DNA of 64,000 nt. It comes from Naumannella halotolerans. Its GTDB lineage: Bacteria > Actinomycetota > Actinomycetes > Propionibacteriales > Propionibacteriaceae. Location of the stretch: the NCBI RefSeq assembly GCF_004364645.1, contig NZ_SOAW01000002.1, positions 496,001 through 560,000 of the forward strand, given 5' to 3'. The notes under the pieces were generated by a model. That model saw nothing but the letters and a program-made list of their open reading frames with translations. It had not been told where the DNA came from and searched no databases. Position numbers and translations under genes: made by a program. This document shows positions 1-64,000 of the stretch, one piece after another; position 1 is the first letter of the stretch, and the number at the start of each line of letters is the position of its first letter.

Positions 1-1594
1 CCTTGTAGGTGTTCTTCGGATCCTCGGCCGCGGCGGTCAGATCGTTGATCATCAGCCCGACGACACCGGAGACGTCGTCCAGCGCGCTCTTGAGGATCTC
101 CCGTTCCTCGGTGAGCGGACCGTCAGTGGCGAGGAAGCTGGTCAGCTCCTCGGTCAGCAGACCGATCGCCCGCCCGCCGTCCTTGACGATCTTGCGGAAG
201 AAGAGATCCTGGCCCTGGATCGCCGTGGTGCCCTCGTAGAGGGTGTCGATCTTCGCGTCGCGGACGTACTGCTCCAACGGGTAGTCGGCGAGGAAGCCCG
301 AACCGCCGAAGGTCTGCAGGGACTCGGTGCCCAGCAGCACCCAGGAGCGCTCGGAGCCGTACCCCTTGACGATCGGCAGCAGCAGATCGTTGATCCGCTC
401 GGCGTCATCGTCTCGTTCGCCGATCGCCTCGGCGGCCCATACCCGGTCCTGGAAGGACGCGGTCCAGGCCACCAGCAGCCGCATTCCCTCGGTGAACGAC
501 TTCTGGGTCATCAACGACCGTCGGACGTCGGGGTGATGGGTGATCGTCACCCGCGGGGCGTCCTTGCCGGGATTCAGCAGATCGGCGCCCTGTTTGCGTT
601 CCTTGGCGTACTCCAGGGCATTCAGATACCCGGTGGACAAGGTGGCGATCGCCTTCGTGCCCACCATCATCCGGGCGTGCTCGATCACCTTGAACATCTG
701 CGCGATCCCGTTGTGCACCTCGCCCAGCAAGTAGCCCTTGGCCGGGGTGCCGTCGCCGAAGGTCAGTTCGCAGGTGGTGGACACCTTGATGCCCATCTTC
801 TTCTCCACATTCGTGGCATAGACACCATTGCGCTCACCGGTCAGCTCGCCGGTCTGCAGGTCGAACTCGTACTTGGGTACGACGAACAGGCTCAGCCCCT
901 TCGTGCCCGGCCCACCGACGCCCTCGACACCGACGGGTCGGGCCAGCACCAGGTGGATGATGTTCTCGGTCATGTCCTGCTCACCGGAGGTGATGAACCG
1001 CTTCACGCCCTCGATGTGCCAGCTGCCGTCGGCCTGCGGATAGGCCTTCGTGGTGCCGGCGCCGACATCGGAGCCGGCATCCGGCTCGGTCAGCACCATG
1101 GTCGCGCCCCAGCCGCGCTCGACCATGTGCTTGGCGGTCAGCTTGTCCCGTTCGGTGCCGCCGTCACCGCCGCCCAGGTGGACCACCTCGGCGAACTTGC
1201 CACCGGCCGAGTACATGTAGAGCGGCGCATTGGCGCCCAGGACCAGTTCCATCAAGCTCCAGCGCAGGGACGGCGGAGTCGGCTGGCCGTCCAACTCGGC
1301 CGGCAACTCGACCCGCCACCAGTCGGAATCGATGTAGGCTTTGTAGGCCACCTTGAACGATTCGGGGATGGTGACCGTGCGCGTCTCCGGATCGTAGATC
1401 GGCGGATTCCGGTCGGCCTCGGCATAGGGCTCGGCGAGCTTGGTCCGTGCCAGGTGGTCCACCTCGCTCAGCATCGCCCGGGCGGTCTCGGCGTCCAGGT
1501 CCTCGGCCGGGCCGACGCCCAGCACACTGCCCCGATCGAGCACGTCGAAGAGGTTGAACTCGATGTCTCGGAGGTTCGACTTGTAATGGCTCAT
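1..1594 (-). CDS. fadE5: FadE5-like acyl-CoA dehydrogenase (3' end cut by window edge)
   Basis: Flavin-dependent acyl-CoA dehydrogenase of the large FadE5 type, which oxidises fatty acyl-CoA to the 2-enoyl-CoA in beta-oxidation. At least 531 residues are present and the C-terminus runs off the left edge; the family is about 610 residues. The N-terminus [19 protein letters not shown] and internal blocks such as [47 protein letters not shown] and [16 protein letters not shown] match mycobacterial FadE5 as I recall it. The ATG at 1594 is the family N-terminus. A long inverted repeat lies about 50 bp upstream (1644-1671) and is probably the operator. The family call is firm; chain-length preference cannot be read. 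Confidence 0.9.
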
Positions 1595-1643
1595 CGTTGT
1601 CGCTTTCCGTTCTGCGAAGCTCGTCGGCACTGACCCGGGAAAG

Positions 1644-1671
1644 GTTACTGGTCAGTAGACCGAACAGTAAC
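1644..1671. promoter_or_regulatory. Palindromic operator candidate upstream of fadE5-like gene
   Basis: The arms GTTACTG (1644-1650) and CAGTAAC (1665-1671) are perfect inverted complements. The inner bases also match, so 11 of the 14 positions in each half-site pair. A palindrome of this length just upstream of a fatty-acid oxidation gene is what a TetR-family regulator (FadR/KstR style) would use. The regulator is not in the window, so its identity is inference. Confidence 0.55.
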
Positions 1672-1791
1672 ACGGGTCGGTGACGAGTTGGAGGCCCCGT
1701 TTCGGGGCATCGCCGCCCCCTCGACGCAGCTCATCCATTGCTCACGGGAACGGCACAGACTGCCCACACGGTGGCGCGGTCGGATCAGGGC

Positions 1792-2817
1792 ATGGCGACT
1801 TTCGTACCCACTGATCCGCGGCAGTCGGCTGCCGACCGGACGCACACCGCGCAGCACGGGGTCGACCCGTACCCGCCCATCGGCCCCGCGACGGCCATCC
1901 CGCCGACCGGCACGCCGCCGATCCCACCCCTAACCACGGATCGCACGCCGGTTCCCGCACGCAACCGATCACGATTCGCCTGGCTCGGGATCCTGATCGG
2001 CGGCGCCGTGCTCTACTGGCTGGTGCTCACGACCATGATCACCACCGGCAACGTGATCTACTTCCCGACCATGTTGCTGCTGGGTTCGGCGGGCGTCCCG
2101 GCCACGGTTCTGACCTACGCGGTCCGTGGTGGTCGTCGGCCGGTCGGTTCGATCGGTCTGGTCGTGCTGACCGCTGTCGGCGGTGGCATTCTCGGTACGC
2201 TCGCCGCAGGTGCCTTGGAGTATCGGCTCGCCGAGGTCGGGTTGCTGCCGATGGTGGCGGTGGCGGTGATCGAGGAAGGCGCCAAGCTGGTCATCCCGGT
2301 TCTGGTGATGTTGATCATCGGAGCGCATGATCGACGGCTCGGCGTGGTGCTGGGCATCGCCTCCGGCATGGGGTTCGCGATCCTGGAGACCATGGGGTAC
2401 GGCTTCGCCGCGCTGCTTGCCTCGGGCAGCATCGCCGCCGCCGACCAGACCCTGGTGATCCGGGCACTGTTGTCGCCGGCCTGTCACATCGCCTGGACCG
2501 GTATCGCCATGGCCGCGATCTGGAACATCCAGACCGCTCGGCAACGGGACCTTGCGGTCGTGAAGGCCATGGTCGCGGTGGTCGGCGTGATCGCCCTGCA
2601 CACCGTGTGGAACACGGCCACCCAGGGCAGTGTCGTGCAATGGATCGTCGGGTTGGTCAGTCTCGGTGTTCTGCTCTCCATGCTGCGTCGCGCCCATCGG
2701 GAGGATCCGCTCGCCCGGCGGGTCGACCCGTACCCGGTTGCCGGCGGATTCGATCCCGCTGCACCCTCGCCGCAGACGTACCGGTCCGTCGGTCCTGCAC
2801 CGCGCAACGCGGCCTGA
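1792..2817 (+). CDS. PrsW-family glutamic intramembrane protease
   Basis: Polytopic membrane protein of 341 residues in the PrsW/M82 family. An N-terminal proline-rich cytoplasmic tail (about 60 residues) is followed by roughly eight hydrophobic segments. The family signature is visible: EEGAK (the EExxK catalytic glutamates) in segment 4, a histidine in HIAWTGIAMAAIW, and HTVWN near the end. Family members cleave membrane-bound substrates such as anti-sigma factors, but no anti-sigma/sigma pair is adjacent, so the target is unknown. I chose the ATG at 1792; an in-frame TTG at 1738 would add 18 unremarkable residues. The gene stands alone, transcribed away from fadE5. Confidence 0.8.
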   Translation: MATFVPTDPRQSAADRTHTAQHGVDPYPPIGPATAIPPTGTPPIPPLTTDRTPVPARNRSRFAWLGILIGGAVLYWLVLTTMITTGNVIYFPTMLLLGSAGVPATVLTYAVRGGRRPVGSIGLVVLTAVGGGILGTLAAGALEYRLAEVGLLPMVAVAVIEEGAKLVIPVLVMLIIGAHDRRLGVVLGIASGMGFAILETMGYGFAALLASGSIAAADQTLVIRALLSPACHIAWTGIAMAAIWNIQTARQRDLAVVKAMVAVVGVIALHTVWNTATQGSVVQWIVGLVSLGVLLSMLRRAHREDPLARRVDPYPVAGGFDPAAPSPQTYRSVGPAPRNAA

Positions 2818-2830
2818 GAGACTGTGGGCC

Positions 2831-3469
2831 ATGCGCCCTGTGATCTTCCTGCCCGGTCTCGGTCAGACCCCCCAGTCCTGGCAGGACCAAGTCGTCGCCC
2901 TGCCCTCGGGTACGCCGATGTTCGCCCCATGGTTGCCCGGTGTCCGCCCCGGTGACGACCAGACGTTCGAACTGGACGCTGCCACCGAGGAGTTGCGTCA
3001 GTTCATCGAGTTGCAGGGCATCGAGAAGGTACGGATCGTCGGCCACGGCCTCGGCGGCCTGGTGGCCACCCGGTTGGCCGCGCGCTATCCGGAGGTGATC
3101 ACCGGGGTCGTTCTCTCCGGACCCCAGCTCCGCCCCTCGAAGATGGCGCTCCGGATGCAGGCGACGATGCTGCGGCTGGCACCGCTGCGGGCATTCTCCG
3201 ACTCGGCCGATCTGAAACGTCGGGCGATCGAGGCGGTGAAGGCGCTGGGCGAGGTCGATCCGGCCGCCGATCTGGCCGCGGTCGACTGTCCGACCCTGGT
3301 GATCATCGGTGACTCCGACAAACTGGGGAAGGCCGCGGCAGAACAGATCCGGTCCATGATCAACGACGCCGAGTTGATCACCGTACCCGGAGGGGCACAG
3401 CCGAACACCGAGGACCCGGCCGCGTTCAACGTCGCCCTGGTCGATTTCCTGCAGAAGACCGATTCCTGA
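2831..3469 (+). CDS. Alpha/beta-hydrolase fold protein lacking the catalytic Ser and His
   Basis: A 212-residue single-domain alpha/beta-hydrolase. The fold is clear: an N-terminal IFLPGLGQTPQSW strand/oxyanion region, a nucleophile elbow at about residues 67-71, and an acid loop IIGDSDK near residue 160. The elbow reads GHGLG where active enzymes have GxSxG, so the nucleophilic serine is glycine. The C-terminal block PGGAQPNTEDPAAFN has glutamine where the catalytic histidine of PGAGH-type motifs is expected. Both are read directly from the codons. It is therefore probably a non-catalytic homologue (binding or scaffold role) or uses unusual chemistry. It starts 13 nt after the PrsW gene, so the two may be co-transcribed. 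Confidence 0.75.
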   Translation: MRPVIFLPGLGQTPQSWQDQVVALPSGTPMFAPWLPGVRPGDDQTFELDAATEELRQFIELQGIEKVRIVGHGLGGLVATRLAARYPEVITGVVLSGPQLRPSKMALRMQATMLRLAPLRAFSDSADLKRRAIEAVKALGEVDPAADLAAVDCPTLVIIGDSDKLGKAAAEQIRSMINDAELITVPGGAQPNTEDPAAFNVALVDFLQKTDS

Positions 3470-3526
3470 TCGGCACTGCTGACGACCCCCGGATCGTGGC
3501 CGCCGGCGGCCGGATAGTCTCGCGTG

Positions 3527-4726
3527 ATGAAGTCACCGATCCCTGACTATCTGGCCGAGGTACTGGACAACTGCGGAGCCGACTCCGGGGAGCGGGCCGA
3601 CCACATACCGCAACTGGCTGCCGCCGACCCCGATCTGCTGGGAGTGGCGGTCGCCACGGTCAGTGGTTCGCTCTACACCGCCGGTGACACCGATGTCGAG
3701 GTGAGCATCCAGTCGGTCTCCAAACCTTTCGTCTATGCCTTGGCGCTGTGCGACCTGGGCACGGATGCGGTCGACGCCAAGATCGATGTCGAACCATCCG
3801 GCGATGCCTTCAACGAGATCTCCCTCGACCCCCGGACCGGCCGGCCGAGCAACCCGATGATCAACGCCGGGGCGATCGCCGCGAACGGCCTGGTCACCGG
3901 GAACGACCCCGGACATCGCTTCGAGCGGGTGCTCGACTTCGTCTCCCGGCTGGCCGGGCGCCAACTCGTGGTCGACGAGGAGGTGTACGAATCGGAGATG
4001 TCGCAGGTGTATCGCAACCGCGCGCTGGCCAATCTCCTGCGCAGCCACGACATTGTCAGCGGTGACCCCGAGGACGCCCTGCGCGGATACATCCGGCAGT
4101 GTTCGATTCTGGTCAACTGCAAGGATCTGGCCATGATGGCGGCGACCCTGGCTTCCGGCGGGGTGCATCCGATCTCCGGTGAACGGGTGGTCGGAGCGCA
4201 GGTCAACCGACGGGTGCTGAGCGTGATGACCACCTGTGGGATGTACGACGCGGCCGGTGACTGGATGACCAATGTCGGCATCCCGGCCAAGAGCGGGGTC
4301 TCCGGTGTGCTGATCGGTGCCCTTCCCGGGCAGGTCGGGGTCGCCAGCTTCTCCCCGCGACTGGATCCGCACGGCAACTCGGTGCGTGGGGTACGGATCT
4401 TCGAACGGCTCTCCGAGGACATGGGGATGCACATGATGGAACCGCCGCAGCCGGGGCGATCGGTGCTGCGCTCGCGTCACCGCCAGGGTGATCAGGAGGT
4501 GATCGAACTCGAGGGCACCGTCCAGTTCAGCCAGGCCGAGGCCGTCGTCCGTGGCCTCGATGAGCAGCCGACCGATCAGGGGACCGTGGTCTTCGACCTC
4601 TCCCGGGTCTACTCGATCAACGATGTCGCGTTGAAGATCTTCCGGGAGGTGCATCAGCGGCTGCTGGACGACGGTCTGCAGGTCGAGGTACGCGACCCCG
4701 ACCACGTCTACGACTCCGCGATCTGA
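3527..4726 (+). CDS. glsA: Glutaminase with C-terminal STAS-like domain
   Basis: Hydrolyses glutamine to glutamate and ammonia. Residues 1-300 form the serine-dependent glutaminase fold: SIQSVSKPF carries the catalytic Ser-x-x-Lys, and NPMINAGAIA and the AKSGVSGVLIGALPGQ block are diagnostic. Residues about 325-399 (EVIELEGTVQFSQAE through VFDLSRVYSINDVALKIF) look like a STAS domain, an arrangement seen in long actinobacterial glutaminases. A TAGTCT hexamer at 3515-3520 places a leaderless transcript start at the ATG at 3527; a GTG at 3524 is the only nearby alternative. Ammonia or glutamate supply, or acid resistance, is a plausible role. The STAS domain suggests regulation by a partner or nucleotide, but this is inference. 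Confidence 0.88.
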   Translation: MKSPIPDYLAEVLDNCGADSGERADHIPQLAAADPDLLGVAVATVSGSLYTAGDTDVEVSIQSVSKPFVYALALCDLGTDAVDAKIDVEPSGDAFNEISLDPRTGRPSNPMINAGAIAANGLVTGNDPGHRFERVLDFVSRLAGRQLVVDEEVYESEMSQVYRNRALANLLRSHDIVSGDPEDALRGYIRQCSILVNCKDLAMMAATLASGGVHPISGERVVGAQVNRRVLSVMTTCGMYDAAGDWMTNVGIPAKSGVSGVLIGALPGQVGVASFSPRLDPHGNSVRGVRIFERLSEDMGMHMMEPPQPGRSVLRSRHRQGDQEVIELEGTVQFSQAEAVVRGLDEQPTDQGTVVFDLSRVYSINDVALKIFREVHQRLLDDGLQVEVRDPDHVYDSAI

Positions 4727-4920
4727 GGGGTCGTCCGCATCGGGTTTGAACCGAGGTTCGTCCGAACGGGACTCGAAACCAGGTTGCCGGGCACCGGCCG
4801 TCGTCAGCTGGTTGCCGGGGTCCGGGCGGCGCCAGCTGGTCGTGGAAACACACAGCGTGCGGGCCGGCTTACCTATGCTGCGCAGATCGGCTCCGCGGCG
4901 CCCGGACGTAACATTGAACG

Positions 4921-6477
4921 GTGACCTCCACCCGGGTGCAGTCGCCGTCCACCGCGGCCGCTCGGGTGCCCGCGCCCTGGCCGGCCGTCGCAGGCATCGT
5001 GGCAGCCGTCGCCGGCCTGGTCGTCGGCGCCTTGGTGGCCCGCATCCTGTCGGCGACCTCGCCCTTGGTGGCGATCGGCAACCGGGTGGTCGATCTGAGC
5101 CCGCAACCGGTGAAGGAATGGGCGATCGCCACCTTCGGCACCGCCGACAAGACGGTGCTGCTGGTCGGGTCCGTGGTTGTCGTACTCGGATTCGCCGCGC
5201 TCATCGGTGTGCTCGCCGCCCGTCGTTTCCCCTGGGGCGGGTTGGCGGTGATCGCGCTGTCCCTGGTGGCCTTCGCCGCGGCCGCGGTCGAGGGGAGTGT
5301 CGCGGCCGTGGTCGCGGTGCTCGCCCAGACCGCCGTCGGCCTGTGGACGCTGCGCTGGTTGCTGCGGCCTGCCGATCCGGGTGGCGCCGCCGGCGAGATG
5401 ATCATCACCCATCACCCGGCCGGTTTCGACCGTCGGTCGTTCCTGCGTCGCTCGGGGCTGCTGGTCGCCGGGACGGCAGTCGCCGGTCTGCTGATCAGCG
5501 TGCTGCCGGAGCCGGTGGCGGAGCGGGCCCGGCAGGTGTTGCGGTTGCCCGCGCCGACCGATCCGGCCGCCCCGATGCCGGCCGGGCTGGACGTACCCGG
5601 CATCACCCCGCAGGTGATCGACAACGACTCCTTCTATCGGATCGACACCGCGCTGGTCGTTCCCGACGTCGACCCCGGTGACTGGCGGCTGTCGATCACC
5701 GGTCTGGTCGACACCCCGCTGAGCTTCAGCTTCGACGACCTGCTCGCCCGCGGGCTTGTGGAGCGACGGATCACGCTGACCTGCGTCAGCAACGAGGTCG
5801 GCGGCGACCTGGTCGGCAATGCGACCTGGCTGGGGGTGCCGATCCGGGAGCTGCTGGCCGCGGCCGGGGTGCAGCCGGGTGCCGATGCGGTGAAGTCGAC
5901 CAGTACCGACGGCTGGACCGCCGGGACGCCGCTGGAGGCGATGACCGATGACCGCGATGCGCTGCTGGCGGTCGGGATGAACGGCCAGCCACTGCCGCTG
6001 GAACACGGGTTCCCGGCGCGGCTGGTCGTACCGGGGCTGTACGGCTATGTCTCGGCCACCAAGTGGGTGACCGAGCTGGAGGTCACCCGGTTCGCCGACT
6101 TCTCCGCCTACTGGACCGACCGGGGCTGGAGCGAACGGGGACCGATCAAGACCCAGTCCCGGATCGACGTCCCGGCCGACAGCCAGATCCCGGCCGGCCG
6201 GACCTGGATCGCCGGTGTCGCCTGGGCCCAGCACACCGGCATCGACGTCGTGGAGGTACGGATCGACGACGGTCCCTGGCAGGTCGCAGAACTGGCGGTC
6301 GAGGACACGATCGACACCTGGCGACAGTGGCGCCTGGCCTGGCAGGCCGAGCCCGGGGAGCACACGGTCACCGTCCGGGCGACCGACCGCAGCGGCTACA
6401 CCCAGATCGAGGAGGTCGTCGGCGTGGTTCCCGATGGCGCCACCGGGTACCCGCGGCGGAATTTCCGCGTCGTCTGA
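4921..6477 (+). CDS. Membrane-anchored molybdopterin-dependent oxidoreductase (sulfite oxidase family)
   Basis: 518 residues. Four hydrophobic segments fill residues 20-145, followed by FDRRSFLRRSGLLVAG, an RR-containing Tat-like segment with a further helix. From about residue 210 comes the sulfite-oxidase-type molybdopterin fold: LTCVSNEVGG holds the cysteine that coordinates molybdenum, and a dimerisation domain follows (VTELEVTRFADF to the end, with NFRVV at the C-terminus). The catalytic part should face outside the cell. The natural substrate is not readable; sulfite or another oxo-acceptor is possible. TAACAT at 4909-4914 precedes the GTG start by 6 nt. No dedicated heme or cofactor partner gene is adjacent. 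Confidence 0.85.
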   Translation: MTSTRVQSPSTAAARVPAPWPAVAGIVAAVAGLVVGALVARILSATSPLVAIGNRVVDLSPQPVKEWAIATFGTADKTVLLVGSVVVVLGFAALIGVLAARRFPWGGLAVIALSLVAFAAAAVEGSVAAVVAVLAQTAVGLWTLRWLLRPADPGGAAGEMIITHHPAGFDRRSFLRRSGLLVAGTAVAGLLISVLPEPVAERARQVLRLPAPTDPAAPMPAGLDVPGITPQVIDNDSFYRIDTALVVPDVDPGDWRLSITGLVDTPLSFSFDDLLARGLVERRITLTCVSNEVGGDLVGNATWLGVPIRELLAAAGVQPGADAVKSTSTDGWTAGTPLEAMTDDRDALLAVGMNGQPLPLEHGFPARLVVPGLYGYVSATKWVTELEVTRFADFSAYWTDRGWSERGPIKTQSRIDVPADSQIPAGRTWIAGVAWAQHTGIDVVEVRIDDGPWQVAELAVEDTIDTWRQWRLAWQAEPGEHTVTVRATDRSGYTQIEEVVGVVPDGATGYPRRNFRVV

Positions 6478-6598
6478 GGCGTAGGACGCCGTTTTCGTGG
6501 CGCCAGATGGCCGATTCGTTCCGTTCGGGGCGATCTCGCGCATCTCGCGCCACCTCAGCGGTGCACCCGGCAGCCGACCGGTCCGTAACCTTGGGCCC

Positions 6599-7654
6599 AT
6601 GACCCCCGGTGCCCATTTCGACGGTGAATCGGTGGTGGTCACCGGGCATCAGGCTGCGCGCACGGTGCTGCGGGACTGGCAGACCTTCACCGTCGACGAC
6701 CCCCGGTTCACCACCTCCCGGCTGACCGGGCCGAGCATGTTGTCCACCGACGGCCGCGAGCATGCACGACATCGGGCACCGTTCGTGGGCGCGTTCAGCC
6801 CGCGCAGGGTCGACGACCGGTACGCCGAGCAGGTCCAGCAGTTGTGCGCGGAGTTGGTGGCGGCGATCCGCCCGCGCGGGCGTGCCGATCTTCGGCAGGA
6901 ACTGGCGGCCCCGCTGGCCGCCGCCGTCATGCAACGAGCTCTGGGGCTCGGCGAGGTGGATCGAAGCATGCTCCTGCAGTGGTACGACGCACTGTCGGCG
7001 GAGGTGGAGCTGCTGACCGCCGACGGCGCGCCGACCGACACCGGCCGCTGCGCCTACGCCGCGGTGGCCGAACGGGTGGCAGCCCGCCTTCCCGGCTCGG
7101 TGCTGGCAGCAGCAGGGGACAGCCTGGACCCGGCGGAGGTGTCGGCGAATGCAGTGGTGATGATGTTGGGCGGTATCGACACCACCGAGGGCATGATCTC
7201 CTTCGCGCTGACCCATCTGCTGGCCTCCGACTGGGCGCCCCGGGCCGCAGCGGACCCGGCAGTCCTGGAACGGGCGGTCGAGGAATCGCTCCGCCTGGAA
7301 CCGGCGGCCCGTTTCGTCGATCGGTACGCCACCGCCGACACCGGTATCGGTGCGCTCGCCGTGCCCGAGGGGACCTTGGTCCGCGTCGACCTGCGGGCGG
7401 CCAATCGGGACCCGGCGGTCTTCACCGACCCGGACCACTTTCGTCCCGACCGCCCCGAACTGCGCAGGCACCTTTCTTTCGTGGTCGGACCGCATGTCTG
7501 CATCGGCGCGCATCTGGCCAGGCTGGAGACCGTCGCCGCGGTACGCGCAGCGCTGACGGGCCTGCCCGAACTCGCCCTCGCCGACGGTGCCGCCGCTGTC
7601 GAGGGCCACGTCTTCGTCAAACCTGCCCATGTCCACGCCCGCTGGACACCCTGA
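6599..7654 (+). CDS. Cytochrome P450 (short form)
   Basis: A heme monooxygenase of 351 residues, shorter than the usual ~400, with a compact N-terminus. The hallmark motifs are all present: the I-helix GGIDTTEG (oxygen activation), the K-helix EESLR (ExxR), and the heme loop FVVGPHVCIGAHLAR, whose Cys is the axial thiolate. TAACCT at 6586-6591 lies 7 nt upstream of the ATG at 6599, supporting this start over longer in-frame options. No ferredoxin or ferredoxin reductase is adjacent. The Rieske protein at 10.3 kb is not an obvious partner. Substrate unknown. Confidence 0.9.
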   Translation: MTPGAHFDGESVVVTGHQAARTVLRDWQTFTVDDPRFTTSRLTGPSMLSTDGREHARHRAPFVGAFSPRRVDDRYAEQVQQLCAELVAAIRPRGRADLRQELAAPLAAAVMQRALGLGEVDRSMLLQWYDALSAEVELLTADGAPTDTGRCAYAAVAERVAARLPGSVLAAAGDSLDPAEVSANAVVMMLGGIDTTEGMISFALTHLLASDWAPRAAADPAVLERAVEESLRLEPAARFVDRYATADTGIGALAVPEGTLVRVDLRAANRDPAVFTDPDHFRPDRPELRRHLSFVVGPHVCIGAHLARLETVAAVRAALTGLPELALADGAAAVEGHVFVKPAHVHARWTP

Positions 7655-7752
7655 CCCGAAGCGCGCCTGGACACGGGCTGTTCACCTCGACGTCAGGGTG
7701 AGGTCACCTCGGCAGCCAGGGACGGTCACGGGCACCCGCCAGCCTGCGGTGC

Positions 7753-10302
7753 ATGACTGCTGTCCTCCAGCGGCGTCCGCTGGCGATCGCTCTCACCGGC
7801 CTGCTGGCCTGTTCCTTCATCGCCGTTCCGGCTCAGGCCGATCCGGCGCAGAGGCTGTACCACCGGACCGCGACCTATCCGGTCCACCAGAACGCCCCGG
7901 CGGGGGAGGACCCGGGCACCGAGACGGTGGCCGAGATCAGCTCGGTCAGTGAGGACGGCCGGACGCTGGTCTACACCGACGCCACCGCGAAGCGGATCGG
8001 TTTCCTCGACATCACCGATCCCGCAGCACCGCAGGGGCTGGGCACCTTGTCCCTGGCCGACCTCGGGCACGCCGATGACCAGCCGACCTCGGTCGCGGTG
8101 CACGGCGACTATGTGCTGGTGGTGATCGACGAGACCGGTGGCGACTTCACCGACCCGCAGGGCCGGGTCGACGTGGTACGGCTGTCCGATCGCACGCCGG
8201 TCGCCAGCATCGACCTGCAGGGTCAGCCGGACAGCATCGCCATCTCCCCCGACGGCGCCTGGGCGGCGATCGCGATCGAGAACCAGCGCGACGAGGAGGC
8301 GACCCCCGACGGTGGTGAGGAGGGTGACCTGCCGCAGCTGCCGGCCGGGTTCGTGCAGACGATCGAACTGGGCGGCGACCCGACGGACTGGTCGGCGGTC
8401 CCCGTACCGCTGACCGCCGACGACGGCAGCGCACTGCCCGAGCTGGCCGACCTCAACACCCCCACCGACCCCGAACCCGAGTACGTCACCTTCAACGAGG
8501 ACAACCAGCTCGCGGTCACCCTGCAGGAGAACAACGGTGTGGTCGTGATCGACTTCCCCCGCCGGGAGATCAGCAGCGCCTTCAGCGCCGGTACGGTCAG
8601 CGTCGACGGCATCGACACCGTCAACGACGGCCGGATCGACCAGACCGGATCGATCACCGACGTGCCCCGCGAACCCGATGCCATCGGCTGGGTCGGCAAT
8701 GATCAGCTCGTCACCGCCAATGAGGGTGACTGGCTCGGCGGCAGCCGGGGCTGGACGGTCTTCGGTGCCGGCACCGGTGAGGTGACCTGGGATGCCGGCA
8801 ACAGTTTCGAGCAGTTGGCCGTCCGGTACGGATTGCACCTGGAGGATCGCGCGGACAAGAAGGGACCGGAACCCGAAGGTCTGGCGATCACCGAGATCGA
8901 CGGTGTACCGCATGCCCTGGTCGCCAGCGAGCGCAGCAACTTCGTCGCGGTCTACGACCTCACCGACCCTGCCTCCCCGCAGTTCCGGCAGCTCCTGTTC
9001 GCCACCAACGGGCCGGAGGGCATCCTGCCGATCCCCGGACGGGACCTGCTGGCGGTCTCCAGCGAGGTCGACGAGGCCGATAATGCGATCCGGGCATCGG
9101 TCAGTCTGTACGAGCTCGGCGAGGGACCGGACAGTCAGCCGAGCATCGTCTCGGCCGATGACGCGCAGGGATCGCCGATCGGCTGGTCCGCGCTGGGTGC
9201 GCTGAGTGCCGACCCGGGGGATCCGGAGCGCCTCTACGCCGCGGCCGACAGTGCGCTCTCACCGGCCACGGTCTTCGGTATCGACGTCACCCAGAACCCG
9301 GCGGTGATCGACTCCTCCTTGCAGGTCACCGAGGACGGCGACTCGGTCGACCTGGACATCGAAGGCCTGTGGGCGCGTCCCGAGGGAGGCTTCTGGCTGG
9401 CCGACGAGGGCGAGACCGGTGCCGAGAACGCGTTGATCCGTACCGATGCCGAGGGCGCGATCCTCGATCGGGTCGGACTGCCCGGTGAGGTCGCCGACCA
9501 TCTCGGTTCGCAGGGGCTGGAGGGCGTCACCGGCAACGTCGAGGACGGGCACGAGGTGCTCTACGTCGCGGTGCAGCGGCCGCTGGTCGACGATCCCGGG
9601 GCCGAGGAGCCGAGTCTCGGGGAGGATGGCAACCACTCCCGGATCGGTCGTTACGACGTGACCACCGGGCAGTGGAGCTGGTTGTTGTACCCGCTGGAGG
9701 AGACCGACACCGCGGGTGACTGGATCGGGGTCTCCGAGATCACGATGATCGACGACGACACCGTCGCGGTGATCGAACGGGACAAGCTGAACGGCCCGCA
9801 GGCGAAGATCAAACGCATCTATGCCGTCGAGGTTCCCGAGTCGGCCGGTGAGGGGACGGCGGTACCGGTGGAGAAGACCCTGGCCCATGACGTCCTGCCC
9901 GATCTGCAGGCGACCAACGGCTGGGTGCAGGAGAAGTTGGAGGGGTTGACGATCGGCGCGGACGGTGACGTCCGGGTCGTCACCGACAACGATGCGACCG
10001 ACGGCGCCTCGGGCGAGACGGTGTTGCTGAACCTGGGGTCAGCCACGGAGATGTTCGGTAGCGAACCGACGCCGAAGCCCACGACTGAGCCGAGTCCCAG
10101 CGAGGAACCGAGCCCGACCGGGGACCCGGGTCCCACTCGCGAGCCGAGCTCGCCCAGCCTGTCCGGTGGATCGACCTCGACCGCCGCACCGGGTGGTTCG
10201 TTGGCCGACACCGGTGCAGCACTGGGCCCGGTGGCGCTGATCGTCGCGGTCGTGTTGACGCTCGCCGGTGGTGGTGTGCTGCTGTTGCGTCGACGTGGCT
10301 GA
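7753..10302 (+). CDS. Secreted, sortase-anchored phytase/esterase-like beta-propeller protein
   Basis: An 849-residue exported protein. A signal peptide (residues 1-30) ends near AQADP. A beta-propeller-like N-terminal half (SVAVHGDYVLVVID, SIAISPDGAWAAIAIEN) and a second half of the 'esterase-like activity of phytase' type (EGLWARPEGGFWLADEGE, HSRIGRYDVTTGQWSW) follow. A proline/serine/threonine-rich linker at about residues 773-815 leads to a wall-sorting signal: LADTG, a hydrophobic helix and RRRG. LADTG fits the LAxTG motif of class E sortases rather than LPxTG. The likely role is a cell-surface phosphoesterase or nutrient-scavenging enzyme. No sortase gene is in the window. Confidence 0.75.
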   Translation: MTAVLQRRPLAIALTGLLACSFIAVPAQADPAQRLYHRTATYPVHQNAPAGEDPGTETVAEISSVSEDGRTLVYTDATAKRIGFLDITDPAAPQGLGTLSLADLGHADDQPTSVAVHGDYVLVVIDETGGDFTDPQGRVDVVRLSDRTPVASIDLQGQPDSIAISPDGAWAAIAIENQRDEEATPDGGEEGDLPQLPAGFVQTIELGGDPTDWSAVPVPLTADDGSALPELADLNTPTDPEPEYVTFNEDNQLAVTLQENNGVVVIDFPRREISSAFSAGTVSVDGIDTVNDGRIDQTGSITDVPREPDAIGWVGNDQLVTANEGDWLGGSRGWTVFGAGTGEVTWDAGNSFEQLAVRYGLHLEDRADKKGPEPEGLAITEIDGVPHALVASERSNFVAVYDLTDPASPQFRQLLFATNGPEGILPIPGRDLLAVSSEVDEADNAIRASVSLYELGEGPDSQPSIVSADDAQGSPIGWSALGALSADPGDPERLYAAADSALSPATVFGIDVTQNPAVIDSSLQVTEDGDSVDLDIEGLWARPEGGFWLADEGETGAENALIRTDAEGAILDRVGLPGEVADHLGSQGLEGVTGNVEDGHEVLYVAVQRPLVDDPGAEEPSLGEDGNHSRIGRYDVTTGQWSWLLYPLEETDTAGDWIGVSEITMIDDDTVAVIERDKLNGPQAKIKRIYAVEVPESAGEGTAVPVEKTLAHDVLPDLQATNGWVQEKLEGLTIGADGDVRVVTDNDATDGASGETVLLNLGSATEMFGSEPTPKPTTEPSPSEEPSPTGDPGPTREPSSPSLSGGSTSTAAPGGSLADTGAALGPVALIVAVVLTLAGGGVLLLRRRG

Positions 10303-10347
10303 TCGGCTCGGCGACCGCAGCTGCGTCGGGGCGCTAATCTCGGGCAC

Positions 10348-10713
10348 ATGAATGCAGCCGGGAGTGCACAGGCGCAGCCAGTGAAGGTCGCCGAGATCGA
10401 TGACGTCGAACCCGGTTCGACGATGCTGATCGAGGCGGCGGTGGCGGGTACCGAGGACGACATCGCCCTGATCCGGGATGAGGACGGTACGTACTACGCG
10501 CTGGACGACACCTGCAGCCACGAGGTCGCCTCGCTGTCCGACGGCTGGGTGGAGGAGGGGGCGATCGAGTGTCCGATGCACGCCTCCCAGTTCAATCTGA
10601 AGACCGGGTGGCCGATGTGCCTGCCGGCGACCAAGCCCGTGCGTACCCATGCGGTGGAGATCCGGGACGCAGAGGTATGGCTGGTGCCCTCCCTGGATTC
10701 ACCCGCTTCCTGA
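10348..10713 (+). CDS. Rieske [2Fe-2S] ferredoxin
   Basis: A small soluble iron-sulfur protein of 121 residues. The cluster ligands are clear: CSH (residues 55-57, within DDTCSHEVASL) and CPMH (residues 76-79, within IECPMHASQF), the Cys-x-His and Cys-x-x-His pairs of Rieske centres. It resembles the ferredoxin subunits of non-heme oxygenase systems and the standalone Rieske proteins of actinobacteria. TAATCT at 10335-10340 precedes the ATG by 7 nt. No oxygenase alpha subunit is nearby, so its electron acceptor is unknown. Confidence 0.9.
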   Translation: MNAAGSAQAQPVKVAEIDDVEPGSTMLIEAAVAGTEDDIALIRDEDGTYYALDDTCSHEVASLSDGWVEEGAIECPMHASQFNLKTGWPMCLPATKPVRTHAVEIRDAEVWLVPSLDSPAS

Positions 10714-10885
10714 GAGCCTCTCAGCAACAGTCTCACGGCAGGCGTCATCGGCGACGCGAACGTGTGGGGAACCTGTGTGTTACCTCTGTCTCCTCGCCAT
10801 GTTCCTCAGGAAGATTTCAGTTTCCGGGGATTGATGTTTAAACTCGCTCAGGAACTGGCAGAGAGCTGTAAGCAGGAGCCCCATC

Positions 10886-12007
10886 TTGAGCAATGCACCA
10901 CGACGTCGCCTGGACGCCGCCGAGCACACCGAGTCCGCCGCTGAGGCGGTTCCGGCGCGCCGCGCCGCCGACCCGACGCCCTCGTTCTTCGAGGGCGTGA
11001 AGGCGAAGCTGACTTCCCCCTTCGGTCGCATGTCCCCGCAGTTCGGCCGGCAGGTCGTCCGGATCACCGTGCCGGCGGTCGCCGCCCTGGCGCTGGCCGG
11101 GACCGTCGGCGGTGGCGCCGCGCTACGCAGCGGTGCCCTGACCGCCGAACCGGCTGCACCGGTCGTCGCGGAGCGGATGGTGGGCGATCAGGTCTCCCGC
11201 AGCGACGAGCGTCCGGAGATCTCGCCGAGCCCGTCTGCGGAGCCCTCGGCCGAGGAGTCGGCGGACTCCCTGCCCACCCCGGAGAAGGTGGAGCCGGTCG
11301 CTGCCAAGGCAGAGGTTGCGAAGCCGAAGGCCAGCGGCACCCGGTACGCCACCACGGCGATCAATGTCCGTTCCGAGCCGAACACCGACTCCAAGACCGT
11401 CGGGTCGCTGGATGCCGGTGAGAAGGTCTCGATCACCGACACCGACAAGGGGGGTTGGCAGCAGATCATCCTCTCCGACGAGGCGCGGTGGGTGAAGGCG
11501 GAGTATCTGAGCAAGGACAAGCCCGAGACCGAATCGGAGTCCGACTCCTCGGGTTCCTCGGGCGGCTCGTCCTCGGGATCCTCGTCCTCCGGGTCGTCGG
11601 CCGGTTCCTCGAACTCGGGGTCCGGCTCCGGGTCGTCCTCGGCCGGCACCGGCGGTAGCTGTGACCGCAATCTCGGTTCGAAGTCGGGCCTGGGTTCGGC
11701 GGCTTCCAAGACCTGGGATGCGGTCTGCGCGAACTTCCCGAACGTCTCCACCATCGGCGGCACCCGCGGCGGCAGCGGCAGCTACCACAACTCGGGCCAG
11801 GCCATCGATGTCATGACCAGTGGTGAGGCCGGCTGGGAGATCGCCAACTGGGCGCGGTCCAATGCCTCCAGCCTCGGCGTCACAGAGGTGATCTACTCGC
11901 AGAAGATCTGGACCACCCAGCGCAGCGGCGAGGGGTGGCGGTCGATGAGCGATCGCGGCAGCAGCACCGCGAACCACTTCGACCACGTGCACATCTCGAC
12001 CAAGTGA
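10886..12007 (+). CDS. Secreted SH3-domain protein with C-terminal VldE/ARB_07466-like domain
   Basis: 373 residues. A cytoplasmic N-terminus, then one signal-anchor helix (about residues 50-72), then an acidic proline-rich linker. A bacterial SH3 domain covers residues ~150-205 (TAINVRSEPNTDSKTVGSL; a peptidoglycan-binding fold), followed by a serine/glycine low-complexity stretch. The C-terminal ~115 residues begin CDRNLGSKSGLG and contain SYHNSGQAIDVM and HFDHVHIS, histidine/aspartate motifs like those of metal-dependent D,D-peptidase-fold wall proteins. A cell-wall hydrolase or remodelling role is inferred. Start TTG at 10886 is preceded by AGGAG at good spacing. A strong terminator follows. 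Confidence 0.75.
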   Translation: MSNAPRRRLDAAEHTESAAEAVPARRAADPTPSFFEGVKAKLTSPFGRMSPQFGRQVVRITVPAVAALALAGTVGGGAALRSGALTAEPAAPVVAERMVGDQVSRSDERPEISPSPSAEPSAEESADSLPTPEKVEPVAAKAEVAKPKASGTRYATTAINVRSEPNTDSKTVGSLDAGEKVSITDTDKGGWQQIILSDEARWVKAEYLSKDKPETESESDSSGSSGGSSSGSSSSGSSAGSSNSGSGSGSSSAGTGGSCDRNLGSKSGLGSAASKTWDAVCANFPNVSTIGGTRGGSGSYHNSGQAIDVMTSGEAGWEIANWARSNASSLGVTEVIYSQKIWTTQRSGEGWRSMSDRGSSTANHFDHVHISTK

Positions 12008-12029
12008 GGCGCTGAGCGCCGATCCGGTC

Positions 12030-12076
12030 GAAGGGGCCGGGGTCGCACTCCACGAGGGTGCGGCCCCGGCCCTTCT
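12030..12076 (+). terminator. GC-rich hairpin terminator after the SH3 gene
   Basis: A long stem of about 18 bp (arms 12030-12048 and 12058-12075, one bulge) directly follows the stop codon at 12007. There is no long T tract, as is common for actinobacterial terminators. Confidence 0.75.
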
Positions 12077-12110
12077 CCGTACCTTGACACCGGTGAGGCG
12101 GGTGTCTGGA

Positions 12111-12146
12111 CAAACAAAACGGCCCCGGTCACAAGGACAGGGGCCA
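12111..12146 (-). terminator. Intrinsic terminator of the 47-residue small gene
   Basis: Reading the minus strand after the small gene's stop (12171), GGCCCC and GGGGCC pair across a 13-nt loop and are followed by GTTTTGTTTG. This stem plus T-rich tail is a textbook terminator and supports transcription of the small gene. Confidence 0.7.
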
Positions 12147-12170
12147 GGTTCGTTCGTTCAGCGGGCCAGA

Positions 12171-12314
12171 TCAGATGTTTCCGCGGCGCTGAGCGATGAT
12201 CAGCAACTCGTCGCGCATCGCGGGAGTGGCTGCGTTGTTGATCGCGCGGTTCAGGGCGCGACGGGCACGGGCGGCCTCGCGGCGGGCGCGGAGGTTGGTG
12301 GTGATCGACGACAT
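12171..12314 (-). CDS. Small basic hypothetical protein, 47 residues
   Basis: Too short for usual gene-calling cutoffs. The product runs from MSSITTNLRARREAARARR to LLIIAQRRGNI: basic, probably helical, with an arginine-rich N-terminal half. Support comes from three signs: a good ribosome binding site GGAAGGA about 11 nt before the ATG, its own terminator downstream, and an AT-rich promoter-like region upstream (12330-12480) that contrasts with its surroundings. I do not recognise a function. A nucleic-acid or ribosome-associated role is only a guess from the charge. Confidence 0.65.
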   Translation of the reverse strand: MSSITTNLRARREAARARRALNRAINNAATPAMRDELLIIAQRRGNI

Positions 12315-12509
12315 GGTGACTCACGTCCTTCCGGGGTGTGATTGGTGGCTGTGCTGGCGAACTGCCTCGGTCGCTCATCACTGGAACATCTAAAGGATAC
12401 GTGATTATTCCCGGGAAGATCTAACTGGATCTGGTCGTGAGACGACCATATTCATGAGATCTATCCCACATGGCCGGGAAATATCCTGTTTCAGGGGTGT
12501 GGGTCACCG
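12315..12509. promoter_or_regulatory. AT-rich control region between small gene and dgt
   Basis: About 195 bp, unusually AT-rich for this genome. It holds a hairpin GGTCGT-GAG-ACGACC (12433-12447) and the palindrome TTCCCGGGAA near 12408. It most likely carries the promoter and control sites of the small gene. No specific regulator motif is recognised. Confidence 0.35.
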
Positions 12510-14042
12510 TCAGAGCGCTCCACCGGTCCACAACTGGCCACTGCCGCCGGTCAGCCGTGATGCCTGGGCGACCGCCTGGGCATCGGTCAAGGAGGCGACG
12601 AAGTCGATGATCCCGCGCCCCCGAGCCATCCGGGCGACCTCCACCTCACCGGCCTGACCGGACAACAACTCGGGCCGCTCCCGGCTCACCCGTCGGTAAC
12701 CCCGCTCGGCGGTCTCCACCAGATCCTGCAGCCGGCGCGGGGCCCGGGCCACCTCATGGCGATCCGACAACCAATCGTCGAAGGCGCGGACCAAGGTGGC
12801 GATCACCGAGGCCTGTCCGCGCTGCTGCATCGCCAGATCCGGGCGGTGCAGGACGAACTGCTGGTGGACGAACTTCAGTATCTGGACCTGATGCCAGCCG
12901 ACCGGTTCCAAAGTGATCGCCGAGGCTCGTACCGGGGGGTCGGGCAGCAACCGCACCGCTGAGATCAGGTCGTCGATCCAGGTGGTGGTGAAACCCGAGA
13001 GCACCCGTTCGGCTGCCATCGAACCGTCGAAGGGGTACGCCAGGACCGTGTCCACGAAACCGTGTTTCACTTCCAGCACGGCCTGCCGGAAGGTCTCGTC
13101 GTCGAAGATCCAGCCGTCGCGGTCGGCCAGCCGGCGGCGAAGCGACTCCAACCCGATCCCCGGGCCGCGCCGGGAGGACAGCTCGGCTGCGGTCAGTGCG
13201 GGCAGTTCCCGATCCTCCAGCCAGCTGCTGAACTCCGCCGCGATCGGGGAGTGCTGCAGGACACCGGAACGGTGGAAATCCTCCAGGTCGTGGATCGAGT
13301 AGGCGATGTCATCGGCCAGATCCATCGCCGAGCACTCCAAGCTCTGGCGTCCCGGTGCCAGGCCCATCGCCTCCACCACATCGATCAGCTCGGCCAGATC
13401 GGTGGTGTAGGCACCGAACTTCGCCGAGCCGTCCTCACCCGGCCGGTGCGCGGCACCCCGTGGACGTTCCCGCCAGGTCGAGGGATGCGGAGAGGGGTAG
13501 TGATCCCTGCCCCACGGGTACTTGAGTACCGCCGCCCGGGTGGCAGTCGTCAGGTTCAGTCCCTCGGTGCCCGGGCCGTGCACTTCCAGCTCGGTCAGCA
13601 ACCGCCAGGTCTGCGCATTGCCCTCGAAACCGTCGGCCAGACCGAACTGTTCGCGCCCGATCCGGTCCAGCACCTGTTCCCCCAGGTGCCCGAACGGCGG
13701 ATGGCCGAGGTCGTGGGCGACCGCACCGGCCTGGGCGACCACATGGTCCAGCCCGCCGAGCCGGTCGATCAGCGCAGGCTCGGCCGAGCGCAACAACCCC
13801 ACCGAGATCGCCCGGGCAACCGCGGTGACCTTGATCGAATGGCTCAGCCGGTTGTGCACCACACCGGGAGTGGCATCGGCACTCACCACCTGGGTGACCT
13901 CGGCGAGCCGGGCGAAGCTGGGCGCGAACCGGATGCGTTCCAGATCCACCCGGAACTCCGACTCGGTCCCCGGGGTCAGCGGCTTCCAATGGTTCGACTC
14001 CGCCCGAGCCCGTTGCAGGCGCCTCTGTGCCGGAACACTCAT
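12510..14042 (-). CDS. dgt: Deoxyguanosinetriphosphate triphosphohydrolase-like protein
   Basis: An HD-superfamily dNTPase of 510 residues, expected to split dGTP (or other dNTPs) into the nucleoside and triphosphate to tune dNTP pools. Metal-binding HD motifs are visible: [10 protein letters not shown] (residues ~63-72) and [14 protein letters not shown] (~110-123). A later aspartate block [15 protein letters not shown] completes the site. The ATG at 14042 begins [22 protein letters not shown] 7 nt upstream on the minus strand supports a leaderless start. It is divergent from pgi with 66 bp between starts. Longer in-frame extensions cross the pgi promoter and are rejected. Confidence 0.9.
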
Positions 14043-14049
14043 GTCCGGC

Positions 14050-14101
14050 AGCGTACTGACCGCGGACAGGGGGTGCGGGCCGTGGTGCTGCGGACTAGCG
14101 T
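14050..14101. promoter_or_regulatory. Divergent leaderless promoters of dgt and pgi
   Basis: On the minus strand TACGCT (14055-14050) ends 7 nt before the dgt ATG. On the plus strand TAGCGT (14096-14101) ends 7 nt before the pgi ATG. Both fit a -10 element placing transcription start at or beside the start codon. Confidence 0.55.
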
Positions 14102-14108
14102 GGCTCCC

Positions 14109-15782
14109 ATGAGCGCACCGGTAGATCCCACAGCAGCCTCGGCCTGGTCCAGCCTTCGCCGGCTGGCGGACAGCTTCACCCCCGACCTGCGCGGCTGGTT
14201 CGACAGTGAACCCGAACGGGTCGACCTCTACACCTTCGACGCCGCCGACCTGCACGTGGACCTGTCGAAGTCCTACCTCACCGCCGAGGTGCTGGCGGCG
14301 CTGTTCGCGCTCGTCACCGACACCGACATCGTGTCCCGCCGCGACGCGATGTTCGCCGGGGACCGGATCAACGTCACCGAGGACCGGGCGGTGCTGCACA
14401 CCGCACTGCGGTTGCCGAAGGGTGCCGCCCTGGAGATCGACGGCCGCGACGTGGTGGCCGATGTGCACGCCGAGCTGGACAAGATGTACGCCTTCGCCGA
14501 CCAGGTACGCAGCGGCGAGTGGGTCGGTGCCAGCGGCAAGCGGATCGAGACCGTGGTGAATATCGGCATCGGCGGTTCCGACCTCGGTCCGGTGATGGTC
14601 TACGAGGCCCTGCTGCCGTACAAGCAGCAGGGATTGGAGTGCCGCTTCGTCTCGAACATCGATCCGACCGATCTGTGGGAGAAGACCCACGACCTGGATC
14701 CCGAGACCACCTTGTTCATCATCGCCTCGAAGACCTTCACCACCTTGGAGACGATGACCAATGCCCGGCTGGCCAAGAAATGGCTGCTCGACGGGCTGGC
14801 CGGAGCCGGGGTGATCAACGACGCCGAGCAGCAGGCCGAGGCGATCGCCAAGCACTTCGTCGCCGTCTCCACCGCTCTTGATCTTGTCGCCGACTTCGGT
14901 ATCGACCCGGCGAACGCCTTCGGCTTCTGGGACTGGGTGGGGGGCCGCTACTCGGTCGACTCGGTGATCGGTACGAGCGTCTGCGTGGCCATCGGCCCGG
15001 AGCGGTTCGCCGAGTTCCTCTCCGGTTTCCATGCGATCGACGAGCACTTCCGTACCACCGCGGTGGAGCAGAACGTACCGATGATCATGGGCCTGCTGAA
15101 CGTCTGGTACAACAACTTCCTGGACGCCCAGTCGCATGCGGTGCTGCCCTATGCGCAGTACCTGCACCGATTCCCGGCCTATCTGCAGCAGCTCACGATG
15201 GAGTCGAACGGCAAATCGGTGCGGTGGGATTCCAGCCCCGTCACCACCCAGACAGGCGAGGTGTTCTGGGGTGAGCCGGGTACGAACGGACAGCATGCCT
15301 TCTACCAGCTCCTGCACCAGGGGACGAAGCTGATCCCGGCCGACTTCATCGCGGTCGCCAACTCGGCGCATCCGCTGACCGATGGTGATGCCGATGTGCA
15401 TGACCTGCTGATGAGCAACTTCTTCGCCCAGACCGCGGCCTTGGCCTGGGGCAAGACCGAGGAAGAGGTACGGGCCGAGGGCACCGCGGAGGAGATCGTC
15501 GGCGCCCGGGTGTTCCCGGGCAACCGGCCGACCGCGGCGATCCTGGCCCCCGAACTGTCACCGAAGATCGTCGGTGAGCTGATCGCCCTTTATGAGCACA
15601 TCACCTTCGTCGAAGGTGCGATCTGGGGGATCGACTCCTTCGACCAGTGGGGTGTCGAACTGGGTAAGGTGCTGGCCAAGCAGTTGGCGCCGGCGGTCAG
15701 CGGGGACGAGGCGGCGCTGGAGCAGGCCGACCCGAGCACCCGCGCACAGATCGAGTGGTACCGCGCGCACCGAACGAGCTGA
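14109..15782 (+). CDS. pgi: Glucose-6-phosphate isomerase
   Basis: Interconverts glucose-6-phosphate and fructose-6-phosphate in glycolysis and gluconeogenesis. 557 residues, the usual length for the long bacterial form. Signatures: [20 protein letters not shown], the sugar-phosphate block [30 protein letters not shown], and [18 protein letters not shown] with the catalytic His. The ATG at 14109 is supported by the upstream TAGCGT hexamer. Single gene, convergent with an MFS gene across a strong hairpin. Confidence 0.96.
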
Positions 15783-15821
15783 TCATGGAAACCGGGATCC
15801 GCTGACGGTCGAGGATGAGCA

Positions 15822-15848
15822 CCGGTCGGGCCCGTGGGGCCCGGCCGG
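15822..15848. terminator. Bidirectional hairpin between pgi and MFS gene
   Basis: Arms of 12 bp (CCGGTCGGGCCC and GGGCCCGGCCGG, 11 of 12 paired) around a 3-nt loop lie between two convergent genes. This should terminate both transcripts; no T tract is visible. Confidence 0.65.
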
Positions 15849-15852
15849 ATCG

Positions 15853-17133
15853 TCAGGTCCGGACCTCGGCGATGCTGCGCGGTGAGCGGGAGAAGATCAG
15901 GGCCGCGACCAGGCCGAGCAGCACCACTGCGCCGAGCAGGTTGACCCCGGCGTACCCCCAGACCGCCAGCACCGGCCCGGACAGGGCGGCCCCGATCGCG
16001 GCGATCAGGCTCATGGCCGAGTCCACGGCGCCCTGCAGGCGGATCCCCTGACTGCCCGTGGTGGCGCCGGCGATCATCGATGAGCCGCCGATCAGGCAGG
16101 CCGACCAGCCGAGCCCGAGCAGGCTCAGGGCAACCATCAGCTGCCATGGATTCCCGGCCCCGTGGTGGCCGGCGGATTCCGGTGCGGTGGCGCCGAGGAC
16201 GAAGGCGAGCACGAACATGATCGCGCCGAGCCCGATCACCCAGCGGGCTCCGATCCGGTCGGTGAGTGCGCCGAACAGGGGGCTCGCGGCATACATCCCG
16301 AGGATGTGGATGCTGATCACCAGGCCGACCAGGACCAGCGACATGCCCTGATGGTTCATGTGCACCGGGGTCATCACCATCACCGCGACCATCATCGCGT
16401 GCCCGGTGACGACGGCGACGATCCCGAGCCGGCTGCCCGGCTCGCGCAGGGCGGCTGTGAGGGCGCCGATGGTGTGGCCGCGGACCGGTGCGGCATCGGC
16501 GGGCCGGACCCGCGGCAGCCCGAACAACATCACCAGTGCGGCCAGGACGAAGACCACGGCCGAGATCAGGTACGGCCCGCCCGGCGCGACGATGCCGAGA
16601 CGCTCACCCAGATCACTGCCGGGTTGGGACAGGTTCGGTCCGATCACCGAGCCGACGGTGGTCGACCAGATCACCACCGACATCGCCGTGGCCCGCCGCT
16701 GGGGACGGGACAGTTCACCGGCGGCGTAGCGGGACTGCAACCCGGCGGCGGTCGCCGAGCCGAACAGCCCCATTCCGAGCAGGAGCAGCCAGAGCTGGCT
16801 GCCGAGGGTGGCGAGCAGCACCAGGACGGCACCGAGTGCCCCCAGTCCGAAACCGGCAGCAAGCCCGCCGCGGCGGCCGTACCGGCTGGCGAGGGTGGAC
16901 AGGGGCAGGGCGAGCAGTCCGGCACCGATGATCGAGGCGGTCTGGGCGCTGCCGGCTGCGGCGGCGGTACCGGCGACCTGTTCGGCGAGCACTCCGCCGA
17001 CCGCCACCCCGGAGGCGATACCGATCCCGGAGAGCAACTGCGCCACCACCAGCCAGGTCAGCGGCGCCCGGTGCGTACCCGCGTTCGGCGAATCCGGGGT
17101 GGCCGACGGCTCCGGTGACGGCTGGGCGGGCAT
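15853..17133 (-). CDS. Major facilitator superfamily transporter
   Basis: A 426-residue, 12-helix MFS protein. The N-terminal helix WLVVAQLLSGIGIASGVAVGG, the cytoplasmic loop LSTLASRYGRRGGLAAGF (MFS motif A-like, between helices 2 and 3), and a mid-loop around residue 210 define the fold. Substrate is not readable; drug or metabolite efflux is typical of this kind. The ATG at 17133 has a good ribosome binding site, GGAAGGAG. Monocistronic, divergent from mshA. Confidence 0.8.
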   Translation of the reverse strand: MPAQPSPEPSATPDSPNAGTHRAPLTWLVVAQLLSGIGIASGVAVGGVLAEQVAGTAAAAGSAQTASIIGAGLLALPLSTLASRYGRRGGLAAGFGLGALGAVLVLLATLGSQLWLLLLGMGLFGSATAAGLQSRYAAGELSRPQRRATAMSVVIWSTTVGSVIGPNLSQPGSDLGERLGIVAPGGPYLISAVVFVLAALVMLFGLPRVRPADAAPVRGHTIGALTAALREPGSRLGIVAVVTGHAMMVAVMVMTPVHMNHQGMSLVLVGLVISIHILGMYAASPLFGALTDRIGARWVIGLGAIMFVLAFVLGATAPESAGHHGAGNPWQLMVALSLLGLGWSACLIGGSSMIAGATTGSQGIRLQGAVDSAMSLIAAIGAALSGPVLAVWGYAGVNLLGAVVLLGLVAALIFSRSPRSIAEVRT

Positions 17134-17309
17134 CGGTCTCCTTCCGGGCCACAGGTGCTGCGGGCGGGCTCAGCCTACGAGGAAGCCGCCGACCGGTGCG
17201 TCCGGCGGCTGGCACCGGTCCGAAGGCACGGTCCGGTCGGCCCGAACAGGCCGTTGGCCACCGATCGGCCGGGACGGTCGATCACATGATCTGCGGCTAG
17301 GGTCGGTGC

Positions 17310-18548
17310 GTGCACATCGAGGACAGACCGCTGCGCCTGGCGTACGTGTCGATGCACACCTCGCCCGATGATCGGCCCGGGTCCGGTGATGCCGGCGGGA
17401 TGAACGTGGTCGAGCTGCATCAGGCCTATGCCTTGGCCGAGCTGGGCCACAACGTCGAGCTGATCACCCGCCGCAGCGGGGCCGACCAGCGGGAGCTGTT
17501 GGAGCTGCGACCCGGGGTGACCCTGCGTCGGGTGACGGCCGGGCCGGCCGAACCGGTGGCGAAGTCCCGGCAGAACGAGTTGATCGGGGTGTTCTCCGAG
17601 CAGCTGGACGCGATCGCCGACACCGGATGGGACCTGATCCATTCCCAGCACTGGATGTCCGGGGTGGCCGCGCTCCCGGTGGCGCGCCGGCTCGGGATCC
17701 CGCATGTGCAGAGTTTCCATTCGGTGGCGGCACTGCCCGGTGCGTCGTTGGCTGCCGGCGAACCCCCCGAATCACCGGACCGGATCGCCGGGGAGTCGAA
17801 GATCGCCCGCGAATCGGATCTGGTGATCGCGGTCAGCGGGAACGAGGCGAACACGATCATCAGTCGCTGTGGTGCTGCCCCGGCTCGGACGGTGATCGTC
17901 CGGCCCGGTGTGGACACGGAGATGTTCGGTCCCGATGGTGAGCTTTTCGACTGGGCGACGATCGGGGTGAGGGAGGTCCCGTCGACCGGGGTGGCGGTCT
18001 TCGCCGCCCGGTTGCAACCGCTGAAGGGCGCAGATCTCGCCATCCGTGCCATCGCCCGGATGCCGTCGCAGCTGCGGCCGCGGTTGGTGCTGGCCGGGGA
18101 CACCTCGGCCGATCATCAGGGTTATGCCGATGACCTGGTCTCGTTGATCGCGGAGGAACGGCTGGCCGGGCAGGTGGTGTTCACCGGTCCGCAGGAGCGG
18201 GTCGATCTGGCCCGGATGCTCCGGTCGGCGACGGTGACCATGGTGCCGTCGTATTCGGAGACTTTCGGGCTGATCGCCTTGGAGTCCTTGGCCAGTGGCA
18301 CCCCGGTCGCCATCTGGGCCGGTGCGGGTGGACTGAACGAGGTCGTCGACGACGACTCCGGACTGGTCTTCGGTGACCGTGATCCGGAGCACTGGGCGCG
18401 CGGCCTGGCGGCGTTGTTGGCCGACAGTGACCGCTATCGGGCGATGGTGGCCAGCGGGTTGCATCGGGCCGGTCGATTCACCTGGCCCGGGGCGGCACAA
18501 CGGTTGACCGCGGCCTATCGACATCTTCTGGGATGGGGACATACATGA
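17310..18548 (+). CDS. mshA: D-inositol-3-phosphate glycosyltransferase (mycothiol step 1)
   Basis: A GT4-family glycosyltransferase (412 residues) that joins UDP-GlcNAc to inositol-3-phosphate, the first step of mycothiol synthesis. MHTSPDDRPGSGDAGGMNV is the MshA N-terminal signature. Further family blocks are SQHWMSGVAALPVARRLGIPHV and the nucleotide-binding EX7E motif (ETFGLIALE). Immediate overlap with mshB makes the assignment strong. TAGGGT at 17298-17303 sits 6 nt before the GTG start. The stop overlaps the mshB ATG (ATGA), implying translational coupling. Confidence 0.9.
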   Translation: MHIEDRPLRLAYVSMHTSPDDRPGSGDAGGMNVVELHQAYALAELGHNVELITRRSGADQRELLELRPGVTLRRVTAGPAEPVAKSRQNELIGVFSEQLDAIADTGWDLIHSQHWMSGVAALPVARRLGIPHVQSFHSVAALPGASLAAGEPPESPDRIAGESKIARESDLVIAVSGNEANTIISRCGAAPARTVIVRPGVDTEMFGPDGELFDWATIGVREVPSTGVAVFAARLQPLKGADLAIRAIARMPSQLRPRLVLAGDTSADHQGYADDLVSLIAEERLAGQVVFTGPQERVDLARMLRSATVTMVPSYSETFGLIALESLASGTPVAIWAGAGGLNEVVDDDSGLVFGDRDPEHWARGLAALLADSDRYRAMVASGLHRAGRFTWPGAAQRLTAAYRHLLGWGHT

Positions 18549-19327
18549 GTCAGCAGCCATCGGCGGGTGCGTCGATGATCAACCGGGCCGAGCCGTTCGT
18601 CGGTGTGCAGCGGGTGCTCTTCCTGCATGCGCATCCCGATGACGAGACGATCGCCACCGGAGCCTTGATCGCCGCCCTGAACGATGCCGGGGTCGAGGTC
18701 TTCCTGCTCACCGCTACCCGGGGTGAACAGGGTGAGATCGTCGCCGGGTCATTGCCGCCGGAGCTGACCGGTGCGGAGTTGAGTGCGGCCCGCGGCGCCG
18801 AACTGGCAGCCGCACTGGATGCGCTCGGCGGAGTGCAACACGCCTATCTCGGCGAACCGCCCGCCCGCGCCGAATCGGCGCCACCACGGCAGTACGCCGA
18901 TTCGGGTATGGAATGGATGCCGAACGGCCTGGCCGGCCCGGGACCGGACAGCGGACCGGATGCCTTGACCAGTGCCGCCGAGGAGGAGGTGCTGGCCGAT
19001 CTGCGGGCCATGATCGACTTCGCCCAGCCGGATCTGATCATCACCTACGACGAGATCGGCGGGTACGGACATCCTGATCATGTCCGGTTGCACACCGCCG
19101 GGCTACGGGCCGGCCGTGAGGCCGGGGTGCCGGTGGCCGAGATCCTGGATTCGAGCCAGGTGGGGGAGGGGACTCACTGGTTCGAGTTGGACGGGTATCG
19201 CGATGTGCTGGTTGAGGCCTTGCGGTGTCACCGGAGCCAGCTCAGTGTCGTCGGTGATCACATCGTGCATGTGGGCGGGCAACCCGACGAGATCCGTACC
19301 CGGATCGGGTTGCGTCGGATCGACTGA
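18545..19327 (+). CDS. mshB: GlcNAc-inositol deacetylase (mycothiol step 2)
   Basis: A zinc-dependent deacetylase (260 residues) that makes GlcN-inositol, the second dedicated mycothiol precursor. Zinc site: HAHPDDET (residues ~28-35) and the distal GHPDHVRLH (~175). I chose the ATG at 18545, which overlaps the mshA stop as ATGA and has GGGGA upstream; an ATG at 18533 would add four residues. The following gene begins at its stop codon (TGATG), so three genes form one tightly coupled operon. Confidence 0.9.
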   Translation: MSQQPSAGASMINRAEPFVGVQRVLFLHAHPDDETIATGALIAALNDAGVEVFLLTATRGEQGEIVAGSLPPELTGAELSAARGAELAAALDALGGVQHAYLGEPPARAESAPPRQYADSGMEWMPNGLAGPGPDSGPDALTSAAEEEVLADLRAMIDFAQPDLIITYDEIGGYGHPDHVRLHTAGLRAGREAGVPVAEILDSSQVGEGTHWFELDGYRDVLVEALRCHRSQLSVVGDHIVHVGGQPDEIRTRIGLRRID

Positions 19328-20283
19328 TGGCCGGGCGGCGCCAGCAGGTCGACGATGTCCGCGACGGGGTCGAACTGACCAGTCTGGACAGTGAGCTGTA
19401 CGACGGCGCCGGAGCGACCAAGCGGGAACTGGTCGACTATCTCGATGCCATCGCCGACCTCTTGGTGCCGCAACTGGCCGGGCGGCCCCTGACGGTGATG
19501 CGTGCTCGTGGTGGGCAGCAGCCGTTCATGCAGAAGAACCTGCCGAAGCACGCCCCGCAGTGGATTCCGACCGTCGAGATCTGGTCGAACGCCTCCCAGC
19601 GGATGGTGCGCTACCCGTTCTGTGCCGACCGGCGGACTTTGTTGTGGTTCGCCAACCAGTGGGCGGTGGAGTTCCATCCGACGCTGCTGATCTGGCCCGA
19701 TCGGGTCGACTGCCTGCTGATCGATCTCGATCCGCCCGAGCAACTCGGCTTCGATGCGGTGATCACTGCGGCGATGGTGGTACGTCAGGTACTGGATCGC
19801 TGGCAGTTGCCGTCGGTGATCAAGACCAGCGGCTCGAAGGGAGTGCACATCGCCGTGCCGGTGACCGGGGTGGACATCGACGATGCGGCGGCTGCCACCC
19901 GGGCCCTGGCCGAACAGGTGGCCCAGGCCGATCCGTCGGTGGCGACGACACAGTTCCTGCGGTCGGAGCGTGGTGAGCGGGTGTTCGTCGACAGCAGCCG
20001 GGCGGGCGGCGCCAGTGTCGCGTCGGTCTGGAGCCCACGTGTGCGGCCCGGCCTGCCGGTCTCGTTCCCGGTCGCCTGGGAGCGGTTGTCCTCGATCGCA
20101 CCGGGACAGTTCACCCTGCGTACCGCGCTGAACCTGTTGCCGCAGGCCGGGCCCTTGGCGGAGGCCTTCTCCGCACCGGTGGCCGTACCGGAGGAATTGA
20201 TCGCTCGCGGCCGGGAGATCCCGCCAGGTCGGGTCCAGGCGATGAATACCGGGAAACGGCGCAACCGGGGATCCGGTAGCTGA
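19327..20283 (+). CDS. LigD polymerase/primase-domain protein (standalone)
   Basis: 318 residues of the LigD polymerase domain (archaeo-eukaryotic primase fold), without ligase or phosphoesterase domains. Visible marks: LTVMRARGGQQPFMQKNLPK, the catalytic metal motif DLDP (within LLIDLDPPEQLG), and SGSKGVHIAVPV. Such proteins fill gaps or add ribonucleotides during non-homologous end joining. No ku gene lies nearby. Its coupling to mshA-mshB is notable: a DNA-repair enzyme translated with thiol-synthesis genes. Start ATG at 19327 overlaps the mshB stop by 1 nt. After it the GC content falls and the mobile region begins. Confidence 0.85.
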   Translation: MAGRRQQVDDVRDGVELTSLDSELYDGAGATKRELVDYLDAIADLLVPQLAGRPLTVMRARGGQQPFMQKNLPKHAPQWIPTVEIWSNASQRMVRYPFCADRRTLLWFANQWAVEFHPTLLIWPDRVDCLLIDLDPPEQLGFDAVITAAMVVRQVLDRWQLPSVIKTSGSKGVHIAVPVTGVDIDDAAAATRALAEQVAQADPSVATTQFLRSERGERVFVDSSRAGGASVASVWSPRVRPGLPVSFPVAWERLSSIAPGQFTLRTALNLLPQAGPLAEAFSAPVAVPEELIARGREIPPGRVQAMNTGKRRNRGSGS

Positions 20284-20480
20284 TCAAGTAGTTCGCCGTG
20301 GGTACTCGGCGGTCGACCGGCAACTTTGAGATTCGCTGTTGATACCCTTTTATGTGTTGCTAAGTCTTTGCTTAGACGGCTGGCCCCCCGAGCGAGCCCC
20401 CAAATCTAGGACTCGCGATGGGGACTGCTGCATGAGTAGGTGACATCTGATCGGTGGTGTCGTGAGGTGCTGCTGGAAGG
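20284..20480. other. Intergenic edge of accessory region
   Basis: About 200 bp with lower GC. It contains a short imperfect palindrome CTAAG-TCTTTG-CTTAG near 20360, possibly a weak terminator for the mshA operon or the edge of the IS element. No terminal inverted repeat of the IS could be confirmed. Confidence 0.3.
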
Positions 20481-20777
20481 ATGTGTATCGTGCCGAAGCC
20501 ATATCCCAAGGAGTTCCGTGAGGACGTCGTCCGGGTTGCTCGTGGCCGTGAGCCGGGGACCCGTCTGGTCGACGTCGCGTCCGATTTCGGGATCAGTGAG
20601 ACGTGTCTGGCGAACTGGTTGAAGGCCGCTGATGTCGAGGACGGGCTCAAGCCCGAGACGACCTCTGCGGAGAACGCCGAGCTGCGTGAGGCGAGGAGGC
20701 GGATCCGGTTGTTTGAGCAGGAGAACGAGGTCCTGCGCCGTGCTGCGGCGTATCTGTCGCAGGCGAATCTTCCGGGA
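20481..20777 (+). pseudogene. IS3-family transposase OrfA (fragment fused to decayed OrfB)
   Basis: About 99 residues are recognisable: PKPYPKEFREDVVRVA, a helix-turn-helix (VDVASDFGISETCLANWLK), then a leucine-zipper-like helix RRIRLFEQENEVLRRAAAYL. Normal OrfA ends just after ANLPGK; here the frame runs on into unrelated sequence because of the downstream deletion. The protein binds IS ends and acts with OrfB, so it cannot transpose alone. Confidence 0.8.
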
Positions 20778-20778
20778 A

Positions 20779-20994
20779 ATGATCTACCCGCTCGTCCGTG
20801 GGCTGGGTCGAAACCCATCGCGCGAACGCCCTGTTCGACGCCCACCGCGACGACCCCGAGTTCGGTTACCGGTTCCTCACCGGCGAGGGGAAGCTCTACC
20901 TTTGCGCGGTCAAGGACGCGTTCTCGAACCGCATCGCTGGCTACTCGACCGACTCGCGAATGAAGCCTGACGGTTCCTTCAATCTTCCAGCAGG
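20779..20994 (+). pseudogene. IS3-family transposase OrfB, multiply deleted
   Basis: Three short matches to OrfB survive: IYPLVR (start of OrfB), then in another frame ANALFDAHRDDPEFGYRFL, then GKLYLCAVKDAFSNRIAGYS joined directly to it. The DDE catalytic core is mostly missing. This is clear decay, not a functional transposase. Confidence 0.8.
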
Positions 20995-21375
20995 ATGGTG
21001 ACTATGATCGACCTCGGAATATCCGGACTGGTGGCCTCTTTTACTGCCGAATATTCCCTGGCTTTCGAACTAATTGGGGGGGTGGCGATAAGGATAGAAA
21101 CCGAATGTGTCGTAGCGGGAACTGGTGTTCAAGCAGCAACGCTGGATGTGGGTAGTGGTGGGCTTGAGGAGAAGTGGAGAGTTTTCTTCAGTCGCAGGGA
21201 GGTTGAACGGGTTTGTGTCGATCGTGATTTCGGGTCCTTGATGATGGAGTTCGATTCAGGCTGGATCCTGAAGGTATTGCCAAGCGGGGACTTTGAGGCT
21301 TGGATGGTGGCTTGGCCTGACAGTGCAGTCTTAGTCGCGCTACCGGGCGGAGGTACGTCCTACTGGAGCGCTTGA
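20995..21375 (+). CDS. DUF6188-like protein, probable immunity gene
   Basis: 126 residues, acidic and soluble. The C-terminal half (LMMEFDSGWILKVLPSGDFEAW and LVALPGGGTSYW) follows the pattern I associate with DUF6188, small actinobacterial proteins often found beside RHS or type VII toxins. The match is from memory and only moderate. It lies between the IS3 remnant and RHS fragments, so an orphan immunity protein is the best reading. A second ATG at 21004 is possible. Codon use is less GC-biased than that of the flanking core genes. Confidence 0.5.
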   Translation: MVTMIDLGISGLVASFTAEYSLAFELIGGVAIRIETECVVAGTGVQAATLDVGSGGLEEKWRVFFSRREVERVCVDRDFGSLMMEFDSGWILKVLPSGDFEAWMVAWPDSAVLVALPGGGTSYWSA

Positions 21376-21423
21376 TGGCCCGGTCGGACAGGGTGAACAT
21401 CCGCGACCGAAGACCTGTCAGCG

Positions 21424-21583
21424 CGTCGGTCGTATCCTTACGGTGAGGTCCGCGGTCCGCAAACCGGGTCGGTATCGAACAAGGGCCCTGGCCAACGGCC
21501 GCAACGATCCGGCTGTCGGAATCACCCGGATCGGCACCCGTGACTAGACCCCGCCACGGGCCGCTGCTTGACCCCCGGATCCG
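21424..21583 (+). pseudogene. Remnant of RHS repeat-associated core
   Basis: Pieces of the RHS core can be read across frames: RRSYPYGEVRGPQTGSVSNK, then LANGRNDPAVGITRIGTRD, then DPATGR and LDPSSPNQW. A missing base after GAC-TA and an extra C near 21576 break the frame, with in-frame stops between. The upstream RHS gene body is absent. This is the conserved junction before a variable toxin tip. Confidence 0.7.
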
Positions 21584-22177
21584 TTGCTCGATCCGTCGAG
21601 TCCCAACCAGTGGAATGCCTACTCCTACGGCAACGCTAACCCCGTCTCCAAGCCGCCGGATTCGACCGGACTCCGACCCGACGACGGCAACATGGGTACG
21701 CCCAAGGCTTATCGGAGGAGCGTCGCAAGCACCGTCAGACGCAACTACACCAGATACAACTACCAACGCAGTCGTGGCCGCAACGAACACCACGCATATC
21801 AGAATTCTTGGTCCAAGCAGAGCAGTCGCTCTTACTGGAGGCAACGAGAATCAGCCTGGACAAAGCGTGGACCGGTAAAACTTTCCCGTCCTTACGCGTA
21901 TGGGGAACCGCGCCGGGTTACGCTCAAGCAGGGAAAGTTGTCGGTAGCGCAAGGACAATTTGGGACCAAGTTGGGGCTTCCTGTTAGGGCAAGTGGGGGG
22001 ACGCCGCAATGGTATAGAGGCTTCAGTGAGTCCGTCGACAACTTCCGTAAAGCGAGTATTGAGAATGGTCAGACGAACTGTGCACACTGTAATGCATCGA
22101 AAGGTAATCGTGATGTTCCTAAAACTCCCCCTGAGGGACTTAAGGGTCTATGGCCTGCGGGGTGGTGGCCAAATTGA
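21584..22177 (+). CDS. RHS toxin C-terminal tip, HNH/treble-clef nuclease-like
   Basis: 197 residues in the frame that starts in RHS core (PNQWNAYSYGNANPVSKPPD) and continues into a variable tip. The tip ends NCAHCNASKGNRDVPKTPP followed by GLWPAGWW: a CxxC knuckle with Asn and Lys spaced as in HNH/treble-clef nucleases of polymorphic toxins. The first position is the nominal frame start rather than a proven start codon. Without an intact RHS carrier it cannot be delivered normally. It overlaps the next gene by TTGA, typical of a toxin with its immunity partner. Confidence 0.6.
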   Translation: MLDPSSPNQWNAYSYGNANPVSKPPDSTGLRPDDGNMGTPKAYRRSVASTVRRNYTRYNYQRSRGRNEHHAYQNSWSKQSSRSYWRQRESAWTKRGPVKLSRPYAYGEPRRVTLKQGKLSVAQGQFGTKLGLPVRASGGTPQWYRGFSESVDNFRKASIENGQTNCAHCNASKGNRDVPKTPPEGLKGLWPAGWWPN

Positions 22178-22635
22178 GTAACAAGGAAGCTACGCACTCG
22201 AGTCCAATATGGCGAGATCGATCCAATTTCATAATAGCGGCAAAGTTTCAGATTGATGACGAGACGTTTACCGAACAGTTGTGGGCGAGACAGATCGATG
22301 AATATACGTTTGAGGTTTGCTGTATCCCGTTTCTTGTGTACGATCTGGCACTCGGTGACGTCGTGGAGACCAATCATGAATACGTCGTCAAGCGAGTGCT
22401 ATCCCGTTCTGGTCGATACGTATTTAGGGTCATATTTGCAGGAACAAACGCCTTCAATAGCGATAGGGTAGTGTTCGCCCTTCTAGAGTTGGGTGCGCTG
22501 ATTGAGTATTCGTCAAGCAACGTTATATCGGTTGACTGCGTGCCTTCGCGTGCACAGGATGTTGCCAAGATCCTGTCTGCAGAGGAGCAGGCAGAGCGAC
22601 TGATCTACGAGACCGGTAAGAAAGTGCAGGACTGA
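22174..22635 (+). CDS. DUF4265-like immunity protein candidate
   Basis: 153 residues. The central block FEVCCIPFLVYDLALGDVVE and the following RSGRYVFRVIF resemble DUF4265, a family recurrent as immunity proteins in polymorphic toxin loci. The TTG start overlaps the toxin stop (TTGA); an upstream ATG at 22150 would give 8 more residues. Low GC and rare codons mark it as acquired. Its role as antidote to the HNH-like tip is inferred from position. Confidence 0.55.
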   Translation: MSNKEATHSSPIWRDRSNFIIAAKFQIDDETFTEQLWARQIDEYTFEVCCIPFLVYDLALGDVVETNHEYVVKRVLSRSGRYVFRVIFAGTNAFNSDRVVFALLELGALIEYSSSNVISVDCVPSRAQDVAKILSAEEQAERLIYETGKKVQD

Positions 22636-22654
22636 CGGTGTAGTCGGGCCAGGG

Positions 22655-22840
22655 GGGTGGGGAATCACCGGTCCGGTCGAGCTTGCCAACCAGGCATCCC
22701 CACCGGCGGGTGGGGTCGCCACCACCACGTTGGTCGACGCCCGCGGGAATGTTACTGCGTTGCGCCGCTCGCACGCGCCGACAGCGATGACGACCACCGC
22801 ACGGGCAAACCGGCCGAAACGTCGACCCTGTCCTACATGG
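22655..22840 (+). pseudogene. RHS core fragment before second toxin cassette
   Basis: Reads ITGPVELANQASPPAGGVAT then TTLVDARGNVTALRRSH, typical RHS repeat wording, with no start and a broken continuation. Its end (22771-22835) is repeated at 23930-23995. Confidence 0.55.
22771..22835 (+). repeat. 66-bp direct repeat, copy 1
   Basis: Starts GCACGCGCCGACAGCGATGA. It matches 23930-23995 with one 1-bp indel and about five mismatches. Both copies sit just upstream of a different cassette (Ntox44-like and KptA). Confidence 0.8.
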
Positions 22841-22868
22841 GCAGGGGCAGCGGAAGATCATCTTCGGG

Positions 22869-23291
22869 TTGCAGGTGTTCGGCAGTCCTTGCGTGCCACG
22901 GGTGAATTGGTGCGCCCCGGTTAGTGGATGGGATCACAAACTAAAGCTTGAACGGATGACAGGCACCCACCGGACGGGGGTGCCGGGTGGTGGGCGGAAA
23001 GCATTGAACTATGACGTGTGGTCAAATATTCACTATGGTTACATCGGTTCAGTCGCGGGCTTTTCGGAGAAGGCGCTGTCTGAGGGCGCCGCGAGCTCCC
23101 TGGCTGGGCGTGATGATGCTGGAGACCAGCTGTCGATCCGTATCGGGGTGAGTTTGTACCGCCGCTATGGCGCGGGTGGCGTCTCTGATGCTCAGCTCGC
23201 TGCCGCGATCCGGGAGAATTTGACCCGCCCCGACTGGAACGACGTTGACCGCAATACGAGCAAAGTGAGGCCGTGGAATGACTTGGCGTAG
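22869..23291 (+). CDS. Ntox44-like toxin tip
   Basis: 140 residues in this frame. Residues ~20-140 contain WDHKLKLERMTG, NYDVWSNIHYGYIGSVAGFS and DDAGDQLSIRIGVSLYRRYG, the pattern of bacterial toxin 44 (Ntox44), a predicted RNase tip of polymorphic toxins. The RHS carrier upstream is broken, so this is an orphan C-terminal cassette. The ATG at 22869 is only the first in-frame methionine. Its last codons overlap the start of the next gene by 14 nt. Confidence 0.65.
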   Translation: MQVFGSPCVPRVNWCAPVSGWDHKLKLERMTGTHRTGVPGGGRKALNYDVWSNIHYGYIGSVAGFSEKALSEGAASSLAGRDDAGDQLSIRIGVSLYRRYGAGGVSDAQLAAAIRENLTRPDWNDVDRNTSKVRPWNDLA

Positions 23292-23817
23292 GGCAGTCGC
23301 GGCTTCGAGCGTGGCACTTCTTGTCAGTGGCGTGATACTGACGGTATTGCCGTGGGGTTCTCCACGTGGGGTTCCGACCGAGCAGGTGCTCGATCAGCTG
23401 ATCAGTCAGGACCCGGACTATGACGGTATCCGTCGCTCAGAGCCCGGGTACAGGCAGTACTCGTTACGCCAGGAGGGTGTGATGATCGTAAGTTTTCATG
23501 GGCCTTACAAAAATCCGATCCAGACCTGGAGTGCACTCCAAGGGATTGCCTTCGAGGGCCCGAACGGGCCAGAGGTGAGCGAGTTCTCTGTCGTGAATGG
23601 TGTCGCTGGGTCGGAGGTCGTCGGAGATTTTTGCAAGGACGGCCAGTGCGACACGTGGGCGATCTACAGCTCATTCGATGACGTGGTGTTGTATGCCAGC
23701 TACGTGACCTCCCCTGAACGGACATCGGCGGATGAGGCGGCGCAGCGGGTATGTTCTACGTGGCGGGCATTGGAGTTGGTGCAGGAGTGTGACGATCTGG
23801 AGTTTGTGTCGAAGTAG
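23278..23817 (+). CDS. Membrane-anchored immunity-type protein, copy 1
   Basis: 179 residues: one N-terminal signal-anchor helix (residues 7-27), no lipobox cysteine, then an extracytoplasmic domain. Four cysteines recur in the family: FCKDGQC, VCSTW and ECDDLE. The paralogue at 24693-25232 has the same length and layout with nearly identical last 20 residues. Overlap with the Ntox44-like cassette suggests immunity, but no known family is recognised. An outward-facing domain would suit neutralising an incoming toxin at the envelope. Confidence 0.6.
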   Translation: MTWRRAVAASSVALLVSGVILTVLPWGSPRGVPTEQVLDQLISQDPDYDGIRRSEPGYRQYSLRQEGVMIVSFHGPYKNPIQTWSALQGIAFEGPNGPEVSEFSVVNGVAGSEVVGDFCKDGQCDTWAIYSSFDDVVLYASYVTSPERTSADEAAQRVCSTWRALELVQECDDLEFVSK

Positions 23818-23889
23818 GCCCTCCAGGATCACCGAATCGGTCGTGGTCAGGTGAAGGACCACTTGGACCGGGAAACCGAGGCAAGCTCC
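23725..23889 (+). repeat. 165-bp direct repeat, copy 1
   Basis: Covers the 3' end of immunity copy 1, its stop and 72 bp beyond. Aligns without gaps to 25140-25304. Together the copies flank the KptA cassette. Confidence 0.85.
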
Positions 23890-23929
23890 CATTACGCGGC
23901 CTCCTCTTTGAGACGATCATCGACCGTCC

Positions 23930-23995
23930 GCACGCGCCGGCAGCGATGACGACCACCGCACCGGGCAAAGCGGCCGAAACGTCTACTCTGTCCTA
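23930..23995 (+). repeat. 66-bp direct repeat, copy 2
   Basis: Matches 22771-22835. Here it immediately precedes the KptA gene and stays open in the KptA frame. Confidence 0.8.
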
Positions 23996-24032
23996 TGGCC
24001 CATGTCGAGTGGCTTTCGGAAGAGTTCCTGTC

Positions 24033-24581
24033 GTGACCGTTGGAGATGTCGATCTGAGCCGAGCTGCTTCTCATGCGTTTCGTCACGAACCTTGGGTCTA
24101 TGAGCTCGAGCTTGACGAAGAGGGCTGGGTGCCGGTTGACCAACTGCTTGCAGCCCTGAACGAGAAGGGTGGCGCTTGGCGGTCGGTGGGCCGACCGGCG
24201 CTGCGTCAGATGCTGAGGTCTGCGACTAAGCGCCGCCACGAACTTCGTGACGACCGCATTCGGGCGCTCTATGGTCACTCGGTGCCGGGTCGGATCCAGC
24301 GCGAAGAAGCGGCTCCGCCCGGACTGCTGTTCCACGGCACTGCGCCGGAGACATGGCGGCAACTACAGATCAACGGCTTGCTCCCGATGGGGCGTCAGTT
24401 TGTGCACCTCTCAGTGGACCGGGAGACCGCTGCATCGGTCGGTGGAGAAAGAGTTCCCATCCGATCATTTTTTCCATTGGCTCCTGCAGCAGTGTTGTCC
24501 GGCGCAAAAGTCTACCAAGGAAACGAGCTTGTCTGGCTGGCTGATGCCGTCTCGGCGCAGTTTATCCTCCCAACAACGTGA
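24033..24581 (+). CDS. kptA: RNA 2'-phosphotransferase (Tpt1/KptA family)
   Basis: 182 residues, full length for the family. The enzyme uses NAD+ to remove an internal RNA 2'-phosphate, giving ADP-ribose 1'',2''-cyclic phosphate. The two-lobe pattern is complete: VDLSRAASHAFRHEPWVYEL (the RH pair), WVPVDQLLAAL, KRRHEL, DRIRALYGHSVPG, LFHGTAPETW and VHLSVDRETA. The GTG at 24033 gives the usual N-terminus; the frame stays open upstream to 23946 through an RHS-derived repeat. It is unusual among toxin tips and occupies the toxin position before an immunity paralogue. It may be a repurposed ADP-ribosyl-transfer toxin or a repair/defence enzyme. Confidence 0.85.
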   Translation: MTVGDVDLSRAASHAFRHEPWVYELELDEEGWVPVDQLLAALNEKGGAWRSVGRPALRQMLRSATKRRHELRDDRIRALYGHSVPGRIQREEAAPPGLLFHGTAPETWRQLQINGLLPMGRQFVHLSVDRETAASVGGERVPIRSFFPLAPAAVLSGAKVYQGNELVWLADAVSAQFILPTT

Positions 24582-24692
24582 TCGGGTTCGGGAAGTTGTG
24601 GCGAAACCACGCGTGGTGGGGGAAGTGACCGAGATGACTGAACGTTCGTTAGAAATGCCGGCAATTGCCGAACGTGGAAGTGAGGCCGATGC

Positions 24693-25232
24693 GTGACTAG
24701 GAAAACAGCGGTTATCTCGGCTGGGGTTGCAGCCACCTTGCTCGCCGGTGTACTTGTGGCTGCACTTCCGTGGGGTCCGCAGGGTGAAATGCCGTCAGAG
24801 CAGGAGCTTGATCGAATGGTGGCCGAGTTGCCAGGATTCCACGAGATTTCGCGTTCGGCTCCCGGAATGCGGCAGTACTCGCCGGGTCCTGACGAATATC
24901 GAAACTTCGAGTTTCTGGGGCGGTATGTGAATCCGATTCAAGCCTGGTTCATGAGTGAGTTCGCGCAATCCCCCGATGGTCCGGAGGACACGGAGTTCAA
25001 TGCTTCGAATGGTCCGCTGGGGATGACGGTTGTCGCTGATTACTGCGAAGGGGATGGGTGCGCAGCTTGGGCTACGTACGCTCCGCTGAACAACTTGGTT
25101 GTTTACGTCGACGTCGTGGCAGGGCCGAATCGGTTGGCTTCGGCGGATGAGGCTGCGCAACAGGTATGCGCTTCGTGGCGGGCGTTGGAGTTGGTGCAGG
25201 AGTGTGACGATCTGGAGTTTGTGCCGAAGTAG
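24693..25232 (+). CDS. Membrane-anchored immunity-type protein, copy 2
   Basis: 179 residues, paralogue of 23278-23817: signal anchor (residues 5-27), then YCEGDGC, VCASW and ECDDLE cysteines, with the shared C-terminus RALELVQECDDLEFVPK. The ectodomain middle (FLGRYVNPIQAWFMSEF against FHGPYKNPIQTWSALQG) is diverged, as expected if each copy is matched to a different partner. The GTG start lies 111 bp after kptA. Function unknown; immunity inferred from the locus. Confidence 0.6.
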   Translation: MTRKTAVISAGVAATLLAGVLVAALPWGPQGEMPSEQELDRMVAELPGFHEISRSAPGMRQYSPGPDEYRNFEFLGRYVNPIQAWFMSEFAQSPDGPEDTEFNASNGPLGMTVVADYCEGDGCAAWATYAPLNNLVVYVDVVAGPNRLASADEAAQQVCASWRALELVQECDDLEFVPK

Positions 25233-25304
25233 GCCCTCCAGGATCAGCGAATCGGTCGTAGTCAGGTGAAGGACCACATGGACCGGGAAACCGGGGCAAG
25301 CTCC
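25140..25304 (+). repeat. 165-bp direct repeat, copy 2
   Basis: Gapless match to 23725-23889. It covers the end of immunity copy 2 and the beginning of the third fragment. Confidence 0.85.
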
Positions 25305-25568
25305 ATCATCTACAACACCGAGGACGGTCAGGTCGCAGTGTACGGAACGCATTGCGAGGCGGAGACCTGTGCGCGGTGGGACGCCGTGTTTCGTGAAGGG
25401 CTGACGATCTATCAGGTTGGCTGGAGTTTGCCGAGTGCTCGGGCGATGGGCATGCAGGAGTTCTTGGATCAGACCTGCGTGGTGTGGGTGGCCGGGTTGG
25501 ATGTTCCCGAGTGTGATTCATGGGCAGGTGCACTCCGGTTGGAAGAGGTGTATCCAGGGTTCTATTAG
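25266..25568 (+). pseudogene. Immunity-type protein, copy 3 (C-terminal fragment)
   Basis: 100 residues. HCEAETCARWDAVF, TCVVWVAGLDVPECDSW align with the cysteine pattern of copies 1 and 2, but the signal anchor and the N-terminal half are missing. Its 5' part lies within the 165-bp repeat, and the same 5' scrap occurs at 23851-23889 where it is cut short. It is probably the residue of an older cassette. Confidence 0.6.
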
Positions 25569-25599
25569 CCGGCTGGGCCAAGACGCGCGACCGACGACC

Positions 25600-25616
25600 A
25601 GGACCGTTTCTGTCCT
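25600..25616. promoter_or_regulatory. Inverted repeat before WYL regulator
   Basis: AGGAC and GTCCT separated by 7 nt, 22 bp upstream of the regulator start. Possible autoregulatory site. Confidence 0.3.
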
Positions 25617-25638
25617 CGAAGACTGTCATCCTTCTCCC

Positions 25639-26646
25639 ATGTCGGACACCACCAGCCGCGCACTCACCTTGCTGAACCTGTTGCAGACCCATCGTCACTG
25701 GACCGGCCCGGAGCTGGCGGGCCGGCTCGGCGTCACCGAGCGGACGATCCGGCGCGATGTGGACCGTCTGCGCGAGCTGGGTTACCGGGTCGAGTCGGTA
25801 CCGGGCGCGCTCGGTGGCTATCGGCTGGAGGGCGGTACGGCGGTGCCCCCGCTGCTGCTGACCGATGCCGAGGCGGTCGCCATCGCCATCGGTCTGCGGG
25901 TGGCGGCGACCCAACGCCTGATCGACGGCCCGGAGACCACCCTCAGCGCGCTGGCGAAGGTGGAGCAGGTGCTGCCGGCCCGCCTGCGTACCCAGGTCAA
26001 CGCCTTGGCCAGCGCCGTCCAACCCGCCGGTCTCGGCCAGGGGACGGCGGTCTCCACCGAGGTCCTGGCCGAGCTCGCCATGGCATGCCGAGATCGCGAA
26101 CGGGTCCGCTTCCGCTACGTCTCCGCCGCTGGTACGCAGACCGAGCGGCGGGTCGAACCGCACACCCTGGCACCCGCCGACCGCCACTGGTACCTGCTCT
26201 GTTTCGACCTCGACCGCGATGACTGGCGCACCTTCCGGGTGGATCGGTTGAGCGAGGTCTTCCACACCCGGTTGACCTTCCAGCGCCGGGACCTGAGCCC
26301 CGAAATGGTGGCGGACTTCCTCCAGGTGGCTCGTGCCTGGCAACGCCAACCCGTGGAGACCGAGGTGGTGATGGAACTGCCCCTGGACCAGGTGAAGGAG
26401 CACTTCGGCCATTGGGCGCAAGGCGCCAGTGAGGAGTCCGCCGACCGTACCCGCTGGCCGGTGGGCGGGGCCGATTTCCGGGAGACCATGTACGGAATGA
26501 GCTGGATTCCTGCCGGTGTCGGCTACCGCACCGATCTGGCCGAACCGGCACGCTCGGAGCTTCGCGAGGTGCTGGTACGGATGCTCGCCGCGCTGGACGC
26601 ACCCGCGCCCGAGCCCGCCCGGGCGAAGGATCGACCCGTCGGCTGA
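25639..26646 (+). CDS. WYL-domain transcriptional regulator
   Basis: 335 residues. An N-terminal DeoR-like winged helix (LAGRLGVTERTIRRDVDRLRELGY, residues 27-50) is followed by a WYL domain (about 145-225: RFRYVSAAGTQTERRVEPH, HWYLLCFDLDRDDWRTFRVDR) and a WCX-type C-terminal domain. WYL regulators sense ligands, sometimes nucleic acids, and many control DNA-damage or defence genes. It lies directly after the toxin/immunity region and could control it, or the YdcF gene that follows, but no direct evidence exists. GC and codon use return here to the core pattern. Confidence 0.85.
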   Translation: MSDTTSRALTLLNLLQTHRHWTGPELAGRLGVTERTIRRDVDRLRELGYRVESVPGALGGYRLEGGTAVPPLLLTDAEAVAIAIGLRVAATQRLIDGPETTLSALAKVEQVLPARLRTQVNALASAVQPAGLGQGTAVSTEVLAELAMACRDRERVRFRYVSAAGTQTERRVEPHTLAPADRHWYLLCFDLDRDDWRTFRVDRLSEVFHTRLTFQRRDLSPEMVADFLQVARAWQRQPVETEVVMELPLDQVKEHFGHWAQGASEESADRTRWPVGGADFRETMYGMSWIPAGVGYRTDLAEPARSELREVLVRMLAALDAPAPEPARAKDRPVG

Positions 26647-26680
26647 TGGGGAACGTGCCGGGAGCGCCTATCCTTTTCCC

Positions 26681-27346
26681 GTGTCGCGCCAAGTCCGTCG
26701 CCGTCGCCGGCCCGGGCGTACCGCGGCGGCAGTGTTGCTTGCGCTCTTCTGTCTGACCATGACGCCCTGGGTGGTCGTGCAATTCGGCAGCCAGGGTCGC
26801 GTGCTCAACGTCGCCGAAGCCCCCGACGACTCGGTCGGGGTGGTGCTCGGCGCCGCCGTCTGGTCCGGTGGTGTCCCCTCCCCGTTCCTGCAGGGCCGCC
26901 TCGACCAGGCGACAACCCTGTGGGAGCAGGGAAAGTTGTCGACGGTGATCGTCTCGGGCAATTCCGAGCCGTACTACAGCGAGCCGGCCGCGATGAAGGA
27001 CACCTTGATCGCCCAGGGGGTGCCGGCGGAGGTGATCATCGAGGATCCGGCCGGATATGACACCTACGACACCTGCGTCCGGGCGAAGGAGGTCTACGGC
27101 TACGACCAGGTCGTGTTGATCAGCCAGTACTACCACCTGCCTCGCGCGGTCACGACCTGTCGGCTGGTCGGCGTCGACGCGATCGCGGTCGGTGATGCCA
27201 GCGTGCGGGACAACTCCCGTACCTGGTGGTACGGCGAACTGCGCGAGATCCCGGCAGCCTGGAAGATGTTGCTGGATGTCGCTGTCCGCCGGCAGCCGGA
27301 GCTCGGCCGGGCCGATCCGGTCACCGGGGAGATCGAGCCGAACTGA
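26681..27346 (+). CDS. YdcF/SanA-like membrane protein (DUF218)
   Basis: 221 residues with one N-terminal membrane helix (residues ~13-32) and a DUF218 domain (VGVVLGAAVWSGGVPSPFL, VSGNSEPYYSEPAAM, DTYDTCVRAKEVYG, LISQYYHLPRAV). The family includes SanA (vancomycin tolerance) and YdcF (S-adenosylmethionine binding). A cell-envelope role is likely. TATCCT at 26669-26674 sits 6 nt upstream of the GTG start. Convergent with the siderophore operon, 8 bp apart. Confidence 0.8.
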   Translation: MSRQVRRRRRPGRTAAAVLLALFCLTMTPWVVVQFGSQGRVLNVAEAPDDSVGVVLGAAVWSGGVPSPFLQGRLDQATTLWEQGKLSTVIVSGNSEPYYSEPAAMKDTLIAQGVPAEVIIEDPAGYDTYDTCVRAKEVYGYDQVVLISQYYHLPRAVTTCRLVGVDAIAVGDASVRDNSRTWWYGELREIPAAWKMLLDVAVRRQPELGRADPVTGEIEPN

Positions 27347-27354
27347 CTGCGGGC

Positions 27355-28248
27355 TCAAAGACCCAGGCGCTCCAGTTCGGCGATGTAGTCGTCCTCGATC
27401 TCGTCGGCGTCCCGTGACTCGTCGGACCACATGTCCAGCAGATGCTGTTTGGTGGCGGCGGGCAGGCTCTCGTACCGATCACGCCACTGTTCGGCATTCT
27501 CCGTCCAGTAGCCCATCACCTTGTAGGCGCCGTTCGGCAGCGCCTTCTCGTGGCGGAGGAGTTTGCGGACCGCCCGGGTGGTCTTCGCCTCCCCGGCGAC
27601 CCAGATGTAACCCGGGCCGTCCGGCAACGCCGCTGCCTCCACGATCGCTCCCAGCTGGGACGGTCCGTGCCCGTTGCCGCCGAGGACGAGGTGCAGGTCG
27701 ATACCGGCAGGTACGTCGATCGCAACCCGGTCGGCCTCGTCGGACACCTCGAGGACGACCCGGGTACGGACTCCCGGCGGGGCGAGTTCGACCAGCCGCG
27801 CCGCCGCCGGCAGACCGGTGGCATCGGCCACGAGCAGCTGCCAGCCGATGCCCTCGGGAGCGTCGTAGAGGGGATGGGGTGTGTTCACGCCGACGACGTC
27901 GCCGGGTTTCGCCCGTAGCGCCCAGGTCGCCGCGATACCGCCGTCGTGCACGACGAAGTCGATCGTCAGCTCCCGGCGGGTTTCATCCCACGCGCGCACC
28001 GTGTAGGTACGCATCGGCGAGGGGGTGACGCCGTCGGGGTACTCCCAGCCGCGGTCGCCGCTCGGCGCGGGCAGGACCGGCTCGGTGGATCCCGGTTCGG
28101 GGAAGAAGATGCGCAGGTACTCATCACCCACCCCGGAGGTGACGAACCCGTCGAGACCCTCCCCGCCGAGCACGATCCGGAGGAACGACGGGGACAGCCG
28201 GGTTGCCCGCTGGACGATGCAGCGATGGACCAGGTTGATCTCGCTCAT
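27355..28248 (-). CDS. Siderophore-interacting FAD-dependent reductase
   Basis: 297 residues of the SIP/ViuB family, which reduces ferric siderophores in the cytoplasm to release iron. The FAD-binding half contains MRTYTVRAWDETRRELTIDFVVH (shown in parts: RTYTVR then DFVVH) and GGIAATWAL. The NAD(P)H half has LLVADATGLPAAARLVE and YIWVAGEAKTTRAVRKLL. The ATG overlaps the upstream substrate-binding gene by ATGA, so they form one operon headed by an IdeR-type iron box. Confidence 0.9.
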   Translation of the reverse strand: MSEINLVHRCIVQRATRLSPSFLRIVLGGEGLDGFVTSGVGDEYLRIFFPEPGSTEPVLPAPSGDRGWEYPDGVTPSPMRTYTVRAWDETRRELTIDFVVHDGGIAATWALRAKPGDVVGVNTPHPLYDAPEGIGWQLLVADATGLPAAARLVELAPPGVRTRVVLEVSDEADRVAIDVPAGIDLHLVLGGNGHGPSQLGAIVEAAALPDGPGYIWVAGEAKTTRAVRKLLRHEKALPNGAYKVMGYWTENAEQWRDRYESLPAATKQHLLDMWSDESRDADEIEDDYIAELERLGL

Positions 28249-29221
28249 CCGAGCAGAGCCTCCTCCACGATCGTCAGGAAGGCGTCCTGGCCACTGGGGG
28301 AGCCGTACTGCATCTCGTAGTTGTAGGGCACGATGTTCTCCTGTTGCACTGCCGGGATCTGGGTCCACAGTTCGTTCGAGCTGAGGCCTTCGTTGTCCAG
28401 CAGGCTGACGCTGCCGTCCTCCTGCCGGCCGGTGAAGATGATGTCGACATCGTCGAGTTCACCGTAGTTCTCCGCTGCCAGTTCCACCCCGTCGGACGAA
28501 ATCAGCCCGTCCTCGGCCCCGCCACCTCAGCGGTGCGCAGTCCGAGGTCGTCGAAGACCAGCCACGGTACGCCGTTCCACGCCGCAACCCCGGAGCCGTC
28601 CTCATCGACCGGGTCCAGTGCGGCGACCACCGGGTCGATGCCGGCGTCGTCCAATCGGGTACGGATGGAGGCCACCCGCTGCTCGTAGGAGGAGTTCCAC
28701 GCCTGCCACTGTTCCTCCCGCCCGAGGTCGCTGGCGGTCTGCGCGACGGGTTCTCGCCAGTCACCACCGTCGAAGGCGTTGTAGGTGTAGGTGGGTGCGA
28801 TCTCCTGCAGTTTCGGGTCGAGCTCGGTGTCGTACCCGAGGCCGTTCAGGACAAAATCGGGTTCGGCCGCGGCGACGCCCTCGAAGTTGAACTCGGGGTA
28901 GTTCGTGAAGGTCGACAATCCCTCGAGTTCTGCCAGTGGGAAGAAATCGGGGAAGTTGGTGAAGTCGTCGCGTACCGGCTGCGACGAGGCCAGCGGGTAG
29001 TCCAGCGTCAGCAGGATGTCGATGTCGGTGGTGTAGAACCCGAGGGCGGCCCGGGGCTCGCTCGGCAGTTCGATGGTCGCACCAGCGGGCGTGCGGATGG
29101 TCTGCACCAGGGAGGCGACCGGTTCTTCGGTCGGTTCGGTGCCGGTGCCGGTGGCGCAGGCGGTGAGCAGGGTGATGCTGATAATGCACGTCGCGGCGAC
29201 GGCAGGGGGGCGATGGCGCAT
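28245..29221 (-). pseudogene. Iron-siderophore ABC substrate-binding lipoprotein, frameshifted
   Basis: A FecB/FepB-type lipoprotein that should deliver ferric siderophore to an ABC importer. The N-terminal 240 residues carry a signal with lipobox LLTAC, then AALGFYTTDIDILLTLDYPL and FNFEGVAAAEPDFVLNG. The frame then ends at AGPRTG. The remaining ~83 residues (from VELAAENYGELDDVDIIFTG to FLTIVEEALLG) continue in another frame, so a single-base loss near 28515 breaks the gene. It may be a true mutation or a base error. The cognate permease and ATPase genes are not adjacent. Confidence 0.8.
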
Positions 29222-29263
29222 GATGGCTTCCCTCGGGACGACTACCGACCGATCATGACATGA

Positions 29264-29282
29264 AAAGGCTAGGCTTACCTAA
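29264..29282. promoter_or_regulatory. IdeR/DmdR-type iron box
   Basis: AAAGGCTAGGCTTACCTAA matches 15 of 19 positions of the DtxR/IdeR consensus TTAGGTTAGGCTAACCTAA. It lies 43 bp upstream of the siderophore-binding lipoprotein start, so iron-loaded IdeR should repress this operon. Confidence 0.75.
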
Positions 29283-29372
29283 TATCGTGCTCGGAATCTC
29301 GGTGGCCGAGCCGAACGCGAAGCGGGCGCCGGACCCGAGGGTCCGACGCCCGGCGTCAGTGAGCGGTTCGGC

Positions 29373-30197
29373 TCATCGCAGGTCGAAGGTGGCGGGGTCG
29401 GGACCGACCCGGTTGTCGGCGTTCAGGGCGTCGATCGCACTCAGGTCGTCGGCAGAGAGCTCGAAGTCGAAGATGTCGAAGTTCTCCTCGATCCGCGACG
29501 GGGTGGTCGACTTCGGGAACACGATGTACCCCTTCTGCACATGCCAGCGCAGGATCACCTGGGCCGGGGTGCGGCCGAGGGTCTTGGCGAGCTCGGTGAT
29601 CGTCGGGTTCTCCAGGTCGGCGGACTGGCCGAGCGGGCTCCAGGACTCGATCTTGATCCCGCGATCGGTGCTGTACTTGATCAAGTGTTCGACGGTCAGC
29701 GTCGGGTGCACCTCGATCTGGTTCACCGCGGGAATGACGTCGGTGGCATCGATGACGTCGTTCAGATGATCTTCGGTGAAGTTGGAGACACCGATCGATC
29801 GGGCCAAGCCGGCCTTCTGCAACTCGACCAGGGATTCCCAGGCCTGCACATGCAGATTCTGTCCGGCGACCGGCCAGTGGATCAGGTACAGGTCGACCGC
29901 GTCGAGCCCGAGCTTGCCCAAGCTCTCCTCCAGCGCCGCCCGAGCATCGTCGTGGCGGTTGTTCCACAGCTTGGTGGTGATCCACAGATCCTCACGCGGG
30001 ATGCCGGATTCGGCGATCGCCTGGCCGACACCCTCCTCATTTCCGTAGATCGCGGCGGTGTCGATGTGGCGGTAGCCCACTTCGAGGGCCTTGGAGACCG
30101 CCGGAACGATGTCATCGGTGGAGACCTGGTACACACCGAATCCCAGTTGCGGGATTTCGCGTCCGTCGTTCAGGGTCACGTTCGGGACTTGGCTCAT
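29373..30197 (-). CDS. Aldo/keto reductase (2,5-diketo-D-gluconate reductase type)
   Basis: A 274-residue NADPH-dependent oxidoreductase with a TIM barrel. The catalytic tetrad is visible: Asp and Tyr in DTAAIYGNE, Lys in TTKLWN, His in LIHWP. IGVSNF and the C-terminal cofactor motif FPKSTTPSRIEENFDIFDF complete the family pattern. I chose the ATG at 30197, which has AGGAG upstream; an adjacent GTG at 30200 would add one residue. Substrates are usually small keto acids or methylglyoxal-like carbonyls. Stands alone. Confidence 0.92.
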   Translation of the reverse strand: MSQVPNVTLNDGREIPQLGFGVYQVSTDDIVPAVSKALEVGYRHIDTAAIYGNEEGVGQAIAESGIPREDLWITTKLWNNRHDDARAALEESLGKLGLDAVDLYLIHWPVAGQNLHVQAWESLVELQKAGLARSIGVSNFTEDHLNDVIDATDVIPAVNQIEVHPTLTVEHLIKYSTDRGIKIESWSPLGQSADLENPTITELAKTLGRTPAQVILRWHVQKGYIVFPKSTTPSRIEENFDIFDFELSADDLSAIDALNADNRVGPDPATFDLR

Positions 30198-30443
30198 CAC
30201 TTCTCCTTGTGCGCGGTGCCGACAACCGGTCCGGTTGGCGTACGACCGTTGGTCGTCCTCGCGATCGATCCATCGTGCATCGACCGCCTCACTCCCAACG
30301 TAACGACCGCTGCCCGTCGCTGCATTCCCGGGCGGTCGAATCGATTGGGGGAGTTCGCAGGTGAACCGATCGGAGCGGCAATGTTGGCGGAGAACGCGAC
30401 ATGATCGATGACGCCGCAGCCGCTCCTGGCCTACATTCGGGCC

Positions 30444-31463
30444 ATGACCAATCCGCCCTCCCTTTCCCCGGCGGCCCGATCATTCCAGCGGCGAAAACAT
30501 CTGGGCTGGGGCATCGCGCTGGTGGCCTTGGCACTGCTCGTCGTCCTGGCCGACGGGCCGATCGCTCTTGGCGCCCTGGCCGGTCTCCTCGGTGTTGTGC
30601 TTCTGGCCGTGGGGGTGATCGGTGAGCAGAAGGCCAATGCCTACAACCGGCGCGACTGGGCCCTGGCCGAGTCCTTGGCCGGACAGTTCGAGCAGCTGTT
30701 GTCCCATGACGGTGGCACCGCCTACGGCGGGGCCCAAGGCGAGTACCGGGTTCAGAATGCGCGGTTGGTGGAGATCGAACGTCACTTCGATTCGCAGACT
30801 GCCGGAGCGATCACCGGTGTGCTGCACCATCAGTTGCGGATGTTCGGGTCGACAGTGTCCGGTTCGGTCGGCGTGGGTACGGCGGTCGGCAATCGGAGCG
30901 CAGTGGGGGCCTCGGTTTCCTCCGGGTCATTCTCGGGATTGATCAACGGACTCAGCAATGTCGAACTGGGTTTGAGCAGCACCACCCGCAATGACCTGAT
31001 GGGAGATGCGCTGTTCTCGGTCTTCGAGGCTCCGGACGCGAACGGTCGCTTGGACACACATCGGGTTGTCTCGATGTCTCAGCCCGGCGCAGCGGGTTGG
31101 ATCAACGACGTGGTGCAGCAGACCGCCCAGCGGTTCGACGGTCAGCGAACCCATTCCGGGGCTACCGTGCTCGGTTTCGGTCCGCGTATCGTGTCCCATT
31201 TCGTACCCAAGGACATCTCCTATGTCACAGACCAGTTGCGTGCCCAGCAGAACCGCGACCGCAGTGAACGAGAACTGATTCGGATACGCGGGACCGCGGT
31301 AGGGCGGAATGCGATGATCGCCACCTGTCTCTCGGTGGGTGGACGGCCTGAGTTGCGACTGATGCCGATCCAGTTCCCCGCGGTCTACGGAGAAGCGGTG
31401 GCGCGGGGGATTGCGCGAGCCGACACCGCACTCAATGGCGTGGTCGCAAACGAACTGCGCTGA
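30444..31463 (+). CDS. Membrane protein of unknown function with long cytoplasmic domain
   Basis: 339 residues. Two close hydrophobic helices near the N-terminus (residues ~22-38 and 42-58) form a hairpin, followed by a soluble domain with no family I recognise. It contains a small-residue Gly/Ser/Val-rich segment (STVSGSVGVGTAVGNRSAVG) and possible coiled stretches near DQLRAQQNRDRSERELIRIR. TACATT at 30432-30437 supports the ATG at 30444. Ends 4 nt before the convergent photolyase gene. Confidence 0.6.
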   Translation: MTNPPSLSPAARSFQRRKHLGWGIALVALALLVVLADGPIALGALAGLLGVVLLAVGVIGEQKANAYNRRDWALAESLAGQFEQLLSHDGGTAYGGAQGEYRVQNARLVEIERHFDSQTAGAITGVLHHQLRMFGSTVSGSVGVGTAVGNRSAVGASVSSGSFSGLINGLSNVELGLSSTTRNDLMGDALFSVFEAPDANGRLDTHRVVSMSQPGAAGWINDVVQQTAQRFDGQRTHSGATVLGFGPRIVSHFVPKDISYVTDQLRAQQNRDRSERELIRIRGTAVGRNAMIATCLSVGGRPELRLMPIQFPAVYGEAVARGIARADTALNGVVANELR

Positions 31464-31467
31464 ACGA

Positions 31468-32841
31468 TCAGCGACGGGCGGCCTCATAGCGGCTGAGCGC
31501 CTCGGCCCGCTCCTCGCCATGATCGATGATCGGCTCGGGGTAGCCGCGGGCGTACCCGTCCTCGGCCTTCCACGGTTCATGGACGCGGGCTCCCCGAAGG
31601 TGGGCCAGCTCAGGGACCCAGCGACGGACGTAGGTGCCATCGGGGTCGAATTTCTTGCCCTGGGTGATCGGGTTGAACACCCGGAAGTACGGCGACGCGT
31701 CGGTGCCTGTACCGGCCACCCACTGCCAACCGTGGTTGTTCGAGGCGATGTCCCCGTCGCGCAGATGCCGCAGGAAGTGCCTCGCCCCGTGCGGCCACCA
31801 GAGGTGCAGGTCCTTGCAGAGGAAGCTTGCGGTGACCATCCGGGCGCGGTTGTGCATCCAGCCGGTGGCGACCAGTTGGCGCATCGCGGCATCGACGAAG
31901 GGGAACCCGGTACGGCCCTCCTGCCAGGCGAGGAGGCGCTCGTCCGGTTCGTCGTAGGGCATCGTCGACAGCGCGGGTTTCAGGTCCCCCCATGCTGATC
32001 GGGGATTGTGGAACAGGACGTCGGCGTAGAACTCGCGCCAGGCGATCTCGGCGCTGAACCGGTCGACATCGGGGGCATCCCCGCGGTGCTCGGACAGGGC
32101 ATGCAGGATCGTCCGCGGGTGGATCGTCCCGTACTTCAGATGCATCGAGAGCTCCGACGTTCCCCGAAGATCGGCTCGGTCCCGGTTCTGGTCGTAGTTG
32201 CCGATACCGGAGTCGAGGAAGTCGGCCAGCAGCTTCCTGCCCGCCTCCTCCGAGCAGGGACCGATCCGCGCCGCCAGTTCCTCATCCTGATCCTCGCCCC
32301 TCAGCGGGGAGGTGGGGATCGGGCCTGGATCGTCGACCTGCCGGCACCAGCGCACCTCGGCCGAACCGGCAGGACCGCGCCAACCATGATCGGCCCAGGC
32401 CCGGCGGAACGGGGTGAACACCTGGTACGGAGCGCCCGATCCGTTCAGGATTCGCCCCGGGGTGACCGCATAGGGGCTGCCGGTCTCGACCCACGCGAGG
32501 TCGTCACCGAGACCGGCCCGGACCTGTCGGTCCCGGCGGCGCCCGAAGGGGGTCGTCTCGGTACTCAGATGGATCGAACCGGCGCCGACCTCGGCGACGA
32601 GTTCTCCCAGCACCTGTACCGGATCACCGGTGCGGACCACCAGGGCGTTGTCGGTGGCACGACGCAGGTGGTCCAGGGCATCGAACAGACAGTGGGTACG
32701 TACCGGGCCCGCGTGCTCCAGCAGCCGCGGATCGAGTACGAACACCGGCAGCACCGTCGCCGACTCGGCCGCCTGCAACAGTGCCGGGTGATCATCAAGT
32801 CGAAGATCGCGCCGGAACCAGAGCAGGGCCGGACCGGTCAT
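31468..32841 (-). CDS. phrB: Deoxyribodipyrimidine photolyase
   Basis: Uses blue light and FADH to split cyclobutane pyrimidine dimers. 457 residues. N-terminal antenna domain: LLWFRRDLRLDDHPALL. C-terminal FAD domain: WREFYADVLFHNP, GFPFVDAAMRQLVATGWMHN, and the hallmark GDIASNNHGWQWVAGTGTD followed by ASPYFRVFNP. It belongs to class I CPD photolyases; cryptochrome function cannot be excluded but the pattern favours repair. Single gene. Confidence 0.93.
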   Translation of the reverse strand: MTGPALLWFRRDLRLDDHPALLQAAESATVLPVFVLDPRLLEHAGPVRTHCLFDALDHLRRATDNALVVRTGDPVQVLGELVAEVGAGSIHLSTETTPFGRRRDRQVRAGLGDDLAWVETGSPYAVTPGRILNGSGAPYQVFTPFRRAWADHGWRGPAGSAEVRWCRQVDDPGPIPTSPLRGEDQDEELAARIGPCSEEAGRKLLADFLDSGIGNYDQNRDRADLRGTSELSMHLKYGTIHPRTILHALSEHRGDAPDVDRFSAEIAWREFYADVLFHNPRSAWGDLKPALSTMPYDEPDERLLAWQEGRTGFPFVDAAMRQLVATGWMHNRARMVTASFLCKDLHLWWPHGARHFLRHLRDGDIASNNHGWQWVAGTGTDASPYFRVFNPITQGKKFDPDGTYVRRWVPELAHLRGARVHEPWKAEDGYARGYPEPIIDHGEERAEALSRYEAARR

Positions 32842-32888
32842 CGACCGGCCGGATCGCTCATCGCCACACCCTGCCCACGAGCCACCGT

Positions 32889-34154
32889 TCAGACATGGGC
32901 GCCGACCGAGCTCCCCTGCAGGAGTTCGCGGCGGCCCAGGCGCTGCAACTGGGTGACATGGGACGGGTTCAGCTCCTCGATCGTGCCCACCTGCAACAGC
33001 TGCATGGTCCGCACGACCTGGTCGGCAAGGATCTGGATCGCCCGGTCCACACCTTCACGGCCACCGGCCATCAGGCCGTAGAGGTAAGCACGGCCGATCA
33101 GGGTGAACTTGGCGCCCATGGCGATGGAGGCCACGATGTCGGCACCGTTCATGATGCCGGTGTCGATCGTCACCTCGGTGTCGGCGCCGACCTCACGGAC
33201 CACCTCGGGCAACAGGTGGAACGGGATCGGTGCCCGGTCGAGCTGCCGACCACCGTGGTTGGACAAGATGATGCCGTCGACACCGTGACCGGTCAGCTTC
33301 TTCGCGTCCTCGACGGTCTGCACCCCCTTCACCACCAGCTTTCCCGGCCACATCCGTCGGATCGTGGCCAGGTCCTCGAAGGAGATGGTCGGGTCGAACA
33401 TGGTGTTGATCAACTCCGCAACGGTGCCGCCGGTGGCGCTCAGCGAGGCGAACTCCAACGTCGGGGTGGTCAGGAAGTCGATCCACCACCAGGGGCGCGG
33501 GATCGCGTTGAGAACGGTCCCCAAGGTGAGCTGCGGCGGGATGGAGAATCCGTTGCGGACATCGCGCAGACGGGCGCCGGCGACCGGGGTGTCGACGGTG
33601 AAGAACAAGGTGTCGTACCCGGCTGCGGCTGCCCGCTCGACCAGGCCGTAGCTGCGCTCCCGCTCCTTCATCACGTACAGCTGGAACCAGTTGCGGCCGT
33701 TCGGATTGGCCTGCTTCACCGCCTCGATCGAGCAGGTACCCATGGTCGACAGGGTGAACGGAATGCCCGCGGCATCCGCCGCCCCGGCACCGGCGATCTC
33801 CCCCTCGGTCTGCATCATCCGGGTGAACCCGGTGGGGGCGATGCCGAACGGCAGGGCCGAGGGTCCGCCGAAGATCGTCGTCGAGGTGTCGACCTTCGAG
33901 ACATCGTTCAGGATCGCCGGGTGGAACTCGACGTCCTGGAAGGCCTGCCGGGCCCGAGCCAGTGAGATCTCTCCCTCGGCCGAGCCGTCGGTGTAGTCGA
34001 AAGGTGCCGCCGGGGTGCGCCGCTTGGCGATCCGGCGCAGGTCCTCGATGGTCAGGGCCTTGGACAGCCGGCGCTTGCGCCCGTCCAGTTCCGGCTTCTT
34101 GAACTGCAGCAACTCGAACAGTTCGTCGGGACGGGGGAGCTGACGCTGGACCAT
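32889..34154 (-). CDS. lldD: FMN-dependent L-lactate dehydrogenase / alpha-hydroxy-acid oxidase
   Basis: 421 residues. Oxidises L-lactate (or a related 2-hydroxy acid) to the 2-oxo acid, feeding electrons to the respiratory chain. FMN and catalytic motifs: [53 protein letters not shown], and the active-site [12 protein letters not shown]. The C-terminal [18 protein letters not shown] matches the mycobacterial LldD2 type. The ATG has AGGAATTG upstream. Followed by phrB with 47 bp between. Confidence 0.88.
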
Positions 34155-34294
34155 GACTCAATTCCTATCGACGGTGACGTACCGCATTGACGGCTCGGAG
34201 AACATCCGATGTTTACGGGGCCCAGCATAAGCCTTCCTGGGGCGCGGCGGCCACCACCCGGCAGGCAGACCTCACAAGAGATCGGACCGAATGG

Positions 34295-34879
34295 TCAGGA
34301 CGGTCGCGATGCGCACAGCTCGACGAAGGCCTTGGCGCGCTCGGCCAGCGCGGACAGCTGCCCACCTGAAAAGGCATCTCCGAGCAGCGGTCCGCCGACG
34401 CTCACCGCGGCTGCACCCGCCTTCAGCCAGGCGGCGGCGCTGGTCAGGTCCACGCCACCGGACGGAACCACCTCGATGTCGGGGAACGGGCCGCGAAGGT
34501 CCTTCAGGTAACCCGGGCCGACCGTACCGGCGGGGAACACCTTCACCGCCGAGGCGCCGGCCGACCAGCTGCCGAACAGTTCGGTCGGGGTGAGGCCACC
34601 CGGCACGATCGGTACGCCAGCAGCAGTCGCCTGCTCGACGAGTGCGGTCGAGCTGATCGGGGTCACCAGGTAGGTGGCTCCGGCCTCGACCGCCGCGGAC
34701 AGGTCGGAGCTGTTGGTGACGGTGCCGATGCCCAGGTCGACCCGGTCGCCGTAACGCTCCCGGAGTCCGGGCAGGGCCTCGAACGTGCCCGGTGTGGTCA
34801 GGGTCAGCTCGACGCTACCGATGCCCGCCTCGACCAGGACATCGAGCACTCGCTGGTAGGCGGTGTCTCCCGAAGCCAT
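34295..34879 (-). CDS. eda: KDPG/KHG aldolase, N-terminally short
   Basis: A class I aldolase that cleaves 2-keto-3-deoxy-6-phosphogluconate to pyruvate and glyceraldehyde-3-phosphate, or a related 2-keto-3-deoxy acid. Key residues: Glu in VELTLTTPG, the Schiff-base Lys in VKVFPAGTVGP, and PSGGVD for phosphate. 194 residues, where family members are ~205-215 and begin with a strand carrying an essential Arg (VIPVVR-like). That strand is missing: an in-frame TGA lies four codons before the ATG. Either the gene lost its 5' end or a frameshift hides it. It sits 61 bp after the ABC-F gene. Confidence 0.75.
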   Translation of the reverse strand: MASGDTAYQRVLDVLVEAGIGSVELTLTTPGTFEALPGLRERYGDRVDLGIGTVTNSSDLSAAVEAGATYLVTPISSTALVEQATAAGVPIVPGGLTPTELFGSWSAGASAVKVFPAGTVGPGYLKDLRGPFPDIEVVPSGGVDLTSAAAWLKAGAAAVSVGGPLLGDAFSGGQLSALAERAKAFVELCASRPS

Positions 34880-34940
34880 CGAAACCGATCATGGTCCCCG
34901 GGTCGACTACGACACCCGGGCCGTGTCGATCGGTACGGGT

Positions 34941-36740
34941 TCACTCCAGTACCTCCCCGAGGTCGTACCAGCGGACCTCCAGCTCCTGCTGTTCGGCCTC
35001 GAGCTTGCCGATCCGCTCCATCTCCTCGCGCAACCCCTGGTAGTCAGACTGGTCGTGTTCGGCCAGGGCCGTGTGGGCCGCGTCGATCTGGGTCTGCAAC
35101 TTCTCCAATCGGCGCTCGATCGCGGCGAACTCCTTCTGCAGGGCCCGCAGCTCGGCGCCACCGGGCTTCGTCGAAGCCTCGGCCGCCGGGGCGGGGTCGG
35201 GACCCCGGTCCGACGCGGAGCGCTGCTCGGCTGCCCGGAGCTGGAGATACTCCTCCACGCCTCGCGGCAGGTGCCGCAGATGGCCGTCCATGATCGCGTA
35301 CTGCTGATCGGTCACCCGCTCCAGGAAGTATCGGTCGTGGGAGACGACGATCAAGGTGCCCGGCCAGGAGTCCAACAGGTCCTCCAGCGCCGCCAGCATG
35401 TCGGTGTCCAGATCGTTCGTCGGCTCGTCGAGAATCAGCACATTCGGCTGCTCGAGCAAGATCAACAGCAGTTGCAGCCGGCGCTGCTGCCCGCCGGACA
35501 GATCCTTCACCGGAGTCGACAGCTGCTCGTTGGAGAACCCCAGCCGCTCCAGCAGCTGGCCCGGTGTCAGCTCCTGGGCCTTCGAGCCGGTGCCGAGCAC
35601 ATAGCTGGTCCGGAGCCGGGAGATCACCACCCGGACCGGGTCGTCGAGGTACGGCTCGAGCTCGTCGATGCGCTGGGTGAGGGTCGCCACCTCGGCGGTC
35701 TTGCCGCGCTTCACCCGTCCGCTGGTGGGCGTTACCTCGCCGGAGATCAGACCCAGCAGGGTCGACTTGCCGGCACCGTTGACACCGAGGATGCCGGTGC
35801 GCTCACCGGGGGCGATCCGCCACTCGACATCGTCCAGCACCTGTTTGTCACCGTAGGCGACACCGACGTCGAGCAGATCCACCACATCCTTGCCGAGGCG
35901 GGAGACCGCCAAGGACTGCAGCGCCACCTGATCGCGTACCGGTGGGACATCGGAGATGAGTGCATTCGCCGCGTCGATCCGGAACTTCGGCTTCGAGGTA
36001 CGCGCCGGCGCACCCCGCCGCAGCCAGGCCAGCTCCTTGCGGGCCAGGTTCTGCCGGCGCTGCTCGATCGTCGCCGCCTGCCGATCACGCTCGACCCGCT
36101 GCAGGATGTAGGCGGCGTACCCGCCGTCGAAGGGTTCGACGATCCGGTCGTGCACCTCCCAGGTGACGGTGCAGACCTCGTCGAGGAACCAGCGGTCGTG
36201 GGTCACCACCAACAGTCCGCCGGCATTCGGTGCCCAGCGGCGCTTCAGGTGGTCGGCCAGCCAGGCGATCGCCTCCACATCCAGATGGTTGGTCGGCTCG
36301 TCCAGGGCGAGGACGTCGAAGTCACCGCTCAGCAACCGGGCCAGCGACACCCGCCGGCGCTGGCCGCCGGACAGCGAGCCGAGGGGTGCCTCCCAGTCCA
36401 GATCGGCGAGCAGTCCGGCCATGATCTCCCGGATCCTCGGATCGCCGGCCCATTCATAGGTCTCGGCGTCGCCGACCACCGCGTGGCCCACGGTCTCGTC
36501 GTCGGGCAGCACATCGGCCTGGTCGAGAACCCCGATCCGTACCCCGTTGCGCGTGGTCACCCGGCCCGAATCGGGTTCCTGGGCTCCGGCCAGCATCCGC
36601 AACAGGCTCGACTTGCCGTCGCCGTTGCGTCCGACGATGCCGATCCGGTCCCCCTCGTTGACCCCGAGGGAGACGGAGTCGAAGACGACCTTGGTCGGGA
36701 ATTCCAGGTGCAGGGCCTCGGCCCCCAGAAGATGTGCCAT
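34941..36740 (-). CDS. ABC-F family ATPase (Uup-like)
   Basis: 599 residues with two ATP-binding domains and no membrane helices. Walker A: GRNGDGKSSL and GVNGAGKSTL. Signature: LSGGQRRRVSLARLL and LSGGQQRRLQLLLIL. Walker B: LALDEPTNHLD and LILDEPTNDLD. The C-terminal helices (RALQKEFAAIERRLEKLQ onward) form the coiled coil seen in Uup. ABC-F proteins act on ribosomes (translation factors or antibiotic resistance) or on DNA, not in transport. TAGTCT on the minus strand 10 nt upstream of the ATG suggests the promoter. Confidence 0.92.
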   Translation of the reverse strand: MAHLLGAEALHLEFPTKVVFDSVSLGVNEGDRIGIVGRNGDGKSSLLRMLAGAQEPDSGRVTTRNGVRIGVLDQADVLPDDETVGHAVVGDAETYEWAGDPRIREIMAGLLADLDWEAPLGSLSGGQRRRVSLARLLSGDFDVLALDEPTNHLDVEAIAWLADHLKRRWAPNAGGLLVVTHDRWFLDEVCTVTWEVHDRIVEPFDGGYAAYILQRVERDRQAATIEQRRQNLARKELAWLRRGAPARTSKPKFRIDAANALISDVPPVRDQVALQSLAVSRLGKDVVDLLDVGVAYGDKQVLDDVEWRIAPGERTGILGVNGAGKSTLLGLISGEVTPTSGRVKRGKTAEVATLTQRIDELEPYLDDPVRVVISRLRTSYVLGTGSKAQELTPGQLLERLGFSNEQLSTPVKDLSGGQQRRLQLLLILLEQPNVLILDEPTNDLDTDMLAALEDLLDSWPGTLIVVSHDRYFLERVTDQQYAIMDGHLRHLPRGVEEYLQLRAAEQRSASDRGPDPAPAAEASTKPGGAELRALQKEFAAIERRLEKLQTQIDAAHTALAEHDQSDYQGLREEMERIGKLEAEQQELEVRWYDLGEVLE

Positions 36741-36822
36741 ATCGCCACCAAGACTAGGGGCTGTGGATCGGCGGTGATACCGGTGCGACGGGGCCTGACC
36801 GGCCGGAGTAGGGTCCACGACG

Positions 36823-38256
36823 GTGGGAGTCTCTCGAGCAGATGTCGGTCTGCGGTCCGAGCGCGGACCCGTCCTGGTGGCGATGATGGTCTCCACCGCG
36901 CTGATCGCGGTCGACGCCACGATCCTGGCCACCGCCGTCCCCTCGGTGGTGGCCGACCTGGGCGACTTCGAACGCTTTCCCTGGCTGTTCTCGATCTACC
37001 TGCTCGCGCAGGCGGTCTCGGTGCCGATCTTCTCCCGGCTGGCCGACACGATCGGTCGCAAACCGGTGATCCTGACCGGGATCGGCTTCTTCCTGGCCGG
37101 TTCGATCCTCTGCGGCGTGGCCGGCGACATGACGATGTTGATCATCTTCCGATTGGTCCAGGGGCTCGGGGCCGGTGCGGTGATGCCGATGACGCTGACC
37201 ATCGTCGGCGACATCTACACCGTCGAGGAACGGGCCAAGGTGCAGGGATACATCGCCAGCGTGTGGGCGGTCTCGTCGGTGATCGGGCCGAGCGTGGGCG
37301 GTCTGCTGGCACAGTTCGCGAACTGGCGATGGATCTTCTTCGTCAACATCCCGTTGTGTCTGCTGGCCGGCTGGATCGTCCTGCGGCGCTATCAGGAGAA
37401 CGTCCGGGCCACCTCCCTGCGGATCGACCTGCCGGGTGCGATCACCTTGACGCTCGGGTTGTCGGCGGTGATCCTGGCGGTGCTCGAGGGCGGCAACGCC
37501 TGGCCCTGGTGGTCGGTGCCGAGTGTGGGCATCTTCGCCTTCGGTCTGGTCATGTTGCTGATCTTCGGCTGGGTGTCTCGACGTTCGGCGGACCCGGTGG
37601 TCGACCTGTCGCTGCTGGCCCGGCCGCTGATCATCACCACCACCGCCGTCTCGGCCGGGGTGGGAGGCCTGATGACCGGTATCACCAGCTTCGTCCCGAC
37701 CTACCTGGAGAACTCGATCGGGCTGGCGCCGATCCTGGCCGGATTGGCCGTCGCCGGGATGCTGCTCGGCTGGCCGCTCGCGGCCACCAACGCTGGCCGG
37801 GTCTACCTGCGGTACGGGTTCCGGGCGACCGTGATCATCGGATCACTGATCGCCACCGCCGGTGCGGCGGTGTTGGTGGCGGTCACTCCGTGGCCGAACC
37901 CCTTCACCATCGGTCTGGGCGGCTTCGTCGTCGGTTTCGGGCTCGGCTGGACCGCCGCCCCGGGACTGATCGCCGCCCAGGCCTCGGTCGGCTGGAACGA
38001 GCGAGCAGCAGTCACCGGAATGAACATGTTCGCCCGCTCCGCCGGCAGCGCGGTCGGGGTCGCGGTCTTCGGTGCGATCGCCACCAATGTGATCAACAAG
38101 GGCGCCGGCGAGCACGACTTCGCGACCATCGTCGGCGCCACCTGGTGGGTCTTCGTCGCCACCGTGGTGGTGGCCGTCGGGATGGTCGTCGCAGCACTTC
38201 TGATGCCGCGGGAATCGGTGGCTAGCCCCGGGCAGGGCGAACCCGCCGGAGAGTGA
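36823..38256 (+). CDS. MFS drug transporter, EmrB/QacA type
   Basis: A 477-residue proton-coupled exporter with about 14 helices. The first helices contain STALIAVDATILATAVPSVV (acidic residue in helix 1, as in the DHA2 family). Motif A is RLADTIGRKPVILTG, and motif C-like GPSVGGLL is in helix 5. Substrates are typically lipophilic cations or antibiotics. TAGGGT at 36809-36814 lies 8 nt before the GTG start. No local regulator is found. Confidence 0.85.
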   Translation: MGVSRADVGLRSERGPVLVAMMVSTALIAVDATILATAVPSVVADLGDFERFPWLFSIYLLAQAVSVPIFSRLADTIGRKPVILTGIGFFLAGSILCGVAGDMTMLIIFRLVQGLGAGAVMPMTLTIVGDIYTVEERAKVQGYIASVWAVSSVIGPSVGGLLAQFANWRWIFFVNIPLCLLAGWIVLRRYQENVRATSLRIDLPGAITLTLGLSAVILAVLEGGNAWPWWSVPSVGIFAFGLVMLLIFGWVSRRSADPVVDLSLLARPLIITTTAVSAGVGGLMTGITSFVPTYLENSIGLAPILAGLAVAGMLLGWPLAATNAGRVYLRYGFRATVIIGSLIATAGAAVLVAVTPWPNPFTIGLGGFVVGFGLGWTAAPGLIAAQASVGWNERAAVTGMNMFARSAGSAVGVAVFGAIATNVINKGAGEHDFATIVGATWWVFVATVVVAVGMVVAALLMPRESVASPGQGEPAGE

Positions 38257-38353
38257 CTCGGCGATCGATCCGGCAGACACTCACTTCGCTGATGGGGCGC
38301 GACGACCTCCCGGGCCCCACGAGGGAGACGATCCGGCTGGCGTCGGTGATCCG

Positions 38354-39688
38354 GTGGCGAGCCAGGATGATCCGGCGGGAGCCCCGGACGAGCCGGCAGC
38401 GGTCCGGGGTGGTTGGCCGCGAGTCCCACCCGGATGGCAAGCTGCGGGGGTGACCGCCGCTGCCTCCGTACCCCTCAAGCGCTGGCAGGCAACGATCATC
38501 CCCCTGGTGCTGGCGCTGCTGGGGATGCTCGGGCCGTTCTCCATCGACACCCCCTACCCCGGGTTCGAGAGCATCCAGCACGAGTTCGGGGTCGGCAACG
38601 CCGAGACCCAGCAGCTGGTGGCGGCCTACATGCTGGCCTTCGCGGTGATGAGCATCCTGCACGGGCCGCTGTCGGATGCGATCGGCCGCCGGCCGGTGGT
38701 GCTCGGCGGGCTGAGCGTCTACGCCCTGGCCTCCCTGGGTGCGGTCTTCGCCCCGAACATGGCGGTGCTGATCGCCTGCCGCGTGCTGCAGGGGCTGGCC
38801 GCCGGCGGTGGGGTGATCGTCTCCCGCGCGATGGTCCGTGACCTCTACGCCGGACCGATGGCGCAGAAGCTGATGAGCCGGGTGATGATGATCTTCGGGC
38901 TGGCCCCGGCGATCGCACCGATCATCGGCGGCGTGCTGGTCACCTCCAGCGGCTGGCGCTCGGTCTTCGGCTTCATGACCGGGATCGGTGTCCTGCTGGT
39001 GGCGGTGGTGATCCTCTGCCTGCCCGAGACCCATCCGGTGGAGCGGCGCACCGAGTTGTCGGTACGCGGCCTGCTGCGCTCGCTGTTCGGGGTCTTCCGT
39101 ACCCCCAGTTTCCACCGGGTCGCCTGGACCGGCAGCCTGATGTTCGGTGCCTACTTCCTCTACATCGGGGCCGCCGCGATCGTCGTGGTCGACCTGCTCG
39201 GGCAGGGGCCGAACGACTTCTGGAAGCTGTTCGTACCGATGATCATCGGATTCACCGGTGGTGCCTTCGTCGGTGGCCGGCTGGCGGGTCGGATCTCGAT
39301 CATCGCCAGCGCCAGCATGGGGCTGGCGATCACGATCACCGGCGCCCTGACGAACACGGTACTGATGTCATTCCCGGCCCTGCAGGGATTGCCGTGGGCC
39401 GTGGTCGGGCCGTTCCTGCTCGGGTTCGGTGCCTCGATCGGTTTCCCCTCGATGCAGGTGATCGTGATGGACCAGTTCCCGGCCCACCGAGGAGCGGCCA
39501 CCTCGGCCGCGACCTTCCTCACCCTGGTACTGAACGCACTCGGGGCAGGTCTGCTGGCCCCGGTGATGGCGCGCTCACTGTTCACCATGGCCGCGGTCGG
39601 GCTGGGTTACACCCTCGCCGCCGGGCTGTTGTGGGCCTGGCATCTCTGGCTGGCACGTGCCGGTCGGGTCGGTACCGCTGAGGCGTAG
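38354..39688 (+). CDS. MFS transporter, Bcr/CflA type
   Basis: Up to 444 residues with 12 helices. LLGMLGPFSIDTPYPGFESI and GPLSDAIGRRPVVLGGL (motif A) match Bcr/CflA drug exporters, whose prototype exports bicyclomycin. The start is uncertain: GTG at 38354 adds a 32-residue Pro/Ala-rich tail, while GTG at 38450 (MTAAASVPLKRW) gives a compact protein. Neither has a clear promoter or ribosome site. It follows the previous MFS gene in the same direction, 97 bp (or 193 bp) away. Confidence 0.82.
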   Translation: MASQDDPAGAPDEPAAVRGGWPRVPPGWQAAGVTAAASVPLKRWQATIIPLVLALLGMLGPFSIDTPYPGFESIQHEFGVGNAETQQLVAAYMLAFAVMSILHGPLSDAIGRRPVVLGGLSVYALASLGAVFAPNMAVLIACRVLQGLAAGGGVIVSRAMVRDLYAGPMAQKLMSRVMMIFGLAPAIAPIIGGVLVTSSGWRSVFGFMTGIGVLLVAVVILCLPETHPVERRTELSVRGLLRSLFGVFRTPSFHRVAWTGSLMFGAYFLYIGAAAIVVVDLLGQGPNDFWKLFVPMIIGFTGGAFVGGRLAGRISIIASASMGLAITITGALTNTVLMSFPALQGLPWAVVGPFLLGFGASIGFPSMQVIVMDQFPAHRGAATSAATFLTLVLNALGAGLLAPVMARSLFTMAAVGLGYTLAAGLLWAWHLWLARAGRVGTAEA

Positions 39689-39884
39689 CGCGGACCTGCG
39701 GCGTTGACTCGCTCGGGGCAGACGCCCGAGTCAGTCCGGTGTCCGCCGCTGGGCGGCGTGGTCCTGACTCGCGGGCACTGCGGCCGAGAAGATTCGCGAC
39801 GAGGGAGGGCAGGGGCACGATGGCTGTGCGGCCGTTCCCATCGCCGATGCAGATCCGGTCACCAGAGCCGACGCCGAGAGAACG

Positions 39885-39959
39885 GAACCGGTCCCGACCG
39901 TTCTCGAGGGAGCTGAGCGAATGATCACTCGGCTCCGACGGATCGGTCGGGACCGGTTC
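39885..39959. terminator. Long perfect-armed hairpin between convergent genes
   Basis: GAACCGGTCCCGACCG (39885-39900) and its exact complement (39944-39959) flank a loop that pairs again in its centre (GGAGC with GCTCC). It sits between the MFS stop at 39688 and the histone-like gene stop at 39977, so it can terminate both. Confidence 0.6.
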
Positions 39960-39976
39960 GGTAGTCGGTGTGTGCC

Positions 39977-40561
39977 TCAGCGCAGGGCGGCGACCAGCTG
40001 GGCCTTCGACATCCGCGAGTAGTTCTTCACGCTCTTGGCCTTGGCCTGCTCGCGCAGCTCGGCGACGGTGGGCGTACCACTCTGCCGGCGGGCAGCCGGT
40101 GCGGAGGTCCTCTTCGCAGCGGCGGAGGTCTTCTTGGCGGCAGGCGAGGCCTTCTTGGCCGTCGAGGTCCGCTTGGCTGCGGTCGAGGTCTTCTTCGCCG
40201 GCGCCTTGCGGGCGCTGCTCGCACGCGTACCGGTGCTCTTGCGCGCAGGCGCCTTCGTGGCGGTCGACTTCGTGGCGGTCGACTTCGTGGCGGTCGACTT
40301 CGTGGCGGTCGACTTCGTGGCCGGCTTCGGCGTTGCGGTCGCCGACGGGGTTTCGCTCTCCGATGCCGAGGGCTTCTCAGCCTTCTTCTCGAGCTGACGG
40401 CGAAGATCGGCGATCTCACCGGTCGCGGCATCGAGCTTCTTCTTCAGCTTCTTGTTGATCTTCTTGACCTTCGCGTCGGCGCGCACCTCCACCGCAGCGA
40501 TCTGTTCCTGCAGTTCGTCGATGCTGCTCGCGAGCTTGCGTTCCTTCTTGGTCTTCGCCAC
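39977..40561 (-). CDS. Lys/Ala-rich histone H1-like protein
   Basis: 194 residues, very basic. N-terminal ~60 residues form a charged coiled coil (ELQEQIAAVEVRADAKVKKI, LDAATGEIADLRRQLEKKAE). A middle tail follows, with TKSTA repeats and AKKTS/AKRTS-type units like eukaryotic H1 and mycobacterial HupB tails. The C-terminal ~30 residues (TVAELREQAKAKSVKNYSRM) look like a Rho-N/SAP-type nucleic-acid module. Probably binds DNA and shapes the nucleoid. Start GTG at 40561 with GGTGGAGAA upstream. The repeat tract is length-variable in principle. Confidence 0.7.
   Translation of the reverse strand: MAKTKKERKLASSIDELQEQIAAVEVRADAKVKKINKKLKKKLDAATGEIADLRRQLEKKAEKPSASESETPSATATPKPATKSTATKSTATKSTATKSTATKAPARKSTGTRASSARKAPAKKTSTAAKRTSTAKKASPAAKKTSAAAKRTSAPAARRQSGTPTVAELREQAKAKSVKNYSRMSKAQLVAALR
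40261..40320 (-). repeat. Four exact copies of a 15-bp in-frame repeat
   Basis: The unit CGGTCGACTTCGTGG occurs four times in tandem and encodes the TKSTA pentapeptides of the histone-like protein. A period of 15 keeps the frame, so copy-number changes would only lengthen or shorten the tail. Confidence 0.9.
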
Positions 40562-40800
40562 GGGTTCTCCACCTCATCTGTCGTCGGTACAGAGCCGGAA
40601 ATCTCCGGATGCGTGTGGGCCATCGTACGGATCGTCAGCGCTCGACCGGTACTCGGGACCTTTCCGCAGCCATGGGCCGCTTGATGTCCGTGGCTGCGAG
40701 CGCCGACGGTGAAGCAACCCTGGCCGGGCTGCGCGCCGAGGGGTTCGTCCGTCCCGACGCCGGCCGGAATAGAACACCGCCGATTGATTGTTCAACTGTC

Positions 40801-41919
40801 GTGAGCGATTCAGACCTGAACCAGTCCTCGACCGATCCGACGGTCCCGGTGGCGACCGAGCATGGTGCCGCCCCGGTCCGGATCGGTTTGAACACCTTCG
40901 GCGACGTGCCATCGGACGGAAACGGCGACCTGCTGAGCCACGCCGAGGCGCTGCGCCAGGTGGTGGCCGAAGCGGTGCTGGCCGACCGCAGCGGTGTCGA
41001 CGACTTCCTGGTCGGTGAACATCACCGCGCCGACTACGCGATCTCGGCACCGGAGACGGTGCTGGCCGGCATCGCCACCCGGACCGAACGGATCCGGCTC
41101 GGCTCCGGGGTGACAGTCCTGTCCTCCGATGACCCGGTCCGGGTGTTCCAGCGGTTCGCCACTCTCGACGCCCTGTCCCACGGCCGGGCCGAGGTGATCT
41201 TGGGCCGCGGCTCGTTCACCGAGTCCTTCCCGCTCTTCGGCTACGACCTGGCCGACTACGAGACCTTGTTCGAGGAGAAGATCGACCTGTTCTCCCAGCT
41301 GCTGACCGAGGAACCGGTGACCTGGCAGGGCAACAAGCGGGCGTCGTTGACCGACGCCGATGTCTACCCCAAGACCGAGTCGGGCAAATTGGAGACCTGG
41401 GTCGGCGTCGGCGGTTCGCCGCAGTCGGTGGTCCGCGCCGCCCACTACCGGTTCCCGCTGATGCTGGCGATCATCGGTGGCGGAGCACGTCGCTTCGCTC
41501 CCTACATCGACCTGTTCCAGCGGGCGACCGAGCAGTTCGGCGGACCGTCCCTGCCGGTCGGGGTGCACTCCCCGGGATTCGTCGCCGAGACCGACGAGCA
41601 GGCCAGGGAGATCCTCTGGCCGTACCACCAGCAGCAGCGTGATCTGATCGGTCGCGACCGTGGATGGCCGCCCATGCAGCGTGCGGAGTTCGAGTCCGAG
41701 ATCGCCCACGGTTCGCTGTACGTGGGGTCGCCGGAGACTGTGGCGACCAAGATCGCCGACACGATCTCCGCGCTGGGCATCGACCGCTTCGACATGGTCT
41801 ACACCTCCGGTGCGATTCCGGCTGCCGACCGTCTGCGGGCGGTGGAGCTGTACGGCACCGAGGTGATCCCGCGGGTACGTGAGCTGCTGGCCGAGAAGTC
41901 GGCCGCGGACAAGTCGTGA
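40801..41919 (+). CDS. LLM-class flavin-dependent oxidoreductase
   Basis: 372 residues of the bacterial luciferase-like fold. [11 protein letters not shown] begins the barrel; [36 protein letters not shown] and [20 protein letters not shown] are typical. The cofactor may be FMN or F420; adjacency of an F420-type reductase gene, overlapping at GTGA, hints at F420. I chose the GTG at 40801 because upstream in-frame residues do not resemble the family. Substrate unknown. Confidence 0.85.
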
Positions 41920-42581
41920 GCGGTGAACCCGTGACCGCGCAGGAGCCGAGCATCGGGATCCTCGGTGCCGGCAAGGTGGGTACGGTGCTGGCCCGGTTGG
42001 CGGTCGCTGCCGGGTATCAGGTGCGGATCGCCGGCTCCGGTGCCCCGGAGAAGATCTCCTTGATCATCCAAGTGCTCGCCCCGGGTGCCCAGGCCGTCAC
42101 CGCGGCCGAGGCCGTGCGGGCCTGCGACGTGGTGATCCTGGCGCTGCCGCTGGGCAAGCACACCGATCTGTCGCCGGCCGATTTCGAGGGCAAGCTGGTG
42201 ATCGACGCGATGAACTACTGGTGGGAGGTCGACGGCCACCGCGAGGACTTCAGCGCCGACGGCGTCTCCACCAGTGGGATCGTCGCGGCGTACCTGCCCG
42301 GAGCGCGGGTGGTGAAGGCCTTCAACCACATGGGTTATCACGACCTGGAGGACGGCGCGGCAGCAGCGGGTACGCCGGGGCGGAAGGCGATCGCGGTCGC
42401 CGCCGACGACATCGAGGACGCCGAACGGGTCGCCCGAATCGTCGACAGGCTCGGATTCGACCCAGTTGCGGTCACCCCCTTGGCCGCCGGCATCGGCCTG
42501 CAACCGGGTCATGAGGCCTTCGGTGCGAATGTCGGCGCCGCCGAGCTGCGGGCGATGCTGGAGCGTACCGGCGTCAGCTGA
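41916..42581 (+). CDS. NADPH-dependent F420 reductase-like protein
   Basis: 221 residues. A Rossmann domain starts at [35 protein letters not shown] and [13 protein letters not shown] match the NADP-F420 oxidoreductase (Fno/NpdG) family. It would pass hydride between NADPH and F420. The GTG overlaps the LLM gene stop (GTGA), so the pair is translationally coupled and may form a small redox unit. F420 use is inferred, not shown. Confidence 0.82.
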
Positions 42582-42674
42582 GCAGGCGGCGGGTGATCCG
42601 GGTCAGATTCGCCGGCCGCGGGCTGCCCGGTGGCAGCCCGCGGCCCAACCGTCCTCCACCCCCTGGATGCCGAA

Positions 42675-42741
42675 CCTTTCCGCAGGTTCGGCCCCCTGGC
42701 GGGCTGCGTAGGGGCCGTACCTGCTGAAGAAACGCGGTAAC
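42675..42741 (-). repeat. Interspersed hairpin repeat, copy A
   Basis: On the minus strand it begins near GTTACCGCGTTTCTTCAGCA and carries arms AGGTACGGCCCC and GGGGCCGAACCT (one mismatch) around a ~15-nt loop. It matches copies B-E. Confidence 0.8.
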
Positions 42742-42824
42742 GGGGCAGCGCCGATGGTCGGCGCCCGCGTGAGAGTCCGGTCCAGGTCTCACAGTGAGGG
42801 TGGGTCATTCACCCGCCCTTGCAG

Positions 42825-42892
42825 CCTCTTCCGCAACTCTGGCCCCCTGGCGGGCCGTGCAGGGGCCGTACCTGCTGGAGAAACGCGGTGAC
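42825..42892 (-). repeat. Interspersed hairpin repeat, copy B
   Basis: Same orientation as copy A, about 80 bp further on. The minus strand reads GTCACCGCGTTTCTCCAGCA then the GGCCCC/GGGGCC hairpin, slightly more diverged on its distal arm. Confidence 0.75.
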
Positions 42893-43061
42893 GGGCCCGC
42901 ACCGTCCCGTCGGCCCGAGCGTCGCGCCGACACAGACCCCGGCCCCGACCGTCCCGCCGATGCGGCTCGATCGCTCGCCGACCACGGCCGCGACACTCAG
43001 CCGGACCCATCGATGCGCGACAACCGAATCGATTTCAACCAAATGCGGGTGGGGGTGAACA

Positions 43062-44705
43062 ATGGTCGCCATGTCGTCCCTGCCCTCGAAGCTGTCAGCC
43101 CGGTTCGCCGACGTCGCCGGGGTGGATCCGGAGCTGCGTCCGGCCACCAAACCGCAGTTCGGTCATTTCCAGTCCAATGTCGCCCTGCGGCTGGCCAAGT
43201 CCGAGGGACAGAACCCGCGAGCGGTCGCCCAGCGACTGGTCGACGAGATCGACGTGGCCGACTTGGCCGAGCCGTTGGAGATCGCCGGCCCGGGGTTCAT
43301 CAACATCCGGTTGAAGCCCGAGGTGCTGGCCGCCGAGGCCGAGCAGGTACGGACCGATCCGGCGAACGGCATCGTGGCGGCCGAGCAGCCGCAGACCGTG
43401 GTGATCGACTACCCGAGTGCGAACGTGGCCAAGCAGATGCACGTCGGGCATCTGCGTACCTCGGTGATCGGCGATGCCTTCAACCGGGTGCTCACCGCCC
43501 TCGGGCACACGGTCGTACCGCAGGACCACATGGGCGACTGGGGTCGGCAGTTCGGCATGCTCGTGGAGCAGGTGTTGGACGAGAAGGTCGATGCGGCGTC
43601 ACTGTCACTGGCGGAGTCCGAGGCGCTGTACAAGCGGGCCCAGGCACACTTCAACGACGATCCGGCCTTCGCCGATCGGGCACGCAAGCGGGTGGTGCTG
43701 CTGCAGTCCGGCGACCCGGAGACGATCAAGCTCTGGCAGGCGATGGTCGAGTCCTCGCGGCAGGGTTTGTTGAAGACCTACCAGCGACTGGGGATCAAGG
43801 TCGGGTTGGACGACTTCGACGGGGAGTCGCGCTACAACGACGATCTGCCGAAGGTGGTCGAGGAGCTGGAAACCGACGGCATCGCGGTGATCGATCAAGG
43901 TGCGCTCTGTGTCTTCGTCGACGGTTTCGCCGCCCCGATGATCGTCCGTAATCGTGAAGGCGGTTTCGGGTACGCGGCCACCGATCTCGCCGCGATCCGC
44001 CTGCGGGTGAACGAGATCCAGGCCGACCGGATCCTCTACGTCGTAGACGTACGCCAGTCCGACCATTTCGCCCAGGTCTTCGACACCGCCAAGCGGGCCG
44101 GTTGGCTGCCCGATTCGGTGGAGGCCCGGCACATCCCGTTCGGCACCGTCCTGGGGGCGGACAACAAGCCGTTGAAGACCCGTGACGGTGGCACCGCGAC
44201 CCTTGATTCGTTGTTGGACGCCGCCGAGACCGAGGCGTCGCCGGAGATCGCGCTGGCCGCGATCAAGTACGCCGATCTGTCGAACTCGTTGATCAAGGAC
44301 TACGTTTTCGATCTTGAGCGGATGGTACGTACCTCCGGGGACACCGGACCGTACCTGCAGTATGCGCATGCGCGCTGCAACCAGGTGTTGCGCAAGGCCC
44401 AGGCCGAGGGGTACGCGATCGGCCCGATCACTGTGCTGGACGAACCCGCGGAACAGCAGCTGGCGCTGAAGCTGACCCAGTTCGGTGAGGTGGTGGCCGA
44501 GGTCGGGCAGAGTCTGGCCCCGCACAAGCTGACGAGCTATCTCTACGACCTGGCCGAGTCGTTCTCCGGCTTCTACGAGAAGTGCCCGGTGCTGAAGTCC
44601 GAGGGTGAGGTACGCGCCACCCGCCTCGGGCTGGTGCAGGCGACCAAGGAGGTCCTGGCCCAGGGTCTCGACCTGCTCGGAATCGTCGCCCCCGAACGGA
44701 TGTGA
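43062..44705 (+). CDS. argS: Arginyl-tRNA synthetase
   Basis: Charges tRNA-Arg with arginine. 547 residues, class I. N-terminal additional domain (FGHFQSNVALRLAK, residues ~33-46). HIGH-type motif HVGHLRTSVIGDAFNRVL preceded by DYPSANVAKQM. Later: FGYAATDLAAIRLRV, DVRQSDHFAQVF and the anticodon-binding DALR domain (YLQYAHARCNQVLRKA). The KMSKS motif is not canonical, as usual for ArgRS. A second ATG at 43071 is possible. No T-box or other leader control is visible. Confidence 0.94.
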   Translation: MVAMSSLPSKLSARFADVAGVDPELRPATKPQFGHFQSNVALRLAKSEGQNPRAVAQRLVDEIDVADLAEPLEIAGPGFINIRLKPEVLAAEAEQVRTDPANGIVAAEQPQTVVIDYPSANVAKQMHVGHLRTSVIGDAFNRVLTALGHTVVPQDHMGDWGRQFGMLVEQVLDEKVDAASLSLAESEALYKRAQAHFNDDPAFADRARKRVVLLQSGDPETIKLWQAMVESSRQGLLKTYQRLGIKVGLDDFDGESRYNDDLPKVVEELETDGIAVIDQGALCVFVDGFAAPMIVRNREGGFGYAATDLAAIRLRVNEIQADRILYVVDVRQSDHFAQVFDTAKRAGWLPDSVEARHIPFGTVLGADNKPLKTRDGGTATLDSLLDAAETEASPEIALAAIKYADLSNSLIKDYVFDLERMVRTSGDTGPYLQYAHARCNQVLRKAQAEGYAIGPITVLDEPAEQQLALKLTQFGEVVAEVGQSLAPHKLTSYLYDLAESFSGFYEKCPVLKSEGEVRATRLGLVQATKEVLAQGLDLLGIVAPERM

Positions 44706-44743
44706 CCTCCCGATCCCGGGGGATCTCGCGACGGGCTGGTTGA

Positions 44744-45748
44744 TCACCCGCGGTACTGCGCCGGGCTGAGCCCGAACTGCCTCTTGAACGCCGCGCTGAG
44801 GCTGAACGGATTGGCATACCCCACACGGGTGGCGATGCTCGACAGAGTCAGGTCGGTGTCGCGCAGCAGATCGGCGGCCAGGGACAGGCGCCACTGGTTC
44901 AGGTAGGCGATGGGTGAGGTACCCGTCACGGTCTGGAACCGGCGACTGAGGGTGGAGGGGGACACACCGGCCTCATCGGCCAGGGAGACCACACTCCACG
45001 GCAGGTCCGGCCGTCGATGGATGATCTTGATCGTCTCGGCCACCACGTGATCACGGGAGCATGGACCCATGACCGGTGCTCGGCCGGAAGATCATGGGCC
45101 CACTCGCGGATGGTCGACACCAGCACGATGTCGAGCAGTCGGTCCAGCACACTGCTCTGGCCGATCTCGTTGCCGTCGAGTTCGGCGCTGAGGGATTCGA
45201 GGTACGAAGCGTGTGGGCGCTGCCGTACCAACACCGCGGCAACAGCTCGAGCAGCATGCGCCCCACCTCGGCCTGATTGCGATAGCTGGCGACCAGCATC
45301 GTGTCCGGGCCCGCGGGATCGTTTCCCCACTGTCGGATCCCGGTGCCGAAGCGTTCGGTGAGATTCGCCCCTGTGTCGTCCGAACAACTCTGGCCGGGCC
45401 CGATCCAGATGTCGGGGCGCAGGGTGAGGTCGCTGGACAGCAGGTAGGGGAGCTCCCCTTGATCAACGCCACGTCGCCGGCACGCAACAACGCTGCCGGT
45501 TGGTCGGGATGACGCAACCAGGCGTTCCCGGTCAGCGGAGCCACCAGGGTGAGCGGTGCATCGTCGCTCACCTCCATCGACCACGGCGGAGCCATCGAGA
45601 CATGCAGCAGGAACGCATTGCTCGCGCGGACACCATCCAGGTAGTCGCTGAGTGGATCCACACCGACCACCGTAGTGATCACGGCGACCGCGTGATTCGG
45701 GACCCGGTCGCTGTGGTGGACCGGGGCCAGGTCAGTCACCGGTCGCAC
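44744..45748 (-). pseudogene. AraC-family regulator, broken by several frameshifts
   Basis: Parts of a cupin-type AraC regulator are spread over frames. The N-terminus is in one frame (DPLSDYLDGVRASNAFLLHV). After about 45455 the frame changes (GELPYLLSSDLTLRPDIWIG), again near 45230 (RQRPHASYLESLSAELDGNE), and again near 45065, where the helix-turn-helix region is intact (WSVVSLADEAGVSPSTLSRR, VGYANPFSLSAAFKRQFG). Three shifts argue for a true pseudogene. Its start lies inside the 3' end of the DUF1772 gene, so it was once its operon partner. Confidence 0.8.
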
Positions 45749-46214
45749 CGAGGAGGGTGGCTGCGGACAGGGAGAGTGCCGAGACCGCGGACAGGCCGGC
45801 TCGAATCGAGTTCGCTCTGGTCCAGTGGGTCAGGTAGTGCCGCCAGAAGGCATCTCCACCCGAGCCGCGCTCCAGGGTTGCCAACCTGTCGTCCAGTGGC
45901 ACGTTGTAGGCGATGGTCAACAGGAAACCGGCCAGGTACGCCACGCCGCCGAGAGCCGCGACCGCATCGATGGCATCCCTGTCCCCGCGGAGCACGCGTA
46001 ACAACAGGATGGCCGAGGCCACGGCGGCGCCGAAGAAGCAGATCATGAACGGCGCCTGGACGGCCGCGCGATTGAAGCCTTGCATCCTGGCGATTCCGGT
46101 GGCTGGTGCCAGCCGCCCGAGTTCGGGCATCACCCGTACCGAGAAGTTGAGGTAGACCGCTGCTGTCACCGCGCTGAGCAGCGCTCCGGCGGTGCAGAGA
46201 AGAGTACGGAACAT
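45732..46214 (-). CDS. DUF1772 / anthrone oxygenase-family membrane protein
   Basis: 160 residues with four hydrophobic segments. The pattern NFSVRVMPELGRLAPATGIA, MQGFNRAAVQAPFM, and YNVPLDDRLATL, WRHYLTHWTRANSIRAGLS is characteristic of DUF1772/anthrone oxygenase-like proteins, which include small membrane oxygenases. Function in this genome is unknown. The start ATG at 46214 gives the full four-helix product. The promoter side faces the minisatellite. Confidence 0.75.
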   Translation of the reverse strand: MFRTLLCTAGALLSAVTAAVYLNFSVRVMPELGRLAPATGIARMQGFNRAAVQAPFMICFFGAAVASAILLLRVLRGDRDAIDAVAALGGVAYLAGFLLTIAYNVPLDDRLATLERGSGGDAFWRHYLTHWTRANSIRAGLSAVSALSLSAATLLGATGD

Positions 46215-46321
46215 GGGATGGGCTCCTCGGTGGCTGTGGCCGAGGTCGGTCGTGTGGACGCAGTCCCAGTCGATCGTGAGCTGCCCGGTCGTGCCCATGT
46301 CGGGCCGGGGCGGCGTCATAT

Positions 46322-46519
46322 GTCAACGGGTCAGCGGATCAGCGGGTCAATGGATCAGTGGGTCAGCGACTCAGTGGGTCAGTGGGTCAGTGGGTCAGTG
46401 GGGCAGCGGGTCAGTGGGTCAGTGGGGCAGTGACTCAGTGGGTCAGTGGGTCAGTGGGGCAGTGACTCAGTGGGTCAGGGGGGGCAGCGACTCAGCGGGT
46501 CGGCGGGGTAGTGGGTCAG
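46322..46519. repeat. 8-bp minisatellite
   Basis: About 25 tandem units of GGGTCAGT with scattered variants (GGATCAGC, CGACTCAG). The period of 8 is not a multiple of three, so it is not coding. It lies between the divergent DUF1772 and MFS genes. Confidence 0.9.
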
Positions 46520-46659
46520 CATGCGTCGCTTCGACCGACGCCCCTGAGAAGCGGGACCTGGCCGTGCGCAGCGACGTCAGGTTGCCGACGTGAGGCAGGC
46601 AGGTTCCCAGTACGGTCACACCGCCGGTCGGGGCAGATCCAGTGCCATACTCGAAGGCT

Positions 46660-47961
46660 GTGACGACTCCTCCCAGCAAGGCACGGGATCGGTTCGAATC
46701 CCTCTTCGCCGATACCCGGCCGTTGCAGAACACCCACTACCGGCATCTGTGGGTGGCGAACATCGTCACGGTGATCGGGGCGCAGCTGACCGTCGTCGCA
46801 GTGCCGGCGCAGATCTATGCGCTCACCCAGAGCTCGGCGATGGTCGGCCTGACCGGACTCTTCGGCCTGGTGCCGCTGGTTGCCTTCGGGCTCTGGGGTG
46901 GTGCGCTGGCCGATGCGATGGATCGTCGAACGCTGTTGATCATCACCACCTTGGGTTTGATCGGTACCAGTGCGCTGTTCTGGTTGCAGGCCCATCTGGC
47001 GATCGACAACGTCTGGCTGGTACTCGCCCTGTTCTCGGTGCAGCAGGCGTTCTTCGCGGTCAACCAACCGACGCGAAGTGCGCTGTTGCCGCGGATCCTG
47101 CCGACTGATCAACTCCCGGCGGGCAATGCGTTGAACATGACCGTGATGCAGGCCGGTGGGATCGCCGGACCACTGGTCGCCGGGGCGCTGATCCCGTTCA
47201 CCGGCCTGGCCACGCTCTACCTGATCGACACCTTCGCACTCGGCGCGACGCTCTGGGCGGTGATCACATTGCCGCACATGCCACCGACCTCGGGGGCATC
47301 GGCGGTCCCCGGGCTGCGGTCGGTGATCGACGGATTCGGCTACCTCGCCGGGAACAAGGTGCTGCTGATGTCCTTCGTGGTCGACATCATCGCCATGCTC
47401 TTCGGTATGCCACGGGCGCTGTTCCCGCAGATCGCCCACGAGAGTTTCGGCGGTGAGATCGACGGCGGGTCGATCTTCGCCGCGCTGTTCGCTGCGATCC
47501 CGCTGGGGGCCGTCCTCGGCGGGGTCTTCTCCGGTTGGGTGTCCAAGGTCGAGCACCAGGGTCGGGCGGTGATCATCGCCATCGTCATCTGGGGACTGGC
47601 GATGACCGGTTTCGGAGTGGCGGTCGGCTTCGCCGGGGTGTCGCTGCAGGTCGCGCTGGTCGTGGCCGTGGTGATGCTGGTGATCGGCGGCGCGGCCGAC
47701 ATGGTCTCGGCCGCCTTCCGTTCGACGATGCTGCAGGAGGCGGCGACCGATGAGGTCCGCGGCCGGTTGCAGGGGGTGTTCATCGTGGTCGTCGCCGGCG
47801 GGCCCCGGATGGCCGATGTGGTGCACGGAGGCGCTGCGGCCGTCGTCGGTACGGCAGTCGCCTCGGCCGGTGGCGGGATCCTGACGGTCGTACTGACCGT
47901 GGTGGTGGCGCTGGCCGTACCGACCTTCGTCCGGTATCGGGTCGTCCGCGCGGTGCACTGA
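46660..47961 (+). CDS. MFS transporter, EntS-like
   Basis: 433 residues, 12 helices. HYRHLWVANIVTVIGAQLTVVAV, the loop GGALADAMDRRTLLI (motif A region) and GGIAGPLVAGALI fit the MFS_3/EntS-like group, some of which export siderophores. The GTG at 46660 is favoured: a TACTC promoter-like site lies just upstream. An ATG at 46642 would add six residues. The upstream minisatellite lies within 150 bp of the start and could affect expression. Confidence 0.82.
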   Translation: MTTPPSKARDRFESLFADTRPLQNTHYRHLWVANIVTVIGAQLTVVAVPAQIYALTQSSAMVGLTGLFGLVPLVAFGLWGGALADAMDRRTLLIITTLGLIGTSALFWLQAHLAIDNVWLVLALFSVQQAFFAVNQPTRSALLPRILPTDQLPAGNALNMTVMQAGGIAGPLVAGALIPFTGLATLYLIDTFALGATLWAVITLPHMPPTSGASAVPGLRSVIDGFGYLAGNKVLLMSFVVDIIAMLFGMPRALFPQIAHESFGGEIDGGSIFAALFAAIPLGAVLGGVFSGWVSKVEHQGRAVIIAIVIWGLAMTGFGVAVGFAGVSLQVALVVAVVMLVIGGAADMVSAAFRSTMLQEAATDEVRGRLQGVFIVVVAGGPRMADVVHGGAAAVVGTAVASAGGGILTVVLTVVVALAVPTFVRYRVVRAVH

Positions 47962-48213
47962 GCGTTGTCTCGGGTGGTGGGACGTCGCTACCCCGGGTGC
48001 TTGTGAGTCCAAGCGACCGAGGTTGAGATGGCCCCCGACGAGGTCGCGTAGACCCGGCGCGGGTCAGCGCGACAGACGACCTCCGGCGTGCTGATCGATC
48101 GACGTCCGGATGCCGGGGATCCTCTCAGCGATGGTCGCGGGCCGAGATGTCCTCGTGCGGTTCCGTGGGACCTCGGGTGAGGCTCCACCGCCCGGCCGGG
48201 GAGCGTCGGGGCC

Positions 48214-48270
48214 GTCACCGCATTCCTTCAGCAACGTCGACCCTTGCGCAGCCGGTGGTGCGGCCGGTAC
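48214..48270 (+). repeat. Interspersed hairpin repeat, copy C (partial)
   Basis: Begins GTCACCGCATTCCTTCAGCA. The distal half is lost where it joins copy D. Confidence 0.7.
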
Positions 48271-48274
48271 GCCC

Positions 48275-48343
48275 GTCACTGCGTTCCTTCAGCAACTTCG
48301 GCCCCTGCGCAGCCGGTGGTGCGGCCGAACTTGCCGAAGGGGT
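48275..48343 (+). repeat. Interspersed hairpin repeat, copy D
   Basis: Begins GTCACTGCGTTCCTTCAGCA. Arms AACTTCGGCC and GGCCGAACTT pair except at one position. Confidence 0.8.
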
Positions 48344-48498
48344 TGCCCCGCGGGTGATTCTGGCCCGGCCTCACGGCACTGGTCCTGCCTGAGCGGGTGG
48401 GACTCGTGTGCACGGTGGGACGCGTGTGCCGTCCGTGGCCACAGCGAGGATGGTGGGCCCTTGGGTTGGACAGCCCCTCCAGTGGAGCGTCGGGGCCG

Positions 48499-48564
48499 GC
48501 ACTGCGTTTCTTCAGCAAGTTCGGCCCCTGCGCAGCCTGTGGAGGGGCCGAACTCGCGGAAGGG
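48499..48564 (+). repeat. Interspersed hairpin repeat, copy E
   Basis: Begins GCACTGCGTTTCTTCAGCAA. Arms AAGTTCGGCCCC and GGGGCCGAACTC pair at 11 of 12 positions. Like copy C it is preceded by GGAGCGTCGGGGCCG. Confidence 0.8.
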
Positions 48565-48674
48565 GATTGCCGTTGCAGGGGCTCCGAGGCTTCTGGGGCT
48601 CCGGGGATTGCTGTCGCAGGGGATCCGAGGCTTCGGGGGCTGCAGCGGAGCCGTGCCATGTGTGGTGCTGGGTC

Positions 48675-48782
48675 GGAACAAGACAAACGTCACACTCGAT
48701 TCGGGGCCGTGCACCGAGCAGCGCGAGGTGGCGCGGGCGGCCGGGATGGTCGTCGGATCGAGTGTGACGTTTGTCTTGCTTC
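48675..48782. repeat. Long inverted repeat with perfect 21-bp arms
   Basis: 48680-48700 and 48757-48777 are exact inverted complements (AAGACAAACGTCACACTCGAT). Similarity extends about 6 bp outward with one indel. The 56-nt spacer has no gene. It could be a strong hairpin or the residue of a small mobile element. Confidence 0.75.
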
Positions 48783-48880
48783 CCCGCGACGTCCCCGGCC
48801 TTCCCGCGACGTCCCCGGCCTCCCTGCGACGTCCCCGGCCTCCCTGCGACGTCCCCGGCCTCCCCGCGACGTCCCCCGCC
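48781..48880. repeat. Five tandem copies of a 20-bp unit
   Basis: The unit TCCCCGCGACGTCCCCGGCC is repeated exactly at a 20-bp period with one to three changes per copy. It is non-coding because the period shifts the frame. Confidence 0.9.
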
Positions 48881-48955
48881 TCCCGCAACTCCCATGAGTT
48901 CCTCGCGACTCCCCGCGACTTTCCCTGCCATTCCCCTCGACGGCACTATGGTCCG

Positions 48956-49639
48956 GTGCCCGAGCAGCCAGCGACCATCCGTACCTTCGGTGAGGCGATG
49001 GAGCGCGCCCGCGGTCTGATCGGTCGGACACAACGCCGGATCCTCGGGATCACCGGCGTGCCGGCGGCGGGGAAGTCGACTCTGGCCGAGGCGCTCGTGG
49101 CCGTGCTTGCCCAGGAGTACGGCCGACGGGTCGCCCACCTGCCGATGGACGGTTTCCACCTCGCCGACGTCGAGTTGGCCCGACTCGGTCGCCTGGACGG
49201 CAAGGGAGCGCCGGACACCTTCGATACGCACGGTTTCGCCTCCCTGCTGGAGCGGGTACGCACCGAGCAGGACGTGATCATCTACGCCCCGGCCTTCGAG
49301 CGGGAGCTCGAACAGCCGGTGGCCGGCGCGATCCCGATCCACCCCGAGGCAGAGCTGATCATCACCGAGGGCAACTACCTGCTGCTCGACGAGCCGGGGT
49401 GGTGTCGCTCCCGCGCAGCGATCGACCAGGTCTGGTACTGCGAGGTCGACGAGACCCTGCGCCGGCAACGCCTGCTCGCGCGCCACCTCAGGTACGGCAA
49501 GGAACTCGCCCAGGCCGAGGCCTGGATCGCCGCGGTCGACGACCCCAACGCTGCCGCAGTGGCCGCGGTCGCCGCTACCGCTGACCTACGGGTGGCCGCC
49601 GAGGTGATCACGGACGCGGGGCGGCGAACGGGCCGGTGA
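48956..49639 (+). CDS. P-loop nucleoside/pantothenate-type kinase
   Basis: 227 residues of the uridine-kinase/phosphoribulokinase/PanK-like family. Walker A GVPAAGKST, then HLPMDGFHLADVELARLGRL, DTFDTHGFASLLERV, ITEGNYLLLDEPGW and the lid RQRLLARHLRYGKE. The substrate is unknown; fructose or nucleosides are options in this group. The GTG at 48956 is the best start. The last 39 bp are nearly identical to a segment covering the end of the convergent nrtR gene, so the C-terminus (EVITDAGRRTGR) may be acquired. Confidence 0.78.
   Translation: MPEQPATIRTFGEAMERARGLIGRTQRRILGITGVPAAGKSTLAEALVAVLAQEYGRRVAHLPMDGFHLADVELARLGRLDGKGAPDTFDTHGFASLLERVRTEQDVIIYAPAFERELEQPVAGAIPIHPEAELIITEGNYLLLDEPGWCRSRAAIDQVWYCEVDETLRRQRLLARHLRYGKELAQAEAWIAAVDDPNAAAVAAVAATADLRVAAEVITDAGRRTGR
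49601..49639 (+). repeat. 39-bp direct repeat, copy 1 (kinase 3' end)
   Basis: Begins GAGGTGATCACGGACGCGGG. Matches 49707-49745 at 36 of 39 positions. Confidence 0.85.
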
Positions 49640-49706
49640 GCGGATCCTCACGGGTCAGTTCGATCGACCTGCGTGACAGCTTCAGGCGGGCGAGCGGGAT
49701 TATCCC

Positions 49707-49745
49707 GAGGTGATCACGGACGCAGGGCAGCGAACGGGTCGGTGA
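49707..49745 (+). repeat. 39-bp direct repeat, copy 2 (nrtR 3' end)
   Basis: Begins GAGGTGATCACGGACGCAGG. On the minus strand it encodes the last residues of NrtR (DPFAALRP); copy 1 read the same way would give GPFAAPRP followed by a stop. Confidence 0.85.
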
Positions 49746-50481
49746 CCCGCATGCTCCGCTCGACGAACCGGAACCGTTTGGCCGGCCGCCCACCGGCCCT
49801 GCTGCTGGCCGAGACCGAGCCGGTGGGTTCCAACTGGGACCGGCGGGTCAGCACTCGTTGCAGGTTGGTCGCCGAGACATCGTGACCGAGCGCGGCGACA
49901 TAGAGCTGTCGTAGCTCGCTGATCGTGAACTCCCTCGGCGCCAGGGCGAACCCGAGATTGGTGTAGGAGAGTTTGCTGCGCAATCGTTCCACCGCCGATT
50001 TGATCACCGATTCGTGGTCGAAGGCCATCGGAGGAAGATCATCGGTGGGCAACCAGGCCGCATTGTCGGGCAACCGTGGGTCGACATCGGCCGGCACCAG
50101 CCCGAGGTAGGCGGTGGCGATCGTCCGGTCGAAGGGGTCGCGACCGGGTTCGCTACGGGTCTCGAGTTGCTCGAGATGGGCGATCTGGGTGAGGTCCACC
50201 CGCTCGGCCAGATAGCGCGTGGCCGCAGCGCCGACGGTTTCGGTCTGGGTCAGTGGGCCGCTCGGGACGGCCCAGGCGCCGCTGAAGGGATCCCTCCCGC
50301 GTTGCCAGCCGAGGACGGTCAGCCGGCCATCGGTGATCCGCAACACGACCGCCAGTGCTTCGTGCCGGAACCGGCCGACCGGCTGATCCGCGGGCTCGGA
50401 CGGTACGCGGGTGACCGCCGCAGCGGTGGGGGGTAGGGGTGCCGAATCACTCGACGAGGGTCTCGAACTGTTGGACGACAC
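49714..50481 (-). CDS. nrtR: NrtR-type Nudix transcriptional regulator of NAD synthesis
   Basis: 255 residues. A Nudix-like domain covers residues ~35-165: [20 protein letters not shown] then [12 protein letters not shown]. The Nudix box is degenerate, as in NrtR regulators that bind ADP-ribose without hydrolysis. A C-terminal winged helix follows ([37 protein letters not shown]). It is divergent from nadABC, the classic NrtR setting. The start GTG at 50481 has TAACAT 6 nt upstream. It should repress nadABC and itself through the palindrome between them. Confidence 0.88.
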
Positions 50482-50487
50482 GGGGGC

Positions 50488-50493
50488 ATGTTA
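50488..50493 (-). promoter_or_regulatory. -10 element of nrtR (leaderless)
   Basis: TAACAT on the minus strand ends 6 nt before the GTG start. Confidence 0.5.
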
Positions 50494-50505
50494 CTCTTCC
50501 CACAG

Positions 50506-50528
50506 GTTTTCGAATTACAGGCGAAAAC
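50506..50528. promoter_or_regulatory. Probable NrtR operator
   Basis: GTTTTCG and CGAAAAC are perfect inverted arms separated by 9 nt, located between divergent nrtR and nadA, just upstream of the nadA ribosome binding site. Bound repressor would block nadABC. The assignment to NrtR rests on position and symmetry. Confidence 0.6.
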
Positions 50529-50529
50529 T

Positions 50530-50537
50530 AAGGAGGA
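50530..50537 (+). promoter_or_regulatory. Strong ribosome binding site of nadA
   Basis: AAGGAGGA ends 4 nt before the ATG at 50542. It stands out against the many leaderless genes here and fixes the nadA start. Confidence 0.75.
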
Positions 50538-50541
50538 TGTG

Positions 50542-51597
50542 ATGACGCAGACCGTGGACACCCCGATGGCTCCCACGACCATCGACGGGTACCGATCCCC
50601 GAACCCGGCCGAGCAGGCCGTATCCGACCCGGACGTATCGGCCGCCTGGGCACAGGAGGTACGCGAGCTCGCCGCCGAGCAGAACGCGGTGATCCTGGCG
50701 CACAACTACCAGGCACCGATGATCCAGGACGTCGCCGATCACGTCGGCGACTCGCTCGCACTGTCGCGGCTGGCGGCGGCCACCGATGCGGAGACGATCA
50801 TCTTCGCCGGGGTGCACTTCATGGCCGAGACCGCGAAGATCCTGTCCCCGGACAAACGGGTGATCATCCCGACCGCGGCGGCCGGATGTTCCTTGGCCGA
50901 CACCATCGACGCCGATCAGTTGCGCGCTTGGAAGGCCGAGCATCCCGGGGCGGCGGTGATCGCCTATGTGAACACCACTGCGGAGGTGAAGGCCGAGTCC
51001 GACATCTGCTGCACATCGTCGAATGCCGTCGAGGTGGTGGAGTCGGTGCCACCGGACACCGAGATCCTGTTCCTCCCCGACATGTTCCTCGGCGCCCACG
51101 TCCGTCGGCAGACCGGGCGTTCGAACATCCACACCTGGCTCGGGGAGTGCCACGTCCACGCCGACATCTCACCCTCGGACCTGGTCGGGGCGATGACCCG
51201 CAATCCCGATGCCGAGCTGTACGTCCACCCCGAGTGCGGTTGTTCCACCTCGGCGCTGTGGATGGCGTCGTCGGGAGAGTTCCCGGCCGACCGTACCCAC
51301 ATCCTGTCCACCGGCGGGATGTTGGATGCCGCCCGGTCCACCAGCTCTCAGACGGTCCTGGTCGCCACCGAGATCGGTATGCTGCACCAGCTCCGCAAAG
51401 CCAACCCGGGAACTGATTTCCGGGCCGTGAACCCACAGGCGAGCTGCCGCTTCATGAAGATGATCACACCGGAGCTGATGCTGCAGGCACTGCGTACCGG
51501 ACGCGACGAGGTGCAGGTGGAACCCGCCATCGCGGCCCATGCCCGGGCCGCCGTGGAGCGCATGATCGCCATCGGCAAACCCGGAGGTGGAGAATGA
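50542..51597 (+). CDS. nadA: Quinolinate synthase A
   Basis: Condenses iminoaspartate with dihydroxyacetone phosphate to quinolinate. 351 residues, cytoplasmic, [4Fe-4S] dependent. Cluster cysteines: AAGCSLAD (residue ~116), HPECGCSTS (~230) and [10 protein letters not shown] (~315). Substrate-binding blocks [20 protein letters not shown] and [14 protein letters not shown] are also clear. First gene of nadABC; its stop overlaps the nadB start (ATGA). Confidence 0.95.
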
Positions 51598-53159
51598 CCG
51601 GTGCCGACGAGCGCCCGGTGATCATCGTCGGTGGAGGCGCCGCCGCGCTGTCGACGGCGATCAGCCTGATCGGCGCCGGCCAACCGGTGATGATCATCGG
51701 CAAGGACGGTGTCGGCGACGGGTCCACGGCGCTGGCCCAGGGCGGACTCGCGGCGGTGCTCGACCCGGCCGACAGCGCCGAGGCGCATCAGCTCGACACG
51801 CAGACCGCCGGCGCCGGTCTGTGCGATCCGGACGCGGTACGCGAGCTCGTACAGGCCGCACCCGGGGCGATCACCCGGCTCGCCACCCTGGGAGCCCGGT
51901 TCGACACCGATCGCCACGGCGACTGGGCCCTCGGCCTCGAGGGCGGCCATTCCGCCCGGCGGGTCGTGCACGCCGGTGGCGACGCCAGTGGAGCGATGGT
52001 GGCAGCGACCCTCGGCTCGGCGATCCGGAGCGCAGCCGCCGAGGGAAGGGCCGAACTGGTCAGGGCCATGGTGAGCGGTCTCCTGCTGGGCGCCGACGGG
52101 GAGGTCTGCGGTGTGCAGACGGTCGACGAGGACGGCACGGTACGCCAACTCCGCGCCCGGGCTGTGGTGCTGGCAACCGGTGGTCCCGGACGGGCCTGGC
52201 CGCTGACCACCAACCCGCCGACGGCGACCGGCGACGGCCTGGCACTGGCTCTGAGAGCAGGAGCGGTGGCGCGTGACCTGGAGTTCGTCCAATTCCACCC
52301 GACCGCCCTGGACGTACCGGGACCGCAGACCGTCCTGGTCTCCGAGGCGGTACGCGGTGAGGGTGCGGTACTGGTCGACGAGACCGGTTCGGCGCTGATG
52401 GTCGAGCGGCACCGGCTGGGCGATCTGGCTCCGCGGGACGTGGTCGCCGCGGCCATCCACGAGCACCAGCTCACCGGGGGCCGGGTCTGGCTCGACGCGA
52501 CCATGATCGACGACTTCGCCAGCCACTTCCCGACCGTGGACCGGTTCTGTCGCGCTGCCGGCATCGTCCCGGAAACCGATCCGATCCCGGTCCGACCGGC
52601 CGAGCACTACCACTGCGGCGGCGTGCTGGCCGACCTTTCCGGGCGCACCACGGTGCGGGGCCTGTACGCGGTGGGCGAGGTGGCCTCCACCGGTGTGCAG
52701 GGCGCCAACCGGTTGGCGTCCAACTCGCTCACCGAGGCGCTGATCGCCGGCGAACGGGCCGGTGCCCTGCTGGCGAGGTCGGCGGGCGAACCGACCGAAC
52801 CCGTCCGCAGCACGGCCGGCGACGGTCTCGACCGGTCGGCCCTGCCCGCCCTGCGGAGTGTGGTGGGCCGCGGAATCGGTGTCCTTCGCGACCGCACGGG
52901 TCTGCTCGACGCGTTGGCTGCGCTCGACGGTCTCGACGTACCCGGTGACGGCACCCGAGCCGACATCGAGACGGCCAATCTGCGACTGGTCGCCAGGGCG
53001 ATCGGTACGGCGGCGCTGAACCGCACCGAGTCACGCGGTTGTCACCGACGATCGGATCATCGCCGCACCAGTGAACAGTGGCAGCGGCACCAGGAATTGA
53101 TCATGACCGCCGGCGGGGACTTCGTCCCGTTTGGCCGCTCCGCGCAGGTGGCGGCATGA
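51594..53159 (+). CDS. nadB: L-aspartate oxidase
   Basis: Oxidises L-aspartate to iminoaspartate with FAD, feeding NadA. 521 residues. FAD site [17 protein letters not shown] at the N-terminus; [18 protein letters not shown] and [13 protein letters not shown] are family motifs; [20 protein letters not shown] then [20 protein letters not shown] is the second FAD block. A C-terminal helical domain (residues ~400-480) follows. ATG overlaps the nadA stop. Confidence 0.95.
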
Positions 53160-53229
53160 ACCCGCGCAGCGTTCGATCAGCGGCGTCGAACCGCCGGACA
53201 GTCGCCGGAGCAGACACTGGGGTTGCGCG

Positions 53230-54129
53230 ATGAACAGCCTGCTCGATACGCAGACCCGAACCGTCGATGGACCGACGCCGGAGCAGATCTCTGCAGCGGT
53301 CGAACTGGCTCTGGAAGAGGACCTTTCGTTGGGTGCCGATGTCACCACCCTCGCCTGTGTGGCCATCGATGCCCGGGGCACCGCAGCCGTGGTCAGCCGA
53401 CAGCCGGGGGTGCTCGCCGGGCTCGAGCTGGCGGTGCAGGCATTGCGTACCGTGGCGCAGCGTTCGGGTACGGAGTTGATCATCGAACAGTTCGTAGCCG
53501 ACGGTGATCCACTCCGGCCGGGGCACCCGGTCCTGCAGGTGACGGGCTCGCTGCGTACCGTCCTCACCGCCGAACGGACCGCGCTGAACCTGCTGGGACA
53601 GCTGTCCGGGGTGGCGTCGCTGACCGCCCGCTGGGTGGAGGCGATCGACGGCACCGGGGCGATCATCCGGGACACCCGCAAGACGGTGCCCGGTCTGCGT
53701 GCGCTGCAGAAGTATGCGGTGCGCTGCGGCGGCGGGCAGAACCATCGGATGGCCCTCGGTGATGCCGCCTTGATCAAGGACAACCACATCGCTGCGGCCG
53801 GTTCGGTGACCGCGGCATTCGAGGCGGTACGCGCAGCCGCCCCCGAACTGCCGGTGGAGGTCGAGTGCGACACCGTCGAGCAGGTGAGCGAGGCGGTCGC
53901 CGCCGGCGCCCGGCTGGTGCTGCTGGACAACATGGGCCTTGATCAACTCCGACGCTCCGCCGAGCGTGCCCGCGTCGCCGGGGTACGGACCGAGGCCAGC
54001 GGCGGGCTGGAACTCGACCGGGCCCGGGAGGTCGCGATGACCGGTGTCGACTACCTGGCCGTGGGTGCGTTGACCCACTCGGCGCCGGTGCTCGACCTGG
54101 GGTTGGACATCATCGACGTCTGCCGATGA
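53230..54129 (+). CDS. nadC: Nicotinate-nucleotide pyrophosphorylase (carboxylating)
   Basis: Converts quinolinate and PRPP to nicotinate mononucleotide, completing de novo pyridine ring synthesis. 299 residues. Motifs: EEDLSLGADVTT, ERTALNLLGQLSGVASLTA, IRDTRKTVPGLRALQKYAVR, CGGGQNHRMALGDAALIKDN, VEVECDTVEQ and EASGGLEL. The ATG at 53230 gives the normal N-terminus; it lies 70 bp after nadB, so it is still within the operon. Confidence 0.95.
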   Translation: MNSLLDTQTRTVDGPTPEQISAAVELALEEDLSLGADVTTLACVAIDARGTAAVVSRQPGVLAGLELAVQALRTVAQRSGTELIIEQFVADGDPLRPGHPVLQVTGSLRTVLTAERTALNLLGQLSGVASLTARWVEAIDGTGAIIRDTRKTVPGLRALQKYAVRCGGGQNHRMALGDAALIKDNHIAAAGSVTAAFEAVRAAAPELPVEVECDTVEQVSEAVAAGARLVLLDNMGLDQLRRSAERARVAGVRTEASGGLELDRAREVAMTGVDYLAVGALTHSAPVLDLGLDIIDVCR

Positions 54130-54198
54130 ACAACGGGCCCGGTCGGTCGTGCCCCGGTCGTGCTCGGGCGACCAGTGTCGCCGATCCGGGACTCTTGC

Positions 54199-54999
54199 TC
54201 AGGGCTTGCGCTGGGGATCGGTGACCGCCATCGGCGCCCGGAGCTGGTCGGGGTTCGAGGCGAGATAGGCCGCGCCGATGATGCCCGCCCGGTTTTCCAA
54301 CTCCGCGGGGATGATCGGTGCGTTGAGCTTCAGCAGCGGCAGGAACTTCTCGGCCTTCCGGGAGACCCCGCCGCCGACGACGATCAGGTCGGGCCAGATC
54401 AGCCGTTCGATCATGTCGTAGTAGTTCTGCAGTCGCGGGGCCCATTCCTTGTAGGACAGGCCGTCACGCTCCTTCGCCCCGGAGGAGGCCTTGGTCTCCG
54501 CGTCGTGGCCGTTGACCTCGATGTGGCCGAGTTCGGTGTTCGGGATCAGCACACCCTTGTAGATCAAGGCCGAACCGATGCCGGTGCCCAGGGTGGTCAT
54601 CAACACCTTGCCGAGATTGCCCTTGGCGGCGCCGAACTGCACCTCGGCCAGGCCCGCGGCATCGGCATCGTTGACCAGGATGACGTCGCGGCCCAGCGCC
54701 TCGGCGAACAGGTCCCGGGCCTGGGCGCCGATCCAGGACTTGTCGATGTTGGCGGCGCTGAGGGTGATCCCGGCCCGGACCACGGCGGGGATGGTGATGC
54801 CGACCGGGCCCTGGCCGATCTGGTCGGCGAACTCCTCGGCGATCTCGGCCACCACGGCGGCGACGTTCTTCGGTGTCGACTTCTTCGGGGTGGGGATCTT
54901 CAACCGGTCCTCGGAGAATTCACCGGTGGTCAGGTTCACCGGGGCTCCCTTGATGCCGGAGCCGCCGATGTCGATGCCGAGAACGAGTTTCGCAGTCAT
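54199..54999 (-). CDS. ppgK: Polyphosphate glucokinase
   Basis: 266 residues of the ROK family. Phosphorylates glucose using polyphosphate (and often ATP), an actinobacterial trait. [16 protein letters not shown] is the phosphate-binding motif; [20 protein letters not shown] and [20 protein letters not shown] surround the active-site Asp; ELGHIEVNG replaces the zinc cluster of other ROK proteins. The ATG at 54999 has TAAGGT 7 nt upstream on the minus strand. Links to pgi activity in the same pathway. Confidence 0.93.
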
Positions 55000-55001
55000 G
55001 G

Positions 55002-56543
55002 TCACGACCTTAGTGGCGGCGGCAGGTCGGGTGGTAGATCGCCTGTCCCGTGCCCGACCGCACCGGTGTGCGACCGCTCCCGTGCCACCCGTTCGCGGGC
55101 CCGCCGGGAACGGTCGAGCTGGCTCAGGGCCAGGGCCCGGGCGGCCTGCGGGTCCAACTCGTGGGCGGTCCAGGTGACCGGGCCCGGGGTGGTGTCGAAG
55201 TGCACGCTCGCGGTGCGTACCCCTCGTTGCAGCGGCCCCTGGGTGATCCGTACCGACTGCACTTTCGCATGCGGGACGACATCGGTGACCCTGTCGACCA
55301 GGCCGCGGACCGAGACCGCCACCTCGTCGTCGTGGCCGAAGCGGAAGGTCTGGATGGTGAACCAGTGGAAGAGCCTGGCCCGCGAGGGGCTGCCCCACAT
55401 CGGGATCGAGGCCAGGTTCACACCGGGCAGGATCTGCGCCAGGGCCACCTGCAGATCGTGGAAGTTGCCGACCGGGAGCAGGATCGAGGAGCTCTGCGTA
55501 CCGTCCTCGGTGCTGGAATCGGTGCCCTTGATCCCGAGCACGTCGATGTCGAGGCGGTAGAACCCGAAGGCGCGCCATAGCAGGTACTGGGTGATCCGCA
55601 CCCCCTGGATCCGGTCGATCGGTACGGACTGGCTGGTGATGTTGGTCAGACCACGACTGATCCGCAGCCCGCGGCCGGTACGCGAGAGCGTGTAGTTGAA
55701 CTGCGACAGCACCCGGGAGCCGATCATCCGGACGGTGCCGATGACGATCGGGATCAGCACACTGACCGAGGCGACACCGAACCCGAGCGCCAGCACGGTG
55801 ATCAGGGCAGCCAGGGTGATCGCGGCCATCACCAGGAAGTCGGTGGCGGTGAGCAGACCGGCCAGCAGCCGGGCCGGTGGGATCCTCACCAGTACCTGAT
55901 CGCGGGCGGACAGATCCTGGAATCCCCCGGAGACCGGGCCGGCGGCGGAGTCGGCCACGGTGATCTGCTCCCCGTGCGCGCGGCTCAGCAGGTAGTCGCG
56001 GATGCGGTACGTCTTGCGCCGGGTCAGGTAGCGCAGGGAGGTCTTGTCGTTGCCGGCGTCGATCCGCAGTTCGGCGAGCCCGAAGATCCGGGCCGCCAGG
56101 GGTTGGATCACGTCGATTGACTGGATCCGCCCGAAGGGGATCCGTTTGGAGCTCTTGGTGAACAGTCCGGTCTCCACCCGCAGTTCGTCGTCGTCGATCA
56201 CGTAACGGGTGAACCACCAGCTGATGAAGGAACTCAGCGCGACCACGGCGATCACACCGGCCAGGGCGGCGAGGGCGATCAACAGGTTGGCCCGCAGCAG
56301 TTCGAGCATGCTGGCCGAATCGGTGCTCCGGGAACCGTCAGGAATGAACTCCCGGCCGATGGCGACGATCACCAGCAACAGGACCAACCAGCCGCGGATC
56401 AGTGGGGTTGCCGGGTGCGGGCGCTCGGCGCGCTTGGCCAGTGCCGGCTCCGGGGTGGCGGTCGGCGCTGCTGCGGCCGGATCGGTTGCCCGCGGCTCCG
56501 GTTCGGATGCCGCACGGCGAGGCTCCTGATCGCCGAAGCTCAC
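55002..56543 (-). CDS. Multi-PH-domain membrane protein (YdbT-like)
   Basis: 513 residues. After a Pro/Ala-rich N-terminal tail come two helices (about residues 47-66 and 85-112), then a bacterial PH (bPH2/DUF304) domain ([40 protein letters not shown]). Another helix pair lies near 220-270, and second and third PH-like domains follow ([20 protein letters not shown] and onward). In Bacillus the YdbS-YdbT pair counters the antimicrobial effect of a WLXGSEQ-type peptide; here the role is unknown. The GTG overlaps the preceding PH gene stop (GTGA). Confidence 0.82.
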
Positions 56544-57034
56544 AGGCCGGAACTCCCGGTCTCGGCGCGCTGGGTGAGCCGGTCGCGCAGTTCCGCGGCC
56601 CGCTCGGGCGGCAAACCGGGGATCATCGCGTCGGTGGAGGCCGAGGCGGTCACCAGTTTCACCCGGGCCAGGCCGAAGGCCCGTTCGATCGGGCCGGACT
56701 CGACCTCCACCACCTGCATCCGCCCGTACGGTACGGCGGTCAGCCGACGGAACCAGAGCCCGCGGGTGATGTAGAGGTCCTCGTCCAGTTCGGCGTACCC
56801 CCAGGAGGCGCAGAGCGTGCCGATCCGGATCAGCCGCCAGCTCAGGAAAGCGATCCAGGCGACCACCGGGATGGCAACCACCCACGGCTCGAAGATCAGG
56901 CCGAGGACGACGGCGGGAACGGCGAACAGGAGGGTGTAACTGATCACTGCGCCGATGCGCCGTACGGTCGCCCAGCGTGGTGAGAGCCTCTGCCAGGCCA
57001 CGGACGGAGGGGCGAAGAGCTGATCGGGCGTCAC
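56540..57034 (-). CDS. PH-domain membrane protein (YdbS-like)
   Basis: 164 residues: two helices (TVRRIGAVISYTLLFAVPAV, WVVAIPVVAWIAFLSW) followed by one bPH2 domain (ELDEDLYITRGLWFRRLTAV, PYGRMQVVEVESGPIERAFG). It precedes and overlaps the three-PH protein, the same order as ydbS-ydbT, and the two likely form a membrane complex. Start GTG at 57034. Confidence 0.82.
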   Translation of the reverse strand: MTPDQLFAPPSVAWQRLSPRWATVRRIGAVISYTLLFAVPAVVLGLIFEPWVVAIPVVAWIAFLSWRLIRIGTLCASWGYAELDEDLYITRGLWFRRLTAVPYGRMQVVEVESGPIERAFGLARVKLVTASASTDAMIPGLPPERAAELRDRLTQRAETGSSGL

Positions 57035-57077
57035 GGGTTCAGTATCCCGGTCCCGGGACGGTGGTGCACCTCTGGTG

Positions 57078-57668
57078 CTACTTGGTCTTGTGCTTCTTCT
57101 GTTTCGGGCCGCGGACCTCGACGCCGCCCATCATCACCGTACCGGTCAGCACCAGTTCGCGCGCTGCGCCGGCACCGGCGACGCGCTTGATGTCGTTGCC
57201 GCCCATGATCGCGGTCATCCGGTCGGTCACCCGGACATCGCTGCCGACCTTGATCTCCACGCCGGCCATGCACAGCTGGATGTCGAGCTCGATCCGGTTG
57301 CCCGGCCAGACGGCCTCGGTCAGGTCGAGTTCGACCCCGCCCCAGAAGGCGCGTACCCGGGTACGGGCCCGCGGGCGCCAATCGCCGTCGCGTTTGGCGC
57401 CGGAGAGGAAGGCGGTGAGCAGTTCGGGTTCGTCGGTCGGCAGCGGAGGCCCCTCCGGGAGCTGTCGCGGTCGGAGGTCGTCGAGGGGTACGAGATCGCG
57501 CGTCAGTTCGACCAATTCGTCGAAGTGGCGGGCCTGCATCGCCGAGTTCACCCGCAGGTCGAACTCCTCATGGGTCAACCGCCCCTCGCTGAAAGCGGCG
57601 GTCAGCAGGTCTGCGACCTGATCGCGATCGGCGTCGGAGGCCCGGAGCTGGATCTGTTCTGCAGCCAT
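57078..57668 (-). CDS. DUF1707 protein with LiaF-like C-terminal domain
   Basis: 196 residues, soluble. Residues 5-57 are DUF1707 (IQLRASDADRDQVADLLTAA, FSEGRLTHEEFDLRVNSAMQ). The C-terminal ~110 residues (LTAFLSGAKRDGDWRPRART, AFWGGVELDLTEA, IMGGNDIK, MMGGVEVRG) resemble the cell-wall-active-antibiotic response domain of LiaF. It probably reports or modulates envelope stress signalling. TAGAGT lies 6 nt upstream of the ATG on the minus strand. Confidence 0.82.
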   Translation of the reverse strand: MAAEQIQLRASDADRDQVADLLTAAFSEGRLTHEEFDLRVNSAMQARHFDELVELTRDLVPLDDLRPRQLPEGPPLPTDEPELLTAFLSGAKRDGDWRPRARTRVRAFWGGVELDLTEAVWPGNRIELDIQLCMAGVEIKVGSDVRVTDRMTAIMGGNDIKRVAGAGAARELVLTGTVMMGGVEVRGPKQKKHKTK

Positions 57669-57760
57669 GTCCGCACTCTAGGCAGCAGTGCCGTGTCCGT
57701 CTCGGGGTAGAGCGGGGGATCGGGGGACTTTCATGGTGGGCCCCTGAGCGTCTCCAGGGG

Positions 57761-58744
57761 GTGACGTCGGTCATGGGTGAACCTGCCCGGTCGGTGGGTT
57801 CGGCGGCAGAAATGGTGTCTGGTGTGGCGCGTCAGCGTGTTCCTCCACCGGGCCGCGGTCAAGCTGGAGTAGTGGGTGCAGAGGGTTTGAACGGGGGCGA
57901 GGTTCTACGCGACCTGCGGCGTCGTTACCGGGTCTCGCAGGCACAGTTGTCGGCGATCTCCGGGGTCAGCGAGCGGACTGTCCGGAATCTGGAGAATCGG
58001 ACGATCGTCTCTCCGCGCACCTCGACCCTGATGGCGATGGCCTCGGCGCTGGAGTTGCCGCCGGCAGAGGTCGAGGAGCTGTTGCGTGCCTGGGACGATG
58101 TCCGGGTCGGGCCGCCCTTCGCCGAGGCCAGTGTCGGGCAGCAGATGCATGCGGCGTTGCGGGAGCAGTTGCTGCGCAGCTTCCTGGACAAGCGGGTCGT
58201 CGTTGCCAACCGGTTGATTCGCGTCGGCGCCAACAAGCTGATCACCGAGGAGTTCTACCAGACCACGATCGAGGCGCTGAACGATGGCGTCGACACCCAT
58301 TCGGTGCTGGCCCGGAGGATCCGGGACCACCAGGACATGGACCGTCTTCACTTCAACGACCTCGTGGGATGTTCGGTGAAGCGGCGACGCCTCGACCGGG
58401 AGGTCGACATGTTGATCGTCGACTTCGACCTCGGCCGAGAACTGCGTCTGGGCGAGACGATGGTGATCGCCTGGCGCGAGGTGAACGGGTGGGTCGCGGA
58501 TCAGCAACCCGGCGGTCATGGGCCGGTCGATGAGCGGTACACGAATGCGTTCATGCGGCCGATCACCGCCTTGTCGATGCAGGTGGTGTTCGAGTGCGAG
58601 CCACCGACCTCGGCCTGGCAGCTGATGGGTCGTGAGCGGCTCGACCGTACCGAGGAACTGGCGGTAAACGACTACAACTCGGTCAGTACATCGTGGGTGA
58701 ACGCGCGGCCGGGGCGGTTCGGGATCGGCTGGACCTGGGACTGA
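57761..58744 (+). CDS. XRE-family transcriptional regulator with large C-terminal domain
   Basis: 327 residues. A helix-turn-helix covers residues ~45-105: GGEVLRDLRRRYRVSQAQLS, ISGVSERTVRNLENRTIVSP. The remaining ~220 residues are soluble with no recognised family and may sense a ligand. The true start is uncertain: GTG at 57761 or ATG at 57773, both ahead of a loosely conserved tail. Targets are unknown. Divergent from the DUF1707 gene. Confidence 0.7.
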   Translation: MTSVMGEPARSVGSAAEMVSGVARQRVPPPGRGQAGVVGAEGLNGGEVLRDLRRRYRVSQAQLSAISGVSERTVRNLENRTIVSPRTSTLMAMASALELPPAEVEELLRAWDDVRVGPPFAEASVGQQMHAALREQLLRSFLDKRVVVANRLIRVGANKLITEEFYQTTIEALNDGVDTHSVLARRIRDHQDMDRLHFNDLVGCSVKRRRLDREVDMLIVDFDLGRELRLGETMVIAWREVNGWVADQQPGGHGPVDERYTNAFMRPITALSMQVVFECEPPTSAWQLMGRERLDRTEELAVNDYNSVSTSWVNARPGRFGIGWTWD

Positions 58745-58893
58745 GGGCTACGAATCCTCTTGTGGGGATCCTCGGGGAGCTCTTCTTGTGGGGCTCGGGT
58801 CGTGTGTCCCATCGGGTTTGAGCTGGGGCCTGCCTGGCGCGAGTGGCGACTCCTTGGTGGTTCTAGGTACGGGCGACCTCGTAGGCTCAAGGC

Positions 58894-59343
58894 ATGCAGA
58901 AGCCGATCGCACCGCCGCCCGTCCTGCTCGTCACCGCCGCCGCGGTACAGCTGCTGTTGGGCAAGAAGAAGAAGCCGAGCCGGTCGATCCTGCGCCGGGT
59001 GCTCGGGGGCAGTGCCGCGCTCGCCGGTGCCGGGCTGTTCGTCGCTGGTGGCGCCCAGTTGCTGGCCCGGTCGACCACCGTGGATCCCCGGGTGCCGGGT
59101 GAGAGCACGGAGCTGGTGACCGACGGGGTGTACGGCTACACCCGCAACCCGATCTACGTCGGCGATCTGTTGTTGCTGCTCGGGCTGGCGATCGGCCAGG
59201 GGAAGCTGATCAGCTACCTGCCGGTGGTGGCCTTCGCGGCGCTGATCGATCGGCGGCAGATCCCGCTGGAGGAGGCCGCACTGGCCGAGACCTTCGGCGA
59301 CGACTTCAACGACTACGCCGAGCAGGTGCCGCGCTGGTTGTGA
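58894..59343 (+). CDS. Isoprenylcysteine methyltransferase-like membrane protein
   Basis: 149 residues with about three to four helices. GVYGYTRNPIYVGDLLLLLG is the signature of the ICMT/PEMT-like methyltransferase family (SAM site Arg-Asn-Pro). The C-terminal EEAALAETFGDDFNDYAEQV is also typical. Bacterial members methylate unknown lipids or small thiols. TAGGCT at 58882-58887 sits 6 nt before the ATG. Confidence 0.8.
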   Translation: MQKPIAPPPVLLVTAAAVQLLLGKKKKPSRSILRRVLGGSAALAGAGLFVAGGAQLLARSTTVDPRVPGESTELVTDGVYGYTRNPIYVGDLLLLLGLAIGQGKLISYLPVVAFAALIDRRQIPLEEAALAETFGDDFNDYAEQVPRWL

Positions 59344-59482
59344 TCCCCGTTCGCAGGCCGGGGTTGATTCTGACGCGTCTACACGCCAGCATCCGCCACT
59401 GGTCGGCGGTTGCCCGGTGAGGATCGGCTCGGTACGGATCGACCACGCGTCGAGCGTTCGCTACACTGGCGGCGCTGCACTC

Positions 59483-59556
59483 GCGGATGTAGTTCAATGG
59501 CAGAACATCAGCTTCCCAAGCTGAGAATGCGGGTTCGATTCCCGTCATCCGCTCCA
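59483..59556 (+). tRNA. tRNA-Gly (anticodon CCC), integration site
   Basis: Acceptor GCGGATG (59483-59489) pairs with CATCCGC (59546-59552); anticodon stem TCAGC/GCTGA encloses the loop TTCCCAA, giving anticodon CCC. The T-arm is GCGGG-TTCGATT-CCCGT and CCA is encoded. An integrase gene begins to read toward it 12 nt downstream, so its 3' end is the likely attachment site. Confidence 0.9.
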
Positions 59557-59567
59557 CTGCATCAGTG
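59535..59567. other. Probable attachment site (attL) of integrated element
   Basis: The 3' end of tRNA-Gly lies next to the integrase gene stop at 59568. Site-specific integrases commonly use tRNA 3' ends. The matching right attachment copy is not found before 64000, so the element continues beyond the window. Confidence 0.55.
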
Positions 59568-60652
59568 CTAGGTATTCGAGCCTTCACCTCCTCCCAATCG
59601 TTGGTCGTCCGGTACGACGCCTAGGTACGATTCGATCTGCGAGCGGGCCGACGAGAGGTGTCCGGGCGTCAGGTGCGAGTAGCGGTCCGTCATCCGGAGG
59701 TCGCTGTGCCCGGCGACGCTCCGGACGGTGGCCAGATCGATGCCCGCCTGTATCCAGGTCGAGATCGCGACCCCCCGGAGGTCGTGGAACCTCAGCCCGG
59801 GGAAGCCTGCGTCCGTGACGAGTTGGGTCCAGCCGACAGCCGTGCGGAAGTTGGAGTGATGGAGCCGTCCGCCCGGACGGGAGAACAGGAACTCTGTGGG
59901 GCGCCGAGAGGCGGTGAGCTTCCCGAGGATCCGAGCGGCCGGGGCGACGACAGGGACGGTCCGTGGCTCCTTGCTCTTCGGGTCTCCGATCTTTCCTCTG
60001 GAATGAGCTCGCTGAACCCGGAGGGTCTGCGCGGCAAGATCGACATCCTGTGGCTGGAGGGCTGTAAGTTCACCTGCTCTGAGACCAGTCAGGGCCGCCA
60101 GTCGGACATAGTCACCGTACAGGGGATCGATCCGCGCGCAGGCGGAGGCGATCATCTCGACCTGATCCATGGTGGGAACCCGATTGGTCGGGCTCGATCC
60201 TGGTCTGGGTGCCTTGACCTTCCGGATCGGGTGCTGTCGAGGAGACCGTCTTCGACGGCCTTGTTGAGGATTCGTGCGAGTGCAGATCTGGTCGTCCGCA
60301 CTGCATCGTTTGACAGCCGGGCATTCCACCTTTCCTGCAGCCGGCGGATCAGCCGATCATCGATCTGGCGCAGGGGGACGTGTCCGAGATCGCCAAGCAC
60401 CCGTTTCAGATTGCTCCGGTAGGTCGCCACCGAGGCCGGGGTCAGCTCCTCAAAGTACTTATCCTTCTTCTCGTCGAAGAACTCGGCGAGAGTGATCTGG
60501 TCTCCTGAGTGACGGCGCCGCTCCTTCTCCCGTTCGAGGCTCTCCCAAGCCAACGCATCGCGCTTGCGGTCGAAGTCCTTCGTGCGCTCGCGGCCCTCTC
60601 GCGTGTACACGCGGGCCTTCCATCGACCGTTGTCCCTGCGGCGGCTGACCAT
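59568..60652 (-). pseudogene. Tyrosine-recombinase integrase, frameshifted
   Basis: An element integrase in two frames. Frame one (MVSRRRDNGRWKARVYTREG to AVEDGLLDS, about 140 residues) holds the arm-binding and core-binding domains. The second frame resumes at PIRKVKAPRPGSSPTNRVPT and carries the catalytic domain: LTGLRAGEL (Arg), FHDLRG (His-x-x-Arg), AGHSDLRMTDRYSH (His and Tyr). The break is one missing base near 60232; total length 1085 nt is not a multiple of three. All catalytic residues survive, so the loss is recent or a base error. It starts 1 nt after the excisionase stop. Confidence 0.85.
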
Positions 60653-60653
60653 C

Positions 60654-60830
60654 TCAGGTCGCATCCCGCAGGTGTCGCTCGATGAACTCGTCGATGTCGC
60701 TGGGTCGGAAGAGCACGCGGGTGCCGATCCGCACACATGCCAGGGTCTTGCGCTGCGCTAGCTTCCGGACCATCCGAGGACTCAATCGGAGATTCTTCGC
60801 GACCTCATCGGCCGTTCGCAGTTCGTCCAT
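60654..60830 (-). CDS. xis: Excisionase-type helix-turn-helix protein
   Basis: 58 residues. LRTADEVAKNLRLSPRMVRK, TLACVRIGTRVLFRPSDIDE is the excisionase/MerR-like winged helix. Such proteins bend DNA at attachment sites and direct the integrase toward excision. The ATG at 60830 has GAGGACC upstream; a longer version to 60902 adds unrelated residues. Adjacent and coupled to the integrase. Confidence 0.85.
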   Translation of the reverse strand: MDELRTADEVAKNLRLSPRMVRKLAQRKTLACVRIGTRVLFRPSDIDEFIERHLRDAT

Positions 60831-60941
60831 TGGTCCTCGCTCTCGATTCTTACGAAGTCTAACAGATTCAAATACGTGGAACGAACATTGAGAATAATAC
60901 ATAGAGTTGATGTTGTGTCGGCTGACCGTTAGGCTCTGCTC

Positions 60942-61457
60942 ATGGCTGACACTGTTGAGCTAGTGACTGGTGCAACCGTTGAGGGGCGGTTCGGCATTGC
61001 TCGGGGCAAGGCCAAGGACCTCGCGGCCGTTGGGCTGATCACGGTAAGAGGGAAGGCAGGCAGTCGGAATCTGTACTCACTGCACGAGGTGCGGTCGGTG
61101 ATGGAACGGCCTTGGGTGCAGCCGCCCCACGGGTCCGCCTTCGTGGTGAAGGTGAACGCAGCTGGTTGGGATCCGGAAGCGTCTAGCGAGGACAAGGTCT
61201 CGATGGTGGCAGGTTGGTGGCCCTGTGCCGACCCGGATGCGTACGTTGGCCGGCCCATGCTGGTGGCCCACCAGAGTTTCATCCTCGCCGCGTACCGGAT
61301 CACTGGCTACGAAACAGGCTACGGGCGGCGAAGGTTTGATCTTGAGCAGCCAGGTAGGGAATCTGCTCCGTTTCTTCTCAGCGCTGACCCAGTGGTCGGG
61401 CGTCGACTGCCAGCGCAGCGCGGGCCGATCAGCTATGGCTTGGAGTCGGAGGACTGA
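60942..61457 (+). CDS. Hypothetical protein of the integrated element
   Basis: 171 residues, soluble. The N-terminal ~55 residues (VEGRFGIARGKAKDLAAVGL, GSRNLYSLHEVRSVMERP) could be a small winged helix, but no family is recognised. TAGGCT at 60931-60936 lies 5 nt before the ATG, giving a leaderless promoter divergent from xis. Next gene follows after 1 nt, so the two are probably co-expressed. It may be an element regulator. Confidence 0.6.
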   Translation: MADTVELVTGATVEGRFGIARGKAKDLAAVGLITVRGKAGSRNLYSLHEVRSVMERPWVQPPHGSAFVVKVNAAGWDPEASSEDKVSMVAGWWPCADPDAYVGRPMLVAHQSFILAAYRITGYETGYGRRRFDLEQPGRESAPFLLSADPVVGRRLPAQRGPISYGLESED

Positions 61458-61458
61458 G

Positions 61459-62430
61459 ATGCCAAGGGCCCGCAGGTACTGGATGGACCCTCAGAACTTC
61501 AATCGGGCAGGCAAGTCGCGCCGGTGGAACCAGATGAGCCGTGCCGAGCGCACGGCCTTCTACAAGAGGGCGTCAGTCAATCCGGAACTGCGTGCGCTGC
61601 ACCCCGAAGCGTTCCCGTTCTCCGATACCGTCGGGGCGACCAAGGCTGCAGAGATCGCGGGCGTCAGCCGGAAGACGATCTGGCAGTGGTGCAATCAGGG
61701 AAGGTTCGACGGTGCCCTCAGGACCGAAGACGGGGACTGGCGCATCCCGATCACCGAGGCGCGGCGTCTCGGTTCCGGCCGTCCGTCCCGAAAGCAGGCG
61801 CCGTCCAAAGCGCAGCCAAGGCGGATCATTTCAGAGGTCTGGGCGCCTCGGCACGGGATCACTGGAGACATCCGTCAGCAGTTGCTCGACCGCCACCAGG
61901 ACGCCCTGGCCGCCATGTGGCCGGGATGTTCTGTTCTCCGGACGGGGGCGGCTCTGAGCGTCGCCACACTCAACAGTCTTCAGGCCACAGTAGATGAGAT
62001 GCGTGTAGACATTGCCGACAACCCGGACCTTGATCGGCCGCCGCCGAACGAGCCCCGCACAAAGCGTTTGGGGGATCTCCTGAGTGAGTGGGAGGAGATG
62101 ATCGTGGAGTGGTCGAGGCTCCGTTCATTGGTGGCGGCGGACATCTATCGCCGATACGGCGAGTATCCCGGAATCTCCAACAAGGGCTGCAGGTCAAAGA
62201 GTGGACGGTTCGACGCGCCATGGCTGGTCTCGGACTTCGATCGCACCCTCGAGGAGCCTTCAGTGCCGTCAATGTCTTCTGATACGTCTCGGCACGAGGA
62301 CTGGCACACAACTCTGTTGATCTTGTGCAGCCCGTTCACGGTGCTCGCCGATCCCGCCAAGGCTGTCGGCATCTTCCTTGACTACGAATCAGACGTCATC
62401 TGCGACGACGCAGCGAACAACGCACTCTGA
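61459..62430 (+). CDS. Helix-turn-helix protein of unknown function in integrated element
   Basis: 323 residues. Residues ~53-98 form an excisionase-like helix-turn-helix: TKAAEIAGVSRKTIWQWCNQ, TEDGDWRIPITEARRL. The rest is mainly helical, with a proline break (LDRPPPNEPRTKRLGDLLSE) and no known domain. The ATG at 61459 is 1 nt after the previous stop. A DNA-binding control or replication/partition role is possible. No homologue comes to mind. Confidence 0.6.
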   Translation: MPRARRYWMDPQNFNRAGKSRRWNQMSRAERTAFYKRASVNPELRALHPEAFPFSDTVGATKAAEIAGVSRKTIWQWCNQGRFDGALRTEDGDWRIPITEARRLGSGRPSRKQAPSKAQPRRIISEVWAPRHGITGDIRQQLLDRHQDALAAMWPGCSVLRTGAALSVATLNSLQATVDEMRVDIADNPDLDRPPPNEPRTKRLGDLLSEWEEMIVEWSRLRSLVAADIYRRYGEYPGISNKGCRSKSGRFDAPWLVSDFDRTLEEPSVPSMSSDTSRHEDWHTTLLILCSPFTVLADPAKAVGIFLDYESDVICDDAANNAL

Positions 62431-62734
62431 ATGCCTGCTCGCTCACGGGTACCTTCCAGCGGGCCCGGCGGCCGAAAGATGGGTAACGCGTCTCCAGAGC
62501 CCTTGGAGCAAGGATCAACTGGGCCTGTGGTGCCGCGACCTATCAACAAAGAAGGTCGCGTTCGCACGAAAACGCCGACCGCTGAACGTGTGCGCGGGCG
62601 AGTGGTGGTCAGGTCTCGCCTGTCCAGGCGACTCGTCTCTCGCTCTGTACGCGTTCAGAATCCCTCAGCGGCGATCTGACGCCATCGCGCCCCCTCGACG
62701 ACGAACTAATAGAAGCTCGACTTCTGCGGCGCGC
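62431..62734. other. Intergenic region of the integrated element
   Basis: About 300 bp. Several short open frames overlap here but none shows coding character or a ribosome site. No RNA or repeat is recognised. Confidence 0.4.
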
Positions 62735-63694
62735 TCAGGGCGTCTCAGCGCTCTCGGTGAGATGGTCGAACCCGCGGGTCATCAGTCCGACCGCACCATC
62801 AAGAAGTTCCTGGGCCTCATCCATCCCTACCTTGATCGACTTCAGGCCGATGTATGAGTCGGTGTAGCCCTTCACCCATCTTCTCGGCACTCCGCGTGCG
62901 TCGGCAGCCTCGATCTTGGATCGCACTCGGATCAGGTCAGCCCTCAGGGGAGCGGCCGACTGATCGAATGCCACTCCCGCGGACTTCGCCGAGCCTTCCC
63001 AGAACGGCCCGAGCACCTCGAGGATGTCCAGCCAATCCTCCGGGGCGTCCCGATCTCCTGTGAGGTCGTTCGGGCCGACTACTACGCCCATGGTGAACTG
63101 GCACCGGTGGTCGAGCGGGTTCCGACTCCCCTCGAGCTGGCCGATGATGTGTCGTCCACCATCCATCACCGGAGACTGGACCAGGATTGACGGCCGTCCG
63201 CCATTCGTTCCCATCCTGTCGATGGACCAGCCAGAGGGAACGGAGGGCAGGTTGAGCGGCGCGAAGCGCCTCCGGACCTGACGGTTGCTGTCGTTCACTG
63301 CCTTGATGTCGGATGCGAGGAGCCTGGAATTCTCGAAGAGATCCAAGACAGAACTCCAGGTCAGTACAGGAATCAGCCCTTCAACCGGCTTCGCATCGAT
63401 GGCCTCGTCAACCAAGAGGATGAGCGCGTCGAAGTGCTCCATCTCTCGCAGGATCTGCGTCTCAGTGATCTCGTGATCGAGCTTCGCCTCGATGCCAACC
63501 CTGGCGTCCATGTAGGAGAGCACCACGTCAGTGCTGGCCCTGCCGCGATCCTCGAGCGTGATCCCGTGCAGCTCACCGAGCTGCCGGCCCAGCAGTCCTT
63601 CGATCAGCTTGGTCATCGGCGCCGGGGCGAACCGGATCTCTGCCGCCAGCGCCCTGACAGCCATCGGTTCTGTGGTGAAGATGTGTGCGTCCAT
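62735..63694 (-). CDS. Putative PD-(D/E)XK nuclease-fold protein of integrated element
   Basis: 319 residues, soluble. Residues ~55-90 show a nuclease-like arrangement: an aspartate in STDVVLSYMDARVG followed by IEAKLDHEITETQI, where Glu-x-Lys plus the preceding Asp fits the PD-(D/E)XK core. The C-terminal 200 residues (GMDEAQELLDGAVGLMTRG and before) are unrecognised. The ATG at 63694 has AGGAGGAG just upstream, a strong start. It could be a defence or element-encoded restriction nuclease, but the motif alone is weak evidence. Confidence 0.6.
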   Translation of the reverse strand: MDAHIFTTEPMAVRALAAEIRFAPAPMTKLIEGLLGRQLGELHGITLEDRGRASTDVVLSYMDARVGIEAKLDHEITETQILREMEHFDALILLVDEAIDAKPVEGLIPVLTWSSVLDLFENSRLLASDIKAVNDSNRQVRRRFAPLNLPSVPSGWSIDRMGTNGGRPSILVQSPVMDGGRHIIGQLEGSRNPLDHRCQFTMGVVVGPNDLTGDRDAPEDWLDILEVLGPFWEGSAKSAGVAFDQSAAPLRADLIRVRSKIEAADARGVPRRWVKGYTDSYIGLKSIKVGMDEAQELLDGAVGLMTRGFDHLTESAETP

Positions 63695-63823
63695 CGCTCC
63701 TCCTGAGGCTATTGGAGCACACCGCACCGACAGGAGTCATAGCTTCCCGGCGGGCGCCGGATCGACACTGGGGTGCGGAGCACCGAAGTGCTGAGCTTGG
63801 ACGTTTCTCTGTGGGGCGACGAG

Positions 63824-64000
63824 TCAGAAGGATTCCAGATCGCAGTCAGACCTTGATCTTGAGAGGGCCATCAGGAGGGCGTTACCCTCGGACCGGTACA
63901 GGTTTCTCTGGATCCGCTCCAGATGATCAACATCGCATACCGGCTGGCGCACTTCGCAGCCTTGGTGTCGGTGCACATTCCCAGTACTGCCACCGTCCCG
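63824..64000 (-). CDS. Possible truncated gene at right edge
   Basis: An open frame enters from the right edge and ends at 63824. The visible end (CDVDHLERIQRNLYRSEGNA, LLMALSRSRSDCDLESF) looks protein-like but is only 58 residues. Too short to identify. Confidence 0.3.
   Translation of the reverse strand, partial: RDGGSTGNVHRHQGCEVRQPVCDVDHLERIQRNLYRSEGNALLMALSRSRSDCDLESF

Follow-up and report, generated by a model that had tools for sequence, protein, structure and literature searches.

A dispersed family of 61-bp palindromic elements with inverted half-sites in Naumannella halotolerans

Palindromic copies within the window

The window, a stretch of 64,000 nucleotides of the N. halotolerans genome, carries five copies of a repeat, here termed branch A, all of which, as listed in a preliminary description of this DNA, proved to be real, four being full and one truncated. 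Two of them lie on the minus strand, c1 (42673–42746), which comprises a 13-nt head and a 61-bp palindrome, and c2 (42824–42897), and three on the plus strand, namely c3 (48209–48269), which lacks part of its right arm and abuts c4 (48270–48343), the start of which follows that of c3 by 61 bp, and c5 (48493–48566), a nearly perfect inverted repeat. A sixth copy is present on another contig (C1). With the covariance model R1, which was built from all six copies, c1 to c5 score 81.6, 82.3, 40.3, 87.6 and 91.3 bits, respectively, the scores of c2 and c3 being high by construction; a DNA search with c5 as the query returned c4 (E=6.9e-20, 89% identity), c1 (E=3.5e-11, 81%) and the C1 copy (E=4.7e-22, 91%), and did not return c2 and c3. 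The arm sequence of branch A (TTTCTTCAGCA / TGCGGAAG) is different from that of branch D, described below, with the 61-bp length being kept.

The copies had been described as lying only in gaps, which holds inside the window according to our own gene calls and fails for the C1 copy, which extends over the final ~28 codons (counting the stop) of an ArsR-type ORF (L070, 6682–7083), an arsR 3' end that our gene-calling script missed. Two 39-nt direct repeats (90% identity) lie at 48562–48641 on the plus strand, and the first of them begins with the 3' tail of c5, part of which is also found in the C1 copy. An Rfam scan of the window returned tRNA only. A genome-wide pattern search gave 33 matches: the five window copies, the C1 copy, three further sequences with two mismatches, which were the ones read, and 24 with three. 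A 27-bp match at C1:432138 in the DNA search with c5 (E=0.0025) was judged to be due to chance; it lies, as read by eye, inside a coding sequence which we take to be YggT.

Five of the six branch A copies fall within 6 kb, c3 is directly adjacent to c4, and c3 and c5 have 15 nt in common directly before the head (GGAGCGTCGGGGCCG), so that these two may be locally related. This is what would be expected if the repeats had arisen by chance or by one local duplication, an explanation that is nevertheless highly improbable in view of copy-to-copy E-values of 1e-11 to 1e-22, the presence of a copy on another contig and the wider family described below. The flanks were unalignable in the four pairs compared (C1 copy–c5, c5–c4, c1–c2 and c1–c5), apart from a stretch of ~20 nt in the 3' tails of c5 and the C1 copy, which match with a 1-nt shift, and because the flanks are mostly unalignable, the copies as a whole are not accounted for by a single larger local duplication. 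A single local duplication, named in the preliminary description as a possible refutation, is thus contradicted by the C1 copy together with the genome-wide matches of the widened model.

The wider family and its half-site architecture

R1 finds eight further loci at ≥30 bits, whereas its mirrored decoy tops out at 20.5 bits and gives two matches at E≤1. Widening the model with these eight loci resulted in R3, from whose matches c3 is absent, and which has at least 119 matches in the N. halotolerans genome and at least 19 in the single congener; 400 kb of the congener contained two loci beyond the 19 listed. In 29 other genomes R3 matched 0–3 times each, giving eight matches in total over five genomes and none in 24. 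At least 65 distinct loci were counted in the N. halotolerans genome, with 150 of 3769 candidates being scored, and the genome-wide search proposed earlier thus revealed a family larger than could be seen from the window. A lack of further copies, which had been put forward as grounds for rejecting the family, is nearly the case for its narrow form, with one further copy on C1, whereas the wider family overturns it. The main branch, D, has 47 elements, and branch A of the window is a small side branch, which appears to be tied to D by its R1 scores (two D loci score 30.8 and 35.8 bits), equal length and a TTC-N-GCA motif rather than by high identity. R1 also gives 52.9 bits to a strong palindrome in Enemella.

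Branch D consists of two inverted half-sites at a fixed spacing, and its sequence is nearly absent from relatives. In one case two almost identical elements of the family sit on separate contigs, agreeing at 57 of 61 bases, while their 40-bp flanks are unrelated and match at 15/40 and 11/40. The D half-sites are ~25 nt long, with the consensus CRTCYGTTCCGCAG-S-A-NN-Y-GCA-S-YY, have CRTC ends in both arms (mostly CATC; the second base is A in 72% and G in 26% of 51 elements) and enclose a variable interior. The arm TCYGTTCCGCAG with ≤1 mismatch gave 69 + 75 matches versus 8 + 6 for the reversed pattern, and of 45 pairs of inverted arms less than 150 bp from each other, in own-genome DNA largely picked by R3, 41 are exactly 47 bp apart. 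A search with the exact pair pattern, which does not depend on R3 and in which a spacer of 25–55 was allowed, gave 35 matches in the N. halotolerans genome, the spacer being 35 in all 24 exact pairs among the matches listed. In 146 other genomes of the family the exact pair was matched once, with a spacer of 49, and the reversed control had matches in two of them; the exact D sequence is absent from the congener. The D pair pattern had no match in viral contigs, nor did the D consensus in plasmids and phages. A consensus pattern gave 0 matches in the genome_contigs collection, from which the N. halotolerans genome itself is possibly absent.

Conserved half-sites with a diverged interior and a constant 47-bp spacing could also be predicted if the elements were bound by a chromosomal protein of the host, acting in nucleoid organization, partition or silencing, with half-sites and spacing being held by selection. 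A second, separate dispersed family with inverted arms points in the same direction: one member lies in the window at 48679–48778, with 25-nt inverted arms 50 nt apart and the arm core ACAAACGTCACACTCGAT, and among the 34 arm pairs, including this one, read off the genome list the spacings cluster at 61–63 and 73–74 bp, about one helical turn apart. The exact sequence is, however, missing from the congener, and ~60-bp sites would not be expected to originate anew tens of times, so that copying would still be needed; selection on binding sites is accordingly a quite unlikely account of the family.

Gene 3' ends and pairing of the arms

The elements are mostly intergenic and enriched just downstream of stop codons, with one exception inside a weak ORF. 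By our own gene calls, the 46 D elements with called neighbours comprise 18 between convergent, 4 between divergent and 24 between co-directional genes, 18 of the latter being nearer the stop and 6 nearer the start; 13 of the 46 lie within 20 bp of a stop and none within 20 bp of a start. Intrinsic bidirectional terminators lie between convergent genes and have hairpin potential, and the family resembles them in both respects. It could be proposed that the repeats are bidirectional transcription terminators or hairpins stabilizing 3' ends, with duplication accounting for their common sequence. Apart from the bias in position, the predicted D stems are strong (mean −32.7 kcal/mol versus −15.4 for shuffles), and of 14 palindromes in the congener and Enemella, 9 are flanked by convergent genes and are 1–35 bp from the closest stop. 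The congener palindromes also look more hairpin-like, their own folding energy being −52.0 versus −43.6 for swapped halves (n=4; the better folding relative to chimeras was seen with n=4 and 3).

Unlike terminators, the family lacks a T-tract (of 130 decamers downstream, none has ≥6 T; mean 1.02 T versus 1.48 further out) and has a common sequence and a fixed length and spacing, though loops require no set length; some elements are divergent (6/65 by one count, 5/64 by another), and D shows no compensatory change at its variable stem positions. Across eight such positions (n=47) the halves agree at 0.428 observed versus 0.474 expected, with 1949 of 2000 permutations as high, i.e. the D halves vary independently. 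A first half-site test on 51 elements, of which 4 belong to branch A/C, had five positions at z ≥3.0; when it was repeated on 47 strict D elements at selected positions, with positions 11 and 24 not taken singly, only position 13 retained some excess agreement (z 2.8; 85 of 2000 permutations as high).

For branch A, mismatches had been said to often preserve pairing, which is not borne out: three pairs with changes on both sides were found versus 1.4 expected in the six copies, with 58 of 500 shuffles as high, and the two halves of a copy do not pair better with each other than swapped halves do (0.72 versus 0.74; five copies), so that covariation received no support from what is a weak test. 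On the R3 seed, the counts of paired changes are strongly positive and lean towards structure; they were discounted because the seed rows are R1 matches, chosen by a structure-aware model. A hairpin-looking repeat alone is no evidence for RNA structure, and the repeats look like DNA elements recognized through mirrored halves rather than RNA hairpins, the terminator explanation being unlikely.

Comparison with the congener was made over 20 stretches (400 kb), in which few element loci have matching flanks, and three gaps were read. Two of these have no R3 match, one of the two being filled by an extra gene, and the third holds a tRNA-Gln gene instead and is not comparable. One orthologous gap is ~55 bp in the congener, with no R3 match, and ~250 bp in N. 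halotolerans, where it contains a full element and a partial one. The congener ArgS is 80% identical, and its neighbouring gaps are unalignable. The gene that follows the second gap region of the window has its congener orthologue ~10 kb from the MFS gene, which made this gap, too, unsuitable for comparison.

Spread of the elements and resemblance to known repeats

The repeats are somewhat more probably than otherwise non-coding, dispersed 61-bp palindromic elements of a REP/REPIN-like kind, expanded in this species and moved or bound by a putative protein. This protein would recognize both half-sites as duplex DNA, or in an equivalent manner end by end, and would have copied the 61-bp unit around the genome, gene 3' ends being where insertions may have been tolerated. 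The spread of REPs and REPINs is usually ascribed to RAYT transposases. A linked REP-type transposase, which had been suggested as a check, was not found: the Y1/RAYT profile PF01797 is absent in 3 of 3 genomes, the control being positive in 6 of 14, including E. coli. Flanking target duplications were likewise not clearly in excess at the four boundaries, with k set to 2, 3, 4, 6 or 8 (51 elements, including 4 from branch A/C; z from −2.1 to 2.0), and no IS-sized arm spacing indicating an autonomous parent was seen by eye among the arm matches listed.

MITEs are non-coding, dispersed elements with a target-site duplication and a parent insertion sequence. The family shares with them its non-coding nature, inverted ends and dispersal, and appears to differ in showing no clear target-site duplication signal and no parent insertion sequence among the arm matches listed, and differs in its smaller size, MITEs being defined as ~100–400 bp with terminal inverted repeats (PMC3116915). 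REPINs, according to the same work (Bertels & Rainey 2011, PMC3116915), are extragenic and have inverted conserved ends with a perfectly conserved distance of 71 bp between 16-mers and a less conserved spacer. Compared with that account, the present elements are similar in their inverted ends, constant 47 bp between arm starts, variable spacer and mostly extragenic position, and different in the lack of a Y1/RAYT match, in ends that by eye are not separate REP palindromes and in the ~61 bp total length. GTAG- and CGTC-tagged REPs, as described in Di Nocera 2013 (PMC3733652), are palindromic, 20–40 bp long with a tag at one end that is not paired, partly species-specific and located mostly between unidirectional or convergent ORFs, downstream of genes, the CGTC REPs having no dedicated transposase; the word actinobacteria is absent from the main text of that paper. 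The palindromic form, gene-3' position, near species-specific sequence and absence of a PF01797 match agree with that description, whereas in branch D the unpaired one-end tag is replaced by symmetric CRTC ends within the arm.

The earlier impression of an interspersed palindromic family resembling REP/BIME is hence borne out, with a 3'-end bias as in REPs, and no description of it was found in the open-access literature searched, in keeping with the earlier remark that no such family was known for this lineage. That search covered actinobacterial and propionibacterial REPs, RAYTs and palindromes, Cutibacterium included, with subscription papers mostly outside its scope, and five of the element sequences, sought as text in the open-access literature, had no match. 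A REPIN-like population in an actinobacterium, with independently varying half-sites at a fixed spacing and no Y1/RAYT profile match, makes the non-RAYT spread or maintenance of short palindromes a testable question. It is conceivable, as a tentative extension, that each species of this actinobacterial lineage has a dialect of its own, in the form of a ~61-bp inverted double half-site, spread and kept uniform by a non-RAYT protein system that recognizes duplex half-sites at a fixed spacing, and such dialects, if true, would provide a ready comparative set. The types in question are GTTCCGCAG in N. halotolerans, GTCGTCAGTTATCGCC in the congener and GTTTGTCAGCGACTATGGCC in Enemella.

Window copies and the wider palindrome family

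All five repeat copies named in the preliminary description are present in the window, four being full and one (c3) incomplete. A full branch-A copy consists of a 13-nt head followed by a 61-bp palindrome; c3 is missing the right arm, and c4 starts 61 bp past the start of c3. The copies c1 and c2 are flanked by an F420/NADP oxidoreductase gene and by argS, whose nearest named relative among the records searched is that of Enemella evansiae (Propionibacteriaceae; 68%, with records very near the window possibly excluded), while c3 to c5 have an MFS transporter gene on one side and, on the other, a kinase-like P-loop gene with a weak MeaB match. The surroundings of the c1/c2 gap are not the same in the two species: the relatives of argS and of the genes at 38.4 kb and 46.7 kb of the window (the latter the MFS gene) span 4.6 kb in the one congener (G001) as against 9.5 kb in the window. 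The gap before the MFS gene also holds about 20 copies of an 8-bp, GGGTCAGT-like tandem unit (window 46320-46519).

The expectation of more copies genome-wide was borne out in part, as a DNA search of the 3.47-Mb genome carrying the window recovered one true extra copy of the narrow family, and only one, on another contig (C1 2236691-2236764; 91% identity to c5 over 69 bp). This sixth copy has part of the right tail in common with c5, the flanks being otherwise unrelated. An ArsR-type ORF (L070 6682-7083, on C1) extends into it, so that about 28 of the C-terminal codons, including the stop, appear to be repeat-encoded. A 27-bp match at C1:432138 was rejected as another copy, lying within coding sequence and looking like chance.

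A covariance model built from the six branch-A copies (R1) and then run on the own genome detected, besides these copies and their reverse-strand echoes, eight distinct loci at 30.8-38.8 bits and, at E<=1, a further three, as compared with a top score of 20.5 bits and two matches at E<=1 for a decoy, in which the R1 rows were read backwards with composition, length and pairing unchanged. Given these scores, the own-genome excess is real, yet R1 also responds to strong palindromes of other origin, since a palindrome in Enemella (G014) scores 52.9 bits, the best match among relatives; with stricter filters, matches at E<=0.01 occurred in 3 of 56 other genomes, at one locus each. A wider 13-row model (R3), for which 150 candidates were scored in each of 31 genomes (150 of 3769 in the own genome), gave at least 119 matches in the own genome, at least 19 in G001, 3 in G014, 2 in G034, 1 each in G002, G005 and G037, and 0 in 24 genomes. 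Re-scanning 49 own-genome loci with R3 gave 120 matches, about half of which are the same palindromes seen from the opposite strand, and the genome holds at least 65 distinct family loci, the window's four R3 matches included. In 400 kb of G001 sequence, selected in part for lying near known matches, R3 revealed two loci beyond those 19 (L272 6024-6097, 41.7 bits; L268 19727-19800, 32.8 bits).

The G001 palindromes have their own arm versions, of GTCGTCAGTTATCGCC and TTTCCGCAGTTATGCCC types. The ones at L204, L207, L209 and L258-L262 measure about 59-64 bp and have arms like GTCGTCAGTTATCGCC; convergent genes flank 5 of these 8 loci by our own gene calls. In G014, palindromes with TTTGTCAGCGACTAT arms lie between convergent genes at L059 and L203, and inspection by eye showed the L059 one to be perfect across some 60 bp.

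Arm spacing and agreement between halves

Elements of the main branch, D, are 61-bp palindromes, the arm of which, TCYGTTCCGCAG, has 69 + 75 matches with <=1 mismatch, versus 8 + 6 for the reversed pattern. Among 45 inverted arm pairs less than 150 bp apart, in fetched own-genome DNA largely picked by R3, 41 are spaced at exactly 47 bp and the other 4 at 79, 83, 88 and 145 bp. An exact D pair pattern, independent of R3 and allowing spacers of 25-55, found 35 pairs in the own genome, the 24 listed all having spacer 35, which is the same spacing as the 47-bp arm distance; it found 0 in G001 and one match, at another spacing, in 145 other family genomes, where the reversed control pattern matches twice. 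Almost every row of the other branches, which were told apart by eye, is also 61 bp long, with arms unlike those of D (TTTCTTCAGCA in the window's branch A, TTTTTTCAGCGGTTATGGCCCCC in B, TTCTTCTGCAGCAATGGCC in C).

The preliminary description held that mismatches often preserve pairing, which is not supported: branch A changes do so no better than shuffles or swapped halves (5-6 copies, giving little power), the observed number of two-sided changed pairs being reached in 58 of 500 shuffles. In D, the half-site reads CRTCYGTTCCGCAG-S-A-NN-Y-GCA-S-YY (from 51 elements, of which four belong to branch A/C), and the two halves agree at eight variable stem positions at 0.428 versus 0.474 expected, with 1949 of 2000 permutations as high (47 elements) and some excess agreement at position 13 (z 2.8). 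Over 51 elements, the folding energy is -32.7 kcal/mol versus -31.5 kcal/mol for chimeras of different elements, shuffles folding far more weakly (-15.4 kcal/mol). Because the halves agree no more than expected and own folding is close to that of chimeras, the D arms are alike since each half keeps one consensus, not through compensation between halves.

The shuffle test is strongly positive for the 13-row R3 seed, but a structure model had selected its rows, which come from more than one branch. When A, B and C are pooled, both arms differ together between branches (2 of 1000 permutations as high), and none of the three shows an excess of half agreement by itself (928, 346 and 251 of 1000 permutations; n = 5, 7 and 4, respectively). 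The G001 elements fold better than chimeras (n = 4 and 3), which counts against generalising the half-site reading.

Possible copying, gene position and likeness to REPs

Two D elements on different contigs are identical at 57 of 61 bases, their 40-bp flanks matching at 15/40 and 11/40; four other close pairs are neighbours inside one locus. At L227, L221, L247 and L249 of the own genome, D elements stand next to others whose interiors are almost the same, in direct or inverted orientation, which suggests local copying. One orthologous gap measures about 55 bp in G001, with no R3 match, and about 250 bp in the own genome, where it holds a full element and a partial one; in a second, G001 carries an additional gene and again lacks an R3 match. 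These comparisons show a difference, not its direction.

By the first gene calls, 34 of 65 elements lie between co-directional genes, 24 between convergent and 6 between divergent ones, with 1 inside a weak ORF; for comparison, window gaps >60 bp comprise 19 co-directional, 9 divergent and 6 convergent. Second gene calls place 46 D elements in 24 co-directional, 18 convergent and 4 divergent gaps, 18 of the 24 co-directional ones being nearer the upstream stop; 13 of the 46 have a stop at most 20 bp away, and no start comes that close to any of them. The 18 non-D elements divide into 11 co-directional, 6 convergent and 1 divergent. The elements are followed by no T-tract on either strand (0 of 130 downstream decamers).

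REPINs are described in PMC3116915 as having inverted ends whose distance is perfectly conserved and a spacer that is less so, and the account of tagged REPs in PMC3733652 places them downstream of genes, for the most part where the neighbouring ORFs are unidirectional or convergent. The present 61-bp family works like both in these features, so that the suggested resemblance to REP/BIME elements holds for design and gene-end position; it fails for the GTAG/CGTC end tag and the RAYT transposase gene. PF01797, the RAYT domain, is absent from the own genome, G001 and G014 (the control was positive in 6 of 14 genomes, E. coli among them), and no clear target duplication was detected around family elements, although both had been proposed as marks to look for. 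CGTC REPs are themselves described, in PMC3733652, as being without a dedicated transposase. Being like REPINs and REPs and lacking tag and RAYT gene, the family is REP/REPIN-like, not a REP family.

A second inverted-arm family

An element unrelated to the 61-bp palindromes, also with inverted arms, lies at window 48679-48778. Its arm core, ACAAACGTCACACTCGAT, has 36 + 38 matches with <=2 mismatches versus 0 for the reversed pattern, making up 34 arm pairs and 6 single arms genome-wide. The pair spacings are 61-63 (16), 67 (1), 73-74 (16) and 86 (1); the two main classes are separated by about 12 bp. The exact pair occurs in 1 of 147 family genomes, the own genome alone, with 17 pairs (elsewhere the exact pattern was searched). 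The arms are nearly invariant and, among 21 listed elements, the spacers differ widely; this family is possibly the stronger REPIN analogue. Those 21 comprise 11 co-directional, 6 divergent, 2 convergent and 2 at an edge, and with 2 of 21 convergent the family is without the convergent bias of D. Directly after the window element stand five copies of a 20-bp unit with CGACGTCCCC (window 48778-48885).
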